From NCBI GenBank assembly GCA_011523385.1, contig WTGX01000033.1:1-64000 (forward strand): 64,000 nt of DNA, in the 5' to 3' direction. The notes under the pieces were generated by a model. The model had not been told where the DNA came from. It saw nothing but the letters and a program-made list of their open reading frames with translations, and made no database searches. Of the stretch, positions 1 through 64,000 are shown piece by piece; the first letter of the stretch is position 1, and every line of letters starts with the position of its first letter. The position numbers and the translations under genes were made by a program. Origin of the DNA: Nitrospira sp. GTDB lineage: Bacteria; Nitrospirota; Nitrospiria; Nitrospirales; UBA8639.

Positions 1-3000
1 CGACCGTCGGGGCCGTCGCGTCCCACGTCGCGGTCGCCGAGACCGCCGAGGCCGGGCCGGTGTTGCCGCCGCGGAGAGTGGCCGCGTCCTTCGCCACCGT
101 CACCACCACGGTCTCCCCGCTGTTCGGCGTGACCTGCAACGTGTAGCTCGTCCCGCTCCCGGTGAATGTCCCCTTCGCCCCGCCGCTCACCGTCACGTCC
201 GTGGTCGTGAACCCCGTCACGGCCTCCGACCACGTGAACGTCACGTCGAGCCGGGTCCGCGTCTTGATCTTCGCGGGCACCCCGCCGATCTCGACCGACA
301 GCTCGTCGTCGTCGGTCGTCGTCACCGCCAGGCTCGCCGTCAGCGCCGCGTAGTCCCCGCCCGAGGCCGTGTGCAGCAGCGTCGCCGCTTCGTTGGACGC
401 GTCGTCGTCCTCGTCCGCCTCGACCGTCACCGTCTGCGCCGTGCTCCAGAGTTTCGACCCGCTCGGGTTGAACGTCAGGCTCGCCGGGGAAGGCGTGAGG
501 TCCGTGTCCGCGTGGCCCGTGATCGCCACCGTCACGCTCGCCGTCGGCTCGGACGCCAGCTTCACCGTGTACTCCGCGTCGTCGCCCTCGGCCACCGTCA
601 GCGTCTCCCGCGACAGCACAATCTCCGCCGTCTCGTCGTCCGTCGTCGTCACCCCGAGGTCCACCCTCAGCCCGTCGTAGTCGCCGCCCGAGGCCCTGTG
701 CGAGAGCGTCGCCGGGTCGTTGACCGCGTCGTCGTCCTCGCCCGCCTCGACCGTCACCGTCTGCGCCGTGCTCCAGAGATTCGACCCGCTCGGATTGAAC
801 GTCAGGCTCGCCGGACTCGGCGTCAGGTCCGTGCTCGCGTGGCCCGTGATCGCCACCGTCACCGTCGCCGTCGGCTGCGACGCCAGCTTCACCGTGTACG
901 TCTCGTCGTCCCCCTCCGCCACCGTGAGCGAGGCCGCCGATAGCACGATCTCCGCCGTCTCGTCGTCCGTCACCGTCACCGGCAACCTCACCACCAGCCC
1001 CTGGTAGTTGCCGCCCGCGGCCTGGTGCGAGATACTCACCTTGTCGTTCACGGCGTCGTCGTCCTCGCGCGCCTCGACCGTCACCGTCCGCGCCGTGCTC
1101 CAGAGATTCGTTCCGCTCCGATTGAAGATCAGGCTCGCCGGGCGCACCCTCAGGTCGGGGTCCGACTGAAAGAGATCCACCGCCACCGAAGCCGTCGGCT
1201 GCGACGCCAGCTTCACCGTGTACGTCTCGTCGTCCCCCTCGGCCACCGTCAGCGAGGTGGGCGACAGCACGATCCCGGCCACGTCTTCGTCCGTCGTCGT
1301 CACCGCGAGGTCCGCCTTCTCGCCCGCGTAGTCGCCGCCCGACGCCGTGTGCGTGAGCGTCGCCGCGTCGTTCGTCACGTCGTCGTCCGCGCCCGCCTCG
1401 ACCGTCACCGTCTGCGCCGTGCTCCAGAGATTCGTTCCGCTCGGACTGAACGTCAGGCTCGCCGGGGTCACCGTCAGGTCCGTGTCCGCGTGGCCCGTGA
1501 TCGCCACCGTCACCGTCGCCGTCGGCTCCGACGCCAGCTTCACCGTGTACGTCTCGTCGTCCCCCTCGTCCACCGTGAGGGTTTCCTTCGAGAGCAGGAT
1601 TTCCGCCGTCTCGTCGTCCGTCGTCGTCACGCCCAGTCCCGCCGTCACCGCCGCGTAGTCGCCGCCCGAGGCCCTGTGCGTGAGCGTCGCCGCGTCGTTC
1701 GCCGCGTCCGCGTCCTCGCCCGCCTCGACCGTCACCGTCTGCGCCGTGCTCCAGAGATTCGACCCGCTCGGACTGAACGTCAGGCTCGCCGGGGTCACCG
1801 TCAGGTCCGTGCTCGCGTGGCCCGTGATCGCCACCGTGACGTTCGTCGTCGGCTGCGACGCCAGCTTCACCGTGTACTCCGCCTCCCCGCCCTCCGCCAC
1901 CGTCAGCGTCTCCCGCGACAGCACGATCGCCGCCGTCTCGTCGTTGTCGCTCACCGCCACTTCGGCCTCATTGGCGGGCGCTGCCGCTATACGGTAGCCC
2001 GGCCCGGACGACAGCGACACCTTCACCGAGCCGTTCGGCTCGTTCACGCCGTCGTCCACCGTCGGAACCTTATACGTCGCGCTCCCGCCGGTTCCCACCC
2101 TCACGTTCTTCACGCCCAGATCGCCGGCGGCGACGAAGTTCCCCTTGCCTCCGACAAACAGCTTGACCGTCAGGGCGGCCGTAGGCGGCGGCGTCGCCGT
2201 AACCGTGAAGGTCGCGTCGTTGCCCTCGGCAACCGCCGCGCCGCCCGCGATCGAGACCGTCGGCACAACGGGGCCGCCGCCATCGTTGTCCTTGACCACG
2301 ACCGTGGCGGAACCGGGCGAACCGATCCGGTAGCCAGGGAAAGACTGGAAAGCGGGCGTCGCCGTGACCGAACCGTCCGCCTCTCTAACGTTGTCGTCCT
2401 CGGTCTGAACAGCGAACAGCACGGTCGCCCTGTTTGCGACGCTGAGCCCGCTAATACCCCCCGTTATGCCAAAGTTGCCAACCCAGGTAATGCTAACTTG
2501 TGGGTTTGGTAGTGCTGACTTCGGCGCGGGATTAAGGTGCACGATGAACTGCGCCCGCTCGCCCTCTGTCACTTCCGAGGACACGGCGGTAATGGTGATT
2601 GTCCCTTGGTTCGGCGCGTCGTCGTCCCGGATCAGTACTCGCTGCCTCGCCGTCACCGACCCGTAGCCGCCCCCCGATGCGGTGTGGAGCAAATGTGCGG
2701 ACCAGTTGGCGGTCTGATCGTCCTCGCCTATGCTCACCGTCACCGTCTGCGCCGTGCTCCAGAGATTCGCCCCGCTCGGATTGAACGTCAGGCTCGTCTT
2801 ATCGAGATTGAAGTGGGGTGGAGACCGCCATTGGTTGCCCTCTCTGCCCGACTGACCTGTAACGTTGATGGTCACCGTCACCGAATCCGACGGCTGCGTC
2901 GCCAGCTTCACCGTGTAGCTCGCGCTGTCGCCCTCGTCCACCTGCACCGGCGACGGCGACAGCACGATCGCCGGGTTGGCGGTCTGCGCCGCGGCGCCGG

Positions 3001-3139
3001 CGGCCAGGCCGAGGGCCAGAAATCCAGCCAGACACAGGCGCAGGACACCGGCGCGCCACGAAGCGCCTGCGGCGGCGTGAAATCCGGCGGACGCCGGAGC
3101 CGATGTTCGCCGGTCAGATCGTGACGGGGAGAGCGCCAC
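1..3139 (-). CDS. Secreted Calx-beta-like tandem-repeat protein, partial (C-terminus off the left edge)
   Basis: One frame stays open on the minus strand from about 3139 to base 1. It begins with a hydrophobic export segment ([18 protein letters not shown], about 3040-2984) followed by Ig/Calx-beta-like domains. From about 1960 down to 300 the protein is built of near-identical units of about 110 residues carrying [19 protein letters not shown], then an [19 protein letters not shown] block and an LTHxASGGDY block; the [10 protein letters not shown] junction recurs every 327-330 bp. More diverged units precede them, and the last residues in the window move into another Ig-like domain ([14 protein letters not shown]). 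Such proteins are generally extracellular, Ca2+-binding or adhesive; that role is inferred from the fold. The start is uncertain: GTG at 3139 is the nearest upstream choice and has no good ribosome site. The protein is at least 1,040 residues long. Confidence 0.75.
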
Positions 3140-3494
3140 GGAACGCCGGCGCCAAGGAGGCGCACGGCACGGCTTGTCTCGGGCGCGGACAGGGAAATGA
3201 CCGCCGCCGTCATCGCCCGAGGGCGAGAGCGCGCATCCAGGTGTTGCGGGATAAGGTCCCGCGACAGTGCGGACGAACCCACGCCGCCATTCGGCACGGC
3301 TTCTGCTGGAAATCAGCAAAGAGAGGATCATTGTTTGTGCTCGTAATTCGAGGATCCATCCCGAAGACCGATACGGACTTAAAATGGTAGCAAAATTCAG
3401 GTGTTAAGACCAGATAACTTAGCGAAACGATCATTCTGGATTATCGGGACCGGAATCCCTCGACAACACTTCAGAAGCCGAGGTAGGTCGATGA
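3140..3494. other. Gene-poor stretch upstream of the repeat protein
   Basis: No protein family is recognisable in either strand here. It is the 5' side of the leftward repeat protein and should hold its promoter, but no convincing -35/-10 pair was found. AT content rises from about 3310 to 3420. Confidence 0.4.
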
Positions 3495-3747
3495 GCCCTT
3501 CGACTTCGCTTCCTTCGACTACGCTCAGGACAGGCGTTGACAATTTTAGTCGGTGGGTTGAGGAGGTATCATCCGTAAGAACACGCGCCAGTGGTCATCC
3601 TGAGCTTGTCCTGCTTGTCCTGAGCGAAGCGAAGGAACTAAGCGAAGGACCTAGCGAAGGATCTGCTTTTACTCGCGTTCGGCGGCTGAAACAACGAGAT
3701 TCCTCGCCAGGCCCTTCACTTCGTTCAGGGCAAGCTTCGGAATGACA
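3495..3747. repeat. Cluster of family A short repeats (CTTCGACTACGCTCAGGACA type)
   Basis: Three family A copies lie at about 3495-3535, 3596-3665 (a double, partly decayed copy) and 3700-3747. The core reads CCTTCGACTxCGCTCAGGxC on one strand and CCTGAGCGAAGxCGAAGG on the other. The last copy forms the 3' end of the DUF5615 remnant. The same element recurs at about ten other places in the window. Confidence 0.85.
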
Positions 3748-3923
3748 GCTTCTGGAACAGCCACATCGTCAGCTTGAGCCAGACCCACGTCGCGGACATG
3801 AGTAGAACCAGGAAAGGTGGTCGCAAGAAGACCGACAAGACGCGGTGAGAGATTTTCGTCAAAGAGGAACTTACAAGGGCCATTCTTTGGGTCAACAATG
3901 GATGCCTCAGTGCGCCACGACAA
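3669..3923 (-). pseudogene. Truncated DUF5615 PIN-like protein
   Basis: The first half reads as the N-terminus of the DUF5615 PIN-like family: FLFDENLSPRLVGLLA, then HVRDVGLAQADD, which carries the conserved acidic Asp-Glu-Asn start of the PIN-like fold. After about residue 50 the family sequence stops. The remaining residues (VIPKLALNEVKGLARNL) are a translation of a family A repeat, so the second half of the active site is missing. Full family members are usually 110-120 residues; this frame has 84. The usual small DUF433 antitoxin partner is absent: the Nudix gene ends 6 bp to the right. I read it as a toxin-like gene broken by repeat insertion or deletion, probably inactive. Confidence 0.7.
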
Positions 3924-3929
3924 GTCTCT

Positions 3930-4442
3930 TTAGCTCTTCAGCTTGAGACAAACCGCTTGGAGGCCGATGATGGTCTTGGCATCCTGGATCATGCCGTCCT
4001 TGATACGATCGATGGCTTGGGCCAGCGGCATTTCGACGATTCCCAGGACTTCATCCGCACCCAGGTTTTGCGTGCCCGGAGAGAGTTCCGTCCCCACGAA
4101 AATGTGAATGATTTCGTTGGTAAAGCCCGGCGTGGTCAAAAAGCTCAGCACCGGTTCCAACCGCCCGACCTTGTAGCCGGTTTCTTCTTCCACTTCCCGG
4201 GCCGCGCAAGCCCCGGGGTCCTCGCCGGGATGCAGCTTGCCCGCGGGGATTTCATAGATGAAGCGTCCGACGGCATGACGATATTGCCGGACCATGATCA
4301 CCGTCCGGTCGTCTTTCATCGGCACGACGGCCGCGGCCCCCGGATGGGTGATGACCTCAAGGTCGGCCGTGACCCCGTTCGGCAGGGTCACTGTTTCCAC
4401 GGACAGATCAATGATTTTTCCCTTATAGATCGGTTTCTTCAT
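3930..4442 (-). CDS. Nudix hydrolase, ADP-ribose pyrophosphatase type
   Basis: A 170-residue protein, normal length for the ADP-ribose/NDP-sugar pyrophosphatase branch (NudF/YqkG-like). The Nudix box is intact around residues 69-91: it starts GKLHPGEDPGACAAREV and ends EEETGY, giving the GX5EX7REUXEEXGU pattern that binds Mg2+ and catalyses hydrolysis. YRHAVGRFIYEIPAG just before the box is typical of this branch, which splits ADP-ribose into AMP and ribose 5-phosphate in the cytosol. The start MKKPIYKGKIIDL matches the family. It lies 39 bp downstream of gcvT on the same strand and may share its transcript. The exact substrate cannot be read from the sequence. Confidence 0.9.
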   Translation of the reverse strand: MKKPIYKGKIIDLSVETVTLPNGVTADLEVITHPGAAAVVPMKDDRTVIMVRQYRHAVGRFIYEIPAGKLHPGEDPGACAAREVEEETGYKVGRLEPVLSFLTTPGFTNEIIHIFVGTELSPGTQNLGADEVLGIVEMPLAQAIDRIKDGMIQDAKTIIGLQAVCLKLKS

Positions 4443-4481
4443 CGTGAACCATGCCCTGCATTCATGGGACGAAGAGGATGC

Positions 4482-5585
4482 CTACGACGACGGCTTGGGC
4501 TTTTTATAAAAGGGAAGGGCGACTACCCGGGCGGGTATTCGCCTGGCTCGAATCTCGACGTCGAAGACCGTACCGGCCTCGGCATAGGCGGGATCCACGT
4601 ACCCCAGACCAATGCCTTTCTGCAGGACGGGAGACAGGTTTCCGCTGGTCACCGTCCCGACCGGTTTGTCCTGTGCGAACAATCTCATGTCGTGACGGGG
4701 CACGGCTTTTTCCAATAATTCGAATGCCACCAGGCGTCGTGACGGTCCTTCTTGGACCTGTTGTTTGAGCACGGGTTCGCCGATGAAGGCGCCCTTGGCA
4801 AAACTCACGACCCATTTGGCATTGGCTTCGATAGGAGTGGTCGCTTCGGTCAGGTCGTTGCCGTACAACAAATACCCCATGTCGAGCCGCAGCAGATCCC
4901 GCGCGCCCAACCCCGCGGGCTTCAGGCCGCGCTCCTCTCCAGCCTGCATCAGTCGATCCCACACGAGGCGAACCTGCGTCGCCGGCACGTACAATTCATA
5001 CCCGAGCTCTCCGGTATAGCCGGTCCGCGTAATCAGACACTCGACGCCGTTGACCGTCTCTCGCAGACATTGTCGCGGCTTCAGCCCGTCGAGCGGTGAG
5101 TCCACGTGCGCCTGCAACAGCGACTTCGAGGCAGGCCCTTGCAGCGCCAGTTGGGCCAGATCTGCCGATTGATCCTCGATGCGAAGCTCCCCCTGTTCCT
5201 CGTCCTGCTGTTGGAACAGCCAATCTCTGATCTTGTCGAGATTCGACGCATTCACACACAGGAGAAACTCATCCGCGCCCAACCGGTACAGGAAAATATC
5301 GTCTTTAACACCCCCCTCGTGGTTGCAGATCATCGAGTACTGGGATGTCATGGGCTCGACCCGTTGCACGTCATTGGTGGTCACTCGCTGAAGGAACGAC
5401 AAGGCCCCGGGACCCTCGACGTGCAGGCGCCCCATGTGACTCACGTCAAACAGACCCGCGGAGGTGCGGACCGTATGATACTCATCGAGGACGCCTGAAT
5501 ACTGGAGGGGCATGGCCCAGCCGGCAAAATCCACGATTTTGGCCTTCCGGGCCACGTGGGCCTCATGCAGGGAGGTCTGTTTCAT
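4482..5585 (-). CDS. gcvT: Aminomethyltransferase, glycine cleavage system T protein
   Basis: GcvT transfers the methylene group from the aminomethyl-lipoyl H protein to tetrahydrofolate, releasing ammonia. The 367-residue frame shows the family hallmarks: TSLHEAHVARKAKIVDFAGW near the N-terminus, GLFDVSHMGRL, RTGYTGELGYEL, LGARDLLRLDMGYLLYG, and a C-terminal barrel ending VVALPFYKKPKP. I start at ATG 5585 (MKQTSLHEAH), where the family starts, rather than the upstream in-frame TTG at 5597. The genes for the P, H and L proteins are not in this window, so the operon is dispersed or the others lie elsewhere. A family A/B repeat cluster lies just upstream. The Nudix gene follows on the same strand. 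Confidence 0.95.
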   Translation of the reverse strand: MKQTSLHEAHVARKAKIVDFAGWAMPLQYSGVLDEYHTVRTSAGLFDVSHMGRLHVEGPGALSFLQRVTTNDVQRVEPMTSQYSMICNHEGGVKDDIFLYRLGADEFLLCVNASNLDKIRDWLFQQQDEEQGELRIEDQSADLAQLALQGPASKSLLQAHVDSPLDGLKPRQCLRETVNGVECLITRTGYTGELGYELYVPATQVRLVWDRLMQAGEERGLKPAGLGARDLLRLDMGYLLYGNDLTEATTPIEANAKWVVSFAKGAFIGEPVLKQQVQEGPSRRLVAFELLEKAVPRHDMRLFAQDKPVGTVTSGNLSPVLQKGIGLGYVDPAYAEAGTVFDVEIRARRIPARVVALPFYKKPKPSS

Positions 5586-5620
5586 GAGTGCGAGCAATGC
5601 GAAGTCGGACCCGAAAATGC

Positions 5621-5693
5621 CTCTACCTCCCCTTACCCCTCCTTACCCTTCGACTACGCTTCCTTCGACTTCGCTCAGGACAGGCAGGACAGG
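5621..5693. repeat. Family B plus family A repeats
   Basis: A half copy of family B (CTCTACCTCCCCTTACCCCT, 5621-5650) runs directly into a family A copy (5646-5693) that contains the core twice, once as CTACGCTT and once as CTTCGCTCAGGACAGG. It fills the gap between the FIST gene and gcvT. Confidence 0.8.
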
Positions 5694-5719
5694 CGTAGCG
5701 TCATCCGACATCCGCGTTC

Positions 5720-6913
5720 TTATCTGTCCGGAACCGGCTCGGCAAACAACGCCACACTCGCGGTATATCCGTGAATGAAGTTTTTCCCGCCTACCGGCCC
5801 GATCTCGCCGGCGGCAAAAAACCCCGCAACCGGAATCCCGTCGGCCCGTCGCTGGAGGGCCGCAATATCATGGTTGGGTTCGGCGAAAAATCGCCGGCCC
5901 CGGCCGTTGCAACTGAACAACAAGGCCCCCTTGAAAGGAGATTTCGGGAAGTCCAGGCGATCCTGCGCCAGCAATAAATTGAAATCTTCACTGGCGGCGG
6001 CCGGGTCCCTCACGTGAAATTGAATCGTCTGCCCTTCCTTCACGATGTCGGAAATCGCCACGCCCCCGGAGCGTTGGTCCGCCCCCAACAATCCACGAAT
6101 GAGAAAATCTCCCCGGCCAAATTCCTCGCGTTGCTCATCAAACGCCACGCCGACCTGCACGGCCATGGCAACCTGTTTCCCCCGTTCCGGTCCCAAGCGT
6201 TCGAGTGTCTCCTGGAGCCGTTCGAGAGTCGGCACGCCGCCCAACTCATACATGATATTTCGTTCAGCCTTGGTCACCACGTAACGTTCCCCGATGGGTT
6301 GGCAACCCTGGGATACCAGGGTCCGAATCCACACAGGTCCCCACAGGGCCACTCCGACGAGGCCTTCCTGCACGATCCCGCCGTTGAACACCAATCGATT
6401 TTCACCCAGGTCCGTGCCCCCGCTGGCAACGCCCCCGATCGCGGGCGCACCCGGGCAGCGTGCCTCCATGGTTTCAAACACGTCTTCTATCGGCGTGGAA
6501 AAGGGATCGGCAAACACCAGGAACGTGGGCCGCTCAGACAGTGATTCCAATTCCTGAGGCCACCCCTCAAAGGTATAAGAGGATTGGGATTCCTTTTCGT
6601 GGAACGTCAAATGAAAGGGGACGATCCGCACTTCAGGCAGTTGAGCCGCCCACAAGGTCACGACCGATGTATTCTCGTATTCCTCGGCTGGTCCGATCAC
6701 GCCGTCGCCCATACAGCCCACCATCACTCGTGGGGCCAATTGCCGGTGGAGTGTCTCGACCAATTCACGTGCGGTCTTAGCATAATGCGGTGAGAAAAAC
6801 AGACAGACCAGATCAGGGGAGGTCGGGCCGAACGCCTCACGGACGGAGGCGATTAACGCCTGCGCCGCCTGCTCCGCGCCCGACTCACGCGCTATGGCTA
6901 CGTGGAATTGCAT
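5720..6913 (-). CDS. FIST-domain protein
   Basis: A 397-residue protein with the FIST_N/FIST_C layout. FIST_N covers about residues 30-220, with VMVGCMGDGVIGPAEEYEN and PAIGGVASGGTD. FIST_C covers about 225-375, ending GALLFSCNGRG, then PVAGFFAAGEIGPVGG and an HGYTASVALF tail. FIST domains are predicted small-ligand sensors, often linked to signal transduction and thought to bind amino acids or similar compounds; that is family knowledge. No transmembrane segment or output domain is visible, so this copy is a stand-alone cytosolic protein. Its length and ends look complete. The neighbours give no hint of the ligand. Confidence 0.85.
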   Translation of the reverse strand: MQFHVAIARESGAEQAAQALIASVREAFGPTSPDLVCLFFSPHYAKTARELVETLHRQLAPRVMVGCMGDGVIGPAEEYENTSVVTLWAAQLPEVRIVPFHLTFHEKESQSSYTFEGWPQELESLSERPTFLVFADPFSTPIEDVFETMEARCPGAPAIGGVASGGTDLGENRLVFNGGIVQEGLVGVALWGPVWIRTLVSQGCQPIGERYVVTKAERNIMYELGGVPTLERLQETLERLGPERGKQVAMAVQVGVAFDEQREEFGRGDFLIRGLLGADQRSGGVAISDIVKEGQTIQFHVRDPAAASEDFNLLLAQDRLDFPKSPFKGALLFSCNGRGRRFFAEPNHDIAALQRRADGIPVAGFFAAGEIGPVGGKNFIHGYTASVALFAEPVPDR

Positions 6914-7005
6914 GGGGTTCCCAAAAGTCTAACAGCGGGTCCGCACGATTGTCCACCGGAAACACCCTGATAGATGGAAACAACGGCCGTTGTTTCCTCC
7001 ATCTC

Positions 7006-7230
7006 ATGATCCGCTACCTCGCCGAGCGCCTGGACTTGGAAATCATGCAGAAACGGGCATCCGATCTGCTTTCCATGTGGGTCGGGGGCACGGAAAAGAA
7101 CATTGCCGGAGCCTTTGCCGAGGCACACAGCCAGGAGGCTTTTCTCGTGTTTGACGAAGCCGATTCGTTGCTCGCCGACCGGCGTATGGCTCAGAGGGGC
7201 TGGGAGATCAGTCAGGTCAAAGTGTCATAG
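7006..7230 (+). pseudogene. Fragment of an AAA+ ATPase
   Basis: The frame from about 7012 reads YLAERLDLEIMQKRASDLLS, then MWVGGTEKNIAGAFAEA, FLVFDEADSLLADRR and QRGWEISQV before a stop at 7228-7230. This is the stretch from just after the Walker A helix through Walker B (FLVFDEAD) of an AAA+ ATPase. The Walker A loop expected just upstream is absent (the preceding bases read NNGRCFLHLM), as are sensor 1, the arginine finger and everything C-terminal. About 70 of several hundred residues survive, so this is a gene remnant. Residues 6790-7005 of the same open frame overlap the start of the FIST gene on the other strand and are not coding. Confidence 0.75.
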
Positions 7231-7286
7231 TGAATGGACGTAGTCAAGGCATTGCATTTGCTCATGGCGCGGACTAGAATCATGGC

Positions 7287-7583
7287 ATGAGTGAAGCGAT
7301 CGCCTTTGATACTCATCGATTTGTCAAAAACCTGACCGAAAGCGGCTTTACGGAACAACAGGCCGAGGCCCTTGCGAAGGAGCAGGTCCAACTGCTCAAC
7401 AGCAACCTGGCCACCAAGGTCGATCTGCAAACAGTCAAGGCCGACCTGGAGGCCAAAATTGAGACGGTCAAGGCTGGCCTGGAGGCCAAAATCGAAGCCT
7501 CTAAGGTCGACCTGCTGAAATGGATGGTGACGGCGATGGTTGCCCAAGGCACGCTGATCGTTGCGCTCGTCAAACTGCTCTAA
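7287..7583 (+). CDS. Small coiled-coil, C-terminal membrane-anchored protein (DUF1640-like)
   Basis: A 98-residue protein. It opens with FDTHRFVKNLTESGFTEQQA, resembling the DUF1640/CCDC90 family, which couples a short helical head to a coiled coil and one C-terminal membrane helix. Residues 45-78 repeat an LEAKIETVKAGLEAKIEASK heptad pattern, and residues 80-98 (MVTAMVAQGTLIVALVKLL) form the membrane segment. The function of bacterial members is unknown. A protein of similar layout is encoded at 51676-51957. The ATG at 7287 is preceded by only a weak purine stretch. Confidence 0.7.
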   Translation: MSEAIAFDTHRFVKNLTESGFTEQQAEALAKEQVQLLNSNLATKVDLQTVKADLEAKIETVKAGLEAKIEASKVDLLKWMVTAMVAQGTLIVALVKLL

Positions 7584-7689
7584 GGTGTCGTTCGTTTAAA
7601 GGCACACCTTCATTCATACGTCTCCGTCAGATCCGGTCGTGTTTACTCAAACCGGACTTGGCACCGCATCTCAACACCTTTGTCCATCC

Positions 7690-7812
7690 TTGAAGTTTGG
7701 CATCATTTTTTACTTTTTTACACTTCTTTAACTTTTTTATTTTTTTAAAGTTTGCGATAAATTGTACAATATTTAAACTTTGTAAAGTTTTTTACATTTT
7801 GTAATGTTTAAA
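7690..7812. other. Very AT-rich intergenic tract with nested small palindromes
   Basis: This tract is almost pure A/T in a GC-rich neighbourhood. It contains ATTGTACAAT (7761-7770), AAACTTTGTAAAGTTT (7775-7790) and ACATTTTGTAATGT (7794-7807), plus an AAAGTTT at 7747 that can pair with AAACTTT at 7775. No gene is visible. It sits between the DUF1640-like gene and a repeat cluster. Confidence 0.6.
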
Positions 7813-7879
7813 CAACGAGCGCCTATCAGAAGCAGATTCCTCGCTTCGCTCGGAATGACATATTCGTTGTCGGGTTACG

Positions 7880-8058
7880 CCTGTCCTGCCTGTCCTGAGC
7901 GAAGTCGAAGGAAGCGAAGTCGAAGGGCTGCGCTGACCCGACCTACCCTGACTGCAAAGACGCTGGATTCCCGATCTGGTCTGGAATGACGGAAGGAGGT
8001 GAACCCCGACCTTTCTTCCCCCTCACCCCAACCCTCTCCCACGATGGGGAGAGGGGGT
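7880..8058. repeat. Family A, E and C repeats in tandem
   Basis: A double family A copy (7880-7927) is followed by a GGATTCCCG...GGAATGAC element of family E (about 7967-7990) and a family C palindrome (8018-8058: CCCTCACCCCAACCCTCTCC ... GGGGAGAGGG). The block lies immediately downstream of the GNAT gene stop and could also act as a transcript end structure. Confidence 0.8.
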
Positions 8059-8068
8059 GGATGCCCGT

Positions 8069-8560
8069 TTATTCACCCGGTCTGGACGGCAGGATGAAAT
8101 CGGTTTCAAACATTTTGTAGGGTGCCGTTGAGAGGCCGGCTTGTTTATACACCCCTTGGGCTACGGTGTTGTCCTGTTCCACGTAGAGACGGATGCCAGC
8201 CACGTTGCCTTGGCGTTTGCCTTCCCGCAAGACGTAGTCGTACAACTGTTTGAATACGCCGCGTCGCCGCCATTCCTTTTGGACGTACACGCTTTGCAGC
8301 CACCAGAAGACCGCATTCCGCCAATCGCTCCATTCGAAGGTGATCAGCATCTGCCCGATCGTCTGCCCGGAGGGCCGGTGCTCCATCACCACGTAAAAGC
8401 CTTTGGAGGCGTCGGCCAGTAGCGATTCCACGCCGGCCTGGAGCAGGGTCCGGTCCAATTGCCTGCCCTCCGTTTCCCGGGCGAGAGCCAGGTTGAACGT
8501 GACTAACGACTCGAGGTCACGGGGTTCGGCCAACCGGATATGGAAGTCTGACTGGTTCAT
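8069..8560 (-). CDS. GNAT family N-acetyltransferase
   Basis: A 163-residue single-domain acetyltransferase. IRLAEPRDLESLVTFN at the N-terminus is the usual strand-helix start of the GNAT fold. The acetyl-CoA pyrophosphate loop is in WLQSVYVQKEWRRRGVFKQL (about residues 88-107; R/Q-x-x-G-x motif as RRRGV). LYVEQDNTVAQGVYKQAGL near the C-terminus is the usual motif B helix. The acceptor substrate is not predictable. Its length is complete and the start MNQSDFHIRLAEP is conventional. It is a single gene between repeat blocks on both sides. Confidence 0.88.
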   Translation of the reverse strand: MNQSDFHIRLAEPRDLESLVTFNLALARETEGRQLDRTLLQAGVESLLADASKGFYVVMEHRPSGQTIGQMLITFEWSDWRNAVFWWLQSVYVQKEWRRRGVFKQLYDYVLREGKRQGNVAGIRLYVEQDNTVAQGVYKQAGLSTAPYKMFETDFILPSRPGE

Positions 8561-8626
8561 GGGAGGAGTTGAGATACCGCGTTAGCGGGAATCCGGGAAT
8601 TTGTCTCCTGCACGACTGCCTCAATC

Positions 8627-8762
8627 TCTACCTCCCCTAACCCCTCCTTACAAAGGAGGGGAAGAGAAGAAGCGGCCCTGCCTTCTATGTCGAAAAGTAG
8701 AGGCTTTTTCTGTAACAGGCCTGGGGAAGCGGTCGAACCCTTCGACTACGCTCAGGGCAGGC
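8627..8762. repeat. Family B palindrome and family A copy
   Basis: A full family B hairpin (8627-8663: CCTCCCCTAACCCCTCCTT, a short loop, AAGGAGGGG) is followed by a family A copy (8738-8762) that overlaps the last codons and stop of the DUF502 gene. Confidence 0.8.
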
Positions 8763-9393
8763 TCCTTCGGGGAGGTTCGGCTGCCAGCCAGCCTTGGGGC
8801 GGTCGATAGAGCCCCGCGGAGAATTCCAATTTCATGGCCTCTTCGGGACGCAGCTTGACGCGGTGGATCTTCGATGCCCCTACGAACGCCAAGTAGCCCG
8901 TAAAGGGGTGAATGGCCGTCGGCACAAACACCATGCTGAGTGAATCGTCTTTGGCAATTTGGAGCATCCCGGGCGCGGTGCCCATCAGAAATCCGATCGC
9001 CCACAGGCCCGTACGGGGAAACGGAAACACGACCACGGTACTTTGGCCGAACCGTTCCCGGAATTGAAACACGTCGGTCATCCCCTTGAGGGTGTAATAG
9101 ATACTTCTCACCAATGGAATCCGTTCAAACAATTCGTCCACCCGTTTCACGAATCGCTGGCCGACGAGCCGAGTCCCCAGCATTCCCGCCCCCAAAATGA
9201 GGAGGAGCAACAGCGTAATCCCCGCTCCCGGAATTTCAAACGTCATCACGGGTCCCAGCAGATCCTCCCACAGGCCATCCAGCGTCACGAACAAGGCGGA
9301 CAGAATCAGGAAGGTTCCCCAAGCCGGGACCACGACAAATAATCCCGCGATGAAATATCGTTTGAGTTGATGAAGTCGGCTGTGTTTATCCAT
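8752..9393 (-). CDS. DUF502 family integral membrane protein
   Basis: A 213-residue protein of the DUF502 family. There are two N-terminal membrane helices, about residues 13-38 (YFIAGLFVVVPAWGTFLILS) and 55-76 (ITLLLLLILGAGMLG). These are followed by the characteristic RIPLVRSIYYTLKGMTDVF motif and a C-terminal soluble part with VFVPTAIHPFTGYLAFVG. The function is unknown; the family is common in plants, cyanobacteria and Nitrospirae. The C-terminus (EPPRRSLP and stop) is written partly by a family A repeat, so the original tail may have been a few residues different. It is divergent from the Trm112-like gene on its right. Confidence 0.88.
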   Translation of the reverse strand: MDKHSRLHQLKRYFIAGLFVVVPAWGTFLILSALFVTLDGLWEDLLGPVMTFEIPGAGITLLLLLILGAGMLGTRLVGQRFVKRVDELFERIPLVRSIYYTLKGMTDVFQFRERFGQSTVVVFPFPRTGLWAIGFLMGTAPGMLQIAKDDSLSMVFVPTAIHPFTGYLAFVGASKIHRVKLRPEEAMKLEFSAGLYRPPQGWLAAEPPRRSLP

Positions 9394-9504
9394 TCATCCC
9401 GTCTCCACGCCCACTACTCATGATTCGTCTTGCAATCCATTAACGTATTGACTAGTGTATGAAAGACGGGAGTGGAAAACAACTGCGCAAACGGAAATCG
9501 ATTC

Positions 9505-9795
9505 ATGAGTCCTGACAGCGAGTCAGCCCCGGCGATGCCGTTGGACCCGGCGCTTCTGGAGATTTTATGTTGCCCGGAAACCAAGCAGGCGGTGACGCTT
9601 CTGGATGCCGCCTCTCTCCATGTCCTGAACCGAAAAATTGCGAATGGGGAAGTGCAGAATGCGGGTGGGAACCCGGTCAAAGAACCCCTCGATGGCGGGT
9701 TGATCCGAAGCGATAAAAAGGTGACCTATCCGGTCAGGGAGATGATTCCGATCATGCTCGTTGAGGAAGGGCTCCCGACCGAGGGCATCCTCTAA
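9505..9795 (+). CDS. Trm112-family small protein
   Basis: A protein of about 96 residues whose core LDPALLEILCCPETKQAV matches the start of the Trm112/YcaR family (UPF0434), in which a short zinc-ribbon-like domain acts as an activator or partner of methyltransferases. The bacterial consensus has CPxCKxPL; here there is CCPETK with no second cysteine pair, so zinc binding is doubtful. The C-terminus (VTYPVREMIPIMLVEEG) is the conserved Trm112 end. Starts are possible at 9472, 9505 and 9535. I favour 9505; 9535 (MPLDPALLEI) would be the minimal family form. Confidence 0.8.
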   Translation: MSPDSESAPAMPLDPALLEILCCPETKQAVTLLDAASLHVLNRKIANGEVQNAGGNPVKEPLDGGLIRSDKKVTYPVREMIPIMLVEEGLPTEGIL

Positions 9796-9831
9796 GCCGG
9801 ACCTACGGTCGCGTAGAAAGCGGGGTCAGGC

Positions 9832-10074
9832 TTATTCCTGCGAATCGGCAGCTCGCTCTCCCCTCCACAACCACCACACCGAGCGCAACAACTGGACGCA
9901 CACGTAGACCGAAAGCGCGAATAACAAGCCATACAGCCACAAACTGCTAGCCGGCCATTGGTCCGGAGCGTGCAGTAAGAGGCCGAGAGCAATATGTCCG
10001 CCCAAGCCGAGGCAGACGGCGAAAATAATCCACTCTCGTATCCAGCGTGACTTGAATCGGTCGGCGGCAAACAT
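9832..10074 (-). CDS. Small two-helix membrane protein, unknown function
   Basis: An 80-residue protein with two hydrophobic helices, WIIFAVCLGLGGHIALGLLL and LWLYGLLFALSVYVCVQLL. It is preceded by a basic stretch (RFKSRWIREW) and ends in a short charged tail. I recognise no family beyond a 2TM-like layout. I start at ATG 10074 (MFAADRFKSRW). An in-frame TTG at 10107 lies inside a family A repeat and is unlikely to be used. Confidence 0.55.
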   Translation of the reverse strand: MFAADRFKSRWIREWIIFAVCLGLGGHIALGLLLHAPDQWPASSLWLYGLLFALSVYVCVQLLRSVWWLWRGERAADSQE

Positions 10075-10091
10075 GAAGGCCTCTGTCAGGA

Positions 10092-10132
10092 CGGCATCCT
10101 TCGACAAGCTCAGGACAGGCCCGGCCGTCCTC
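10092..10132. repeat. Family A repeat inside a GGACGGC...GCCGTCC palindrome
   Basis: A family A core (CTTCGACAAGCTCAGGACAG) is bracketed by AGGACGGC on the left and GCCGTCCT on the right, making a longer stem. The same composite is found at about 10921-10965 and 22830-22875. Confidence 0.8.
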
Positions 10133-10180
10133 TATGATGGAGAAGGGGCATTCCCGGGAACGCCGGCACCATGAACCACG

Positions 10181-10549
10181 TCAGACCGGGCTTTTGGCCG
10201 ATTCGATTTCCGTGGCCGTGATCAAACTCGTGAGGTAATCAGTCACGAAGATGAGCGCTTCTTCCCGGCCGTCAGCCCTTCTGCCCTTTTCGCGTCGTTG
10301 GACGGATAATTCATGGTCAAGATCGGATTTGACGTCACCCAGCAGTTTGTGAAGGGAGGGCGTGGTGAGATTCTGGTCCACGTCTTCAAACTCCTGACAC
10401 CGGTCCAGGACCCAATTGAGCCCCTCCACTCGCCCCAAATACCGGTCATGGTCAGCCGAATCGATTCTGGCCATGGTCGTGGAAAACGCCTGTGCTTCAT
10501 AAATCAGGTTGTAAAAGCTTGAAATCGCTCGATGTAAAGTTGAGTTCAT
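10181..10549 (-). CDS. Conserved hypothetical protein, helical
   Basis: A 122-residue soluble protein with no recognised family. It is predicted to be largely helical (SFYNLIYEAQAFSTTMARID; EGLNWVLDRCQEFEDVDQN; LIFVTDYLTSLITATEI), with no signal peptide or metal motif. The ATG at 10549 has AGGAGG about 7-10 bases upstream (TAGGAGGAACA), a strong ribosome site, so the gene is probably real. It lies between two repeat-bearing intervals on the same strand as its neighbours. Confidence 0.6.
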   Translation of the reverse strand: MNSTLHRAISSFYNLIYEAQAFSTTMARIDSADHDRYLGRVEGLNWVLDRCQEFEDVDQNLTTPSLHKLLGDVKSDLDHELSVQRREKGRRADGREEALIFVTDYLTSLITATEIESAKSPV

Positions 10550-10594
10550 TGTTCCTCCTACGTTTTCCTAACACAGGGGTCGCCGGACCAAGGG

Positions 10595-11062
10595 TCAGGT
10601 AAACAATAACGGATGAAATTCTGCCATAACGCCGTAATACAGCGGAGCAAACTCCTTTAAACTGTGAGGACTCGTTTCCTTTAAACGCTTGAAAAAGAAT
10701 ATCTGTTGACGGGCGTCAATTTGCTCGAGAATGGCCGAAAGCTGGGGGATGGAAATGGATTTCGAGGGAATGCTCAAGACGTAATGCACCAACCGTTCGA
10801 CAAATTGTTGAGTGACGTATTCCGTCTTGAGATATTCGTCAGGCACTTTCCCGGTCTCCAGGAGTTCCCAAAAGGGAATGGCCTGAGCTGAAACAGGAAC
10901 GGGGTCAGGAGGAGAAGGAGGGACGGCACCCTTCGACAAGCTCAGGGCAGGCTCGGGGCCGTCCCCTACGGTTGTTATGTGCTCTATGCCGGTTTTTTCC
11001 ATACTTCGGTATCGCGTGCGGTTTTTGGATAACAGCACAAATGTTCCTTTAGGATACACCAT
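10595..11062 (-). CDS. Conserved hypothetical protein carrying a repeat-encoded insert
   Basis: A frame of 155 residues. The N-terminal part (MVYPKGTFVLLSKNRTRY) and the C-terminal part (about residues 55-155, e.g. ISIPQLSAILEQIDARQQI and LKEFAPLYYGVMAEFHPL) look like ordinary protein, mostly helical. The segment between, PEPALSLSKGAVPPSPP, is the translation of a family A repeat. The repeat has therefore entered the frame, or the N-terminal part is non-coding and the real gene begins after it. An ATG at 11002 (MEKTGIEHITT) is an alternative start. The function is unknown. It is separated from nxrB by a strong terminator. Confidence 0.5.
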   Translation of the reverse strand: MVYPKGTFVLLSKNRTRYRSMEKTGIEHITTVGDGPEPALSLSKGAVPPSPPDPVPVSAQAIPFWELLETGKVPDEYLKTEYVTQQFVERLVHYVLSIPSKSISIPQLSAILEQIDARQQIFFFKRLKETSPHSLKEFAPLYYGVMAEFHPLLFT

Positions 11063-11121
11063 TTCGAGAAGGAATCTCAGTAAATTCTTTCGCGATTTCT
11101 CCCCGCGGTCCGGGGTTTTTC

Positions 11122-11163
11122 AAAAAAAAAAGCCGGAGGTCCGAAAACCTCCGGCTTTTTTCG
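11122..11163 (-). terminator. Bidirectional intrinsic terminator downstream of nxrB
   Basis: A 10-bp GC-rich stem AGCCGGAGGT (11131-11140), a 6-base loop and ACCTCCGGCT (11147-11156) form a hairpin. On the minus strand it is followed by about ten T residues and on the plus strand by six. It begins 16 bp past the nxrB stop codon and should end the nxrAB transcript. Confidence 0.92.
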
Positions 11164-11178
11164 TACCCTACCAGGCTC

Positions 11179-12468
11179 TTACAGCCAGGTAGCGCGTTCG
11201 GCTGGCCGAATGTAAATCGGCTCTTCGACTTGCTGCCGCACGGCTTCCTTCCCGGACTTGTTGAACCCAAGGACGGTGTCGTTGTACATCTCGAACTTCC
11301 GCCCGTGAATTTGGGTTTCGAACACTTTCGGTCCAGGAATGATGTCGTACCGGAAGACGATCTGTTGGCTCGCTCTCCAGAGCTGGAGGACGGCTAACAG
11401 TTCCCGGCTCGGCACCAAGTACTTCTCGATCGCATTGTCCACGCCCGGCCCGAACATTTGCCGGATGTAGCCACGGGGCGATTGCCGCGGGGGAATGTAA
11501 AACCCGTTCGGCTCGGTGCCCCATTGCGGGTACAGCGGCAACGCCACCTGTTCCACCCGGATGGTGTAGTACAGGGGGTTCCACCGATCTTCCGCCCACA
11601 GTCCGTCCTCGCCGATCTTGACGAGGTTCTGCAAGCGAATCTTACCCACACAGGCCGCCATACACCGGGTTTCCATCGGCTCGCCGCCGGTCAGAGGATC
11701 TTTCCCCTCGACCCGCGGATAGCAAGCGATGCACTTCTCGGTGACCCGAGTCGTCCCCCGATACATTGGCTTTTTGAATGGACATTGCTCCACGCACTTC
11801 TTGTACCCACGGCACCGGTTCTGGTCGATCAGCACGATCCCGTCTTCAGGCCTCTTATAGATGGCCTTCCGCGGGCACGCAGCCAAACAACCCGGGTAGG
11901 TGCAATGGTTGCAAATGCGTTGAAGATAGAAGAAGTAGGTTTCATGTTCCGGCAAGCTGCTGCCGGTCATCCGCCATGGTTCTTCCTTGGTAAACCCGGT
12001 CTTATCAATGCCTTCCACGATGGCGCGCATTGACGTGGCCGTGTCTTCATAAATGTTGACAAAACGCCATTCCTGGTCCGTCGGAATGTACCCGATCGCG
12101 GCCTGGCCGACTTTGGCCCCGGCATCGAAAATGGTCATTCCTTCGAACACCCCATACGGCGCATGGTGTTTGCGGCCGACCCGCACGTTCCACACCTGTC
12201 CGCCTGGGTTCACTTGCTCAATCAACTGCGTGATTTTCACGTCATAGAACTGTGGATATCCGCCATACGGCTTCGTTTCCACGTTGTTCCACCACATGTA
12301 CTCCTGGCCCTTCGAGAACAACCAGGTGGATTTATCCGCCATGGAACAGGTCTGACAGGCCAAGCAGCGATTGATGTTGAACACAAAGGCGAATTGCCAC
12401 TTTGGATGCCGTTCCTCGTAGGGATACAGCATCTTCCGCCCTAATTGCCAATTATAGACTTCTGGCAT
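11179..12468 (-). CDS. nxrB: Nitrite oxidoreductase beta subunit
   Basis: NxrB carries electrons from the molybdenum subunit NxrA towards the membrane chain through four Fe-S clusters. The 429-residue protein shows CLACQTCSMADKSTW near the N-terminus, then CNHCTYPGCLAACPRKAIY, CRGYKKCVEQCP, CIACYPRVE and RCMAACVGK. Within the third group a Tyr (CRGY) stands where a cluster Cys would be, as Trp does in NarH, predicting one [3Fe-4S] and three [4Fe-4S] clusters. There is no signal peptide, so export by hitch-hiking with Tat-targeted NxrA is inferred. The ATG at 12468 follows a good GGAGG site. It lies 66 bp downstream of nxrA and ends before a strong terminator, making a compact nxrAB operon. 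Confidence 0.97.
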   Translation of the reverse strand: MPEVYNWQLGRKMLYPYEERHPKWQFAFVFNINRCLACQTCSMADKSTWLFSKGQEYMWWNNVETKPYGGYPQFYDVKITQLIEQVNPGGQVWNVRVGRKHHAPYGVFEGMTIFDAGAKVGQAAIGYIPTDQEWRFVNIYEDTATSMRAIVEGIDKTGFTKEEPWRMTGSSLPEHETYFFYLQRICNHCTYPGCLAACPRKAIYKRPEDGIVLIDQNRCRGYKKCVEQCPFKKPMYRGTTRVTEKCIACYPRVEGKDPLTGGEPMETRCMAACVGKIRLQNLVKIGEDGLWAEDRWNPLYYTIRVEQVALPLYPQWGTEPNGFYIPPRQSPRGYIRQMFGPGVDNAIEKYLVPSRELLAVLQLWRASQQIVFRYDIIPGPKVFETQIHGRKFEMYNDTVLGFNKSGKEAVRQQVEEPIYIRPAERATWL

Positions 12469-12534
12469 GGTTTCCTCCGTTTCTTTGAACCATAGGTTAG
12501 TTCAATTGCTAAAAATCCACATTTGATCCTGATG

Positions 12535-15500
12535 TTACACCTTGATCTTAATGTGGTCGCCTTTGAGCCACTTGATCATGAACTCATTTTCCTGCCCAGG
12601 CGTAAACCCGGTCCGGACTGGCTCCCATGGACCCCTGCCGCCGATACCACCGTCCTCTGCTTTGGTGATCCGCATCAGACATTCTTTCGGAGTGGTGTTG
12701 ACCGCATGGTTGTCCACCTGATAGCCGAATTTGAACTTCCAGCCCACTGCGTGTTTACCCGGCAGCGAGTCGGTTTGGTGCATCGGCATCAACCAGTCAC
12801 GGGTGAAGGACTGTTGCGCCCCATACCGGAAGTTGGATTGATAACCCGTATCCATCGCGATGGCCCGTCCATCCGGCCGGGTTTCGTGACCCTTCACGGA
12901 TTTCGCGGTTGCCACGTACGGAGCGTGCTTCGCCATCGTCACGTGATACGGGAACGCCGGGTTGTACTTCGACCGGATCATCAACCGAGCCACTTTGTAG
13001 TACGGGTCACTCGGCTTCCATCCGCGGTACGGTCGATCAACCGGATTGCCGTCAACGTACACGTAGTCACCGTCGTTGATGCCCCGGTCTTTCGCCGCTT
13101 GTGGGTTCATGTGTAATTGATGCTCACCCACGCCCGGTGTCCGTTTATCCATCCGATACGCGTCACCGAAGTTCGATTCATACATCTGCACCCAGTCGTT
13201 CACTGACCATTGGCTGTGTACACGATGCCGCGTCTTCGGCGTCACGCAGTAGAATTGATACCCCTTCTCCCACAGCGGGTTGGAGTACCGTTTGATTTCC
13301 TGCCACGGCAACGCAATGTTCCGCACCGTCTTGTCGTCATGGTGCTGCGCCGTGATAGGAATACCGTAGTCATCCGGCCGTACGTACGGGTTCGTCGTCA
13401 TAATCGCGTTCGGCAGGTATGGAGTGGCTTCCGTCCCTTCCCGGTGCGAAATGAAGTTTTCACCGTACTCAATGGCTTCCGGCTCCGTCCGGTAGTTTTC
13501 ATACCGGCCAGTCCGCGTCCATTGCGGCTTCGATTCGTTCGTCTCTTCCCAGAACGGTTGCCGTGGATACGTCCGGCACAGCACCATCCAGCCCTTTTCG
13601 GACTTGAGCATGGTGTCAACGCTGTACCCGTACCCCGTACAACTGGCGTCCAACAACCGTTGCACGTACACGTCCACCCGGTTGTCATAGACGAACTTGA
13701 AGTAATCCCGGAACCGCCCATCGCCCGTCATGTTGGTCAATTTGGCGGCCACGCCGGCGGTCGTATCCAGGTCGTTTCTGGTGTCATACAAGGGCCGGAT
13801 GCCCCCTTTCCACACCTGGAACCACGGATTCGACACCGTCGCCGTATGTTCGGGATACGTGAACTCCATCCACGTATTCACACCCATGGCCACGTCCGCG
13901 TGGTTCACGTCCGAGGTCATCTCGATATCCTGGGTGACGATACATTCGATGTGCGGGTCCACGTTCTTGACCATGTCATAGTGGTGTTTGGCGTTGTTCA
14001 ACACGTTGACGTTCGCCACCCACCGGAACTTGGTCGGGGTCGGCATGTGCGTTTTTCCGGTAAACACCCGGCGCCCATACTTCGGCGTGTTCACGATCAA
14101 CGCCGTGTCCCCATGGTTCCAGTAGGCCACCTCTTCACCATAGTAGTAGCCACGCACGTGCACTTCTTTACCGTGTGCGTTCGGGTCCGTCGTGATCTTG
14201 AACGGATTCTCCGCGGTGTGCGTGCCCAAACCACCGCCGGACCACGGGGTGGCATTCCAGATCCCCGCTTTGTAGTTCCCGGCCCAGGTATGCTGCCCGG
14301 TCCCGAACTTCCCGACGTTCCCGGCGATGATCAACACCATCGCCGCGCCACGCGCAATGATGGTTTGGTGGAAGTAGTGGTTCGTTCCTTCCCCGTTGTG
14401 AATCGTTGCCGGTTTGATGGTACCTGAATCTCTGGCCCAGCGGACGATCAGGTCCTTCGGGGCCCGGTTGATCTGGTGGACCGTATCCAGGTCGTAGTCC
14501 TGCAAGTGGACTTGATACAACTGGAAGATCGGCGCCACGTCGACTTCCCGGCCGTTCAGCAACTTCACCCGGAAGGTCCCGTTCAACGCTGCCTCGATAC
14601 CGCTGTTCCGATAGTGCCAGCCCACCAATTCACGGTGAATCGGCACGGCTTGGTTCTTATTGATGTCCCACACCATGAAACCGCCGAGGCGGGCAATTTT
14701 CGCCGGATTCAGGGTTTGCACTTTCCCTGAATAGGTTTTGGAGAAGTCCGGCAATTTATAGCCCTTGATCACGTCGCGCGGATCCAGATATTGCAGGGTA
14801 TCCGTACGAACCAGAATCGGCATGTCCGTGTAGGCCGAGCAGAAATCATGGTCGTGCATGTTCTCGTCGAACATGATCTTACAGGCACCCAGGAACAACG
14901 CCGCGTCCGTTTCCGGTCGAACCGGAATCCAGTAGTCGGCACGATACGCCGTCGGGTTGTACTCCGGCGTGATCACGACCACCCGCGCGCCACGCTCGAT
15001 GCTTTCGAGCTTCCAGTGCGCTTCCGGCATTTTGTTTTCGACGAAGTTTTTGCCCCAGCTTGTGTTCAACTTCGCGAACCGCATGTCGCTCATGTCGATG
15101 TCAGAGGTTTGCACCCCGGACCAGAACGGATGCGCTGGGTTTTGGTCACCGTGCCAGGTGTAGTTCGACCAGTACCGGCCACCTTGGGCCTGGGCAGGTT
15201 TCACTTTCCGAATGTAGTGGTCGAGCAATGCGCCGCAGCCACCGTTCATCCGGGTGACGGACATCTTGCCGATCACGCCCAGGATGGGCATCCCCGCGCG
15301 GAACTTCATGGTCCGCACGCCGGAACCCTTGGTCATTTCGATCATTTCCGGCGGATAGCCTTGTTCCCGCAATCGACGGGCACCGGCTTCGCCGCTGTAC
15401 CGCTCCGCGATAATGACCATGGCTTTGGCCAGGTACGTAAAGGCCGTATCCCAGCTTACCCGCAACATGTCGTCCAGGTACCGCGAAGTGAATTTGAATT

Positions 15501-15972
15501 TATTCATGACGTCCGGGGTGAATTCCGGGCTACCGGCATCCATCCAGGCCTTCCAACCACGGCGCATCAAGGGGCCTTTCAACCGATAGGGCCCATACAC
15601 CCGGCGATGCATCGTGTACCCCTTCAAGCACATCCGCGGGTTGTGAGCAAACGTTCCGCGGTTGCCGTAGAGGTCTTCGTAAGTTTGGTGGTCGTAGTTT
15701 TGCTCGACCCGCATGACCACACCGTTACGCACGAAGGAACGGATGCGGCAGGCGTGAGTGTCGTTCGGGGAGCAGACCCACGTAAACGACGAATCATAGC
15801 GATACTGATCGTGGTACACCCGCTCCCAGGCGCGATCCGGATACTCGCCCAGCGGGTTGCCCACTTCGACAACCGGTTGCAGCGCGGTCAAGGCCAAGGC
15901 TTTATCCGCCAACGCCACTGCCGCCACCGTCCCGGTGGTCACTTTTAAAAATTGACGTCTAGAAAGAAACAT
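12535..15972 (-). CDS. nxrA: Nitrite oxidoreductase alpha (catalytic) subunit
   Basis: NxrA oxidises nitrite to nitrate at a Mo-bis-MGD site. This is the energy-yielding reaction of Nitrospira, placed on the periplasmic side. The protein has 1,145 residues, normal for the Nitrospira form. It begins with a twin-arginine signal (SRRQFLKVTTGTVAAVALA), and the ligand set Cys67-x3-Asp71-x3-Cys75-x39-Cys115 fits the type II DMSO reductase pattern of three Cys and one Asp for the first cluster. YTWHGDQNPAHPFWSG holds the likely Mo-ligand Asp. I start at ATG 15972, preceded by GAGGAGG at good spacing; the longer frame to 16059 has no support. nxrB follows on the same transcript. The only complete respiratory enzyme in this window is this NXR. 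Confidence 0.97.
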   Translation of the reverse strand: MFLSRRQFLKVTTGTVAAVALADKALALTALQPVVEVGNPLGEYPDRAWERVYHDQYRYDSSFTWVCSPNDTHACRIRSFVRNGVVMRVEQNYDHQTYEDLYGNRGTFAHNPRMCLKGYTMHRRVYGPYRLKGPLMRRGWKAWMDAGSPEFTPDVMNKFKFTSRYLDDMLRVSWDTAFTYLAKAMVIIAERYSGEAGARRLREQGYPPEMIEMTKGSGVRTMKFRAGMPILGVIGKMSVTRMNGGCGALLDHYIRKVKPAQAQGGRYWSNYTWHGDQNPAHPFWSGVQTSDIDMSDMRFAKLNTSWGKNFVENKMPEAHWKLESIERGARVVVITPEYNPTAYRADYWIPVRPETDAALFLGACKIMFDENMHDHDFCSAYTDMPILVRTDTLQYLDPRDVIKGYKLPDFSKTYSGKVQTLNPAKIARLGGFMVWDINKNQAVPIHRELVGWHYRNSGIEAALNGTFRVKLLNGREVDVAPIFQLYQVHLQDYDLDTVHQINRAPKDLIVRWARDSGTIKPATIHNGEGTNHYFHQTIIARGAAMVLIIAGNVGKFGTGQHTWAGNYKAGIWNATPWSGGGLGTHTAENPFKITTDPNAHGKEVHVRGYYYGEEVAYWNHGDTALIVNTPKYGRRVFTGKTHMPTPTKFRWVANVNVLNNAKHHYDMVKNVDPHIECIVTQDIEMTSDVNHADVAMGVNTWMEFTYPEHTATVSNPWFQVWKGGIRPLYDTRNDLDTTAGVAAKLTNMTGDGRFRDYFKFVYDNRVDVYVQRLLDASCTGYGYSVDTMLKSEKGWMVLCRTYPRQPFWEETNESKPQWTRTGRYENYRTEPEAIEYGENFISHREGTEATPYLPNAIMTTNPYVRPDDYGIPITAQHHDDKTVRNIALPWQEIKRYSNPLWEKGYQFYCVTPKTRHRVHSQWSVNDWVQMYESNFGDAYRMDKRTPGVGEHQLHMNPQAAKDRGINDGDYVYVDGNPVDRPYRGWKPSDPYYKVARLMIRSKYNPAFPYHVTMAKHAPYVATAKSVKGHETRPDGRAIAMDTGYQSNFRYGAQQSFTRDWLMPMHQTDSLPGKHAVGWKFKFGYQVDNHAVNTTPKECLMRITKAEDGGIGGRGPWEPVRTGFTPGQENEFMIKWLKGDHIKIKV

Positions 15973-16147
15973 TGTGAAACCTCCTCGTGTAAAGGCCGGT
16001 CGGCCTAACGTGGAATGGATTAATGAAAAACACCCCTGTTGGGGAAAACTTTTGTCCAACCACCTCCTTTCCTGACCCTTGCTTCATCATTCCGTTGATC
16101 CTCTGCCTTGACTTCAGGCTGACTGCCATTAATAACACGTAGATTCT

Positions 16148-16163
16148 AGCAATTTTCGGGCCA
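16148..16163 (-). promoter_or_regulatory. Candidate sigma-54 promoter of nxrAB
   Basis: Read on the minus strand the site is TGGCCCG-AAAA-TTGCT. This differs at one position from the sigma-54 consensus TGGCACG-N4-TTGCW, with GG and GC at the required spacing. Transcription would start near 16136, leaving a leader of about 165 nt before nxrA. No equally good sigma-70 promoter was seen in this interval. Confidence 0.65.
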
Positions 16164-16251
16164 TTGTGAACGATACCGCATAAGTCTTATAAGTATATGA
16201 AAATAAAAAGAAATATGCTTTATACATAATGCTCAGTCTTCCCTGATGTTT

Positions 16252-16271
16252 CCATTCGGTAGCACGAATGG
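16252..16271. other. Hairpin in the nxrA upstream region
   Basis: A perfect 7-bp stem, CCATTCG / CGAATGG, with a 6-base loop lies between the predicted promoter and the distal dyads. It has no T run, so it is not a terminator; its role is unknown. The rest of 15973-16657 holds no gene. Confidence 0.5.
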
Positions 16272-16459
16272 ACTACGACCGTACCCCTGGTTATCAAAAG
16301 CTTCGACACCATGGTACCTGGCGGTCTCACTATCTTCAAAATTCAATTATATTTCAATAAAAACAATATGTTGTACTTTATGCAAATAAACTGTCGGTCA
16401 TAAATTGATCATCAGACGTGTAGTTTTCGTAACGCAATGGTCAATTCAGCCTATGCGGG

Positions 16460-16551
16460 TTGACAAAAAACATCTATTATTTGACATAAAGTTAAATAAT
16501 GTCAATTATTCTGTGCCATTCATGGCATTATTTCTGTTTTGTTGACACAAA
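16460..16551. promoter_or_regulatory. Cluster of dyads upstream of nxrA
   Basis: Three inverted repeats stand 24-28 bp apart, centre to centre: TTGACAT-N11-ATGTCAA (16481-16505), TGCCATTCATGGCA (16514-16527) and TTTGT-TGAC-ACAAA (16538-16551). Additional TTGACA copies at 16460 and 16542 put this half-site near 20-bp phasing. They lie about 345-415 bp upstream of the predicted sigma-54 start and could be activator (enhancer) sites. They are closer to the start of nothing else on that strand, apart from the 3' end of the propeller gene. Confidence 0.5.
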
Positions 16552-16657
16552 GCTCGCGAGAAATACGAAAATCGACCTTCGTTCAAAGATGCGGGATAGA
16601 ACGTTGGCATTTCCTTCCATTGTTACCTCTCGGTAACTGATGCGCGGAAAAATTCCA

Positions 16658-17692
16658 TCATTCCTGAGCCTTGGCCGTCAAGGGGATGTGGTTCCAGGAC
16701 TCGCCGCCATCCTGACTGCGAAAGAGGCCGCTGCCGTTCGTACCCGCATACAGGACCCGTGAATCGCTCGGGTCCATGGCAATCGCCCGAATATTCAGGT
16801 TGGCCAACCCTTCGTTCGTGGCATTCCACGTTTGCCCGCTGTCCCGGCTTTGAAAGATGCCCGCGCTGGTCCCCATGTAGAGGTGTTGCCCGTTTCCCGG
16901 TTCCAATACCAGACTGCTCACGTAGAGTTCTCCGAGTCCGGTCGCGAGTCTCGACCATGCCTCCCCTTTATTGAGCGTCTTGAACACGCCTTGGGTCGTC
17001 CCCGCGTAGACCACGTCCGGATCGGCAGGATCGATCAACAAACGATTGACGCCCAAGGCCATGGACGCCATTTTGGCATCGTCGGGCACAAGCCCGTTAT
17101 TGGCCTTTGTCCAGTGGTCAGCTCCATCAAAGCTGCGATAGACGCCGCCGCTCGTCCCCGCGTAGAGGATATTGGGACGGCTCGGGTCCACGGCCAGCGC
17201 CACGATAAAATTGATTTCGGTCATGCCTCGCATGCGTTCGGTCCAGGACTGGCCGGCGTCCTTCGTTTGGAACACCCCCACGGTCGTGGCCGCGTACAGG
17301 ACTTGCGAGTCCAGCGGATCGAAAACCAGTTCATTCACGTTGGCCGAGATCGTCCCTTTCTGAATGCCAGCATTGCGTGGGAGCCAACGTCGCCCGCCGT
17401 CGGGACTCTTGTACACCCCGTCGGCCAGCGTCCCGGCAAACACGTTCGCCGGGAGCCTCGGATCGATGACCAGGTTCATGACCCGAACGCGGGTCAACCC
17501 CTCCGACAACCGCTTCCACGACTGTCCCCCGTCCCTGGTCTTATACACGGCTTCCTCCGTCGCCACGTACATCAACTTCGATTTGGCCGGATGAATGACG
17601 ACCGCGACCACTCGATCGCTACGCTGGGTGCATCCCAACAGGAGGCTCAGCAAGATCGAAAAGACGACGGTGCGTCGAACGACGGTTTTCAT
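16658..17692 (-). CDS. Lipoprotein with an Asp-box beta-propeller
   Basis: A 344-residue protein with a lipoprotein signal (VVFSILLSLLLGC, lipid-bearing Cys at residue 21), so it is likely membrane-anchored on the outside. Seven Asp-box-like motifs follow at regular spacing: RDGGQSW, PDGGRRW, KDAGQSW, FDGADHW, NKGEAW, RDSGQTW and QDGGESW. Each is paired with a strand such as LYAGTSGGVY, which predicts a sortilin/BNR-like beta-propeller. The ligand is unknown; some related YCF48-like proteins are assembly factors. The start is ATG 17692, which overlaps the stop of the AttH-like gene (ATGA), indicating translational coupling. An upstream extension to 17962 in the same frame is non-coding. Confidence 0.85.
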   Translation of the reverse strand: MKTVVRRTVVFSILLSLLLGCTQRSDRVVAVVIHPAKSKLMYVATEEAVYKTRDGGQSWKRLSEGLTRVRVMNLVIDPRLPANVFAGTLADGVYKSPDGGRRWLPRNAGIQKGTISANVNELVFDPLDSQVLYAATTVGVFQTKDAGQSWTERMRGMTEINFIVALAVDPSRPNILYAGTSGGVYRSFDGADHWTKANNGLVPDDAKMASMALGVNRLLIDPADPDVVYAGTTQGVFKTLNKGEAWSRLATGLGELYVSSLVLEPGNGQHLYMGTSAGIFQSRDSGQTWNATNEGLANLNIRAIAMDPSDSRVLYAGTNGSGLFRSQDGGESWNHIPLTAKAQE

Positions 17693-18927
17693 CGGCTCAG
17701 GTGGTGCTTGCGTGAACGATAATCGAATTCCAACGGATTCGCGTATCCGGTGAGTTCCACGTATCCGGTCCCGGTGACGGGCGCATTCCGGTAATGACCG
17801 CGTACGTCCACGGCTCCTTCCCAATACGTCACCCGGGTACTGTTTTCGGTCCGCAGTTCCTGATCGGGCAGCACCGGCGCGATCGTGACCTCGAGCGGGA
17901 TGGACGGGACCTTCACAATCCATTTCGCCGGGTACTGCGCACGGTTGTGTGGACTGATCCATCGATCCGTCGTTCGAACCACGAAGTCCGCGCGCGTCAG
18001 GTGCCGGCTCGTGCCGTCCGGAAGGATCAACGTCCCGCTGGACGCCGGATCATGGGACCCGTCCCGTTTCCGCAAGAGATACAGCATGAATTCGACGTTC
18101 GAATCAAATTGCACGCTGAACCAATCCCACCCGACTTGATCCTCGTCCAAGCCGCCGGACCCGAACTCATGATCCATCCAACTGATCCCGGTGACCTCGA
18201 ACGGTTCGCCCCGGACCCTGACGGTGCCCCGTGTCGCCAGACGCGTGAGTGAATAATAATGCGACGCCTGGCCGGGGCCGGCGCCCTTGCGACTGATCCC
18301 TTCCAGGCCGTGGATCACGGGTGGCTTGTTCAGGGTGAGCGTCAGGTCCACCCCGAGTCCGGCATCGTGGGCCGTGAGACGCAACTGCCGATGCTCTTCG
18401 GTCACGGGTTCCAGGTTCCAGCGGTCGATCCAAACCTTCATCCGCCCGGGATCGGCACCGGCTTTCCCAAAAGCCGCGCGACTTAATTTTTCGGAAAAGG
18501 AAAAGGTGCCCTCTTCCACGTCGGTCAAGGCCAGGTGCGCGAAATACAGATGCCGCAACGCCCAGCGGGAAGGGTGTTCGCGAACGCGCACGTCATCGAT
18601 GGCCTTGCGGAAAAATGTGACTTCATAGCCGAACCGTCTCGCCGATTGATCATAGAGGTGACCGGTGAAGTACCACCACTCCAGGCCGTAGTCGTCATGG
18701 GAACCGTGATCGCGGGGGAACGCATAGACGTACCCCGGCCGTGCCGGGACCAGGGTGTCCGATGAGACGAAGGCAGGTGCGACACCCGTGAGACCTTCAG
18801 TAAGAGAAGGACGTTCCCTCTCACCCCGGCCCTCTCTCAGGGGGAGAGGGAGAAAAATTAGCAGTGCACAAACAAGTCCCATCACCCCATAAGATCGCCT
18901 TTTCAAGAGAGACGATTCATTCTTCAT
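17689..18927 (-). CDS. AttH/CrtC-like lipocalin-domain protein with a repeat-invaded N-terminus
   Basis: The region from about residue 60 matches the AttH/hydroxyneurosporene-synthase (CrtC N-terminal) family. GLEWWYFTGHLYD, FGYEVTFFRKAI, SHYYSLTRLATRG and the diagnostic WMDHEFGS (conserved acidic pair) are present, followed by GWDWFSVQFDS. Family members are secreted lipocalin-like proteins; the ligand and reaction here are unknown, and carotenoid hydration is only a possibility. A hydrophobic export helix (YGVMGLVCALLIFLPL) is followed directly by REGRGERERPSLTEG, the translation of a family C repeat (18814-18853). The repeat thus sits at the signal peptidase region. The start is uncertain: ATG 18927 or 18951. 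It is coupled by ATGA to the propeller lipoprotein. Confidence 0.8.
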   Translation of the reverse strand: MKNESSLLKRRSYGVMGLVCALLIFLPLPLREGRGERERPSLTEGLTGVAPAFVSSDTLVPARPGYVYAFPRDHGSHDDYGLEWWYFTGHLYDQSARRFGYEVTFFRKAIDDVRVREHPSRWALRHLYFAHLALTDVEEGTFSFSEKLSRAAFGKAGADPGRMKVWIDRWNLEPVTEEHRQLRLTAHDAGLGVDLTLTLNKPPVIHGLEGISRKGAGPGQASHYYSLTRLATRGTVRVRGEPFEVTGISWMDHEFGSGGLDEDQVGWDWFSVQFDSNVEFMLYLLRKRDGSHDPASSGTLILPDGTSRHLTRADFVVRTTDRWISPHNRAQYPAKWIVKVPSIPLEVTIAPVLPDQELRTENSTRVTYWEGAVDVRGHYRNAPVTGTGYVELTGYANPLEFDYRSRKHHLSR

Positions 18928-18987
18928 CAAACAATCCCACGAAACCATCACGTTGACAGGAATTTTGAGCGTCGGCTATCGTACCGC

Positions 18988-19680
18988 ATGCCTGCAGTAA
19001 ATGACACGCCTTCTTCAAAGGCCTTTCCGGTTCCTGAGATCATCCCGATCTTTCCGCTTCCAAACGTCGTCCTGTTTCCGGATACCTATTTGCCCCTGCA
19101 TATTTTCGAGCCACGCTACCGGGAAATGGTGGCCGATGCCAGCCGTGAAGGTTCCTGCATCGGTATGGCATTGTTCAAACAGGGATGGGAGAGTCAGTAT
19201 TACGGCAATCCCCCGATCTTTTCCCTGGGATGCGTCGGTCGCATGACCCATATCGAGCCGCTACAGGATGGCCGGTCAAACCTGATCCTGCAAGGCTTGT
19301 ATCGTTATACGATTCAAGAGGAATATTTTGACGCCCGGTATCGCAAGGCCAAAATCACGCTGGGACCGAGTGAGCCGTTTCAAACGATTGCCGAAGGGCC
19401 TGTCCTGAGCGAAGCCGAAGGATCCGTACGCACCACCCTCACCGCGTTGGCGATGCGTTACCTTCAATCCCGGAAGGCCGATAAACTCTGCGAGCTTATA
19501 ACCGATGAAGCCATGACGGATCGCGTCCTTGTCAACGGGCTATCCTCATGCCTGGACTTGACGCCACTGGAAAAACAGTTCCTGCTCGAAGCCGAAAACC
19601 TGCACCAACAAGCCCGCCGCTTGATCGACTTCCTGAAGTTCAAACTCGACGGTGAAACTCAATTATCAGGGTGGGGATGA
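18988..19680 (+). CDS. LON substrate-binding-domain protein with a repeat-encoded insert
   Basis: A 230-residue protein made of the LON N-terminal domain only: PEIIPIFPLPNVVLFPDTYL, HIFEPRYREMVADA, IGMALFK and GCVGRMTHIE. The ATPase and protease domains of Lon are absent, as in the bacterial stand-alone family related to Lon and cereblon substrate-binding domains; its partner is unknown. Around residues 137-147 the chain reads GPVLSEAEGS, which is a family A repeat (19397-19422) in frame. It separates EPFQTIAE from VRTTLTALAM and probably forms a surface loop. The stop codon overlaps the start of the downstream ABC ATPase gene (ATGA), so the two are probably co-translated. Confidence 0.85.
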   Translation: MPAVNDTPSSKAFPVPEIIPIFPLPNVVLFPDTYLPLHIFEPRYREMVADASREGSCIGMALFKQGWESQYYGNPPIFSLGCVGRMTHIEPLQDGRSNLILQGLYRYTIQEEYFDARYRKAKITLGPSEPFQTIAEGPVLSEAEGSVRTTLTALAMRYLQSRKADKLCELITDEAMTDRVLVNGLSSCLDLTPLEKQFLLEAENLHQQARRLIDFLKFKLDGETQLSGWG

Positions 19681-20657
19681 TGGATCCCGCCGTGGTGATC
19701 GACGTCGCACGTTTGGGAAAAACCTTTGGCCCGGTGACGGCCGTCAAGGACCTGTCGTTCACGGTGCACGCCGGCGAAATCTTCGGACTCCTGGGCCCCA
19801 ACGGCGCCGGGAAAAGCACGACCCTGCGAATGCTGATCACCGTGCTGCCCCCGTCCACCGGCACGGCAACGGTACTGGGGCACGACGTCGTCAGGGAGGC
19901 GGATACCGTCAGGAGCCTGATCGGCTACGTGCCGCAGGAACGCGCCGTCGACCGGTTTCTGACCGGTCGCGAGCACCTCGAATTGTTGGGGGGACTCTAC
20001 CATCTCTCCCGGACGGAAACCAACGCGCGGATCGACGAACTGTTGAAGCTCGTCAATCTCGAAGAGCACGCGGACCGCGTGGCCAAGACCTATTCCGGGG
20101 GCATGAAACGCAAACTGGATATTGCCTGCGGGTTGCTCCCCAATCCCAAGATCGTGTTTTTGGATGAACCGACCCTGGGGCTGGACGTCCAAAGCCGGCT
20201 CAAGATATGGGACTATATCCGGCAACTCCGTGAAAACGGCATCACCATCGTCATGACGACCAATTACCTGGAAGAAGCCGATCAACTGTGCGATCGACTG
20301 GCGATTATCGATGGCGGGACCATTCGGGTCATCGGGTCGCCTCTGGAATTGAAGACCGGGCTGGGGGGCGACAGCCTATCGGTGACGATCAAGGAACACG
20401 AAACGGATAAACTGCCTCGCCTGCGTGAAGGAGTCATGGCTTTACCCCTGGTCCGAGACGTGCGCCTCAACCCCGCCGGGCTGGATATTCTCGTGGAATC
20501 TCCGGAAAAATCCCTGCCCGCGGTGATCGAAGTGGCCCAACGCCTCGATTGCAGCCTGGATGGGATCGAATACCATCGGCCCCGACTCGATGACGTGTTC
20601 GTCGCCCACACCGGGCACGGATTACGGGGCGGGACCCCGGACGCGGTGGAGGAATAG
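19677..20657 (+). CDS. ABC transporter ATP-binding protein (DrrA-like)
   Basis: A protein of about 326 residues that powers an ABC-2 exporter. Walker A is GLLGPNGAGKSTT, the Q-loop is GYVPQE, the signature is YSGGMKRKLDIA, Walker B is IVFLDEPTLGLD and the switch His is replaced in VMTTNYLEEAD by Asn. The switch position in DrrA-type proteins is usually His (TTHYLEEA), so the Asn deserves note. A C-terminal extension of about 90 residues resembles the DrrA regulatory domain. I start at ATG 19677, overlapping the previous stop; ATG 19680 is out of frame with it by design of the ATGATG start, and 19671 GTG is also possible. The permease follows after 14 bp. Confidence 0.9.
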   Translation: MMDPAVVIDVARLGKTFGPVTAVKDLSFTVHAGEIFGLLGPNGAGKSTTLRMLITVLPPSTGTATVLGHDVVREADTVRSLIGYVPQERAVDRFLTGREHLELLGGLYHLSRTETNARIDELLKLVNLEEHADRVAKTYSGGMKRKLDIACGLLPNPKIVFLDEPTLGLDVQSRLKIWDYIRQLRENGITIVMTTNYLEEADQLCDRLAIIDGGTIRVIGSPLELKTGLGGDSLSVTIKEHETDKLPRLREGVMALPLVRDVRLNPAGLDILVESPEKSLPAVIEVAQRLDCSLDGIEYHRPRLDDVFVAHTGHGLRGGTPDAVEE

Positions 20658-20671
20658 CCCAGCGCCGAATT

Positions 20672-21457
20672 ATGACATTCCGACACTACAGACAGGAAGT
20701 GCTCGCCCTGACGATGCGGTGGGTGCGCCGGCTCAGCCGGGAGAAGTTCAGCATGCTGTTCACCCTGGTCCAGCCCATGCTGTTCTGGCTGATCTTCTTC
20801 GGCAGCCTCTTTCAACACGCCGCGAACGTCCAAATTCTGCAGGCCCCGAATTACATGAGTTTCCTGGCGGGCGGCGTGGTCATCATGACGGTGCTCAACA
20901 ACGGGCTGGCCGGCGGCGTCGATCTGTTGTTCGACAAGGAGAACGGATTCCTGGAACGCATGATGTCCACGCCCATTCACCGGTCATCCGTGATCCTGAG
21001 TCGGTACCTCTTCGTGATGGCCATTACCGGCATGCAGATCCTGGTCATTCTGAGCATCGCGTTCGTCTTCGGCGTGCGCCTCGAAACCGGACTGCCGGGC
21101 ATCGCCGTGATCCTGGTGATCGGGATGCTGTTCGGCGTGGGACTGACCGCCATCTCCATGGCCCTGGCGTTTTCCGTCAAAAGCCACGGAGATTTCTTTT
21201 CTATGCTGGGCTTTCTGTCCCTGCCCATGATTTTTCTCAGTTCGGCGCTCGTGCCCCTGTCAGCCATGCCGGGATGGATGCAGGTGGTCGCCATGGTGAA
21301 TCCGATGACCTGGGTCATCGACGCCGTCCGCCCGCTTATCATTACGGGATGGGACGCGGCCATTCCCCAAGTCGGGATGGCGTTCGTGATCCTGGCCATC
21401 TTCGACGCCGTATGCCTGTACGGCGGGGCGAAAGCCTTCCGCCGGGCAATCGGGTAG
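20672..21457 (+). CDS. ABC-2 type transporter permease
   Basis: A 261-residue membrane protein with about six helices in the ABC-2 arrangement: PMLFWLIFFGSLFQ, FLAGGVVIMTVLNNGLAGG, ILVILSIAFVFGV, VILVIGMLFGVGLTAIS, LGFLSLPMIFLSSAL and a C-terminal helix. The cytoplasmic FDKENGFLERMMSTPIHR segment and the LSSALVPLSAMPGWMQ motif are typical of the DrrB/NodJ-type branch. With the preceding ATPase it should form a homodimeric exporter; the cargo (drug, lipid or polysaccharide) is not indicated. The start is ATG 20672, with no strong ribosome site but close coupling to the ATPase gene. Confidence 0.92.
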   Translation: MTFRHYRQEVLALTMRWVRRLSREKFSMLFTLVQPMLFWLIFFGSLFQHAANVQILQAPNYMSFLAGGVVIMTVLNNGLAGGVDLLFDKENGFLERMMSTPIHRSSVILSRYLFVMAITGMQILVILSIAFVFGVRLETGLPGIAVILVIGMLFGVGLTAISMALAFSVKSHGDFFSMLGFLSLPMIFLSSALVPLSAMPGWMQVVAMVNPMTWVIDAVRPLIITGWDAAIPQVGMAFVILAIFDAVCLYGGAKAFRRAIG

Positions 21458-21475
21458 GGTTCGTGACTTGGCGTC

Positions 21476-22129
21476 ATGGCCATCGACGCGCCTTCATCTC
21501 ATCTTACCAATCAACGGGGACAAGCCAACGTCACCATGGCCTTGGCCCTGATCATCCTGATCGTCGGCGGGATCTGGATCTGGAACCATTTGGACTTCGA
21601 CACTCAGGACTTTATCGTCGATGAAGTCGTCCCCGTCCTGTTTCTGGTCGTCGCCGTCACCCTCCTCGCATGGGTAAACGTCCGAAAGATCAAGCGTGCG
21701 AAACACAAGAAAAATCGGCGAGACGGGCTCCTCAAACAATTTTCCAACGAAAAGGCGCCACGCAAACGGTTCGATCTCGCGAGCCAACTGATTGAACTGA
21801 ACGAGTTTCAACTGGAAGGGCTGGAAAGTGTCGCCGCAGACATGGCCGAGGTGTTCCTGTATACGTTCAAACGGTCCCTGGGCGACAAACAGCACCGCTT
21901 CCGGGGCATGGCGGCCAGTTACCTGGGCGTCGTGCAACACAGGGAAAGCATTCCCCTGTTGATCAAGGCGTTGGAAGACGACCACGCGTACGTGCGGGGC
22001 TGCGCGGCATTGGCCCTGGGACGCATGCGCGCCACGGAAGCCAAAACCAAATTGGAATATACGATGAAGGAGGACTGGGATCAGACCGTACGGAGTCGGT
22101 CCAGGGAAGCAGTCGAACGAATGTCTTGA
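21476..22129 (+). CDS. Membrane-anchored HEAT-repeat protein
   Basis: A 217-residue protein with two N-terminal membrane helices (TMALALIILIVGGIWIW and VVPVLFLVVAVTLLAWVNV). These are followed by a basic linker (RKIKRAKHKKNRR) and a helical C-terminal half. Residues from about 155 (MAASYLGVVQHRESIPLLIK, then VRGCAALALGRM) form HEAT/PBS-lyase-like repeats, a protein-binding scaffold. The partner is unknown. It follows the ABC permease by 18 bp and may belong to the same transcript unit as the LON-ABC genes. Confidence 0.75.
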   Translation: MAIDAPSSHLTNQRGQANVTMALALIILIVGGIWIWNHLDFDTQDFIVDEVVPVLFLVVAVTLLAWVNVRKIKRAKHKKNRRDGLLKQFSNEKAPRKRFDLASQLIELNEFQLEGLESVAADMAEVFLYTFKRSLGDKQHRFRGMAASYLGVVQHRESIPLLIKALEDDHAYVRGCAALALGRMRATEAKTKLEYTMKEDWDQTVRSRSREAVERMS

Positions 22130-22146
22130 GGAAGGTTCCTGCTGCT

Positions 22147-22764
22147 TCAGGACTCGCCCGTCACGCGACCCATCGCGGCCTGATCCGCATCGGTGAACCG
22201 GTATCCCTTGCTGTACAACGCCTGCATGCTATCGGTGAGAATCGTGAATTCGACCGCCTCACGAACGTCGTCGAATTTCCCCGTCAGCTTCGCAAGGAGT
22301 TGAAGATGGTCGCCCGGCAACAGCGCCACTTTCAGGGACGCCAGGATATCCTGTAACTCGCCCGCGTCATAGCGCTCATCATCGTCACGATCGGCCACCA
22401 AAGCCAACTGATAAAACGTCAGGCTCAACGAGAGCGTGGATTGGCTGTGCGCAAAGGCCTGACGCGCTTCATTGATGCCGGGGTATCGACCGGCACACGC
22501 ATGGGAGCGGTCTTCTTCCGTGACGAAAGAAAGCTGTTTCACGTCAGGGCGAACCGGTTTTTTCAATTGCTCATAGAACCAGGAGGTGCAGGATTCCGCG
22601 ACTGCAAAATCAACTTTGTCCCGGTCAATCTGCCGGGCGATATGGTGAAGGAATCCTTGGAACACGCCGTTCCCGACCGCAGCCCAACTCATACCTCCCA
22701 TGCAAAGCGCCACCGCCAAAGCTGTAAACCAAAGGACCCGTTTCCATGATTCCCTCTGAGACAT
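22147..22764 (-). CDS. Exported protein with one EF-hand-like loop
   Basis: A protein of about 205 residues with a cleavable signal (VLWFTALAVALCMGGMSWAA). The soluble part is mainly helical and includes the 12-residue loop DRDDDERYDAGE (Asp at 1, 3, 5 and 9, Glu at 12), which fits an EF-hand calcium loop flanked by helices. Two cysteines (ESCTSW and SHACAG) could form a disulphide. I recognise no family; a periplasmic Ca2+-responsive role is an inference from the loop alone. I start at ATG 22764 (MSQRESWKRV); 22779 is also in frame. It converges with the HEAT gene. Confidence 0.65.
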   Translation of the reverse strand: MSQRESWKRVLWFTALAVALCMGGMSWAAVGNGVFQGFLHHIARQIDRDKVDFAVAESCTSWFYEQLKKPVRPDVKQLSFVTEEDRSHACAGRYPGINEARQAFAHSQSTLSLSLTFYQLALVADRDDDERYDAGELQDILASLKVALLPGDHLQLLAKLTGKFDDVREAVEFTILTDSMQALYSKGYRFTDADQAAMGRVTGES

Positions 22765-22819
22765 GCTGACAGTATACACACTCCCGAGTCCCCGCTAAAG
22801 GCATTTTGCTTCCCCTGCC

Positions 22820-22925
22820 CTGCCCGCAGGGACGGCCGGAGCCTGCCCGGAGCGAAGCCGAAGGGTGCCGTCCCACAGGAACCGTGCGCCATCTCCGACG
22901 GACAACCACAGGGGGTTGTCCCTGC
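22820..22925. repeat. Composite palindrome (family A core) and family G hairpin
   Basis: GGGACGGC ... GCCGTCCC encloses a family A-like core (CCCGGAGCGAAGCCGAAGG, 22838-22866). It is followed by family G, GGACAACCACAGGGGGTTGTCC (22904-22925), a perfect short hairpin ending 22 bp before the next gene start. Family G also occurs at 54804-54832 in the opposite orientation. Confidence 0.8.
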
Positions 22926-22947
22926 ATCATGGGTGTACAATAAAACC

Positions 22948-24216
22948 ATGGCGACTGAAACCGTGACCCTCGAGGGCCACATCATCGATTCGCTCATCCT
23001 GGCGAAGGTGCTCGACACGATTCTCCGGAGAAACGGCACCTTCACCATCAACCGGATGCACGTCGGCGCCACGCGAGAGGACGCCTCTTCGGCCACGATC
23101 GCCGTGCATGCCGACTCCCCGCAGCGGCTGGCGGCCATCCTGCACGCCGTCCAACCGCATGGGGCCGTGATCGAACACGCCGTTGATTGCACCGTAGAGC
23201 CCGCGCCGAAAGACGGCGTGTTGCCGGATGCGTTTTATGCGACTTCGCACCTGAAGACGCAAATCCGTTTTAACGGCCAATGGCTCGACGTGGACGCGAT
23301 CGAAATGGACCTCGCCATTCGCGTGACGTTGGATCCGCCGAGGGCCCGCGCCGTACCCATGGCCGAGGTGGAAGCCGGAGACCTCATCGTCACGGGACGA
23401 ACCGGCGTCCGGGTCTTCCCTTTGGAGCGGCCTAAAGAACGGGACGCGTTCGCCTTCATGGCGGCGGACGTGTCGTCGGAACGGCCGCATCATCCGATGA
23501 TCGCGGACGTGGCCAAACGCATGCGGATGATACGCGACAACCGGCAGAAGGCACACATGTCCGGCGAGGCTGCCTGCGACCCCGACCTCGGCACCAAGGT
23601 GTTGTTCGTCGGTGGCCCGGCCATCATCCACGCAGGAGGCAGGGAGGCCTTGTCGTGGTTGATCGATTCCGGCTTCATTCACGTGCTGTTTTGCGGAAAC
23701 GCCCTGGCCGCGCACGACATGGAAGCCAGCCTGTTCGGCACGTCCCTGGGTTACGGTCTGCGCGCCGGGTGCGCCGTCCCTCATGGGCACGAACATCACC
23801 TGCGCACCATCAATCGCGTCCGGAACGCCGGGAGCCTCCAACGCGCAGTGGAATCCGGACTGATTCAAGACGGGGTTATCGCCTCCTGCGTGCGTCAACA
23901 CGTGGCCATGGTGTTGGCGGGCAGCATTCGCGACGACGGACCGCTGCCCGACGTCATCACGGATACGAGGCACGCCCAAAGCGCCATGCGCGCCGCACTC
24001 CCTGGCGTTGGGCTCGCGTTACTGGTGGCGACGACGCTGCACGCCATTGCCACCGGAAACTGCCTGCCGGCAAACGTTCCGACCGTGTGCGTGGATATCA
24101 ACCCGGCGGTGCCGACCAAGCTCAGCGACCGCGGCAGCTTCCAATCCATCGGCCTCGTGATGGATGCGGCTTCCTTCCTTCGACAATTGGCGCAGGCACT
24201 CGGGTGGCATGGGTAG
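22948..24216 (+). CDS. TIGR00300/LOR-SDH-type protein, likely ornithine cyclodeaminase
   Basis: A 422-residue protein of the TIGR00300 family. This is the domain that forms the C-terminal half of cyanobacterial ArgZ/AgrE and the archaeal ornithine cyclodeaminase, which converts ornithine to proline with release of ammonia and uses bound NAD. Visible family blocks are VTLEGHIIDSLILAKVLD, NRMHVGATREDAS, GTKVLFVGGPAIIHAGG, FIHVLFCGNALAAHDME, GSIRDDGPLPDVITDT and KLSDRGSFQSIGLVMD. The next gene, 4 bp downstream, is an ArgZ-type arginine dihydrolase, so the two halves of AgrE are encoded separately but adjacently. ATG 22948 is preferred over GTG 22933. The reaction is inferred from family and context. 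Confidence 0.85.
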   Translation: MATETVTLEGHIIDSLILAKVLDTILRRNGTFTINRMHVGATREDASSATIAVHADSPQRLAAILHAVQPHGAVIEHAVDCTVEPAPKDGVLPDAFYATSHLKTQIRFNGQWLDVDAIEMDLAIRVTLDPPRARAVPMAEVEAGDLIVTGRTGVRVFPLERPKERDAFAFMAADVSSERPHHPMIADVAKRMRMIRDNRQKAHMSGEAACDPDLGTKVLFVGGPAIIHAGGREALSWLIDSGFIHVLFCGNALAAHDMEASLFGTSLGYGLRAGCAVPHGHEHHLRTINRVRNAGSLQRAVESGLIQDGVIASCVRQHVAMVLAGSIRDDGPLPDVITDTRHAQSAMRAALPGVGLALLVATTLHAIATGNCLPANVPTVCVDINPAVPTKLSDRGSFQSIGLVMDAASFLRQLAQALGWHG

Positions 24217-24220
24217 TTCT

Positions 24221-25021
24221 ATGAGCCGCCTGCTGGTTTGCCCGCCGGATCATTTCGGGATTCACTACGAAATCAACCCGTGGATGCGTGTCTCCAACGC
24301 CGCGGACAAGGACGCAAGCCAGGCCCAATGGCGAACCCTCACCCGCATCCTGGAAGAAGACGCCGGTGCCAAACTCGAACGGATGATGCCGGTCGCAGGC
24401 CTGCCCGACCTGGTGTTCACCGCCAATGCCGGGGTGGTGCATGACGGCACGGCCGTCATCAGCCGGTTCCGGCACCAGGAACGCCGTGGAGAAGAGGAAC
24501 ACTTCGCGCGGTGGTTCAGGGAACACGGATACCGCGTGATCCTCCTGGACAAGGACTGCTATTTTGAAGGAGCGGGAGACCTGCTGGGCTTCTCCGATAC
24601 CTGGTTCGGGGGGTACAGGCAACGCAGCGACATCAAAGCCCATCGGGTGTTAAGCGACGTCTACGGCAAAGAAATATTGCCGCTGGAACTGGTCACGAGC
24701 CGGTTCTATCACCTGGACACCTGCTTTTGCCCGCTCAGCAACGGCGAATTGCTGTACTATCCTCCGGCATTCGACGCCTACGCCCAAGCCACGATTGCGG
24801 ACCGCGTGGACGAACGGCGACGTATCGTCGTGTCTCATGCCGAAGCCGCGCGGTTTGCGTGCAACGCCGTGTGTATCGGGTCTCACGTGGTGCTGCCGTC
24901 GGGATGTCCGGAAACCATGGCCATACTCAAAGATCGCGGCTACACGCCTCACCCTCTCGACCTGGACCAATTCCTCAAATCCGGCGGTTCCGCCAAATGC
25001 CTGACACTGGCCTTGGACTAG
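24221..25021 (+). CDS. Arginine dihydrolase/DDAH-type amidinotransferase-fold enzyme
   Basis: A 266-residue protein of the guanidine-modifying fold: PPDHFGIHYEINPWM at the start, DLVFTANAGVVHDG, CYFEGAGDLLGFS, FYHLDTCFCPL and the nucleophile region GGSAKCLTLALD at the extreme C-terminus. His in FYHLD and Cys in SAKC form the catalytic pair of the family. The Asn in FTANAG matches the residue that in ArgZ distinguishes arginine dihydrolase (ornithine + CO2 + 2 NH3) from deiminase. With the upstream TIGR00300 gene it would turn arginine into proline plus ammonia. I start at ATG 24221 (MSRLLVCPPD). An arginine deiminase or DDAH activity cannot be excluded. Confidence 0.85.
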   Translation: MSRLLVCPPDHFGIHYEINPWMRVSNAADKDASQAQWRTLTRILEEDAGAKLERMMPVAGLPDLVFTANAGVVHDGTAVISRFRHQERRGEEEHFARWFREHGYRVILLDKDCYFEGAGDLLGFSDTWFGGYRQRSDIKAHRVLSDVYGKEILPLELVTSRFYHLDTCFCPLSNGELLYYPPAFDAYAQATIADRVDERRRIVVSHAEAARFACNAVCIGSHVVLPSGCPETMAILKDRGYTPHPLDLDQFLKSGGSAKCLTLALD

Positions 25022-25037
25022 CGGCTCGGGCACACAC

Positions 25038-25382
25038 GTGAAAATTTCCGGCAACTCCTTTAAACTCACGGGAATGGCCCTCCAACCCTACTTCGAAATC
25101 GACCCTGACCCCGAAACCGCCAAACGGATTCGCAAGGAGCGGGACAAAGCCCGCGCGCTCAAACGGACGCCTTGGTGGAAACAGCAACTCCACAACGGGC
25201 GCTGCTACTACTGCGGCAACTCGTTTCAGGCGGACCAACTGTCCATGGACCATGTCGTGCCGCTGGCCCGCGGCGGAAAATCCACCAGGGGCAACACCGT
25301 CCCGTCGTGTATTGAGTGCAATCGAGAAAAGAAGCTGGAAACCCCGGCGGAAGCGGCGCTGAGAAAACTGAGTGGCCAATAA
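25038..25382 (+). CDS. HNH endonuclease-like protein
   Basis: A protein of about 114 residues with a complete HNH core: RCYYCGNSF, then LSMDHVVPLARGGKS, GNTVPSCIECNREK. The two CxxC pairs bind a structural zinc, and DHVVP with the following Asn/His positions form the metal finger that cleaves DNA. Such small HNH proteins are common in bacteria with varied or unknown roles. GTG 25038 and ATG 25074 (MALQPYFEIDPD) are both possible starts. It follows the arginine dihydrolase gene by 16 bp on the same strand. Confidence 0.85.
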   Translation: MKISGNSFKLTGMALQPYFEIDPDPETAKRIRKERDKARALKRTPWWKQQLHNGRCYYCGNSFQADQLSMDHVVPLARGGKSTRGNTVPSCIECNREKKLETPAEAALRKLSGQ

Positions 25383-25561
25383 GCAACAAAGGAAAACAGA
25401 AGTTCTGGCAGAACTGAACAGACAGTCTCTGTTAAACATTGGTATTTTTTGATTCTTCAAGGACTGAAACACCAAAAGACAATTTTCTCCTTATGACCCG
25501 CCAGCATGGCAGCATAACCCTCGATTCGTATCAGTGGATAGTCTAAAGATCGAAGCGGGAG

Positions 25562-25798
25562 TCAGGCAGGCAGGTTGGTCAAGGCTTCTTCGACTTCGCC
25601 GGGAAGGGGTAAGGCCATAAAGTAATGAGCCGGGTATAAATAGTCCTCTCCGGATTCATCCACCACACGGAGGAAGTTGTGGCGTTCGGCTTCTTTATCT
25701 TCGACCGTGTGATAAAGCTTCCGCACTTCGAGCGAAGCAGGATAGTCACTGTTGTTGACGCACACGACAAAGCGAAAATTTCCATTCCCTTCATTCAT
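25562..25798 (-). CDS. Small conserved protein, second of a linked pair
   Basis: A 78-residue protein (FRFVVCVNNSDYPASLEVRK, VDESGEDYLYPAHYF). I recall similar short proteins in many bacteria, usually beside a partner like the one encoded immediately upstream (stop to start gap of 2 bp), but no function. It has no membrane segment or known catalytic motif. The tight pairing and small sizes resemble toxin-antitoxin or accessory modules, but there is no RHH, HTH, PIN or RelE signature, so I leave it unassigned. Confidence 0.7.
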   Translation of the reverse strand: MNEGNGNFRFVVCVNNSDYPASLEVRKLYHTVEDKEAERHNFLRVVDESGEDYLYPAHYFMALPLPGEVEEALTNLPA

Positions 25799-25800
25799 AA

Positions 25801-26043
25801 TCAGAATGACTCCAACAGTCGCTTAAGTTTGATTTCCTGCTTCCCAATAGCGTGGGCTTCATACCAATGGAGTTCAGCTTCGCATATTGTACCATCGTTC
25901 AAGCGAATTTTCGCAATTCCTTTTAACTTTCTCCATCGACCCTGTCCATAAGCCTTCCGCAATCTCTTTACTTCTCGAATGGCTGAGCCACTTGCAATGG
26001 TTTCAATATCAGTGATTTCGCCGATAACGTCAAAGTCCATCAA
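25801..26043 (-). CDS. Small conserved protein, first of a linked pair
   Basis: An 80-residue basic protein (DFDVIGEITDIETIASGSAI, LRKAYGQGRWRKLKGIAKIR, AELHWYEAHAIGKQEIKLKR). The VRL-type strands and HWYEAHGIG-like block recur in similar short proteins that I recall being paired with a VDESGEDYLYP protein, which is exactly the neighbour here. The function is unknown. It is transcribed leftwards and is preceded by the zinc peptidase gene, whose stop is 3 bp away, so all three genes probably share a transcript. Confidence 0.7.
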   Translation of the reverse strand: MMDFDVIGEITDIETIASGSAIREVKRLRKAYGQGRWRKLKGIAKIRLNDGTICEAELHWYEAHAIGKQEIKLKRLLESF

Positions 26044-26046
26044 AGT

Positions 26047-26733
26047 TCACCGTCGCAGGAGCATGATCCATCGCCAGACGTTCAGCAACCCGCCCAGGGA
26101 CGCCGCGACGTAGGTGAGCGCGGCAGCCGTCAGGATGGTTCGCGCCCCTTCCATGTCCTTCGGCGGAATATAGTGACCCTGTTCGAGGATCGGAAGTGCC
26201 CGGCGAAAGCTGGCGTCCCATTCCACGGGCAGGGTCACGAGATGCACCAACGCCCCCATCGACATCACGGCGAGCCCCGCCAGCAATACCAGCAAGCCGC
26301 CGGCCGGTGAACGGGTCAGCCCGGCGACGATGGGAATCCCAAGCATGACGAAGGACCCGGCCTTTTCCGCGCCTTGCGCCAACCTGATGAGCTTTGTGCG
26401 TTCGTGCAGCGGCCCGTACCCGGTGCGATCCTGAATGGCGTGTCCCACCTCGTGCGCCGCGACCGTCACCGCGGTCAACGACTTGCCGTTGTAATGATCC
26501 GGGAGCAGCCGGACCACCTTGGCCTGCGGGTCATAGTGGTCCCCGAGTTCCGTGGTCTCGACCCGCACGTGCGACATCTCGAACCGATCGAGCAAATGCC
26601 GGGCCAGTTCACCGCCCGTCCCCGCGTAGTCCTCACGAGAGCCGCGATATTTGTTGAAGACCCATTTCGTCCACAACTGCGGTCCGAGCAGTACGACCAT
26701 GATCAGGAGTAACAACAGAATGCCTCGTATCAT
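26047..26733 (-). CDS. Membrane zinc metallopeptidase (Zn_peptidase_2/YugP family)
   Basis: A 228-residue membrane protein: an N-terminal helix (MIRGILLLLLIMVVLLGPQL), then the soluble block ending in the zinc motif AAHEVGHAIQD (HExxH), and further helices (IPIVAGLTRSPAGGLLVLLA; ALTYVAASLGGLLNV). The sequence ALPILEQGHYIPPKDMEGAR near the C-terminus is typical of the family (neutral zinc metallopeptidase PF04298). The substrate is unknown. The start at ATG 26733 is chosen because the family begins directly with the hydrophobic helix; the upstream frame to 26811 is unsupported. Confidence 0.9.
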   Translation of the reverse strand: MIRGILLLLLIMVVLLGPQLWTKWVFNKYRGSREDYAGTGGELARHLLDRFEMSHVRVETTELGDHYDPQAKVVRLLPDHYNGKSLTAVTVAAHEVGHAIQDRTGYGPLHERTKLIRLAQGAEKAGSFVMLGIPIVAGLTRSPAGGLLVLLAGLAVMSMGALVHLVTLPVEWDASFRRALPILEQGHYIPPKDMEGARTILTAAALTYVAASLGGLLNVWRWIMLLRR

Positions 26734-26824
26734 TGTGGTTCGCGGCCCTCCCGGACGACTCAAGGATAACAATTTTTCTTTTGTGGACGCCACTGGGGGT
26801 AGGAGTCGCATCAGGCCACCGGAT

Positions 26825-26910
26825 TGGTCATCCTGAACGAAGTGAAGGATCTGCTTATCGAAGGGTTCGATGTTTGAGGGAGAGATTCTTCGCCTGCGGC
26901 TCAGAATGAC
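26825..26910. repeat. Decayed family A copies
   Basis: GTCATCCTGAACGAAGTGAA (26827 onwards) and AGATTCTTCGCCTGCGGCTC (26882 onwards) are divergent family A/E pieces lying between the selO stop (26933) and the zinc peptidase gene. Confidence 0.6.
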
Positions 26911-26932
26911 AGAAGACGGGCGGTTCCCTCGG

Positions 26933-28408
26933 TTACGACGAGCAACTCACTACGATCTCCTTGCCCCAGTCCGGCGGCGGGGCGGCATACTCGTGCATCT
27001 CGGGTTGATCATCGAACGGGTGACGCAGCAATTCCCGCAGGCGGTCGATCTCGGAATAATCCCGGTGCAGGGCTGCCCGTTCAATTGCGACCTGGACGAG
27101 ATAATTCCTCAACACGTATTTGGGATTACAGGCATCCATGCGCGCTTTGCGGTCGGCGTCCACGCTGTGCTCGGCTTTGAGCCGCGCGCGATACCGGTCC
27201 GCCCACCAGTCGAATCCGTCCCGGTCGAGGAACCGGTCCCGCAGATGTTCGTTCGCCGTGGGGTCGTCCCGGTTGAAGGACCCGAGCGCCCGAAAAAAAT
27301 TCGTGTAGTCCACGTGGTTGCTATGCAGGAGCGCGAGCACGTCGCGCCGAAGTTTGTCGTCTCCTTCGCGGACTTCTTTCAGCCCCAACTTGGACTGCAT
27401 CAAGTCCGCATAGGTCTGCTGCATGGTGGCTTCATAGATTTCAGGGGCCCCAAGCACGTCGGCTTCCTCCATCAGGGGGGAGAGGGCCTGCGCAATCGCA
27501 CGGACGTTCCAATACCCGATATCGGGCTGGTTCTGAAACGAATACCGGCCATGACGGTCGGAATGATTGGGAATGAACCCGGGGTTGAAATCATCCATGA
27601 AGCCATAGGGCCCGTAGTCGAGGGTCAGCCCCAGGATCGACATGTTGTCGGTATTCATGACTCCGTGCGCCCAACCCACGGCCTGCCATTGGGCAATCAG
27701 CCTGCCCGTCCGTTCGGCCACCTCGCGCAACAGTTGAGCGTAGGGAGCCGGGCCACCAACGAGATGCGGGAAATGTCCGGTAAGCACGTAATCGGCGAGG
27801 GTCTTGAGGTGCTCGAACTGACGGCGATAAAAGAAGACTTCAAACGTCCCGAACCGGACGTGGCTCGGGGCCATGCGCACAAGCATCGCGCCGGTCTCCA
27901 CGCTCTCCCGAAGCACGGCTTCGTCGCTACCGATGAGACACAGGGAGCGGGTCGTCGGGATGCCCAAGCCGTGCATGGCCTCACCGCACAGGTACTCCCG
28001 GATCGTCGAACGAAGCACCGCCCGGCCGTCGCCGTCCCGTGAAAAGCGCGTCAGCCCCGCCCCCTTCAGGTGCAGGTCCCATTTTTCGCCCCGCCGATTG
28101 CGCACTTCGCCCAACAGGATCGCCCGGCCGTCGCCCAGCGGTGACACGTAGTGACCGAACTGGTGGCCGGCATAGAGCATGGCAATGGGATCGCTGCCCG
28201 GCAGGAGGAGTTTGCCGCCCATCGCCTCGTGGAACTCCGGGCGCTTGGCTTCATCCGGGTCCAGGTCGATCAGGGCCGCGGCCGAAGGATTGAAACTGAC
28301 CAGATGCGAGGTTTCAAAGCCCGTGGGCATGACCCGTTCAAAGAAGACCTCGGGCAGACGGGCGTAGGTGTTGTCAAAGTTCAGTGTTTCGAGTTTCCGC
28401 ACGTGCAC
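26933..28408 (-). CDS. selO: Protein adenylyltransferase SelO (YdiU family)
   Basis: SelO is a pseudokinase-fold enzyme that transfers AMP from ATP to protein hydroxyls and is linked to redox stress. The 491-residue frame is full length, with LETLNFDNTYARLPEVFFER, LYAGHQFGHYVSPLGDGRA, GEKWDLHLKGAGLTRFSRDG, FGTFEVFFYRRQ, WAHGVMNTDNMSILGLTLDY, YGPYGFMDDF and NPKYVLRNYLVQ. The chain ends VVSCSS: the antepenultimate residue is Cys, where animal SelO has selenocysteine, as in other bacteria. The start is GTG 28408 or GTG 28402, both just before RKLETLNFDN. It is monocistronic by its surroundings. Confidence 0.95.
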   Translation of the reverse strand: MHVRKLETLNFDNTYARLPEVFFERVMPTGFETSHLVSFNPSAAALIDLDPDEAKRPEFHEAMGGKLLLPGSDPIAMLYAGHQFGHYVSPLGDGRAILLGEVRNRRGEKWDLHLKGAGLTRFSRDGDGRAVLRSTIREYLCGEAMHGLGIPTTRSLCLIGSDEAVLRESVETGAMLVRMAPSHVRFGTFEVFFYRRQFEHLKTLADYVLTGHFPHLVGGPAPYAQLLREVAERTGRLIAQWQAVGWAHGVMNTDNMSILGLTLDYGPYGFMDDFNPGFIPNHSDRHGRYSFQNQPDIGYWNVRAIAQALSPLMEEADVLGAPEIYEATMQQTYADLMQSKLGLKEVREGDDKLRRDVLALLHSNHVDYTNFFRALGSFNRDDPTANEHLRDRFLDRDGFDWWADRYRARLKAEHSVDADRKARMDACNPKYVLRNYLVQVAIERAALHRDYSEIDRLRELLRHPFDDQPEMHEYAAPPPDWGKEIVVSCSS

Positions 28409-28632
28409 AACTCTTGAATGGACATGTCTTGGGCAATCAGAATTTTCGTCTGTTCCCCCGCGTTGACTGCCGGTATTTTCTTATCATGTCTTCGAAAGCT
28501 TGGGTTGCGCAACTGTCGGCGTTCACCACATAGGCTGACAAAAGACCTCGAAACGGTTCTTCCTTCACGTCTTGCCACTGAATGCATAGGAAATGAGTGA
28601 ACACATACAAGAATGACCGATATGGTGTTCAG

Positions 28633-29625
28633 CTAACGAGACTCATCCGGTCGTGCCCTGCGCCAGATCGTGGCCAAGAGGGGCCCGGTGACATTGTGCC
28701 AAATGCTGAAGACCGCGCCGGGCACAGCAGCGGCCGGACCAAAATGGGCCAGGGCCAAGGCCACGGCCAGCCCGGAATTCTGCATGCCGACTTCAAGGGC
28801 CACGGTCCGGCAAAGGCGAGGCGAAACGTTCCCCAGTCGAGGCCCCCAATACCCGAGCGTTAAACCCAGCGCGTTATGCAGGACCACGGCCAGCACGATC
28901 AAACCGGCCACGTGAAGTTGATCGTGATTCAACCCGACGATGACCCCGACGATCCATGCGATCATGAACATTGACGCGAGCGGCAGAATGCCTTCAAAAA
29001 ACCAGGAACTCGGTTGCCATACGCGGCGAAGAAACATGCCCGCAGCCACGGGCAACAATACAATCTTCGCGACCGTCCATAAAAGCGGGAGCGGATCAAT
29101 GGCCAACCACGTGGAGGCGAGGAGCCAAATCCACAGGGGCGTCAAGAGCGGGCTGAGCAACGTCGAGACCGTCGTCATACCCACGGATAACGCCACGTCG
29201 CCTCGGGCGAGGTAGGCCACCACGTTCGAGGCCGTTCCCCCGGGACAGGCCCCGACCAAGATCACACCGAGCGCCAGGAGTTTCGGCAAACCCAGGATTG
29301 TCGCGATGCCCCATGCACCCAGTGGCATCACCACGTACTGCAAGGCCACGCCCAGCAGCAACATCCGGCCTCCTTGACGCAAGGTGAGCACGTCCCGGTG
29401 CGTCAGCGTCAGTCCCATCGCGAGCATCACGGCAGCCAGGGCTTCGGGAATCCAGATTTTCCCTGAGGCCGCGGGACCCGGCATGAACCAACCCCAGGCG
29501 GCTCCGAGCAGGACCCATACGAGAAAGCCGTCTTGAAGCAGCTTTAACCAAAACGGAACGCCGCTCGTCGGAACGTGCTTTGCCGGACGTGGATTCCCGA
29601 CAGATTGTCTCTCGAAATCGTCCAT
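28633..29625 (-). CDS. Bile acid:sodium symporter (BASS) family transporter
   Basis: A 330-residue membrane protein with about nine to ten helices. The BASS features are MLAMGLTLTHRDV, GVALQYVVMPLGAW, LGVILVGACPGGTASNVVAY (the discontinuous crossover helix with the GACPGG motif) and LEVGMQNSGLAVALA (the second crossover). In this family Na+ drives the uptake of organic anions such as bile acids, pyruvate or pantothenate; bacterial specificity varies and is not readable here. I start at ATG 29625 (MDDFERQS), with AAGGTG immediately upstream. It is divergent from the tRNA-Val gene. Confidence 0.92.
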   Translation of the reverse strand: MDDFERQSVGNPRPAKHVPTSGVPFWLKLLQDGFLVWVLLGAAWGWFMPGPAASGKIWIPEALAAVMLAMGLTLTHRDVLTLRQGGRMLLLGVALQYVVMPLGAWGIATILGLPKLLALGVILVGACPGGTASNVVAYLARGDVALSVGMTTVSTLLSPLLTPLWIWLLASTWLAIDPLPLLWTVAKIVLLPVAAGMFLRRVWQPSSWFFEGILPLASMFMIAWIVGVIVGLNHDQLHVAGLIVLAVVLHNALGLTLGYWGPRLGNVSPRLCRTVALEVGMQNSGLAVALALAHFGPAAAVPGAVFSIWHNVTGPLLATIWRRARPDESR

Positions 29626-29756
29626 CACCTTGCCACCCCACACAGCCCTGTTATCCTATGTGGGCAAACCCATATGCTGTCAACGCCTTCGTGAACAGGT
29701 TCACAAGCGCGTGGTTCATTGTCAGGAATCAACGGGCTATGATAGACTTGCCTTGG

Positions 29757-29831
29757 GGGCGATTAGCTCAGTGGGAGAGCGCTTCCCTCACACGGAAGAG
29801 GCCACTGGTTCGATACCAGTATCGCCCACCA
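29757..29831 (+). tRNA. tRNA-Val (anticodon CAC)
   Basis: A complete cloverleaf: acceptor GGGCGAT/ATCGCCC, D-arm with AGCTCAGTGGGAGAGC, anticodon stem CTTCC/GGAAG around loop CTCACAC (anticodon CAC, reading GTG), T-arm CTGGTTCGATACCAG. The CCA end is encoded (29829-29831). Confidence 0.96.
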
Positions 29832-29893
29832 TTTCTTCATTCTTCACTGAACGACACAGGTCGAGATTGAGATCTTTCCCCACCCGCTCAGTA

Positions 29894-31033
29894 GTGAACC
29901 CGCCGGGGGCATGGACGTTTACCTTGTGGTTGGGCCTGCTGACGGCTTGTGGACCCACGCCGGCACCGAGTCTCGACCCCCTGCTCCCTCCTTCGGCGAG
30001 TGATCTCGAACTGTTGGGCGCGTCGCACCTGTGCGACGCCAAGGAGAGTGTTGTCAAACACTGGCAGGACCTCCGCTATGAACAGGTGCCCTGGGGCTCC
30101 GGAGAACAGCTCCAACGTTCGGCGCAAAGCGGGCAGCCCGACCACGACCGGTTTTACTTTTTCAATGATGAGCAGCGCCTGGTCGGGGCCGTGTTTCGTT
30201 ACAACCAAGGACTCTCCTTAAAGGCGTATCCCGTGCTACGGCAAACCTTATCCGAACTCCGCCCGTCGTCCACGTTTTATATCGACCCCACGCAGCTCCT
30301 TTCCCGTGAGGGCGCGCGCTCCGCGGTCCTGTACCGGACCGGGGATTACACCAGCACAACCCAATACATGGTGCTGGAGAGCGAGGGAGACCCGACGTTA
30401 CTCGTGGCTTCCCTGGCGATCGATCCATACGAGCAACTCCTGTCAAGTTATCATGAAACCTTTCTGCCGGATCTCAACCGAAGCCGTTCCACGACGACGG
30501 GAGAGCCCTCACCCGAGGCGGAGACGAGCGATGATTTCCTGGGACGTCAGCAATTCGCACGAGGGGAAGCCGCGTTATTCGGGTCTTGCGGAACCGCCCG
30601 GCCGGCGATTGCCGTTGAAGCCTACCGGCGATCCATTCAACACGGGCTGAAGGACGAGGCTCGTTTAGCCGAAGCCCACCATCGACTGGGCCTTGCGCTT
30701 CGGGATCAGGACCAACTGGCCGACGCGCAACGCGAACTGGAGCAGGCCCTCTCGCTTCGCCCCAATTCTCCGGCGATCATCAGCAATCTCGGCCGGGTCC
30801 TGGACGAACAGCGCCAGACGTCCCGCGCCATCGAACTCTTTAAACGGGCACTCGTCCTAGCCCCGAACTATGCCGAAGCACGGTTCAATTTGGCACAGAG
30901 TCTGGAACAGACCGACACCCGGCGCGCGATTGAAGAATACGAGACCTATCTTGCCCTGGTCGAAGGCATCCCCAGGGAAGCCAAACGAATCCGGTTCGTC
31001 CTGGAACGCGTGAAACGCCTCAAAGGTGAATAA
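29894..31033 (+). CDS. TPR-repeat lipoprotein
   Basis: A protein of about 379 residues. From GTG 29894 it begins NPPGAWTFTLWLGLLTAC, a lipoprotein signal with Cys in an L-T-A-C box. Residues 20-220 form an unknown domain (FYFFNDEQRLVGAVFRYNQG and ARSAVLYRTGDY). Residues from about 255 are tetratricopeptide repeats: EARLAEAHHRLGLALRDQDQ, LRPNSPAIISNLGRVLDEQ, ALVLAPNYAEARFNLAQSLE. It is likely an envelope scaffold, with an unknown partner. The open frame extends upstream through the tRNA gene; that part is not coding. The start is inferred from the signal, as there is no clear ribosome site. Confidence 0.72.
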   Translation: MNPPGAWTFTLWLGLLTACGPTPAPSLDPLLPPSASDLELLGASHLCDAKESVVKHWQDLRYEQVPWGSGEQLQRSAQSGQPDHDRFYFFNDEQRLVGAVFRYNQGLSLKAYPVLRQTLSELRPSSTFYIDPTQLLSREGARSAVLYRTGDYTSTTQYMVLESEGDPTLLVASLAIDPYEQLLSSYHETFLPDLNRSRSTTTGEPSPEAETSDDFLGRQQFARGEAALFGSCGTARPAIAVEAYRRSIQHGLKDEARLAEAHHRLGLALRDQDQLADAQRELEQALSLRPNSPAIISNLGRVLDEQRQTSRAIELFKRALVLAPNYAEARFNLAQSLEQTDTRRAIEEYETYLALVEGIPREAKRIRFVLERVKRLKGE

Positions 31034-31038
31034 GCGCC

Positions 31039-31665
31039 GTGAAGTTCTACGCCGTGCGTAAGGGACGCCAGCCCGGGGTCTATACGACCTGGCCCTCGTG
31101 TGAAGAGCAAGTCAGAGGGTTTCCCGGAGCCGTTTACAAAGCCTTTCCAACGAAAGCTCAAGCCTTGTCGTTTATGGGAGAATCCCATGCCGAGGCGACG
31201 ACCGGCCTTCCACCGACCGGGACCTTTCCGACAAATGATGCCATACACGTTTGGGTCGATGGGTCCTGTCTGCCGAACGGCCATGGCCGCCTGCTCTTCG
31301 GCTGGGCCTACGTGATCCTCGACGGCCAACGGGAACTCCACCGGGCGAGTGGGAACGACGTGCCGGTTGAGGCGCGCCGGCATCGAAACGTGGCCGGAGA
31401 AATCCAGGCGGTCTTGCGGGCGCTCGAGTGGTGCCGGGAACAGGGCATTGCAACGGCCGCGATCCATTTCGACTACGAGGGCCTGGCCAGTTGGGTGGAA
31501 GGCACGTGGAAGACCAGGACGCCCTTTACCCGGGCGTACGCGGAACGGGTCCGGGCCTTGGGAATGACCCTCACGTGGCACAAAGTGCAAGCCCATTCCG
31601 GCGCCATGTATAACGAGCTTGTGGATCAACTCGCGAGAGAAGCCGCCCGGTCCGCACTAGGCTAG
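31039..31665 (+). CDS. Ribonuclease H with viroplasmin-like N-terminal domain
   Basis: A 208-residue protein. Residues 1-50 (KFYAVRKGRQPGVYTTWPSC, FPTKAQALSFM) are the viroplasmin/RNase H1 N-terminal domain that binds RNA-DNA hybrids. The rest is RNase HI: VWVDGSCLPNG (first Asp), NVAGEIQAVLRALEW (Glu), IHFDYEGLASWV (Asp) and YNELVDQLAREA (last Asp), a complete active-site carboxylate set. It cleaves RNA in RNA-DNA hybrids. It begins with GTG 31039, 5 bp after the TPR lipoprotein stop. Its TAG stop shares the palindrome CTAG with the TAG of the converging PCP_red gene. Confidence 0.93.
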   Translation: MKFYAVRKGRQPGVYTTWPSCEEQVRGFPGAVYKAFPTKAQALSFMGESHAEATTGLPPTGTFPTNDAIHVWVDGSCLPNGHGRLLFGWAYVILDGQRELHRASGNDVPVEARRHRNVAGEIQAVLRALEWCREQGIATAAIHFDYEGLASWVEGTWKTRTPFTRAYAERVRALGMTLTWHKVQAHSGAMYNELVDQLAREAARSALG

Positions 31666-32645
31666 AGCTTGCCTTCGCCCTTGAGATACTTGCGGAAGCG
31701 GTCCATGAGTTCTTCACCGAGCACGCCGACTTCGGGTTTCTCTTTGGTCATGAAGTCGCGGATTTCTTCAAGGCGCTGCTCGGCCTGGCTGTTCCCTTTC
31801 AAGCGTTTGACTTTCACCAACGCGTCGTCGAAGGCGTCGAAGGTCAATTCCTGGTATCCGAAACTTCTGATCCGCTTGACGGCTTTCATCATGGCTTCGT
31901 TCCGGAACGTGGTCAGGTGTTCGGAATCGATTTCCCGCAACCCGAGTTTTCTGGCTCGCCGCTCCGCGGCCTTGCGAATCCCGCTGCGCACAAAATCCGG
32001 GGAGGTGAGCAACCGTTTCCAGGCTTCGTCCGTCCACGCCACGGTTTCCTGCGGCGCCTCCCACATCTTGAACAGCGTTTCTTCATCAATCGTGGTCAGG
32101 CCGGCTTCCCGCGCCAGGTCTTCCGCGTCCCGCTTCAGCATATCCGTGACGAATTCCAGGGCGATGGGTGGCGAATCCTTCACTTTTTCCCGGAGCATCG
32201 CCTGTGCCCCTTCGGTCCATGCCACGGGCGCGACCCGGGCCTCGGCCTGCTCCCCCATGGCTTCGACTTTTTCGAACAGTTCCACGTTGACTTCCAAGTG
32301 TCCCCGTTCCCGCGCCACCTCTTCGGTAATTTGCTTGATCATGCCTCGCATGAACTCCGGCACGCTTTCCAACCGTTTGCTGGCTTCCGCGGTCCAGGGC
32401 AATTTCCCTTGAGCCATCTGATCGGCCGCTTCGGCCATCCCCGCTTCCCCGCCCATGCTCCCCATCATCTGTCGCTTGAACCGGTCCAACATTTCCGCGG
32501 TGATCTCGTGTTCCCCCAATTCACGGGCCTTCTTTTCCGCCAGGCGTCTGACCATGCCCCGTAAAAAGACCGGCGCGCGCTCAAGCCGCGCAAGGGCTTC
32601 AGGGGTCCAGGCCGGCGCCGTCAACGTTGGGTCAGGATTGCTCAT
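31662..32645 (-). CDS. Protein with four tandem PCP_red domains
   Basis: A 327-residue soluble protein built of four copies of the PCP_red domain, the small C-terminal domain of light-independent protochlorophyllide reductase subunit B. Copies start at AWTPEALARLERAPVFLRGM, PWTAEASKRLESVPEFMRGM, AWTEGAQAMLREKVKDSPPI and AWTDEAWKRLLTSPDFVRSG. Each continues with the ARxxG helix and an I(T/D)xE end. There is no chlorophyll pathway in this window. The role of stand-alone PCP_red proteins is unknown, and some resemble redox or tetrapyrrole-binding modules only by association. The start is ATG 32645, overlapping the end of the HU gene by 14 bp, so it is translationally linked to the superoperon. 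Confidence 0.85.
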   Translation of the reverse strand: MSNPDPTLTAPAWTPEALARLERAPVFLRGMVRRLAEKKARELGEHEITAEMLDRFKRQMMGSMGGEAGMAEAADQMAQGKLPWTAEASKRLESVPEFMRGMIKQITEEVARERGHLEVNVELFEKVEAMGEQAEARVAPVAWTEGAQAMLREKVKDSPPIALEFVTDMLKRDAEDLAREAGLTTIDEETLFKMWEAPQETVAWTDEAWKRLLTSPDFVRSGIRKAAERRARKLGLREIDSEHLTTFRNEAMMKAVKRIRSFGYQELTFDAFDDALVKVKRLKGNSQAEQRLEEIRDFMTKEKPEVGVLGEELMDRFRKYLKGEGKL

Positions 32646-32934
32646 GCGACGGCCTTTCTTCGTTGAGTAATTCCTTGACCTCTTTACCCGCCTTAAAGAA
32701 CGGCATGCGTTTTTCAGGCACGGATACGGTCTCTCCGGTTTTCGGGTTCCGCCCGTCCTTGGTGCGTCTGATGCGCAACCGGAAACTACCAAACCCGCGA
32801 ATCTCCGTTTTCTCACCTCGCTTCAAGGCGTCACGGATGGAGTCGAAAATACCATTCACCACCTTTTCCGCGTCACGGCGGCTGAGGGTCTTGGCTTTTT
32901 CCGCCACTTTCTCAATCAGGTGTGTCTTGGTCAT
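32632..32934 (-). CDS. HU/IHF-family DNA-binding protein
   Basis: A 100-residue nucleoid protein of the DNABII family: TKTHLIEKVAEKAKTLSRRD, VVNGIFDSIRDALKRGEKTE, IRGFGSFRLRIRRTKDGRNP, KTGETVSVPEKRMPFFKAGK. The GFGSF strand and the basic arm with the RNPKTGE-V-P tip are complete. The position downstream of rpsA-sppA is typical for ihfB/hup genes. Whether it is an IHF beta homologue or HU cannot be fixed by eye. ATG 32934 with a GGAG site is preferred over the upstream frame to 32991. Confidence 0.93.
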   Translation of the reverse strand: MTKTHLIEKVAEKAKTLSRRDAEKVVNGIFDSIRDALKRGEKTEIRGFGSFRLRIRRTKDGRNPKTGETVSVPEKRMPFFKAGKEVKELLNEERPSHEQS

Positions 32935-33019
32935 GACTCCTCTCCTTGATCGACTTGCCTGACGTCCTTTGCGTTCGTGGAGCACCGGCAACGCCTACCC
33001 CACGCGGCCTGCCCACCTC

Positions 33020-33172
33020 TTCTACCTCCCCTTACCCCTCCTTACAAAGGAGGGGAACAGGAAGTTGTAGCCGCGCCATCTCATGGCGCTTTCTTCGCTT
33101 GACGGTCTCTCCCGGCGGCATAAGGCATGTCCCGGGCTTTGACCCGGGATGCCGCAGCTACAACAGGCTGAG
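33020..33172. repeat. Family B hairpin and family D element
   Basis: Family B lies at 33020-33057. It is followed by a family D element (33064-33172) bounded by GTTGTAGC and GCTACAAC inverted ends. Inside is the hairpin GTCCCGGGCTTTGACCCGGG next to ATAAGGCAT. The reverse complement matches the left half of the element at 43224-43334 over about 45 bp. The block separates the HU gene from sppA. Confidence 0.85.
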
Positions 33173-33223
33173 AGATCTGGGCGAGGTGGGGAACAGGCGG
33201 GGATGGGGGCTTCCGCCGGTTGC

Positions 33224-34117
33224 CTACAGCGCCATGAAATACATGAGGTTTATGCCCGTTTGAAGCGGCAACGCGGGCGTGTCGCCGAACAAGGACCCTA
33301 CCAGCCAATCCCGGAATGAAAATTCCGGTGTCGTCTCGATCACCGCCGGAGAGCCTTTTATCCCGGTCATTCTCGCCGCCAGTTTGACGGCGTCTTTCAG
33401 GTCTCCCAGATCATCGACGAGAAGCACGTCTTTGGCCTGCTGCCCGGTCAACACCCGCCCATCGGCCAAGGCTTCAACGTCGTCGACGTCCAGCGCGCGC
33501 CCTTCGGCCACGGCCTCGATAAACTGACGATGAGCATCGTCCATGACCGATTGCAACAGCTTCCGATCCTCTTCACCCATCATGCGAAACGGAGACCCCA
33601 CGTCCTTATACCGTCCGCTCTTGATGACGAAATTTTTTACGCCGATTTTGTCCATGAGTTCTTCAAAATTGGCCAATTGCATAATCACGCCGATACTGCC
33701 CGTGAGGGTTCCGGGATTGGCCAGGATACGGTCGGAGGCTACTGCGATATAATACCCGCCGGACGCCGCCACCGTCCCCATGGAAGCCACGACCGTTTTT
33801 TGCTTTTCCGCCCGCACCCGTTTGACCGCATTGTAAATCTCTTGAGAGGCCGCAACCCCGCCGCCCGGAGAATCGATCCGAATGACAATGGCCTTGACGA
33901 GTGGATCATGGCCATACGATTCCAACTCATCCACGGTGGATCGCGAATCCAGAATGGGGCCTTCGATCCTGACGAGCGCGATGCGCTCCTTGCCGACTGT
34001 GGCGAGTTCCGGCAACAACGCATTCCCCGCCACAGCTAACGTCCCGGCAACGACTACGATCCAGAGGACCCGCCGCCACTTGGAAGGAGATTTTCTTGAA
34101 GGGATATCGTTCGCCAT
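33224..34117 (-). CDS. sppA: Signal peptide peptidase SppA (S49 protease)
   Basis: A 297-residue single-domain S49 peptidase that degrades cleaved signal peptides at the membrane. It has an N-terminal anchor helix (VLWIVVVAGTLAVAGNALL). The catalytic Ser is in TVAASGGYYIAVASD, and the general-base Lys lies in VIKSGRYKDVGSPFR. RIDSPGGGVAASQEIYNAVK and TLTGSIGVIMQL are conserved. The length corresponds to the short (Bacillus-like) form. It lies 24 bp downstream of rpsA on the same strand. The gene is complete with a conventional ATG. Confidence 0.95.
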   Translation of the reverse strand: MANDIPSRKSPSKWRRVLWIVVVAGTLAVAGNALLPELATVGKERIALVRIEGPILDSRSTVDELESYGHDPLVKAIVIRIDSPGGGVAASQEIYNAVKRVRAEKQKTVVASMGTVAASGGYYIAVASDRILANPGTLTGSIGVIMQLANFEELMDKIGVKNFVIKSGRYKDVGSPFRMMGEEDRKLLQSVMDDAHRQFIEAVAEGRALDVDDVEALADGRVLTGQQAKDVLLVDDLGDLKDAVKLAARMTGIKGSPAVIETTPEFSFRDWLVGSLFGDTPALPLQTGINLMYFMAL

Positions 34118-34141
34118 GCCTGCCTGCCCGGCGATCAGCCT

Positions 34142-35863
34142 CTACGCCGGTTCCGCGGAAGCCGAGATGTCCTGATCCTGATCAGGGCTGACACGCAGGT
34201 CCGCCCCTACATCGGGCTCCCGGCCCGCGTTGCCCGGATCGCTGGCCGTCTCGGTTGCCTGGCTCCCCGGTCCCTGCGGACAGTCTTTCACGCTCAATGC
34301 AATTTTCCGTTCTTCACAATCGACTTTGACGATCTTCGTGGTCACGTTCCGGCCTATGGCAAAGTTCTCCTCCAGCTTATTCGCCCCGTCCGGCCCGACT
34401 TCACTGACGTGGATCAACCCCTCTACGTCCCCATCCAGTTCGACGAACACACCGAAATCCGCGATCTTGGAAACCGTCCCGGTCGCGACGCTGCCCACCT
34501 GATACCGCGCCGGGATGTCCGCTTCCCACGGGTCTGCCGTGAGCTGCTTGTAGCCCAGCGACAACCGCTCTTTCTCTTTGTCGATGCGCAAAATGACCGC
34601 GGCCACCCGTTGCCCTTTCTTGAACAATTCCGAAGGATGCTTGACGTGTCTGGTCCACGACATGTCCGAAATATGAATCAGGCCGTCGATGCCTTCGTCC
34701 AATCCCACGAAGGCCCCGAAGTCCGTGACGCTCTTGACTTTCCCCTCGATTTGCGTGCCCACCGGGTAGCGGGCTTGAATGACGTCCCACGGATTCGGTG
34801 CGGTCTGTTTCATGCCGAGCGAAATCTTGCGACCTTGCTGGTCCACGTGCAGCACTTGCGCGTCGATGGCGTCTCCCACCGCGACCACCCGTGATGGATG
34901 GCGCACTTCATGCGTCCAGGACATTTCCGAGACGTGGACGAGCCCTTCTACGCCCGGCTCCAGTTCCACGAACGCGCCATAATCGGTCAGGCTGACGACC
35001 TTGCCGCTCACCCGCGACCCCTCGGGGTATTTGGAGGCGATGTTCATCCAGGGATCGACGGTCTTCTGCTTGAGCCCCAAGGATATTCGTCCGGACTCGC
35101 GGTCGTACTTGAGCACGAGCACTTCCAACCGGTCCCCAACGGCGAACATATCGGAGGGATGGCCGACCCGTCCCCAAGAAATGTCGGTGATGTGCAGCAG
35201 GCCGTCGATGCCGCCCAAATCCAGAAACGCGCCGTAGTCGGTGATATTTTTCACGGTGCCTTCCAGCAGTTGCCCCTCGGCGAGGGTCGAGAGCGTGGTT
35301 TGCCGCCGCTTGTCACGCGTTTCTTCCAAGAGGGCCCTGCGGGAAATCACCACGTTGCCGCGGCGATGATTAATTTTGATGATTTTAAACGGGAAGGTCT
35401 TACCGACCAGGCCATCCAGATCACGGACGGGCGTCAGGTCGATTTGCGAACCGGGCAAAAAGGCTTTGACCCCGATATCCACCATCATGCCGCCTTTTAT
35501 GCGCGAGACCACTTTCCCTTGGACTTCCCGCTCCTCCTGATGCGCGACTTCCAGTTCATCCCAGATTTTCATCTTGTCGGCTTTTTCCTTGGAGAGGAGC
35601 AAATTCCCTTCCGCGTCTTCACGCTGCTCAATGTACACCTGGATGCGGTCACCGATGGCCAACGTGTTCAGTTCGTCAGGCATAAACTGGTTCGTCGAAA
35701 TGATGCCTTCGGATTTATACCCGATGTCCACGATCACCCGGTCTTTTTGAATGACCACGACCCGGCCTTCCGTGATCGTGCCTTCTTCGCAATTTTTAAA
35801 GCTTTCTTCATACAGGGCTTCCAGTACCCCGCGGTCCATTTCTTCAACGACGTCCGTGCTCAT
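34142..35863 (-). CDS. rpsA: 30S ribosomal protein S1
   Basis: A 573-residue protein with six S1 (OB-fold) RNA-binding domains; typical repeats are VKNITDYGAFLDLGGIDGLL, VSLTDYGAFVELEPGVEGLV, VKSVTDFGAFVGLDEGIDGL and VSKIADFGVFVELDGDVEGL. S1 binds mRNA leaders to the 30S subunit. The first two domains are more diverged, as usual. The last 25 residues are unusual: REPDVGADLRVSPDQDQD is the translation of a family F repeat (34180-34212), so the C-terminal tail has been extended or replaced by a mobile-type repeat. It lies downstream of plsC and cmk in the aro-cmk-rpsA superoperon, with another family F copy (35883-35909) just before its start. Confidence 0.97.
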   Translation of the reverse strand: MSTDVVEEMDRGVLEALYEESFKNCEEGTITEGRVVVIQKDRVIVDIGYKSEGIISTNQFMPDELNTLAIGDRIQVYIEQREDAEGNLLLSKEKADKMKIWDELEVAHQEEREVQGKVVSRIKGGMMVDIGVKAFLPGSQIDLTPVRDLDGLVGKTFPFKIIKINHRRGNVVISRRALLEETRDKRRQTTLSTLAEGQLLEGTVKNITDYGAFLDLGGIDGLLHITDISWGRVGHPSDMFAVGDRLEVLVLKYDRESGRISLGLKQKTVDPWMNIASKYPEGSRVSGKVVSLTDYGAFVELEPGVEGLVHVSEMSWTHEVRHPSRVVAVGDAIDAQVLHVDQQGRKISLGMKQTAPNPWDVIQARYPVGTQIEGKVKSVTDFGAFVGLDEGIDGLIHISDMSWTRHVKHPSELFKKGQRVAAVILRIDKEKERLSLGYKQLTADPWEADIPARYQVGSVATGTVSKIADFGVFVELDGDVEGLIHVSEVGPDGANKLEENFAIGRNVTTKIVKVDCEERKIALSVKDCPQGPGSQATETASDPGNAGREPDVGADLRVSPDQDQDISASAEPA

Positions 35864-35882
35864 TTATGATTCCTCATTCCTC

Positions 35883-35909
35883 GGGCGGACACGGGGTCCG
35901 CCCCTACAC
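35883..35909. repeat. Family F repeat upstream of rpsA
   Basis: GGGCGGACACGGGGTCCGCC forms a perfect hairpin followed by CCTACAC. A related copy lies in the rpsA tail (34180-34212: CAGGTCCGCCCCTACATCGG). The element is 20 bp upstream of the rpsA start and could affect its translation. Confidence 0.75.
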
Positions 35910-35980
35910 GATCGCCTCCCGGCAACCGTTGTTACGGGGATCGAGCCGGAACCGACGCGGAGGCTCAATCTCTCTCGGGT

Positions 35981-36640
35981 TCATGTTGTCGGTACTGCCG
36001 AATGATCCACGCCGCGCAATTCGGCAATCCGAGCCATTACCATCTGACTGATCCGTTGATACAATTCCTTGCCCTGGTATTGTCGACATTCCTCTTGAAA
36101 ATCCATCGACTCCCCAAACGACACTTCCACGGGATGCCGCCTCAGCCATGACGCCCCGGCCGGGAGCACCTGATACGTCCCTCTGAGATAGACCGGCACG
36201 ACGGGACATCGGGCTTGGGCCACCAGCCGCCCGATTCCCGGTTTCCCCGGCTGGAGCATGCCGTCCGGGGTTCGCGTCCCTTCCGGAAAAATGACCACGG
36301 CCTTGCCCGCCTTGAGCAACTCCGCCGCTGACCCGAATGCCTGACGATCCCAGCGCTCGGTCTTCAACGGAATCCACCCGAGCCAGCGAAGGATGCGACC
36401 CGCCAGGGGCCAGGAAAACAAATTGGCCCGTCCCAGATAAAAGAGACGGCGCCGGACCCCGCAACCCAATAACGGAATATCCGCGTAACTCGCGTGATTC
36501 GCCGCCAACAACACCCCACCCGCAGCCGGGACGTGTTCCGCGCCCCGCGTCCGATAATGAAGGAACACGCGGCCGACCACGCGAGTGAGAATCCACAGGA
36601 TTCCATAGACCACGGTATTCACGAGTGACCCGGAATCCAC
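35981..36640 (-). CDS. plsC: 1-acyl-sn-glycerol-3-phosphate acyltransferase
   Basis: A 219-residue PlsC-type enzyme that adds the second acyl chain to make phosphatidic acid at the membrane. It has an N-terminal membrane helix (VVYGILWILTRVVGRVFL) and the catalytic NHASYADIPLL (H-x4-D). The second block is KTERWDRQA, the glycerophosphate-binding block is VVIFPEGTRTPDGML, and PVVPVYLRGTYQVLP corresponds to block IV. It begins with GTG 36640, overlapping the end of cmk by 22 bp. The cmk-plsC-rpsA order is a known arrangement. Confidence 0.93.
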   Translation of the reverse strand: MDSGSLVNTVVYGILWILTRVVGRVFLHYRTRGAEHVPAAGGVLLAANHASYADIPLLGCGVRRRLFYLGRANLFSWPLAGRILRWLGWIPLKTERWDRQAFGSAAELLKAGKAVVIFPEGTRTPDGMLQPGKPGIGRLVAQARCPVVPVYLRGTYQVLPAGASWLRRHPVEVSFGESMDFQEECRQYQGKELYQRISQMVMARIAELRGVDHSAVPTT

Positions 36641-37305
36641 GCCAGCATACGTTCCACCACCTGCTCAACCGTCAAGGACGAGGAATCGATCACGACCGCG
36701 TCACCGGCCGGTTTCAACGGCGCGGTTGCTCGCGATCGATCGTTGGCATCCCGTTCCTCAATGGCCCGCCGGGTGTCCGGCTGTGTTTCGGGATGACCGT
36801 CGCGCACCGCTTCCCGGTGCCGGCGAGCCGTCCGTGTCTCGAGGTCCGCCTCGAGAAAAAATTTCACGTCCGCTTCGGGAAACACCCGGGTTCCCATGTC
36901 CCGGCCTTCAGCCACGATTCCGCCCTCACGGCTAAACCGTGCCTGAATCGGTAACAACCGGTCGCGCACGTACGGTAGCGCCGCCACGGTCGACGCCAAC
37001 CGGCTGATCTCGGGTGAACGCAATTGCCCGGTGATTTCCTTCTTGTCGATAAAAGTTCGCGTCACCCCCTCGTCGAGAGACACGTGAAAATCCACTGAGG
37101 ACAACAGCGTCTCCATGGCCTCGACGTCGGCGCAATCTATCCCTGCTCGTCGGACCACCCAGGCGACCGCGCGGTAAAGGGCGCCCGTGTCCAGATAGGC
37201 GTACCCCAAACGCGACGCCAACGCCCGCGCCGTCGTACTTTTCCCCGCCCCGGCAGGGCCATCAATCGTGATGAGGAAGCCTCGCCTTTGGGCAAATGTC
37301 TCCAC
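36619..37305 (-). CDS. cmk: Cytidylate kinase
   Basis: Cmk phosphorylates CMP/dCMP to the diphosphates. The 228-residue protein has the P-loop ITIDGPAGAGKSTTARALA, the substrate-binding YLDTGALYRAVAW, the long NMP insert typical of bacterial Cmk, GIVAEGRDMGTRVFPEAD and the lid region TARRHREAV followed by ERDANDRSRATAPLKPA. It is complete, with ATG 37305. Only 30 bp separate it from aroA upstream, consistent with one transcript. Confidence 0.96.
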   Translation of the reverse strand: METFAQRRGFLITIDGPAGAGKSTTARALASRLGYAYLDTGALYRAVAWVVRRAGIDCADVEAMETLLSSVDFHVSLDEGVTRTFIDKKEITGQLRSPEISRLASTVAALPYVRDRLLPIQARFSREGGIVAEGRDMGTRVFPEADVKFFLEADLETRTARRHREAVRDGHPETQPDTRRAIEERDANDRSRATAPLKPAGDAVVIDSSSLTVEQVVERMLAWIPGHS

Positions 37306-37335
37306 GGTCCCCGGAAAAGGACATTATTATAGAAT

Positions 37336-38631
37336 TCAATGTGAAATTGTCAATAATTCCAACAGGTTGTCATGAAAATCCGGAAAGGAGGTCGCAATGC
37401 AGCCGGTGTCGAGAATAGTCGTTGGCGCGTCGCCGGTCAAAGCGGCCATGGCCATGGCCATGGCTACGCGATGGTCGCCATGGCTCGTGCAGGTTCCGCC
37501 CTTGATGGAGGCACCTCCCTGGAGAATGAATCCGTCCGGGGTTTCCTGAACGGGGACGTTGAGCGTGGCGAGTTCCGCGGCCATGGCCTGGATCCGGTCG
37601 GTTTCCTTGACGCGCAACTCTTCGGCACCCGTCACCACGGTCCGGCCTTGGGCCAGCGCCGCGGCCACGCAAAAAATGGGAAATTCGTCGATCATTTTGG
37701 GGACGCGTGCGGCTTCGATGGTCACCCCGCGTAGTGGGGCCGTGCGGGCCACCAGATCCCCCACCGGCTCACCGGCCTCTTCCCTGGGGTTGACGATCCT
37801 GATATCAGCGCCCATTTCGACGAGAATATCCAATAGCCCCGTCCTGGCCGGATTGAGGCCGACATTGTCGATCCGGACCTCGGAGTCGGGAACCAGGGTC
37901 GCACCTACGAGAAAGAAGGCAGCCGCGGACAGGTCGCCGGGAATCGACAGATCCTTGGCCACATAGGCGGGACGTCCCTTCAGGACGACGCGACATCCGT
38001 CGGTTTCGAGCGGAATCCCCAGATACCTGAACATCCGCTCGGTATGGTCCCGCGATTGCAAGGGCTCGGAAAACCGCGTTTCTCCCTCGGCGAACAGGCC
38101 CGCAAAGAGGACCGCCGACTTGATCTGCGCACTCGAGACCGGCGATTGATATTCGATGCCCCGTAAGGCTCCTCCCTGGATGGCCATCGGCGCCAATTCG
38201 CCCCCTTTTCTGCCCTGGATGGCCGCGCCCATCATGCGCAGGGGGTTGACGATCCGCCCCATGGGGCGGCGGCGTAACGAGTCGTCACCCGTCAGGACTG
38301 AAAAAAACGGTTGGCCGGCCAGCACTCCCGCCAGCAGGCGAAGGCCCGTCCCGGAATTGCCGCAATCCAACGGCTGCGCAGGCTCGGCCAACCCGTTCAA
38401 CCCCTTGCCCCAGACCCGGACCTGATTCGTTTCGACTTCGATGTTGATGCCCAACACCTGCAAGGCATGGAGGGTATTAAGGCAATCTTCTCCTCGACAA
38501 TAGCCTGTAATCGTGGCGGAACCTTCGGCCAAGGCGCTCGCAAGCAAGGCCCGATGGGTGATGGATTTGTCACCGGGCACCCGAATCGTCCCGCGCAAGG
38601 GTCCTTGTGGCGTAATCGTGAGCGTACTCAT
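37336..38631 (-). CDS. aroA: 3-phosphoshikimate 1-carboxyvinyltransferase (EPSP synthase)
   Basis: The sixth step of the shikimate pathway, joining PEP to shikimate 3-phosphate. The 431-residue protein has the two-domain inside-out barrel with GTIRVPGDKSITHRALL at the start, LDCGNSGTGLRLLAGVL, GDDSLRRRPMGRIVNPL, KSAVLFAGLFAEGETR, and LRVKETDRIQAMAAEL and SHGDHRVAMAMAMA near the C-terminus. The GNSGT block reads NSGTG with Leu-Arg following. The start ATG 38631 overlaps the tyrA stop (ATGA), indicating coupling. It is full length. Confidence 0.97.
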   Translation of the reverse strand: MSTLTITPQGPLRGTIRVPGDKSITHRALLASALAEGSATITGYCRGEDCLNTLHALQVLGINIEVETNQVRVWGKGLNGLAEPAQPLDCGNSGTGLRLLAGVLAGQPFFSVLTGDDSLRRRPMGRIVNPLRMMGAAIQGRKGGELAPMAIQGGALRGIEYQSPVSSAQIKSAVLFAGLFAEGETRFSEPLQSRDHTERMFRYLGIPLETDGCRVVLKGRPAYVAKDLSIPGDLSAAAFFLVGATLVPDSEVRIDNVGLNPARTGLLDILVEMGADIRIVNPREEAGEPVGDLVARTAPLRGVTIEAARVPKMIDEFPIFCVAAALAQGRTVVTGAEELRVKETDRIQAMAAELATLNVPVQETPDGFILQGGASIKGGTCTSHGDHRVAMAMAMAALTGDAPTTILDTGCIATSFPDFHDNLLELLTISH

Positions 38632-39494
38632 TTCAGCCGCTGCCGCGCTTCCCGCGCCTTGGCGATTTCGCGCTCCAAGCCTGGACCGTCCTTGGCTTGG
38701 ATCAACGCCTTGAAGTGTTGCAAGTGTTTTTCCATGGCTTCGGTCATCGTCAGAAGATTGTCAGCGTTCCACAGAAAAATATCGCGCCACATTTCCGGAG
38801 ACGCGGCCGCAATTCGGGTCGTATCCCGCAAGCCGCCGCCGGCATAGTCCAGTAAATCCGCTTCGCCCCGTTCCTGAAGATCCGTCAAGGCGTTCATGAG
38901 TGCGAAGGCTGCCATATGAGGCAGGTGGCTGACCGCTCCCAGGATCCAATCGTGCACAAACGGATCGATCGACCGAACGATGCTTCCCATGGTTTCCCAG
39001 ACGTGCTGCACCATGCGGAGGGTCCGGGGATCGGTGTTCGCCGTCGGCGTGACCAGACACAGGGCATTGGCAAACAAATCGACGGACCCTTCCCCGACCC
39101 CGGACGATTCCTTTCCGGCGATGGGATGCGCACCCACAAAATGCACGCCGGCCGGAACCAGTGATTCCACCTGTCCCACCAGGGGGCCCTTGACGCTTCC
39201 CACGTCGCTGACGATCGTTCCGGGCTCCAGGAGGTGTCCCCACTCCTTGAGATGCCCGGCGTAACTTTCCACGGGCGTGGCGAGAATGACCAACTCCGTC
39301 CCCGGCATCGCTGCCTTGGGATCACGTTCAAACGCATCGATGGCCCCGCGTTGCACGGCCAATTCCAGATTGGCCAGACTTCGGCCCACGCCGACGACGC
39401 GATCGGCCAGCCCCTCACGCTTCAGTATCATCCCCATGGAGCCCCCGATCAACCCGACTCCGACAATCGCGACTTGTTTGAAATGGACGGTCAT
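38628..39494 (-). CDS. tyrA: Prephenate/arogenate dehydrogenase
   Basis: A 288-residue NAD(P)-dependent enzyme that makes the tyrosine precursor from prephenate or arogenate. The Rossmann motif VAIVGVGLIGGSMGM is at the N-terminus; ILATPVESYAGHL, VSDVGSVKGPLVGQVE, FVGAHPIAGKESSGV and AVSHLPHMAAFALMN are the family blocks with catalytic His. There is no ACT or chorismate mutase domain. I start at ATG 39494; the open frame up to 39554 is a family B repeat. The putative Shine-Dalgarno (GGAGGT) is in the 3' arm of that repeat hairpin. The stop overlaps aroA. Confidence 0.95.
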   Translation of the reverse strand: MTVHFKQVAIVGVGLIGGSMGMILKREGLADRVVGVGRSLANLELAVQRGAIDAFERDPKAAMPGTELVILATPVESYAGHLKEWGHLLEPGTIVSDVGSVKGPLVGQVESLVPAGVHFVGAHPIAGKESSGVGEGSVDLFANALCLVTPTANTDPRTLRMVQHVWETMGSIVRSIDPFVHDWILGAVSHLPHMAAFALMNALTDLQERGEADLLDYAGGGLRDTTRIAAASPEMWRDIFLWNADNLLTMTEAMEKHLQHFKALIQAKDGPGLEREIAKAREARQRLK

Positions 39495-39503
39495 GGTTGT
39501 CTC

Positions 39504-39620
39504 GTTACCTCCCCTTTGTAAGGGGAGGTCAGGTGGGGTAGAGCCGCTGACCATGCGGCAAGGGGTTTCGCCTCCGCCGTCTCTACCTCCCCTTCACCCC
39601 TCCTTACAAAGGAGGGGAAA
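39504..39620. repeat. Two family B repeats between aroF and tyrA
   Basis: One copy (39504-39543) has a perfect ACCTCCCC...GGGGAGGT stem and lies 10 bp upstream of the tyrA start. The other (39580-39620) lies just past the aroF stop: CCTCCCCTTCACCCCTCCTT, with AAGGAGGGG pairing to CCCCTCCTT. They are within an otherwise tightly packed operon. Confidence 0.85.
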
Positions 39621-39627
39621 CGGCGGG

Positions 39628-40641
39628 TTACAATTCTCGTCCTACGGCGCGCGCGAGGACCTTCAACTCGTCCATCAATTCCTTGAACCGGCCGGGTTTG
39701 AGCGATTCCTCGCCATCGCAGAGGGCGCATTCCGGATTCGAATGGACCTCGATCAGAAGCCCGTCGGCACCCGCCGCCACGGCTGCCTTGGCCATGGGAG
39801 CCACCAGGTTCCATTTGCCCGTCGCATGACTGGGATCCACGATCACCGGCAAATGCGAGAGTTCTTTCAACGTAGGCACCGCAGCCAGATCCAACGTATT
39901 CCGATACTGGGTTTCGAAGGTGCGGATGCCGCGTTCACACAACATCACGTTGCGATTGCCGCGGGAGACGATGTATTCGGCGGACAATAAAAATTCCTTG
40001 ACCGTGGCGGACAGCCCTCGTTTCAAGAGGACCGGCTTGTCATAGGCCCCGACTTCCTTGAGCAATTCGAAGTTCTGCATGTTCCGGGCCCCGATCTGAA
40101 TCACGTCGGCTTTTTCCAGGAACACGTCCGTATCACGGGGATCCAAAATTTCGCTGACCACGGGCATCCCCGTCTGCTGCTTCGCTTCAACCAGAAAATC
40201 CAGTCCTTCCCGGCCAAGACCTTGAAACGAATAAGGAGAGGTTCGCGGTTTGTACGCACCGCCCCGCAGGATCGTGGCCCCGGCGGCTTTGACGTCATGC
40301 GCAATCCCGACGGTCACTTCCAATTTCTCAACGGCACAGGGGCCGGCCATCACCACCAACCGGTTGCCGCCCACCGTGACCCGATCCACCACGATCGTCG
40401 AGTTCTGAGGTTGAAATTCGCGGCCCACCAGTTTCCACGGCGTCAGAATGGGCGTCACGCTTTCCACGCCGGGGAACACCGTGAGCGGTTGGTTGTCCAA
40501 CAGACGTTCGTCGCCGATCACCCCGATGATGGTGCGCTCCTCGCCACGGGACATCTGCGATTTCAGGCCCAGATCCCGGAGTCGATCCGTCACGTGATCG
40601 ATATCCGCTTCCGTGGCAGTCGGCTTGAATACGATAATCAT
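39628..40641 (-). CDS. aroF: 3-deoxy-7-phosphoheptulonate synthase (DAHP synthase)
   Basis: The first step of aromatic amino acid synthesis, condensing PEP and erythrose 4-phosphate. The 337-residue protein is of the Bacillus/Thermotoga subfamily. An N-terminal ferredoxin-like regulatory domain of about 75 residues ([16 protein letters not shown] to the GVESVTPI region) precedes the barrel: [97 protein letters not shown] and [15 protein letters not shown]. The N-terminal domain suggests feedback control by aromatic amino acids. ATG 40641 overlaps the hisC stop by 4 bp. Confidence 0.96.
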
Positions 40642-41741
40642 CGGAAATCCTTCTCCTTCGGCAGTGTCTCCAGCACACGGCCCAGGGCCGTCAGAAATCG
40701 ACGGTTTTCCTCCGGCCGCCCGATCGTCACGCGAAGCATCGAACCGACAATGTGGCGAACGATGACGCCTTCTTGAAGAAGCCGGTCGAACACGGCACGT
40801 CCGTCGCGGTGCGTATCGAAATAGAGAAAGTTGGCCTGGCTGGGAATGGGCGCCAATCCCAAGGCTCGAAGCCCGTTGCCCACTGATACCATCTCCGCTT
40901 CATTGAGCGCCCGGCTGGCGGCCACGTGCCGTTCGTCACCCAACGCGGCCCGCGCCGCGACTTGCGCCAGGGTGTTGGCGTTGAAGGGGTTGCGCACGCG
41001 ATGCAGATACCCGGCGATCTCCGGCGTCGTGAGTCCGTATCCGATCCGCAATCCCGCCAGCCCGTAAATCTTGGAAAACGTCCTCAACGCTACCACCGGC
41101 CGGTTTTGTCGAACGTACTCAAGCGTGTCGGGATAGTGCGGGTCCCGGACGTATTCATAATAGGCTTCATCGAACACCACGATCACGTGATCCGGGATCG
41201 AGGCCATGAATTCCCGGACTTCATCGCGGGTCACCATGGTGCCCGTGGGATTGTTGGGATTGCACACGAATACCAATCGCGTGCGACCGGTCACCGCCCG
41301 CGCCATGGCCGGAAGATCGTGACGCCACTCGTTCAAGGGGACTTCCACGCAGACCCCGTGCCCGCCGGTCACGGCGAGCTTATACATGACGAAGGTGTGG
41401 TTCGCCATCACGGCTTCTTCGCCCGGGGACATGAACGTCTTGACCAGCAGGCTGATGATTTCATCGGACCCGTTGCCCACGACGACCTGATCGCCGGACA
41501 CTTTCCACCGGTCGGCCAGGGCCCGGGTGAGATGATGCGCCCCGCCGTCCGGATAAAGATGCAGAGTTGCCTTTCCCTCATCCAATGCCGCGAGCGCCTC
41601 GGGGGAGGGGCCAAGCGGGTTTTCATTGGACGCGAGCTTCACGGCGCCGCCGATGCCCAATTCCCGCTCCAATTCATCAAGGGGTTTCCCCGGTGAATAC
41701 GGAACGAGTCCGGCTATGTCGGGATGTATTCGGATAGGCAT
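40638..41741 (-). CDS. hisC: Histidinol-phosphate/aromatic aminotransferase
   Basis: A 367-residue class I/II PLP aminotransferase. The family blocks are VKLASNENPLGPSPEAL, GNGSDEIISLLVKTF, FVCNPNNPTGTMVTRDE, VVFDEAYYEYVRD, the PLP Lys in RTFSKIYGLAGLRIGYG, and VTIGRPEENRRFLTAL. By sequence it is HisC-like. Because it is embedded between pheA and aroF/tyrA, it probably also or mainly transaminates phenylpyruvate/prephenate. ATG 41741 (MPIRIHPDI) is chosen over TTG 41747. It overlaps aroF by 4 bp. Confidence 0.93.
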   Translation of the reverse strand: MPIRIHPDIAGLVPYSPGKPLDELERELGIGGAVKLASNENPLGPSPEALAALDEGKATLHLYPDGGAHHLTRALADRWKVSGDQVVVGNGSDEIISLLVKTFMSPGEEAVMANHTFVMYKLAVTGGHGVCVEVPLNEWRHDLPAMARAVTGRTRLVFVCNPNNPTGTMVTRDEVREFMASIPDHVIVVFDEAYYEYVRDPHYPDTLEYVRQNRPVVALRTFSKIYGLAGLRIGYGLTTPEIAGYLHRVRNPFNANTLAQVAARAALGDERHVAASRALNEAEMVSVGNGLRALGLAPIPSQANFLYFDTHRDGRAVFDRLLQEGVIVRHIVGSMLRVTIGRPEENRRFLTALGRVLETLPKEKDFR

Positions 41742-41757
41742 TCGCAACTTCTCCCCT

Positions 41758-41858
41758 CTGTCATTCCCGACATTTTTAATCGGGAATCCAGTGTCTTTTC
41801 TTTTCCCTACGTTCGGGAGAATACGACTCTGGATTCCCGTTTCCGCGGGAATGACAAA
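41758..41858. repeat. Two family E repeats upstream of hisC
   Basis: Two inverted pairs are visible: TCATTCCCGAC ... GTCGGGAATCC-like at 41760-41790 and CTGGATTCCCGTTTCCGCGG ... GAATGAC at 41831-41853. They lie between pheA and hisC, where the operon opens by 170 bp. Confidence 0.7.
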
Positions 41859-41911
41859 TATGGCGTGGTCAGCCTCTTATTCCGTCAACGAATTACTGAA
41901 CATCGACTTTT

Positions 41912-42994
41912 TCAGGAATGGGCGGGATACGAGCCAAGCACTTTCATGAACAAACACCGGCCTTTCAGTTCCTCGATGGTCCGGCGGATCCGGTCTTCTT
42001 GCATATGTCCTTCAAAATCGACAAAAAAGATATATTCCCAGGCCTTGCGACGCGAGGGTCGCGACTCGATTTTGGTCATGCTGATGCCGTTGGAGGCAAA
42101 GGGCCGCAACAGGTCATAGAGCGCCCCGGCCCTGTCCTTCACCGACAGCATGACGGACGTCTTGTCCTTTCCCGTGGGTTCGGCGCCATGCCGGCACAAC
42201 ACGAGGAATCGCGTGCAGTTGTTGATGTTGTCCTCGATACGCGATTTCAACACGTGCAGGCCGTACATGTTCGCCGCCAGTTCGGAAGCAATGGCCGCGG
42301 CGCGCGGTTCCTCCAGGCACCGTTCGGCCGCCCGGGAGGTGCTTGGGGATTCCACCAGCGGCACCGCGGCCACGTGGGTCTTCAGCCAATTCCGGCACTG
42401 CGCCAAGGCGTGCGAATGGGAATAGATCTTCTCGATGTCCTCGATCCGCTCGCTCTTCGACATGAGATGATGGGATATTTCCAGCAGGACTTCCCCGTAG
42501 ATCATCAGGTTCGAGTCGATAAACATGTCGAGGGTATGATTCACCACGCCTTCGGTCGAGTTTTCGATCGGTACGACCCCATAGATCGCGCGCTCGCGTT
42601 CCACGGCGTCAAACACTTCCTGAATCCCGTTGACCGGCACGTATTGGGCGGAGTCGCCGAATTTTCCCAGGGCCGCCAAATGCGTAAACGTGGCAGAAGG
42701 TCCCAGGTACGCGATGGTCTGCGCGCCTTCCAACGACAATGAGGCGGACATAATTTCCCGGTACACCGGGCGAATTGCCTCGTTGGGAAAGGGGCCGGTG
42801 TTCTGATGTAACAGACGTTCCACCACGAAGGCCTCCCGTCCCGCGGTGTGCAGCAGGGCATCAGGGGCCGCCTGCCGTTTGGCCTTGCCGATCGTGATGA
42901 CGTGACCGGAGCGCTCATTGAGGAGCCGCAGGATCTCATCGTCCAACCGATCAATTTCCTTGCGGGCTGCGTCTATTTTTTGTTGTTCCGACAT
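41912..42994 (-). CDS. pheA: Bifunctional chorismate mutase/prephenate dehydratase
   Basis: A P-protein of 360 residues for phenylalanine synthesis. Residues 1-90 are an AroQ chorismate mutase (IDRLDDEILRLLNERSGHVI, then VYREIMSASLSLEGAQ). Residues 92-270 are prephenate dehydratase, with YLGPSATFTHLAALGKFG, GVVPIENSTEGVVNHTLDM and LVESPSTSRAAERCLE. Residues 280-350 are the ACT domain (TSVMLSVKDRAGALYDLLRP, ESRPSRRKAWEYIFFVD), which binds phenylalanine for feedback inhibition. The gene is first in the superoperon, preceded by a 500-bp intergenic region. Complete, ATG 42994. Confidence 0.97.
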   Translation of the reverse strand: MSEQQKIDAARKEIDRLDDEILRLLNERSGHVITIGKAKRQAAPDALLHTAGREAFVVERLLHQNTGPFPNEAIRPVYREIMSASLSLEGAQTIAYLGPSATFTHLAALGKFGDSAQYVPVNGIQEVFDAVERERAIYGVVPIENSTEGVVNHTLDMFIDSNLMIYGEVLLEISHHLMSKSERIEDIEKIYSHSHALAQCRNWLKTHVAAVPLVESPSTSRAAERCLEEPRAAAIASELAANMYGLHVLKSRIEDNINNCTRFLVLCRHGAEPTGKDKTSVMLSVKDRAGALYDLLRPFASNGISMTKIESRPSRRKAWEYIFFVDFEGHMQEDRIRRTIEELKGRCLFMKVLGSYPAHS

Positions 42995-43223
42995 ACCGTG
43001 ACCTGCGCCATCCTAGCGTACGATTGAGCATACGCAGACGCACCCGTCATTGCAAGAAAACAGCGGCGTCAGCCGACGCAACCGCAAGAAAGATGGATCG
43101 GAAAAGACCGGGAGATTCGCCTCAAATTGAAAACTGGAAATGGCCGGGGAAATAGGATAGGCTCACGCCGCCACGTAAGGCTTTGTCTATGGCCCGCGTT
43201 AATTGTCTGCGTTTATTCATTCA

Positions 43224-43383
43224 GTTGTAGCGGCCGCATCCCGGGTCAAAGCCCGGGACATGCCTTATGCGGCCAACAGGAAACGGCGCGATAAGGCATG
43301 TCCCTGCCTTCGAGCAGGGATCGCGCGGCTACAAATAATGCAAAAGAATAACGACACTGGATTCCCGCGTGCGCGGGAATTCG
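43224..43383. repeat. Family D element and family E piece between pheA and the trehalose operon
   Basis: A family D element (43224-43334) is bounded by GTTGTAGC and GGCTACAA inverted ends. It holds two inner hairpins: ATCCCGGGTC/AAAGCCCGGGA and CCCTGCCTTCGAGCAGGGA, each next to a copy of GGCATGTCCC or GACATGCC. CTGGATTCCCGCGTGCGCGG, a family E piece, follows at 43361-43380. No gene is seen in 42995-43516. Confidence 0.85.
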
Positions 43384-43516
43384 CGGGCGAGTACTTATTT
43401 TCGTATCAATGAAAAAAGAGTCAACGTAACCCAGAGCTCACGGTTTCAGCATCGTTTTGTAGCCCTCTCTCGGTACACTTTCACGATAGAGCCGGTAAAG
43501 GGATTATTTTTGCGAC

Positions 43517-45085
43517 ATGACGGATCAACCCATCTTGGAGTTGAGCAGTTTCGACGCCGCGATTTTCGACCTTGACGGGGTCATCACCAGGACCGCGTCG
43601 GTTCATGCGGCCGCGTGGAAACACCTGTTTGATGAGTATCTCCGGACGCAAACCGGGGAGCCGTTTCACGCCTTCGACCCCGTCAATGATTATTGCGCCT
43701 ACGTGGACGGCAAACCCAGGTACGACGGCGTGACCGGTTTTCTGGCCTCCCGCGGCATCACGCTGCCCCATGGCGACCCCTCGGACCCGCCGGAGCAGGA
43801 GACCATTTGCGGGCTGGGAAATCGCAAGAACGTCCAGTTCCTGAAAGCCCTGCACGAGAACGGAGTGGAGGTCTTTCCCTCGACTGTTGCGCTCATGCGA
43901 CTGCTCAAGTCACTGGGCAAAAAAACCGCCGTGGTCACGGCCAGCGAAAACGGCCGAGTCATCGTGCAAGCCGCGGGGGTGACGGACCTGTTCGAGGTGA
44001 TGGTGGATGGCCGCGATGCCCGCGCCTTGGGCCTGCGCGGGAAACCGCACCCCGACACCTTCTTGAGAGCCGCCGAATGTTTGGAGGTGCTGCCTCAACG
44101 AGCCGTGGTGTGTGAAGACGCGTTGGCCGGGGTGGAAGCCGGCCGGGTCGGATGTTTCGGCCTGGTCGTGGGCCTTGATCGCGTCGGCCAGGCCGAAGCC
44201 CTGCACGCCCACGGCGGCGACGTGGTCGTCCCGGATTTGGAAGAACTCGTCGTCCAAGACGAAGCCGGAATCACGTGGCGCAGCGCCACGGCCCTGCCGT
44301 CCGCGCTCGATCGATTCGACGACGTGCTGGCACGGATGGGTCCACAACCTGTGGTGGTGTTTCTCGATTACGACGGCACCCTGACGCCGATTGTGGACCG
44401 TCCCGACCTGGCCGTGTTGGCGCAGGACGTGCGGGACGTGCTTGACGCGTTGAGTCATCAATGTCCGGTCGGAATCATCAGCGGCCGGGACCGCAAGGAC
44501 GTCACGGATCTCGTCAACCTGAACTCGCTGATCTACGCCGGCAGCCATGGGTTTGACATTGCCGGGCCGGAACACTTCGCCCTGTCCCATGAAGTCGGAA
44601 CGCAGTTTTCCAAGGCCCTCGATCACGCGGAGGCCATGCTGCGGCCTCTCCTCGAACCCGTTGCCGGCACCCTGATCGAGCGAAAAAAATTCTCCATCGC
44701 CGTGCACTATCGCCTGGTCGATCCCGGTGAGGTCTCCAGGGTCGAAGAGGCCGTCACCCGGGCCATGGCCGAATCTCCCGATCTCCGGCGCTCGGCAGGC
44801 AAGATGGTCTTTGAAATGCAACCGCAACTCGACTGGGACAAAGGGAAAGCCCTGTTGTGGTTGCTGGAGGGTCTGAAATGGAAGGAGTGCCAATACCAGC
44901 CCATGTATCTCGGCGACGACCTGACGGACGAACACGCGTTTCGTGAGTTGGTGGAGCGTGGCGTGGGGATCGTGGTGGAACACGGCTCGCGCTTTTCGTC
45001 TGCTTCTTTTTCATTACAAGACCCCCGCGAGGTGAAAGAATTTCTCATGCGATTGAGTCGTCACCTGGAAAGCCGCACGCCATGA
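43517..45085 (+). CDS. Fusion of beta-phosphoglucomutase-type HAD and trehalose-6-phosphate phosphatase
   Basis: A 522-residue protein with two HAD phosphatase domains in series. Residues 10-245 resemble beta-phosphoglucomutase: nucleophile DLDGVITRTASVHAAAW, cap with DYCAYVDGKPRYDGVTGFL, then VVTASENGR and VCEDALAGVEAGRVGCFG. Residues 275-515 resemble OtsB: FLDYDGTLTPIVDRP, VGIISGRDRKDVTDLV, YAGSHGFDIAGP and YLGDDLTDEHAFREL. The first would interconvert beta-glucose 1-phosphate and glucose 6-phosphate; the second would make trehalose from trehalose 6-phosphate. The next gene (ATGA overlap) is a GH65 phosphorylase that releases beta-glucose 1-phosphate. No otsA is in the window. The roles are inferred from family motifs. 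Confidence 0.9.
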   Translation: MTDQPILELSSFDAAIFDLDGVITRTASVHAAAWKHLFDEYLRTQTGEPFHAFDPVNDYCAYVDGKPRYDGVTGFLASRGITLPHGDPSDPPEQETICGLGNRKNVQFLKALHENGVEVFPSTVALMRLLKSLGKKTAVVTASENGRVIVQAAGVTDLFEVMVDGRDARALGLRGKPHPDTFLRAAECLEVLPQRAVVCEDALAGVEAGRVGCFGLVVGLDRVGQAEALHAHGGDVVVPDLEELVVQDEAGITWRSATALPSALDRFDDVLARMGPQPVVVFLDYDGTLTPIVDRPDLAVLAQDVRDVLDALSHQCPVGIISGRDRKDVTDLVNLNSLIYAGSHGFDIAGPEHFALSHEVGTQFSKALDHAEAMLRPLLEPVAGTLIERKKFSIAVHYRLVDPGEVSRVEEAVTRAMAESPDLRRSAGKMVFEMQPQLDWDKGKALLWLLEGLKWKECQYQPMYLGDDLTDEHAFRELVERGVGIVVEHGSRFSSASFSLQDPREVKEFLMRLSRHLESRTP

Positions 45086-47472
45086 GCGACTGGGCATTGA
45101 TCTACGACGGATTCGATCCCGCGAAGGAACGCCTGCGCGAAGCCCTCTGTACGCTGGGGAACGGTTACTTTGCCACCCGCGGAGCGGCTCCCGAAGCCCA
45201 CGCCGATGCCACGCATTACCCGGGGACATACCTGGCCGGCGGATACAACCGGTTGCAGACCGGGATCGAAGGCCGGACGATCGAGAACGAAGATCTCGTG
45301 AACCTGCCGAATTGGTTGGTCCTCACCTTTCGCCATCCCGGCGAGGAGTGGTTCAACATTCAGGCCGTTGATCTGCTCTCGTACCAACAGACCTTGGACC
45401 TGAAGGCCGGAGTCCTGCATCGTTCGTATCAATTTCAGGACCGCGAAGGGCGAAAGACCACGGTGAACAGCCGCCGGTTCGTCCATTTGGGTGATCCGCA
45501 TCTCGCCGGGTTGGAGATCGTAATCACCCCTGACAATTGGTCCGGCCCATTGGAGATCCATACCGGCCTCGACGGCCGGGTTCGCAACACCGGCGTGCCG
45601 CGCTACGCGGCTCTGAACAACCGCCACTTATCTCCCCTCGAAGCCTCCGCGTTCAGCCACGACGGGATCTTTCTGTGTACGGAGACGACTCAATCGAAAG
45701 TCCGCATCGCCCAAGCCGCGCGCACTGGGTGCTTTCCGGATACGGCCTGGACGGACCTGCCCAGGACCCCGGTGCAGGAACGGGACTACATTGGCCAGGA
45801 ATGTACGATTCCCATGACGGAAGGCCAGCCCCTGACCATTGAAAAAATCGCGTCGTTGTACACCTCACGCGATCACGGTATATCCGAATGCGGAGAAGAG
45901 GCCCGCGATGCCCTCGTGCATGCCGGCAGGTTCGAGGATTTGCTCCGCTCGCATACTCAACGCTGGAATCAGGTCTGGCAGCAGTGTGACTTGGGCCTGC
46001 AAGGTGACGAAGACTCCCAGCTCACGCTACGGTTGCACCTCTTTCACCTGTTGCAAACGGTCTCGTCGCATACGGTCGAATTGGACGCGGGCGTCCCTGC
46101 GCGGGGGTGGCACGGCGAGGCGTATCGTGGACACATTTTCTGGGACGAACTGTATATTTTCCCGGTGTTGAACCTGCGATTCCCTGCCCTGACGAAGGCG
46201 CTGTTGTTGTACCGGCATCGACGCCTCGAACAGGCCAGACGAAATGCGGCCCAGACCGGATTCAGCGGGGCCATGTATCCCTGGCAAAGCGGCAGCAACG
46301 GCCGCGAAGAAAGCCAAGTCCTGCACCTGAACCCCAAATCCGGCCGATGGATCCCGGACCTGAGCACGCTTCAACGCCATGTGAACGCGGCCATTGCCTA
46401 TAATATCTGGGAGTACGTCGAAGCCACCGACGACTGGGAGTTTCTTTCCACACAGGGCGCGGAAATGTTCCTGGAGATCGCCAGGTTTTGGGTCAGCGCC
46501 ACATCATATAATCCCGACAAGGAACGCTATGAGATTTTACGGGTGATGGGACCCGATGAATACCACGATCAGTATCCGGATTCCGAAACCCCCGGGTTGA
46601 ACAACAACGCCTATACCAACGTCATGGTCGTATGGATTCTATGCCGGGCCTTGGAGCTCCTGGACCGGCTCGCGGCGTCAACCCGTACCGAAGTTCGGGA
46701 CCTCCTGCACGTCAGCCCCACCGAGGTCGCCTTGTGGGAAGACATCAGCCGGAAGATGTTCGTGCCGTTTCACGACGAGGGGATCATCAGTCAATTCGAA
46801 GGGTATGAGGCATTGGCGGAATTTGAGTGGGGACGCTACCGGCAGAAATACGGGGACATCCACCGGCTGGACCGAATCCTGGAAGCCGAAGGGGACTCCA
46901 CGAACCGGTACAAACTCTCCAAACAGGCCGACGTGCTGATGCTCTTTTACCTGTTTTCGCCGGAGGAGCTGCGTGACCTGTTCGAGCGGCTGGGCTATGC
47001 CTTCCGGACGGACACCATGTCACGGAACGTTGAGTATTACTCGAAACGGACGGCCCACGGGTCCTCCCTCAGCCGGGTGGTGCATGCCTGGGTTATGACG
47101 AGATCCGACCCGGAACTGGCCTGGGAACTGTTCAAGGATGCGTTGGGCGTGGACGTGTCTGATCTGCAAGCCGGCACCACCGCGGAAGGCATCCACACGG
47201 GAGCCATGGCCGGGACAGTGGATCTGATGCAGCGCGCCTATACGGGATGGGAAAGCAGGGACGGCACGCTGTGTTTCAATCCCTGCCTTCCACCGAAAGT
47301 CGAAGCGCTTCATCTCCGGGTGAGGTATCGCGGGCACTCCCTGGATGTGACCGTGACCCAGGACACCTTTCAGCTAACCTCACGCCCGGGTCTTACGGCC
47401 CCGATTCAGGTGTCCGTCAAGGGCCAAGCCCACACCCTCGCACCCGGGCACACCATCAAGACGAACCTGTAA
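45082..47472 (+). CDS. Glycoside hydrolase family 65 phosphorylase (trehalose/kojibiose/maltose type)
   Basis: A 796-residue GH65 enzyme. The N-terminal beta-sandwich includes TLGNGYFATRGAAPE and YPGTYLAGGYNRL. The (alpha/alpha)6 barrel carries GWHGEAYRGHIFWDELYIFP and the general-acid Glu in RVMGPDEYHDQYPDSE. NNNAYTNVMVVWIL and YKLSKQADVLMLFYLFSPEE follow, with HGSSLSRVVHAWVMTRSDPE and AGTTAEGIHTGAMAGTVDL near the C-terminus. Phosphorylases of this family split alpha-glucosides with phosphate to beta-glucose 1-phosphate. The upstream fused beta-PGM/OtsB suggests trehalose as substrate. Start overlaps the previous stop (ATGA). Specificity is not proven by sequence. Confidence 0.93.
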   Translation: MSDWALIYDGFDPAKERLREALCTLGNGYFATRGAAPEAHADATHYPGTYLAGGYNRLQTGIEGRTIENEDLVNLPNWLVLTFRHPGEEWFNIQAVDLLSYQQTLDLKAGVLHRSYQFQDREGRKTTVNSRRFVHLGDPHLAGLEIVITPDNWSGPLEIHTGLDGRVRNTGVPRYAALNNRHLSPLEASAFSHDGIFLCTETTQSKVRIAQAARTGCFPDTAWTDLPRTPVQERDYIGQECTIPMTEGQPLTIEKIASLYTSRDHGISECGEEARDALVHAGRFEDLLRSHTQRWNQVWQQCDLGLQGDEDSQLTLRLHLFHLLQTVSSHTVELDAGVPARGWHGEAYRGHIFWDELYIFPVLNLRFPALTKALLLYRHRRLEQARRNAAQTGFSGAMYPWQSGSNGREESQVLHLNPKSGRWIPDLSTLQRHVNAAIAYNIWEYVEATDDWEFLSTQGAEMFLEIARFWVSATSYNPDKERYEILRVMGPDEYHDQYPDSETPGLNNNAYTNVMVVWILCRALELLDRLAASTRTEVRDLLHVSPTEVALWEDISRKMFVPFHDEGIISQFEGYEALAEFEWGRYRQKYGDIHRLDRILEAEGDSTNRYKLSKQADVLMLFYLFSPEELRDLFERLGYAFRTDTMSRNVEYYSKRTAHGSSLSRVVHAWVMTRSDPELAWELFKDALGVDVSDLQAGTTAEGIHTGAMAGTVDLMQRAYTGWESRDGTLCFNPCLPPKVEALHLRVRYRGHSLDVTVTQDTFQLTSRPGLTAPIQVSVKGQAHTLAPGHTIKTNL

Positions 47473-47522
47473 CCGCCGGCCCGGGCCCTGCCACGGCCCG
47501 GGCCCATGATCGCCGGATCTCT

Positions 47523-48317
47523 TCACAATCGACTCAATTCGTGTTGCGCCACGGCCGAGAAAACCGCCTTCACCAACCTATCCTTGCCGATTGGTTTCAT
47601 GAGGAAATCCTTCACCCCGTCACGAATCATCCCCGCCAACTTTTCGGAGCGAAGCACGTAGGATTGCATGTCCCGTTCCCGTTGAATCAGCATCCACAAG
47701 AGTTTGGAGGCCGCTCCGCCGAGCACTTCGACCAGGTCATGCTTGTTCTCGACGATGACCGCCTCCATGGCCGGATCACCGGTGACGTCGATCAGCAGAT
47801 CCACGTGTTCGTCGCGGATCAGGTTCATCGGCTCAGGCACCACCGGGATTTCAAATTCCTGCGCGAACCGTAAGCCGGTGGCCTCGGGATCTTTGTCCGT
47901 GATGCCCACCACCTGCGCGTCCGGGAGATGAAGGAACACGTCGAGCAACGCCCGCCCGCCTTTCCCCGCCCCTACGATGCCGATCCGAATGGCCGAAGAA
48001 CCGGAAACCTCTCCTTCGAGCATGCCGGTCAAGGCGATCAAAGGAATGTGCGGGAATTGGGATTTAAAATAATTCAGGGAACCGACACCCAACTTCTTGT
48101 CGATATCCGTAATCACCACGTCAAGCAACAACGGATTTTCGCCTTCCTTGACCACGTCGATGGCCCGGTCTTCCGTGTCGGCCTCCAACACGTCGAATCC
48201 CGCGGTCTCCAGGGTGGCACGCATCTCTGCGCAAATACCGGGATCATCCTCGATCAACAACACGCGCCCGTTTCCCGGTTTGGAGCCAAACATTGCAGCA
48301 GTTTTTGGTTCAGTCAT
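47523..48317 (-). CDS. Receiver domain apparently interrupted by an NAD-binding Rossmann domain
   Basis: A 264-residue protein. Residues 18-99 are the first four strands of a response-regulator receiver: acid pair in LLIEDD (24-25), phosphoacceptor Asp71 in VVITDID, Thr97 in LIALTGM. At about residue 105 a Rossmann domain begins (IRIGIVGAGKGGRALLDVF, GxGxxG at 116-121) with GITDKDP and DLLIDVTGDPAM. It resembles Gfo/Idh or DapB N-termini and runs to about 215. Then the chain returns to receiver-like sequence: GVKDFLMKPIGKDRLVKAV, with the conserved Lys at 241 and helix 5. No output domain is visible. ATG 48317 has AAGGAGG at good spacing. The function is unknown; NAD- or redox-linked signalling is my inference. 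Confidence 0.75.
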   Translation of the reverse strand: MTEPKTAAMFGSKPGNGRVLLIEDDPGICAEMRATLETAGFDVLEADTEDRAIDVVKEGENPLLLDVVITDIDKKLGVGSLNYFKSQFPHIPLIALTGMLEGEVSGSSAIRIGIVGAGKGGRALLDVFLHLPDAQVVGITDKDPEATGLRFAQEFEIPVVPEPMNLIRDEHVDLLIDVTGDPAMEAVIVENKHDLVEVLGGAASKLLWMLIQRERDMQSYVLRSEKLAGMIRDGVKDFLMKPIGKDRLVKAVFSAVAQHELSRL

Positions 48318-48469
48318 GATGCCCCTCCTTGATGAAAAAGCCCATAATGACTTTCCCCTCCCCGCACTGCGCCCCATATCGAGAGACCGAGCTGACGGCT
48401 TTCCGACCTCGTCGAATCCCTCGACCGTTCACGTGCGGAAAGGATCCGGTTTCGTGATCAGAAAAGAAA

Positions 48470-48585
48470 ACTAAAAAAGCCCTTTGGATCGTTCACGGTC
48501 CAAAGGGCTTTGTCTCGATCTTGCCTGCCACAGGCTGTCCAGGAAGCTACCCCATCACCTGCCTCTTTTTTAAAAAGTTTCTCTT
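48470..48585 (-). ncRNA. Possible small RNA or attenuated leader upstream of the receiver gene
   Basis: The promoter at 48592-48620 and the intrinsic terminator at 48476-48511, both on the minus strand, bracket about 115 nt with no useful reading frame. The segment contains a short hairpin-prone part (CCTGGACAGCCTGTGGCAGG). It matches no RNA family I know. Read-through would continue about 160 nt to the receiver gene. Confidence 0.4.
48476..48511 (-). terminator. Intrinsic terminator in the leader of the receiver gene
   Basis: AAAGCCCTTTGGA (48476-48488) pairs with TCCAAAGGGCTTT (48499-48511), a 13-bp perfect stem with a 10-base loop. On the minus strand it is followed by TTTT, so it terminates leftward transcription 160 bp before the receiver gene. 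No gene ends upstream of it on that strand. Confidence 0.85.
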
Positions 48586-48591
48586 AATAAA

Positions 48592-48620
48592 ATGATAAGC
48601 CTGTTTCCCCGAACAGTCAA
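48592..48620 (-). promoter_or_regulatory. Sigma-70-type promoter, leftward
   Basis: On the minus strand TTGACT (48620-48615), a 17-base spacer and TATCAT (48597-48592) make a near-consensus promoter. Transcription would start near 48585, directly upstream of the terminator at 48476-48511. Confidence 0.6.
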
Positions 48621-48789
48621 TAAAAAGGCGGCCCGATTCGAGCGCTTTAGCTGCATTCTTCCTCATTGGATTGATAGAATGGCGGATCGCCGAGGCCACC
48701 GGCATCCACGACCGTTGCCGAGCCGACGCCCATCCGTTGTATACGGTGCTCCTCCTGACGAAGGCAACGCAAGAGCCAGGCTGACAATC

Positions 48790-51597
48790 ATGACGCCAGA
48801 ATCCCGAGACGCTCCCGACCGGCACCTGTGTCTGGTGGACGGGTCCGGGTTCCTGTTCCGGGCGTTCCACGCACTGCCGATAATGACCCGAGCGGACGGG
48901 ACACCCGTGAACGCCGTCCTCGGGTTTACCAACATGTTGCTCAAACTGCTGGACGACCTGCAGGCCTCGCACGTGGCTGTGCTTTTCGATTCGGCCCGGG
49001 AGTCCTTTCGAAACGAGATATTTCCCGAGTACAAAGCCAATCGCCCCGACCCGCCCGACGAACTGATCCCCCAGTTTCCGTTGGTACGAGACGCCACCCG
49101 GGCGTTCAATGTGGAATGTATCGAACGGCCCGGGTTCGAAGCGGACGACCTGATCGCCACCTATGCACGACGCGCGCGGGCGGAAGGGTTCGACGTCATG
49201 ATCGTGTCCTCGGACAAGGACCTGATGCAATTGGTGTCCGACCGGGTGAGCATGTTCGACGCCCTCAAAAACCGGAGGATCGGCCCGGACGAGGTGAAGG
49301 AAAAATTCGGCGTGGGTCCGGAGCAGGTCGTGGACGTGCAAGCCCTGGCCGGTGATTCCACGGACAACGTCCCGGGGGTCCCGGGCATCGGCGTGAAAAC
49401 CGCGGCCCAACTCATTCAAGCCTACGGCGACCTGGATTCCCTGCTCGCACGGACGTCTGAAATCACACAACCGAAGCGACGTCAAAACCTTATCGCGTTC
49501 GCCGGGCAAGCCAGGCTTTCCCGCGAACTGGTTCGTCTGCGGGATGACGTGCCGACGGACGTGACCGTATCCGAGTTGCGACGCCAGGACCCGGACCCCG
49601 CCCAATTGCTGGCATTCCTCGAGGAACAGGGCTTCAGGTCGGTCATGGCCAAGGTTCAACACCGGCTGGCCTCCGGGGAAGACACGCCCCTGACCGGCGA
49701 AGCTCCTGCCGTCACCCGCTATGAACTGGTCCAATCCGTTGAAGTCCTGCAGGACTGGGTAACCCGGGCGCGCTACGCCGGAGCCGTGGCGCTCGATACG
49801 GAAACCACCTCGCTGGATGAAAGCCTCGCGGACCTGGTGGGCATATCCTTGTGCGTGCAACCCGGCCATGCATGCTACATCCCGCTGGCCCACCGGCTTC
49901 CCGAGCCGCCCCCTGAACAGGATGTTTTGCCGTCCTCCGGTGAGCAGCCACCCTCTCCCCAACCGGAACCGCTCGAACAAATTCCGCTCGACGCGGCCTT
50001 GGATCTCCTGCGGCCGCTCATGGCCGATCCCTCGGTGCTGAAAATCGGTCATAACCTGAAATACGACATGGTGGTGCTGCGACGATACAACGTCGCCGTT
50101 TCGCCTTTGGACGACACCATGCTGATGTCCTACGTGCTGGATGGAGGCAATCATGGCCACGGCATGGACGAGTTGGCCGCGCTGCATTTGGACCATCGGA
50201 CGATTCCGTTCAAGGACGTGACCGGCACGGGAAAATCACAAGTGACCTTTGACCTGATTCCCTTGGACCGGGCCCTGGCCTATGCCGCGGAAGACGCGGA
50301 CGTGACCTTGCGGCTCCACCGGTTCCTCAAACCCCGCCTGCTGGCCGAACGCATGGTGACGCCCTACGAGACCCTGGAACGGCCCCTGATGCCGGTCCTG
50401 GCCGACATGGAAACTGACGGCATCCGCGTGGACCGGGAAAAACTGGAACAACTCAGCCGGGAATTCGCAGAACGCCAACATACATTGGAGCAGGACGTGT
50501 ACCGGCTCGCCGGTCGCGAATTCAACGTGGGCTCCCCGAAGCAACTCGGTGAGGTCCTGTTCGACGAACTGCGCCTGGAGGGCGGGCACAAGGGGAAATC
50601 CGGCGCTTATGCCACCGGCGCCGACGTGCTGGAATCGCTGGCCGCCGAGGGACACGAACTGCCATCCACGGTGCTGGAATGGCGACAGCTCGACAAACTC
50701 AAGAGCACCTATACCGACGCCCTGGTCGAACAGATCAACCCGCGCACGGGTCGCGTGCACACCTCCTTTGCCATGGCCGCGGCGTCCACCGGCCGCCTGT
50801 CTTCCACGAACCCCAACCTGCAAAATATCCCCATCCGGACCGAAGACGGCCGAAAAATCCGCCACGCGTTCGTGGCCGAACCCGGACGCATCCTGCTGTC
50901 CTTGGACTACTCCCAAATCGAGTTGCGGCTCCTGGCCCACGTCGCCGGGATCGACGCGTTGAAACGCGCGTTCCACGACGGCCTGGATATTCATGCCCTG
51001 ACCGCAGCCCAGATATTCGGCGTTGATGCCGGCACGGTGGATTCGGCGATGCGGCGTCAAGCCAAGGCCATTAATTTCGGCATCATCTACGGAATCAGCG
51101 CGTTCGGGCTGAGCCGCCAATTGGGCATTGCCAACGAAGAGGCCGCAACGTACATGAAAGCCTATTTCAAACGGTACCCGGGTATCCAGGACTACATGAC
51201 CCGGACCAAGCAGTTCTGTCGTGAACATGGATACGTCGAAACGCTCTTCGGGCGCCGGTGCCACGTGCCGGGCATCCACGACAAAAACGCGGCACGGCGC
51301 AATTTTGCCGAACGCGCGGCGATCAACGCCCCGATCCAGGGCACGGCCGCGGACGTGCTGAAACGCGCCATGATTCGCGTACCCCCGGCATTGACAAAAC
51401 ACGGCCTCGACACGCATGCCTGCATGCTGTTGACAGTCCACGATGAATTGCTTTTTGAAGTCGACGAAGCGGTCGTGGATCAGGCGGCCGGGGTGGTGAA
51501 GACCGTCATGGAATCAGCGTGCCTGCCCGCGCTTCACCTGTCAGTGCCGCTGACGGTTGACGTAGGACAGGGTCATTCGTGGGGCGACGCCCATTGA
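48790..51597 (+). CDS. polA: DNA polymerase I
   Basis: A 935-residue Pol I with all three domains. The 5'-3' exonuclease (about 1-300) has LVDGSGFLFRAFHALP, FEADDLIATYARRA and VSSDKDLMQLV. The 3'-5' exonuclease is present and looks active: ALDTETTSLDES (DxE), IGHNLKYDMVVLR and YAAEDADVTLRL. The polymerase domain includes LLSLDYSQIELRLLAH (motif A), RRQAKAINFGIIYGISAFGL (motif B) and LLTVHDELLFEV (motif C). It is used in repair and Okazaki fragment processing. ATG 48790 (MTPESRDAPD) is preferred; the upstream open frame to 48592 is non-coding and overlaps the leftward promoter. Confidence 0.97.
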   Translation: MTPESRDAPDRHLCLVDGSGFLFRAFHALPIMTRADGTPVNAVLGFTNMLLKLLDDLQASHVAVLFDSARESFRNEIFPEYKANRPDPPDELIPQFPLVRDATRAFNVECIERPGFEADDLIATYARRARAEGFDVMIVSSDKDLMQLVSDRVSMFDALKNRRIGPDEVKEKFGVGPEQVVDVQALAGDSTDNVPGVPGIGVKTAAQLIQAYGDLDSLLARTSEITQPKRRQNLIAFAGQARLSRELVRLRDDVPTDVTVSELRRQDPDPAQLLAFLEEQGFRSVMAKVQHRLASGEDTPLTGEAPAVTRYELVQSVEVLQDWVTRARYAGAVALDTETTSLDESLADLVGISLCVQPGHACYIPLAHRLPEPPPEQDVLPSSGEQPPSPQPEPLEQIPLDAALDLLRPLMADPSVLKIGHNLKYDMVVLRRYNVAVSPLDDTMLMSYVLDGGNHGHGMDELAALHLDHRTIPFKDVTGTGKSQVTFDLIPLDRALAYAAEDADVTLRLHRFLKPRLLAERMVTPYETLERPLMPVLADMETDGIRVDREKLEQLSREFAERQHTLEQDVYRLAGREFNVGSPKQLGEVLFDELRLEGGHKGKSGAYATGADVLESLAAEGHELPSTVLEWRQLDKLKSTYTDALVEQINPRTGRVHTSFAMAAASTGRLSSTNPNLQNIPIRTEDGRKIRHAFVAEPGRILLSLDYSQIELRLLAHVAGIDALKRAFHDGLDIHALTAAQIFGVDAGTVDSAMRRQAKAINFGIIYGISAFGLSRQLGIANEEAATYMKAYFKRYPGIQDYMTRTKQFCREHGYVETLFGRRCHVPGIHDKNAARRNFAERAAINAPIQGTAADVLKRAMIRVPPALTKHGLDTHACMLLTVHDELLFEVDEAVVDQAAGVVKTVMESACLPALHLSVPLTVDVGQGHSWGDAH

Positions 51598-51675
51598 GAG
51601 CGCAGAGTTTCGCCCCCGTACGACGAGGATTTGATAGAGAAGATCCCCAGTTATGGCAGGTAGCTGTCGTGAGGA

Positions 51676-51957
51676 TCAAACCGCGAACACGCGCCAAAGA
51701 ACGGCGAGGGTAGCGGCCATCGTGATGCCCACCATCCATTGCAGCATGGAGAACTGGGCTTCCAACCGAGAGAGCCGATTGTCAATACTGATGAGTCTGT
51801 TCTCAAACCCGGCAATCTCTTCGGCCGCCTCGCGCGCTTTGTCGTCAGGCGCCCCGGCGGCCTTCAGGGCCTCATAGGTCTTGGAGAGCATCATCGCCAT
51901 ACGGACAGGATACGCATCATAAAACACCAATGCAAGACTTCTACTTGAGTTGACCAC
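51676..51957 (-). CDS. Small coiled-coil protein with C-terminal membrane helix
   Basis: A protein of about 93 residues (perhaps shorter; ATG 51900 giving MAMMLSKTYEALK is likely the true start). A helical stretch (YEALKAAGAPDDKAREAAEE) leads to a coiled coil (NRLISIDNRLSRLEAQFSML) and a membrane segment (WMVGITMAATLAVLWRVFAV). The layout is like the DUF1640-like protein at 7287-7583, though sequence identity is low. The function is unknown. Confidence 0.65.
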   Translation of the reverse strand: MVNSSRSLALVFYDAYPVRMAMMLSKTYEALKAAGAPDDKAREAAEEIAGFENRLISIDNRLSRLEAQFSMLQWMVGITMAATLAVLWRVFAV

Positions 51958-52037
51958 TTCATACTTTCTTACTGCCAGCCCTTTCTTTTCTCGATCTCTT
52001 TGCTACACATCAAGCAAACGCTTTAGAATCTCGTGGC

Positions 52038-52811
52038 ATGAAGATTGCCACGTGGAACGTGAACTCCATCAACGTCCGGCTGCCGCACGTGACGGCGTAC
52101 CTGAGAGAGGTGGGCCCGGACGTCCTGTTGCTTCAGGAATTGAAATCCACGGAGGAGCGGTTCCCCCACGCCGAGATCGAAGACGTGGGCTACCACGTCG
52201 CGCTCGTCGGGCAGAAAACCTTCAACGGTGTGGGGATTCTCGCGAAACAGCCCATTGAGGTGGAACAGCGGGCGTTACCCGGCGATTCGACCGATGAACA
52301 GGCCCGGTACCTCGAAGCCATTACCGGATCCCTCCGCGTCGCGTCGCTGTATCTGCCGAACGGTAATCCCGTCGACACGGACAAATTTTCCTACAAGCTG
52401 GCATGGATGGACCGCTTGATCGCCCACGTGCGCACCCTGCTGGCCTATGAGGAGCCGTTGGTGTTGGGCGGCGATTACAACGTGTGTCCCACGGACTCGG
52501 ACGTGTACGATCCCGAGGGGTTTGCCAATGACGCGCTCTGTCACCCCGAGACCCGCGCCCGGTTTCAGACCTTGTGTTATCTGGGCCTCACGGATGCACT
52601 TCGCGCGCGACACCCGCATGCGGGCGTATACACGTTTTGGGATTACCAAGCCGGGTGCTGGAATAAGGATCAGGGGTTACGAATCGACCACCTGCTCCTC
52701 TCTCCGCAGGCGGCCGACCGGCTGGTCGCCTCCGGGGTGGACAAAGGCCCCCGCGGCAAAGAGAAGCCTTCCGATCATACGCCCGCCTGGGTCGAACTGC
52801 GCGATGCGTAA
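52038..52811 (+). CDS. xthA: Exodeoxyribonuclease III (AP endonuclease)
   Basis: A 257-residue EEP-fold nuclease for abasic-site repair and 3'-end trimming. The motifs are MKIATWNVNSINVRLPHV (Asn), LLLQELKSTEERFP (the metal Glu), NGVGILAKQP, YLPNGNPVDTDKFSYKLAW, LVLGGDYNVCPTDSDVYDP (Asp-Asn), TFWDYQAGCWNKDQGLRIDH and SDHTPAWVEL (catalytic Asp-His). The length is normal for bacterial ExoIII. It is one gene downstream of polA, in keeping with a repair context, but not obviously co-transcribed since a minus-strand gene lies between. Confidence 0.96.
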   Translation: MKIATWNVNSINVRLPHVTAYLREVGPDVLLLQELKSTEERFPHAEIEDVGYHVALVGQKTFNGVGILAKQPIEVEQRALPGDSTDEQARYLEAITGSLRVASLYLPNGNPVDTDKFSYKLAWMDRLIAHVRTLLAYEEPLVLGGDYNVCPTDSDVYDPEGFANDALCHPETRARFQTLCYLGLTDALRARHPHAGVYTFWDYQAGCWNKDQGLRIDHLLLSPQAADRLVASGVDKGPRGKEKPSDHTPAWVELRDA

Positions 52812-52862
52812 GGTTTGTGGGAAAGCATTTTTTCCTTACCAAACGTCCCCCATGAGTATGAA

Positions 52863-53165
52863 ATGAACGATGGGGTAGAAGACCTGTTCGGTGATTTCAC
52901 AATTACATCGATTTACTTTATGGGATGTGAAAGAGTGATTGCCGAGGAGGAAAAAGTGAATTTCGAACGTTTTAAAACGACTGCAGGTCTCAATTTGTTG
53001 TTGAATCCTGTCCACATAATTGTGGCTATGCAGGTTAGTACTACCTGCCAAGTGGAGTGCATAAATGGGGATGTTTTTACGATAGAAATAAGCCTAGAAG
53101 AACTTAAAACGCGACTTGAGCGGACTCGAATCAAGGAGTGGCTTAATAAAACCTTCAACTCGTAA
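52863..53165 (+). CDS. Hypothetical protein
   Basis: A protein of about 100 residues (VEDLFGDFTITSIYFMGCER; LNLLLNPVHIIVAMQVSTTC; FTIEISLEELKTRLERTRIK), without signal peptide or recognised domain. Its base composition is markedly more AT-rich than the flanking housekeeping genes, suggesting acquisition. The frame could start at TTG 52815, 3 bp after the xthA stop, but ATG 52863 is more usual. Confidence 0.45.
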   Translation: MNDGVEDLFGDFTITSIYFMGCERVIAEEEKVNFERFKTTAGLNLLLNPVHIIVAMQVSTTCQVECINGDVFTIEISLEELKTRLERTRIKEWLNKTFNS

Positions 53166-53238
53166 AGGGTGTATGTATTAATCTTCTGGGGAAAGTTTAA
53201 TTTAGCTCAATTTAGTCCGCCACCAAAAGGGGGACGGG

Positions 53239-53601
53239 TCAGAGAAGCCCCTTCGCCTTTTCACCTTCATGAACATATTCTACAGACCTCGATGGAGGAT
53301 ATTGTTTGTGTTGATTACAATACTCCGGCTGAAGCTCATATATCATTGTTGCCTCTAATTGCTCTCTTTCGTCTTTATCTTCCGGAGCTTCCGCAGCAAA
53401 AAACAGATTGCCAGACCCATGCATGGCTGCCTCTATAGCAAAAGCAGTTCCACCCTTGTATCGATTCCAAAGGTCAACACTTTCCCCAACCCTGAGTATT
53501 TTTTCTTCTGGATCAGTTTGAAGGTAGATACACGGTTTTGACCGAAAATCTTTACGAAGCTTGAGAAAACTTTCGAAACGCTGCCACTTCAAGGTGACCA
53601 T
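53239..53601 (-). CDS. GIY-YIG-like domain protein
   Basis: A 120-residue protein whose N-terminal half resembles the GIY-YIG fold: CIYLQTDPEEKILRVGESVD gives the first two strands (Y...V-G in place of GIY..YIG), followed by LWNRYKGG with the conserved Arg, and EREQLEATMIYELQPEYCNQ with the Glu and the PxYN-like end. Such proteins are usually single-site endonucleases or domesticated relatives. The degenerate first motif makes activity uncertain. It lies in an AT-rich island with the preceding hypothetical gene. Confidence 0.6.
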   Translation of the reverse strand: MVTLKWQRFESFLKLRKDFRSKPCIYLQTDPEEKILRVGESVDLWNRYKGGTAFAIEAAMHGSGNLFFAAEAPEDKDEREQLEATMIYELQPEYCNQHKQYPPSRSVEYVHEGEKAKGLL

Positions 53602-53724
53602 CTATGCATTCTCACCTCAGATTTTTTGTGGCCGCTAAAGACCAACTTTGAATTTTTGTGGAACGGGCATAAACGTGAGCATCCAAATTTGGGATTTAAG
53701 AACTTAATCTGAGAGCCGGTTATA

Positions 53725-54072
53725 TTATTCGACTCGTGGTGAGTCTACAAAAAACGGGTTCCTGCTTCCTGTTAGGCCCTCTACTGCGGCCGGATAGTAG
53801 CCTCCACTTTTCAACATCCGATCGACTTCCTTTTTGGGCAAAACGCGTTCGGTGGGATGAGTGCGAAACCAGAACAGGACTTCGGCTTGGGCGTCGGCTC
53901 GTTGCTGGCGAATCTCGCGTCGCGCTTCCTTCTGTGCCTTCTGTGCCTTTAGTAGGCCTGCAATCCCACCACTAATCCCACTAAGCCCATTCTCCGCCGA
54001 CACGATCATTGGTGGACCGCCGATTAGCACAACGACAAGCAGGATCAGGATGAAACTGGTTCTGATCATCAC
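53725..54072 (-). CDS. Exported small protein, unknown function
   Basis: A 115-residue protein with an N-terminal export signal (SFILILLVVVLIGGPPMIVSA). It then has a Gly-rich part, a charged helix (AQKAQKEARREIRQQRADAQ) and a conserved-looking tail (FRTHPTERVLPKKEVDRML; YYPAAVEGLTGSRNPFF). No family is recognised. It lies 28 bp downstream of the nicotinamidase-like gene on the same strand. Confidence 0.55.
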   Translation of the reverse strand: MMIRTSFILILLVVVLIGGPPMIVSAENGLSGISGGIAGLLKAQKAQKEARREIRQQRADAQAEVLFWFRTHPTERVLPKKEVDRMLKSGGYYPAAVEGLTGSRNPFFVDSPRVE

Positions 54073-54100
54073 GAGAGCGTAGCAGAAGGACGATGAGTCC

Positions 54101-54742
54101 TCAAGTTAAATGCGTAAGTCCCCCTAAATCTGCCGAATGGGCGACGATGGCGCCGGCTTCCTGCATGGCCTTAAGGGCTCGCTCGGCATCTCCGGGTTCC
54201 ACGTCGATCCCGCGCACGCCGTCACTAAGAACCACGACGCGAAAGCCCAGCCGGCAGGCATCCAGGACCGTTTGCTTGACGCAATAGTCCGTGGCCAGCC
54301 CGAGCACGTACAGGGTCTGCGCCCCCAGATCTTCGAGGCGTTCGTCCAACGTCGTCCCATCAAACCCGGAATAGGCTTCCTTTTTGGGGTTGGTGGCCCC
54401 GGACACGATCAACGTGCCGGGCGGCATTTTCAAATCCGGATGGAACTGGGACCCCAATGACCCCTGCACGCAATGCGGCGGCCAGGGTCCGCCCTGTTGC
54501 TGAAATGAACAGTGGTCCGGCGGATGCCAATCCCGCGTGGCGACAATCCCGTACCCCTGCGCGGCAAAAAATCTGATCCAGTCATTGGCCACGGGGATGA
54601 CGTGATCCCCCTCGGGAACCGGCAAGGCTCCGCCCGGACAAAAGTCGTTCTGCAGATGAACCAGCAGCAGCACGGTTTTCCGGTCCGGCGGCGGCACGGC
54701 GGCACGATTCTTCCGCTCGGATTGCGATTTCGTGAGTTTCAT
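54101..54742 (-). CDS. Nicotinamidase-like isochorismatase-fold protein with altered catalytic Asp
   Basis: A 213-residue PncA-family protein; PncA converts nicotinamide to nicotinate in NAD salvage. The family pattern is clear: QNDFCPGGALPVPEGD, ATRDWHPPDHCSF (metal Asp-His-His), WPPHCVQGS (metal His), NPKKEAYSGFDGT (catalytic Lys) and VLGLATDYCVKQTVLDA (nucleophile Cys). However, the catalytic Asp at the start of the VDxQNDF motif is His29 here (LLLVHLQNDF). This may alter or abolish activity. ATG 54742 is chosen; the frame above it enters a repeat. A different amidase role is possible. Confidence 0.85.
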   Translation of the reverse strand: MKLTKSQSERKNRAAVPPPDRKTVLLLVHLQNDFCPGGALPVPEGDHVIPVANDWIRFFAAQGYGIVATRDWHPPDHCSFQQQGGPWPPHCVQGSLGSQFHPDLKMPPGTLIVSGATNPKKEAYSGFDGTTLDERLEDLGAQTLYVLGLATDYCVKQTVLDACRLGFRVVVLSDGVRGIDVEPGDAERALKAMQEAGAIVAHSADLGGLTHLT

Positions 54743-54751
54743 GTCGTGAGA

Positions 54752-54848
54752 GCTTCGGGACGGCACAGAGGCCGTCCCCTACGGGACAATGATGTCTTTT
54801 TCATCGTAGGGACAACCCCCTGTGGTTGTCCGTCGGGGAGAGGGGGTA
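54752..54848. repeat. Composite of GGGACGGC palindrome, family G and family C fragment
   Basis: GGGACGGCACAGAGGCCGTC (54759 onwards) is the same bracket as at 10092 and 22830, but without the family A core. It is followed by family G (GGACAACCCCCTGTGGTTGT, 54804-54832) and a GGGGAGAGGGGGTAG end typical of family C. It fills the gap between argB and the nicotinamidase-like gene. Confidence 0.8.
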
Positions 54849-54851
54849 GAT

Positions 54852-55745
54852 TTACGCCACAATCTCCGTGCCGATTCCCTTGTCCGTGAAAATTTCCAAT
54901 AAAATGGCATGCTCAACCCGGCCGTCAATAATATGGGCCTTTCGCACACCGGCCTCGATTCCGGTCAAGCACGCCCGCACTTTGGGCAACATGCCTTCAC
55001 TGATCGTGCCTTTCTTCACCATGCGTTCGACGTCTTTTCTGGAGACCGTGGGCAGGTGCCGGTTGTTGGCACCGCGAATGCCTCGCACGTCGGTGAGCAT
55101 CAACAGTTTTTCCGCTTTCAATGCACCGGCCACGGCACCGGCCACCAGGTCCGCGTTGATATTATGCGGTTTGCCTTTGCGATCGACACCGATGGGAGCG
55201 ATGACCGGGATCAGATTCTCCTGCTGCAGTTTCGTGATGATCTGCGGCTCGATGTGATCGACCTCTCCCACGAAGCCGTACTCTTCATCCGCCTGACCCT
55301 GGGTCTCGTGGCTCAACCCCTGTGCCCAGGCTTTCGCGGAAAACGGTTTGCACACGATGAATTGCGCGTCCTTTCCGGTGATGCCGACGGCCTTCCCCCC
55401 GTGTTGATTGAGCATCGTTACGATTTCCTTGTTGATCTTTCCGCCCAGGACCATTTCGACCACGTCCATGGTGGCTTGATCGGTGACCCGGACGCCTCGT
55501 CTGAAGGTCGGCTTCATGCCCAGCCGGGCCAGCATTTGATCGATCTGCGGGCCTCCCCCATGCACGATCACGGGATTGAGGCCGACGTATTTCATCAGCA
55601 CCACGTCTTCGGCAAAGCCGTCCTTCAGTTCATCCTCGACCATGGCTTTCCCGCCGTATTTGATGACGATGGTCTTTCCCGCAAACGTCCGGATGTAGGG
55701 CAACGCTTCGACGAGGACGTCCGCTTTCTTGATCAGTCTGTTCAT
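54852..55745 (-). CDS. argB: Acetylglutamate kinase
   Basis: The second step of arginine synthesis, phosphorylating N-acetylglutamate. The 297-residue protein shows TIVIKYGGKAMVEDELKDGF, LMKYVGLNPVIVHGGGPQID, GITGKDAQFIVCKPF, IPVIAPIGVDRKGKPHNINA and GMLPKVRACLTGIEAGVRKA, normal for the family. ATG 55745 (MNRLIKKADVLVEAL) is the start; the open frame further upstream is only family C/E repeat. N-terminal helix length suggests the arginine-sensitive hexameric type, which is an inference. It lies downstream of hslU on the same strand, 105 bp away across a repeat. Confidence 0.96.
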   Translation of the reverse strand: MNRLIKKADVLVEALPYIRTFAGKTIVIKYGGKAMVEDELKDGFAEDVVLMKYVGLNPVIVHGGGPQIDQMLARLGMKPTFRRGVRVTDQATMDVVEMVLGGKINKEIVTMLNQHGGKAVGITGKDAQFIVCKPFSAKAWAQGLSHETQGQADEEYGFVGEVDHIEPQIITKLQQENLIPVIAPIGVDRKGKPHNINADLVAGAVAGALKAEKLLMLTDVRGIRGANNRHLPTVSRKDVERMVKKGTISEGMLPKVRACLTGIEAGVRKAHIIDGRVEHAILLEIFTDKGIGTEIVA

Positions 55746-55759
55746 GGGACAATCACTTG

Positions 55760-55847
55760 TCATTCCCGCAGTCGTTAGCGGGAATATCCAGGTCTTCTTT
55801 CCTTTCCCCTCACCCCAGCCCTCTCCCACCAGAGGGGAGAGGGGGTT
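55760..55847. repeat. Family E and family C repeats between hslU and argB
   Basis: GTCATTCCCGCAGTCGTTAG with CGGGAATATCCAGG (55760-55793) is family E. CCTTTCCCCTCACCCCAGCC ... AGAGGGGAGAGGGGG (55803-55847) is family C. The latter ends 3 bp before the hslU stop. Confidence 0.85.
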
Positions 55848-55849
55848 GC

Positions 55850-57226
55850 TCACAGGATGTACCGGCTCAGGTCCTGGTCCTTGACGATCTCCTTCAAATG
55901 CTCGTGCACGTAAGGCGCGTCGATCACCACTTTTTTCTCTTCCAGTTCCTGCGCCTCGAAGGAGACTTCCTCGAGCAATCGCTCGACAATCGTAAAGAGC
56001 CTGCGCGCGCCGATGTTTTCCGTGCGATCGTTGACCTCCACGGCAATAGCCGCAATGGCGTCAATGCCTTCCTTCGTAAAGTCCAGCGTGATGTCTTCGG
56101 TTTTCATCAAGGCCTGATATTGTTTCACCAGGGCGTTTCTGGGTTCCGTCAAAATGCGCACCAAGTCGCCTTTGGTCAAGGGTTCCAACTCGACTCGAAT
56201 GGGGAACCGGCCCTGCAACTCGGGAATCAGATCAGTCGGCTTGGCCACGTGAAACGCTCCGGCGGCAATAAACAGAATATGGTCGGTCTTCACCGGCCCG
56301 TATTTCGTATTGACGGTCGCTCCTTCGACAATCGGCAGCAAATCCCGTTGCACGCCTTCCCGTGACACGTCGGGCCCCATGTGTTTCTCCCGGCCCGCGA
56401 TTTTATCGATTTCATCCAAAAAGACGATGCCGGATTGCTCGACCCGTTCGATGGCGTCGCGCGTCACCTCGTCCATGTCAATCAGTTTCTGCGCTTCCTC
56501 CTGTGCAAAATATTTCAGGGCGTCGGGAATTTTCATGACCCGGTTTTTCTTCTTGCCGGGCATCAACCCGCCAAGCATGTCGCGCAAATGATTTTCCAGT
56601 TCTTCCATGCCTCCGACGTTGGAGATAATCCCGACGGGCAGCCCGCGCTCCTTGATTTCGATTTCCACAGTCCGGTTATCCAGCCCGCCTTCCCGTAATT
56701 GCTTGCGTAGCTTTTGTCGCGTGGTGTCACCCGACGTCGGTTGCCCCGGCCCATTCTCCTGCCCCTCCGCGGTTCGAGACGTACCCGGAGGAAGCAACAA
56801 ATCGAGCACGCGATCTTCAGCCATGTCTTCGGCTTTCCGTTCGACTCGCTGAAGCGACGAACTCTTCACCAGGTTGACCGACTGTTCGGTCAGGTCACGG
56901 ATGATCGATTCCACGTCGCGCCCCACGTACCCCACTTCGGTAAACTTCGACGCTTCGACTTTGATGAACGGGGCGTCGGCCAGTTTCGCCAAGCGCCGGG
57001 AAATTTCCGTCTTGCCCACGCCCGTCGGCCCGATCATGACGATGTTCTTCGGGAAAATTTCTTCACGCAGTTCCGGGCTGAGTTGCTGGCGGCGCCATCG
57101 ATTTCGCAAGGCGATGGCCACCATCCGTTTGGCGTCGCGTTGTCCGATCACGTACCGGTCGAGGACTTCGACGATTTCGCGAGGAGACAAGCTATCGAGT
57201 TTCACCGCCGGGGCGTCGGGATTCAT
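55850..57226 (-). CDS. hslU: ATP-dependent protease ATPase subunit HslU
   Basis: HslU is the AAA+ unfoldase that feeds substrates to the HslV peptidase. The 458-residue protein has the full family layout: [20 protein letters not shown], Walker [18 protein letters not shown], the [14 protein letters not shown] pore motif, an I domain of about 120 residues, Walker [45 protein letters not shown] and the C-terminal end [10 protein letters not shown]. The terminal Leu residues insert into HslV. ATG 57226 overlaps the hslV stop (ATGA). Confidence 0.97.
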
Positions 57227-57765
57227 GAGGGTGCCTTCAGTTCTTCGATCACGATCTCGTGATTCGTGTAGATATCAATGCCGCCGGCAATGCGCATGGC
57301 TTTGTCGACGATTTCCAGCGGCGTCAAGGAAGAATGGTCCATCAGCGCGCGAGCCGCAGCCAGCGCATACGGTCCGCCCGACCCGATGGCGAGGATCCCG
57401 TCTTCCGGTTCCACGACGTCACCCGTGCCGGAAATGAGAAAGGACCGATCCAAGTCCGCGACGGCCAACAGTGCTTCGAGGCGGCGCAACACGCGATCCG
57501 TCCGCCAGTCTTTGGCCAACTCGACGGCGGCTCTGGTCAGATTGCCTCGATATTCTTCCAATTTCTCCTCGAATTTTTCAAATAAGGTAAAGGCGTCCGC
57601 CGTGGCTCCGGCAAAGCCCGCAACGACCTGATCGTGATGGAGACGGCGGACCTTGCGGGCGTTCGCTTTCATCACGGTCGTCCCGACCGTCACCTGGCCG
57701 TCGCAGCCCATGGCCACGGTTCCGTTTCGACGAACGGACAGAATCGTCGTGGACCGGATCTTCAT
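57223..57765 (-). CDS. hslV: ATP-dependent protease subunit HslV
   Basis: An N-terminal-nucleophile (proteasome-like) peptidase of 180 residues. The sequence [20 protein letters not shown] shows the catalytic Thr, preceded by a short MKIRS propeptide that must be removed. [40 protein letters not shown] and [18 protein letters not shown] are family blocks. Together with HslU it forms the HslUV protease for misfolded and regulatory proteins. ATG 57765 overlaps the xerC stop by 4 bp. Confidence 0.97.
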
Positions 57766-58736
57766 GGAGACTTCCTCGGGGTTGCGGTCTTTCCCGCCTT
57801 CACGTTTCCTGACCGCGGATGGGCTTGATCGTACACTTTCATCAACTGATCGGTGGCCAAGTGTGTGTATTTCTGGGTGGTGGCCAACGACGCGTGTCCG
57901 AGCATTTCCTGGATGACCCGGAGGTCGGCACCCTCGTCCAATAAATGCGTGGCATAGGAATGCCGAAAAGTATGCGGGGTCACGGTCCCCACCTGCAAGC
58001 GGTCGGCGTAACGCCGGACGATCCGCTCCACGCTTCTTACCGACAATCGACCGCCCCGATTGTTGCGAAACACCGGGCCATCCGCCGGCTTCACTTTGAG
58101 GGACGGGGCCGCGTCCTTGTCCGTGGCCGGATTCGCCCGAACCGGTGTCACCGCAAGATAATCCCGGATCGCCTCGACCGCCACCAGCCCGACCGGCACA
58201 AGGCGTTCCTTTTTGCCTTTGCCTTTCAACCGCACCATCCCTTCATCAAGACTCAGATCGCTCCAATTCACCCCCACCAACTCGCTCACCCGCGCACCCG
58301 TCGAATAAAGTGTTTCCAGAATAGCTTGATCCCGGACGGTGGCAGTCCCTTCATCGGCACCGGGAGACTCGATCATCCGCTCCGCCTCGTCTTTCGTGAG
58401 GACCCGGGGCAAGCGTTGCCCCAGCCGTGGAGAACGAACGTTCGCCACGGGATTGCTCGGAACCTTCCCGCGGCGGTGCAAAAATTTGAAGAGGCTGCGC
58501 AGCGTCGCAAGCTTCCGCGCCTGCGATGACTTTTTATCCTGTCGCTCGGCCAACCACACCAGAAACCGGCGAACCAGCGACGCATCGATCGCGGCCGGCT
58601 CCGGCAGCGCATCCGTGACGGTCTTCAGAAAGGCCACGAATTGTCGCAGGTCCGATTGATAACTGCGAATCGTTTCCCGGGACGCGCCTCGCTCCACGTC
58701 GAGATGCGTCAGGAAAGCGCGGATTGCCGTTTCCAT
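57762..58736 (-). CDS. xerC: Tyrosine recombinase XerC
   Basis: A 324-residue tyrosine recombinase for chromosome dimer resolution at dif. The N-terminal SAM-like domain starts [20 protein letters not shown]. The catalytic residues are Arg in [15 protein letters not shown], Lys in [15 protein letters not shown], His-x-x-Arg in [20 protein letters not shown], and His/Tyr in [15 protein letters not shown]. Gene order trmFO-xerC-hslVU is a recognised conserved neighbourhood, which supports XerC rather than an integrase. ATG 58736 overlaps the end of trmFO by 28 bp; GTG 58745 is also in frame. Confidence 0.95.
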
Positions 58737-60025
58737 GTTTGCCACTCTTCAAGGGCCCGTTCGTGGATCATGCGACGCTTGTGTTCTTTGTCCCGCACGT
58801 TCACGGGAAGGGGCGGGAACAAGCCGAAGTTCGTATTCATGGGCTGGAAATGCTTGGCGTCGCTGGTCGTAATATAATGCAGCAAGGCCCCATGTGCCGT
58901 GGCCAAGGGAGGCGTCGCCAACGGCAGATCAGCCAACGCCCGCCCGGCGTTGATGCCCGCCAGGCCGCCGGTGGCGGCACATTCGACGTAGCCTTCCACC
59001 CCGACGATACAGCCCGCCAGCCACGTGGTTTCGGACGCCTTCAGTTGCAACGTGTTGCGCAACACGGCAGGGGAGTTCACAAAGGTGTTCCGATGTACGC
59101 TTCCATAGCGGAGAAACACCGCCCGTTCAAGGCCCGGAATCATCCGGAACACACGTTTTTGCTCCGGATAGGTCAGCTTGGTTTGAAACCCCACCATGTT
59201 ATAACACGAACCATGGCGATTTTCCGCACGTAACTGGAGTACCGCGTGCGGCCGGACGCCGGTGCGCGGATCAACCAGCCCGACCGGCTTCATCGGGCCG
59301 AAGGTCAACGTCTGTTTTCCACGTTCCGCCATGGCCTCGATGGGGAGACAGCCTTCAAAGTAGGGAACCTTTTCAAAATCCTTCGGTTGCACCTTGTCCG
59401 CAGCCATCAGCGCCTCGTAAAAGGCCGAATAGGTTTCTTCATCCATCGGACAATTCAGATAATCCGCGCCGCCTTTTTCATAGCGTGACGCCCGGAACAC
59501 CTTGCCCATGTCAATGGACTCGGCATCGATGATCGGGGAAATCGCGTCGAAAAACGCCAGGTTCGTTTTGTGGGTGAGCGCGGTCAAGGCCTGCGCCAGG
59601 CTCTCGGACGTCAAGGGCCCCGTGGCCACGATGCACAGGGCGTCCGCGGGGATCTCTCGAATCTCTTCTCGAATGATCCGGATATTCGGGTGAGATTCCA
59701 GTGTCCGGGTGATTTCGCGCGCAAAGATCTCGCGGTCCACGGCCAGCGCCGCCCCGGCGGGCACGCGGGCCGCTTCCGCCGCCCGGATGACCAGCGAATT
59801 CAGGAGGCGCATCTCTTCCTTCAAAATGCCCGGCGCGCTGAGAGGATCAGCGGAGCCCAACGAATTCGAGCACACGATTTCCGCCAACTGATCCGTCTTG
59901 TGTGCCGCGGTCCCTTGCTTGGGTCGCATCTCGTACAGCGTGACCCGGGCGCCGCGCTCCGCGGCCTGCCATGCCGCTTCAGACCCCGCCAGCCCCCCTC
60001 CTATGACCACCACGTCATCGCGCAT
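58709..60025 (-). CDS. trmFO: Methylenetetrahydrofolate-tRNA-(uracil-5-)-methyltransferase TrmFO
   Basis: A folate- and FAD-dependent enzyme that makes ribothymidine at tRNA position 54. The 438-residue protein starts with the FAD site VVVIGGGLAGSEAAWQAAER, then YEMRPKQGTAAHKTDQLAEI, VCSNSLGSADPLSAPGILKE, FFDAISPIIDAESID, YLNCPMDEETYSAFYEAL, YFEGCLPIEAMAERG and MNTNFGLFPPLP near the C-terminus. It is complete with ATG 60025. It is the first gene of the operon that continues with xerC, hslV, hslU and argB. Confidence 0.97.
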   Translation of the reverse strand: MRDDVVVIGGGLAGSEAAWQAAERGARVTLYEMRPKQGTAAHKTDQLAEIVCSNSLGSADPLSAPGILKEEMRLLNSLVIRAAEAARVPAGAALAVDREIFAREITRTLESHPNIRIIREEIREIPADALCIVATGPLTSESLAQALTALTHKTNLAFFDAISPIIDAESIDMGKVFRASRYEKGGADYLNCPMDEETYSAFYEALMAADKVQPKDFEKVPYFEGCLPIEAMAERGKQTLTFGPMKPVGLVDPRTGVRPHAVLQLRAENRHGSCYNMVGFQTKLTYPEQKRVFRMIPGLERAVFLRYGSVHRNTFVNSPAVLRNTLQLKASETTWLAGCIVGVEGYVECAATGGLAGINAGRALADLPLATPPLATAHGALLHYITTSDAKHFQPMNTNFGLFPPLPVNVRDKEHKRRMIHERALEEWQTWKRQSALS

Positions 60026-60154
60026 GCTGCGTTGATTCTCCTTCTACAAACCGAAAGAAAGGCATTCTAGGAACCGGAATGAAAACCCGTCAAGAAAAGA
60101 GGACCGACGGACCAGACACTTTGGAAAGTTCGATGAAACCCCGTCACACCGGAA

Positions 60155-60565
60155 TTAGCCAAAGTGGCTGTCGGTCAAGCGAGTAATGCCGGGGAATGCG
60201 TCAAATCCTGCATCGAAACTGATGATCCGCTTAATGCCATGACGCGCCATCACGGCAAGATGGAGTGCGTCTCGGGCAGACAACCGTTCGGTGGAAAGCA
60301 CGATGTCTTTCGCACGCTCGACGTCCCGTCGATCGACGGGAAAGACTTCATCCACAATACCCGTCAAGGCCTCAAACGCCGGAAGAATGGCCTCACGCCT
60401 GGCGACGGCGACGTACCGATGAAGGATTTCTTGTAAGACCTCCACGTCCGTAACCAGCCGCTCATCATGAGCAATGTAGGTTTCCAAGACCCGTTGGGCG
60501 AACTCTTTGTTGGGATGCGCCGCTCCAACCAGGTACATCGGAACGTTGGAGTCGATAAAAATCAT
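60155..60565 (-). CDS. PIN-domain toxin, VapC-like
   Basis: A 136-residue PIN ribonuclease: [20 protein letters not shown] (first Asp), [14 protein letters not shown] (Glu), [20 protein letters not shown] (Asp-x3 with conserved Arg-Asp-Ala), [15 protein letters not shown] (final Asp). All four acidic residues of the active site are visible. It follows an RHH antitoxin with a 4-bp ATGA overlap, the usual type II toxin-antitoxin order. The RNA target is unknown. Confidence 0.92.
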
Positions 60566-60819
60566 GAAGGCATCTTGACCTGATACCCTTGTTCGATTTC
60601 TCGAAGCATCTGATCGATGTCGCCGGTCGGAAAATCATGCCGGGCCGCCGCGCGAACCACTCCCAGCTTCTTTTTGGTGTCGGTCAGCGGCACCTGGCGT
60701 TGCGCGGCACGTAAGGCTTGCCGCACCCATTCCGCCACCGTCATCTGCTGCCGTTTGGCGGTCCGTTGAATGTCACGCATTTCCTTGTCGTCGAGGATCA
60801 CTTGCAGTCGCTTACTCAT
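60562..60819 (-). CDS. Ribbon-helix-helix antitoxin
   Basis: An 85-residue antitoxin partner. The first 45 residues ([37 protein letters not shown]) form a ribbon-helix-helix DNA-binding domain. The rest ([20 protein letters not shown]) is the flexible toxin-binding tail. The ATG at 60819 lies inside a palindromic operator, and the promoter just upstream leaves almost no 5' leader. An open frame continues upstream to 60912 but lacks support. Confidence 0.88.
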
Positions 60820-60855
60820 ACCTATGAGTATAAAGTGGTTCACATCATGAGTCAA
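60813..60855 (-). promoter_or_regulatory. Promoter and operator of the toxin-antitoxin pair
   Basis: On the minus strand TTGACT (60855-60850), a 17-base spacer and TATACT (60832-60827) form a near-consensus promoter. TACTCATA-CC-TATGAGTA (60813-60830) is a perfect palindrome overlapping both the -10 element and the antitoxin start codon. It is a good fit to RHH autorepression. Confidence 0.7.
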
Positions 60856-60930
60856 AACCCAAAACAAAAGGACCTCCTCTTGCAGGGGCGAAACCCCGTA
60901 TAAAAAATTCAAAAAATGAGAGATGTTGTA

Positions 60931-61134
60931 CTAACTATCTCGAATCGCTTCAGGTGGGGTTCCTCGGAGGGCATCTTCGCGACGATCTTGCAAAATGAGG
61001 GCAATAGCATCAGCAAGACTGCTTCTTGCTTCTTCTTTTGTTTTGCCTTGTCCATTCGCTCCGGGAATTTCCGGGCAATCCGCAATAAACCATTCCTCAT
61101 CTTGTTCGATAATCGCCGTGAATTCGTTAGGCAT
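60931..61134 (-). CDS. Orphan HicB-like antitoxin
   Basis: A 67-residue protein: FTAIIEQDEEWFIADCPEIP, GANGQGKTKEEARSSLADAI, ALILQDRRED. This is the partial RNase H-like fold of HicB/UPF0150, with the ..E.DGG/F.A..PE.PG.. pattern and the TxEEAL-type helix. No hicA (the dsRBD-like toxin) lies on either side, and the protein lacks the C-terminal DNA-binding domain, so it is an orphan. ATG 61134 is chosen; 61170 is an in-frame alternative. Confidence 0.85.
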   Translation of the reverse strand: MPNEFTAIIEQDEEWFIADCPEIPGANGQGKTKEEARSSLADAIALILQDRREDALRGTPPEAIRDS

Positions 61135-61435
61135 CGCACACGTCCATAACTCACCAGTCTGATTGATCAATGCGTTGAACGTTAAAGTATTCTCCGGACA
61201 CTGTCAATTTTCAGGTAGCGGCTTTGCCGCGGAAGAAAGAAGGTCTGGTGGACCACATGACTCGCCTGCTTGTTTCTTATTGTCACATGCAACACGATCA
61301 GGTATCGTGGGCCTCTTCATCGAGGTTCGAAGCGAGAGGGCGTCTTGCCTCGCTTCGCGCATTGTTCACGTGAGTTCGACGTTACAGCGCCAAGACAAGG
61401 ACCTAGCTGAACACTCCGGGGGATTAGGAGAAACG
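61135..61435. other. Intergenic stretch before the decarboxylase gene
   Basis: The stretch holds no recognisable gene on either strand. The open frame that runs through it into the decarboxylase does not resemble protein. It should contain the decarboxylase promoter, but no convincing hexamer pair was found. Confidence 0.4.
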
Positions 61436-62908
61436 ATGTCGCTGAAGAATGAGCCTGGTAGAAAAGGGAGCAGTGAATCGCACGACGGTCTCCGGATGGT
61501 ACCCGAACACATGCTCGATCTCGCACGCAGGGCGGCTGAGATACTTGTGGAGCGAATCGAGGCTCTGCCTCAGGAAAGCGCTTGGGAAGGCGATTTCCAG
61601 CAGATCCTTGCAGACCAGTTCATGGAGGATCCGCCTGAGCACGGCCAGCCGGCAGCGGAGATCCTGGAACGAGCCGCCCGCGAGATCCTCCCGTTCACGC
61701 TACGGCTCGATCACCCCCGTCAATTCGCATTCATCCCGTCGGCACCCACGTGGCCCGGAGTGCTGGCCGACTTCATGGCCGCCGGCTACAACGTCAACCA
61801 ATGCACGTGGCTCGTCGCAAGCGGTCCGAGCCAACTCGAACTGGTCGTCATCGACTGGATCCGGCGCTGGATTGGCTATCCGGAGAACGCGGGCGGGCTG
61901 TTGACGAGCGGGGGCTCGGCAGCCAGCCTCGACGCCTTCGTCGCGGCACGGGAAAGCGCGGGCCACCCCGAGCGCGCGACCGTGTACATGAGCGACCAGA
62001 GTCACAGTGCGCAAGTCCGCGCAGCCAGGATCATCGGCGTGCGACCGGAGTGCATTCGCAAGATTCCGTGCGATGAACGCTTCCGCCTGGACGTGGAAGC
62101 GCTCGCCCGCGCCGTGGCCGAGGATCGCGCCGCCGGGTTCAATCCCATCGCGGTCTGCGCCAACGCCGGAGCGGGCAGTACGGGGGCCATCGATCCGCTG
62201 GAAGCCATGGCGGACTATTGCGAGGCGGAACGCATCTGGCTGCACGTCGACGCGGCGTACGGCGGCTTCGCCATCGTGACCGAGCGTGGGAAAGCACTCT
62301 TACAGGGGATCGAGCGTGCAGATTCGATCGGGCTGGACGCGCACAAATGGTTCTTCCAGCCGTACGAGGCAGGCTGCCTCCTGGTGAAGGACCAAAGGAC
62401 CCTCGAAAACGCATTCGTGATTCCGCATGATATGCTGCAGGATACGATATGGGGCGCGAATCATCCGAACTTCTCGGATCGTGGACTGCAACTGAGCCGC
62501 TCAGTCCGGGCCTTGAAGATCTGGATGTCGGTTCAGACGTTCGGTATGGCCGCATTCCGGAGAGCCGTGTCGAACGGAATGGAATTGGCCGCCCAAGCCG
62601 AGGAGTACATCGGGGCCAGCCCGATCCTGGAGATGTTGAACCCCGCGTCCCTGGGAATCATTTGTTTCCGGGTCAACCCCAAGACCGCCGCCCTGGATGA
62701 GGAAGCCCTGGAAAAGATCAACCGGAACGTACTCGCCCGCGTCTTTTGGGAGGACCCCGCGTTCATGTCGTCGACGAGGCTTCGCAAGACGTTTTCGCTC
62801 AGGCTCTGCATCATGAACCATACCACGACCTGGGACGACGTGCGCGAGACCCTGGAAGCCATCGAGCGGTTCGGGAGGGAGGCGTTATCGGAGGGCGAGC
62901 ATCAGTGA
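61436..62908 (+). CDS. Group II PLP-dependent decarboxylase (aromatic amino acid decarboxylase-like)
   Basis: A 490-residue fold-type I decarboxylase. The family blocks are HPRQFAFIPSAPTWPGVLAD, LVVIDWIRRWIGYP, GLLTSGGSAASLDAFVAARE, MSDQSHSAQVRAARIIGV, AVCANAGAGSTGAIDPLEAM, WLHVDAAYGGFAIVTERGK and the PLP Lys in GLDAHKWFFQPYEAGCLLV. Members decarboxylate DOPA, tryptophan, tyrosine, phenylalanine or related amino acids; the substrate here is open. ATG 61436 has TTAGGAG upstream. The aldehyde dehydrogenase that follows could oxidise the aldehyde made from the amine product, or from a decarboxylase that deaminates oxidatively. Confidence 0.9.
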   Translation: MSLKNEPGRKGSSESHDGLRMVPEHMLDLARRAAEILVERIEALPQESAWEGDFQQILADQFMEDPPEHGQPAAEILERAAREILPFTLRLDHPRQFAFIPSAPTWPGVLADFMAAGYNVNQCTWLVASGPSQLELVVIDWIRRWIGYPENAGGLLTSGGSAASLDAFVAARESAGHPERATVYMSDQSHSAQVRAARIIGVRPECIRKIPCDERFRLDVEALARAVAEDRAAGFNPIAVCANAGAGSTGAIDPLEAMADYCEAERIWLHVDAAYGGFAIVTERGKALLQGIERADSIGLDAHKWFFQPYEAGCLLVKDQRTLENAFVIPHDMLQDTIWGANHPNFSDRGLQLSRSVRALKIWMSVQTFGMAAFRRAVSNGMELAAQAEEYIGASPILEMLNPASLGIICFRVNPKTAALDEEALEKINRNVLARVFWEDPAFMSSTRLRKTFSLRLCIMNHTTTWDDVRETLEAIERFGREALSEGEHQ

Positions 62909-62936
62909 GCGCGCGAATCCTCCGTGGGTGCGTAGA

Positions 62937-62982
62937 CATCATAGTTCTATGATGCATGCTATAGTACTCGTTCTATTAGAAC
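62937..62982. promoter_or_regulatory. Two palindromes upstream of the aldehyde dehydrogenase
   Basis: CATCATAG-TT-CTATGATG (62937-62954) and GTTCTA-T-TAGAAC (62970-62982) are perfect inverted repeats. A possible -10 element, TATAGT, lies at 62960-62965 between them. They are candidate operator sites for the dehydrogenase gene at 63008. Confidence 0.5.
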
Positions 62983-63007
62983 CAAGAACCCTTGGAGGAG
63001 AAAGAAG

Positions 63008-64000
63008 ATGATTGCTGCCACGACAGAGATGACTCCCCTGACTCAAGAATTTTTGTCCGCACCGCGGAAAATCCTGATTGGTGGAAAATGGGGTGATGCT
63101 GTATCCGAACAAACGTTTCCCGTCTTTAATCCGGCCACGGGTGACGTGTTGTGCCAAGTACCCGATGGTCAAAAGGAAGATATCGATCGCGCAGTCAAGG
63201 CGGCGCGGCAAGCATTTGAGCAGGGACCGTGGCGCACACTGACCCCGTCAGAACGCGGAAAACTCCTGTGGAGATTGGCCGATCTCATGGAGCAGCGCGC
63301 GGAAGAATTTGCGCAATTGGAGTCTCTTGACAACGGCAAACCGTTGACCGTCGCACGGGTCGCCGACATCCCAATGGCCATTGACCTGTTCCGGTACATG
63401 GCGGGCTGGGCTACGAAAATAGAGGGCAACACGATTCCCATTTCAGTCCCGTATGCGCCGGGGGCTCAGTTCCATGCCTATACCTTGCGGGAACCCATCG
63501 GCGTCGTCGGACAGATCATTCCCTGGAATTTTCCGCTACTCATGGCGGCGTGGAAGTTGGGCCCTGCCCTGGCGGCAGGTTGTACCGTCGTCCTGAAGCC
63601 CGCCGAGCAAACCCCGCTCTCCGCCCTCTTGTTGGGAGAGTTGGCTTGTGAAGCCGGAGTTCCGGACGGGGTCCTGAATATCGTGACCGGCTTCGGGGAA
63701 ACGGCCGGAGCCGCTCTCGCCGCGCACCCCGGCGTCGACAAGGTCGCCTTTACGGGATCGACGGAAGTCGGCCGCTCGATCGTCCAAGCCGCCGCCGGTA
63801 ACCTGAAAAAAGTGACGCTGGAATTGGGAGGCAAATCTCCCAGCGTGGTGTTACCCGATGCCGACCTGGCTTCGGCGATCCCCGGGGTGTCCAATGCCAT
63901 TTTCTTCAACCATGGACAATGTTGCTGTGCCGGCTCGCGGCTCTACGCCGAGAAAAAGATCTTCGACAACGTGCTCGCGGGGCTGGCTGATCAAGCCAAA
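63008..64000 (+). CDS. Aldehyde dehydrogenase, partial (C-terminus off the right edge)
   Basis: The first 331 residues of an NAD(P)-dependent aldehyde dehydrogenase. The blocks are [40 protein letters not shown] (cofactor-binding Asn), [42 protein letters not shown] (catalytic Glu) and [13 protein letters not shown] (nucleophile Cys within QCC). The sequence resembles the betaine/phenylacetaldehyde/retinal-type class; the natural aldehyde is unknown. A good GGAGGAG site precedes ATG 63008. It is separated from the decarboxylase by 99 bp containing two palindromes. Confidence 0.93.

Follow-up and report, generated by a model that had tools for sequence, protein, structure and literature searches.

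Does the minus-strand gene at positions 47523-48317 encode a receiver domain that is broken in two by a Rossmann domain, and, if so, how might such a protein have arisen and what might it do? The gene lies in a 64,000-nucleotide stretch of Nitrospira DNA, hereafter called the window, and its open reading frame specifies 264 amino acids. A first-pass annotation, made from the sequence alone, had proposed that receiver sequence begins, gives way to a dinucleotide-binding block and resumes only near the C-terminus.

Domain content of the window protein

The reading frame, its coordinates and both sequence blocks are as that annotation described them. Separate Pfam profiles for Response_reg (residues 19-114) and GFO_IDH_MocA (PF01408; residues 110-176, 33.7 bits against a cut-off of 24) each match the protein. 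Sequence matches in the PDB include receivers over about the first 100 residues, inositol dehydrogenases over residues 105-190, with 4mie matching the Rossmann block at an E value of 1.1e-5, and the LuxO receiver over residues 228-253. Pfam reveals no output domain, no HATPase_c domain and no GFO/IDH/MocA C-terminal catalytic domain in the 264-residue protein. The features and the evidence for each are as follows.

47523..48317, minus strand: whole gene, nested receiver/Rossmann protein of 264 aa (full-length relatives in 17 genomes)
48024..48269, minus strand: receiver part 1, residues 17-98, β1-α1-β2-α2-β3-α3-β4 (Pfam Response_reg, ~50% identity to standalone receivers, secondary structure elements of the model at 18-97)
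48246..48251, minus strand: Glu23-Asp24, metal-binding acidic pair (alignment of 18 nested proteins)
48105..48107, minus strand: Asp71, phosphoacceptor (D in 17/18 nested copies)
48027..48029, minus strand: Thr97, conserved receiver Thr (18/18 nested copies)
47994..48023, minus strand: linker, residues 99-108 (low pLDDT; dN/dS 0.69 for residues 99-109)
47718..47993, minus strand: inserted Rossmann domain, residues 109-200 (PF01408, 4mie match, identity to the kinase Rossmann domain)
47955..47972, minus strand: GAGKGG, putative dinucleotide-binding motif, residues 116-121 (GxGxxG in 18/18)
47895..47897, minus strand: Asp141, acid ending Rossmann strand 2 (18/18)
47631..47717, minus strand: signal helix, residues 201-229, apparently kinase-derived as far as EKLAGM and running into receiver helix 4 (kinase alignment); predicted by AlphaFold as helices 202-222 and 225-232
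47526..47630, minus strand: receiver part 2, residues 230-264, end of α4, β5 and α5 (HMM test, model, dN/dS 0.077)
47595..47597, minus strand: Lys241, conserved receiver Lys (17/17 readable copies)

Sequence tests of the split receiver

Compared with the receiver family PF00072, the domain is not contiguous but is interrupted at residues ~99-229. An HMM of 144 positions, built from 30 standalone receivers only, assigns 130.6 bits to the N- and C-terminal pieces of the window protein when they are joined, with all 144 positions covered, while the N-terminal piece alone receives 105.8 bits and the 35-residue C-terminal piece alone 24.7 bits. Control sequences in which the N-terminal piece is followed by shuffled C-terminal pieces score 106.6±1.4 bits (maximum 112.3, n=200), and those in which it is followed by pieces of the insertion score no higher than 109.3 bits. 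The authentic C-terminal piece gains 24 bits over the shuffled control, and the same behavior is seen in all 17 complete nested copies. When mapped onto standalone receivers, the N-terminal piece matches residues ~10-106 and the C-terminal piece residues ~114-149 of one protein, in sequence order, such that the two are separated by 7 residues there versus ~125 in the window protein. Moreover, MAFFT placed the gap at the same site unaided when the alignment included ordinary receivers that are unrelated (29% and 19% identity).

Predicted structure

AlphaFold modeling used an 11-row alignment in which three rows are ordinary receivers that bridge the insertion and thus bias the result towards a nested fold. 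The resulting model has a moderate pLDDT of 68.4, with low values at both junctions (residues 99-107 and 217-228), and a single-sequence model, with a pLDDT of 44, is uninformative. The first half of the receiver is predicted to comprise β1 (18-22), α1, β2, α2, β3 (67-71), α3 and β4 (93-97). Rossmann strands follow at 110-115, 134-140, 174-177 and 197-200, then a helix at 202-222, and the receiver is completed by α4 (225-232), β5 (235-240) and α5 (245-263). When the insertion is skipped, the predicted model contains a complete (βα)5 receiver fold.

Fifty solved receivers align to this model over 111-125 residues that span positions of about 12-264 (Z 17-19, rmsd 1.6-2.5), according to a second look with VIA-align. 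Foldseek alone placed multi-domain regulators such as PleD at the top with poor rmsd, and its ranking was not relied on. The first-pass annotation had named two outcomes that would speak against it, namely two complete sequential domains or a C-terminus lacking a receiver-like fold, and the model displays neither. Together, the sequence comparisons and the model indicate that a receiver broken after strand 4 by a Rossmann block and resumed near residue 230 is almost certainly the architecture of this protein. The insertion does fall between strands 4 and 5, as was first suggested, although its site can be narrowed to the interval between strand 4 and helix 4.

Distribution and selection

A survey of 236 genomes from 37 genera of the order uncovered 18 copies of the nested form in 17 genomes, representing eight genera and two families. 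In the window's genus 9 of 14 genomes are carriers, and the remainder are G019 (with two copies), G022, G025, G027, G038, G272, G333 and G362. The insertion site is identical in all copies, and their receiver parts form one clade with support of 98.5/100. The Rossmann tree leaves a single nested clade unsettled, but monophyly is not rejected (AU p 0.44). No nested relatives were found among viral contigs, which yielded one distant receiver.

Purifying selection acts on receiver part 1 (dN/dS 0.13), the Rossmann domain (0.16) and receiver part 2 (0.08), whereas the linker evolves rapidly (0.69); the value for the whole gene is 0.155. These data bear on the concern that the protein is an assembly chimera, a pseudogene or two complete sequential domains misread as nested. 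Pfam alone lends some color to this concern by drawing a receiver that overruns into the Rossmann domain. However, the C-terminal piece earns its 24 bits, the structural alignment crosses the insertion, and 17 independent genomes, several of them assembled in one to a few contigs (G012, G013 and G027), carry intact open reading frames under the constraint given above. An artefact is extremely improbable, and is refuted in practice because the nested form recurs in unrelated assemblies.

Some copies vary at their ends. In G272 (L063, 3100-3882), a run of N in the assembly begins just after EKVAA and leaves the C-terminal receiver part unreadable. In L057 (1247-2119) and L060 (6938-7810), a hydrophobic N-terminus that is probably membrane-anchoring replaces the AAMFG leader.

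Ancestry of the nested protein

Most related Nitrospirales carry two adjacent genes, one for a standalone receiver of ~144 aa and the other for a Rossmann-HisKA-HATPase kinase of ~345-390 aa. An example of this parental pair is found in L066.

6147-7289: kinase
7414-7845: standalone receiver

The standalone receivers are mostly 45-53% identical to residues 1-103 of the window protein. Residues 107-230 share about 45-50% identity with the N-terminal Rossmann domain of the kinases, which is followed there by HisKA and HATPase_c. Beyond the pair lie genes for a dCache-HAMP-PAS kinase and a Tll0287-like protein, and this four-gene cluster is conserved among Nitrospirales (L066 3087-7845, and also L069, L070, L055 and L068).

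The nested protein follows the receiver as far as LTG(M), passes through the linker, continues as a kinase-type Rossmann domain plus helix to EKLAGM, and then returns to the receiver end. Immediately after EKLAGM the kinase reads GTFASGIAHDINNP, where H is the phosphoacceptor, while the nested protein reads IRDGVKDFLMKP, matching the receiver sequence FLKxGIVDYLVKP. Likeness to the kinase thus stops ahead of the phosphoacceptor His, and neither this residue nor the ATPase domain is present. Approximately 7-10 receiver residues from the β4-α4 loop and early helix 4 have been replaced, and therefore helix 4 is probably composite, with its opening turns taken from the kinase signal helix and its final part from the receiver. 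The first-pass annotation had the Rossmann domain standing in place of helix 4; this helix is instead present, apparently rebuilt from the signal helix and the last turn of the receiver's own.

Very probably, judging from these alignments, the protein is a chimera of an ancestral two-gene module of receiver and Rossmann-HisKA-HATPase kinase. On this view the receiver would have taken up, between its strand 4 and its helix 4, the Rossmann sensor of the kinase together with the helix leading from it to the phosphorylatable His, and the kinase core was omitted. The nested gene and the parental pair are 4.3 kb apart in G038, a spacing consistent with an origin by local duplication and deletion.

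Two other origins were entertained and set aside. Some genomes have open frames of 540-570 aa that resemble receiver-Rossmann-kinase fusions, but this simple fused intermediate was abandoned because a stop codon separates the receiver and kinase frames in L067 and L068. The other candidate parent, a Rossmann-HisKA_3 kinase accompanied by a LuxR-type regulator (G000:C18), proved to be a more distant paralogue. This arrangement, in which a Rossmann-HisKA_3-HATPase kinase adjoins a LuxR-type response regulator (L065, 3397-5113), is a second Rossmann-sensing two-component system, and has relatives in many genomes of the order. Our search of the open-access literature found no description of a Rossmann-sensor histidine kinase.

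None of the 14 genomes in the window's genus contains the parental pair, whether the search starts from the kinase or from the receiver. With the kinase query, Rossmann matches are limited to the nested proteins and the distant HisKA_3 paralogue; with the receiver query, the nested protein ranks first and is followed only by relatives of ~37% identity. We take this genus to be the sponge-associated lineage IVb, whose genomes are mostly sponge-associated and smaller than those of free-living relatives (PMC12342949).

Genomic surroundings

Within the window no kinase is linked to the nested gene, and none that is cognate lies beside it. Its neighbors vary between genera and offer no functional clue. 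The genome as a whole yields about 17 matches to HATPase domains and about 15 to receivers.

Across the genus, the nested gene is syntenic with genes at 43517-47472 that are convergent to it, where a HAD/trehalose-phosphatase-like fusion overlaps a glycoside hydrolase family 65-like gene (both assigned by sequence appearance). Between the nested gene and polA is a stretch of ~120 bp (48476-48594, minus strand) that is strongly conserved in the genus. It ends in an intrinsic terminator with a perfect stem, AAAGCCCTTTGG...CCAAAGGGCTTT, on the strand of the nested gene, and this terminator is found in eight of the nine genus genomes that carry the gene. The stretch is a possible small RNA or attenuating leader; a search of it against Rfam returned nothing above threshold, the best match being sraL (E 0.71).

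Conserved residues of the receiver and Rossmann parts

All five catalytic positions of a receiver are occupied in the window protein. Alignment confirms the assignments originally made for Asp71, Thr97 and Lys241, but corrects the acidic pair from Asp24-Asp25 to Glu23-Asp24, as in PhoB. The five positions are kept in 15 other copies among the 18, counting that of G272, which is unreadable at the Lys. The pair is ED in 16 of the 18, EG in one and EE in one, with Glu23 invariant. L055 carries Asn in place of Asp71, and L056 carries Gly in place of Asp24. Pseudo-receivers are defined as lacking at least one of the five catalytic residues (PMC12632262), a description that does not apply to the window protein, the replacements being in L055 and L056.

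The β3-α3 loop of every nested protein (18/18) is two residues shorter than usual, with 7 residues from D to G versus 9 in all 30 standalone receivers. In the window protein it reads DIDKKLG, which has Gly at D+6 and no Pro, and so departs from the standard γ-turn, in which D+4 is Pro and D+8 is Gly. Changes in the γ-turn are typical of pseudo-receivers (PMC12632262). Because the loop is shortened in all members and one has an Asn phosphoacceptor, phosphorylation of Asp71 may be weak or lost.

Such changes invite the reading that the protein is a ligand-gated pseudo-receiver or decoy, unphosphorylated in practice, that would hold or free the kinases or receivers of related systems according to the ligand of its Rossmann domain. 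The shortened loop with its displaced Gly, the substitutions in L055 and L056, and the lack of an adjoining cognate kinase are in keeping with this reading. However, it sits poorly with the retention of all five catalytic positions in the window protein and 15 other copies, and with receiver parts that are among the most constrained segments, and we consider it rather unlikely.

Both the GxGxxG motif and D141 of the Rossmann domain are invariant (18/18), in line with the Rossmann domains of the GFO/IDH/MocA family, and the domain probably binds a dinucleotide. NAD(H) is a plausible ligand because this motif and the invariant strand-2 acid occur here without a catalytic domain.

Proposed function

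The best overall explanation, which we hold at even odds, is a ligand-gated single-domain receiver made as a nested chimera. The protein has no kinase core and no output domain, and therefore is unable to carry out His autophosphorylation, or DNA binding by any known domain. A dinucleotide, most likely NAD(H), would bind the Rossmann domain and move the signal helix, which in the kinase reaches the H-box and here would continue into receiver helix 4. A shift of this helix would alter the α4-β5-α5 face, through which receivers dimerize or bind partners. Output from receivers usually passes through the α4β5α5 surface, which c-di-GMP gates in the ShkA pseudo-receiver (PMC12632262). With the D, T, K and acidic pair retained, the receiver could be gated by metabolite and phosphorylation both, and might serve as a free-standing CheY-like modulator of kinases or partners elsewhere in the cell. 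Ligand gating itself is nearly an even prospect. More tentative is the full proposal of an allosteric receiver whose sensor was grafted into the β4-α4 loop and whose signal helix serves as helix 4, such that sensing and phosphorylation are merged and the kinase is bypassed, and which arose once by receiver-kinase fusion and replaced the pair in the symbiont genus.

Single-domain receivers commonly act as sinks or shuttles. The absence of an output domain would also fit a phosphate sink or CheY-like shuttle in which the Rossmann domain senses nothing and is simply a dimerization or scaffold insert. However, a mere scaffold would not need a GxGxxG motif and strand-2 Asp that are invariant in 18/18, nor a Rossmann dN/dS of 0.16, and this alternative appears improbable.

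Few bacterial domains are more abundant than the receiver, which is described as responsive to phosphodonors and metal but not to small molecules (PMC12632262). A conserved family with a sensor nested within the receiver, where the output face begins, would exemplify natural allosteric domain insertion in two-component signaling, and provides a test case for direct control of a receiver by a signal helix. It also shows one way for a kinase and its receiver partner to be reduced to a single protein, here in host-associated nitrite oxidizers with small genomes.

Comparison with known systems

The window protein shares with PF00072 receivers of the CheY/Spo0F type the fold over 122-125 aligned residues spanning 13-264, the acidic pair, Asp71, Thr97, Lys241 and the lack of an output domain, but differs in its ~125-residue interruption between β4 and α4 and its β3-α3 loop two residues shorter. 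Both halves of the Nitrospirales parental pair are ~45-52% identical to it, and the N-terminal AAMFG and the EKLAGM end are held in common; the pair, however, consists of two genes, with an intact kinase core that includes the His and an uninterrupted receiver.

Pseudo-receivers such as ShkA and CikA (PMC12632262) likewise have a modified γ-turn, and share the principle proposed here, control of a receiver fold by a ligand. Unlike them, the window protein keeps all five catalytic residues, and its putative ligand-binding part is a separate nested domain. With GFO/IDH/MocA oxidoreductases (PF01408), including inositol dehydrogenase, it shares GxGxxG, the strand-2 Asp and the N-terminal Rossmann half; since it is without their C-terminal catalytic domain, no dehydrogenase activity is expected. 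The Rex redox repressor also employs a Rossmann domain as an NAD(H) sensor, and gives a weak match (5zz5, E 0.069), but Rex binds DNA and we do not claim the window protein as a member.

Our limited search of the open-access literature found no description of a receiver interrupted by another domain, and receivers go unmentioned in the main text of a 2026 survey of domain insertions (PMC13114784). We regard the nested protein as a new architectural variant assembled from known domains.
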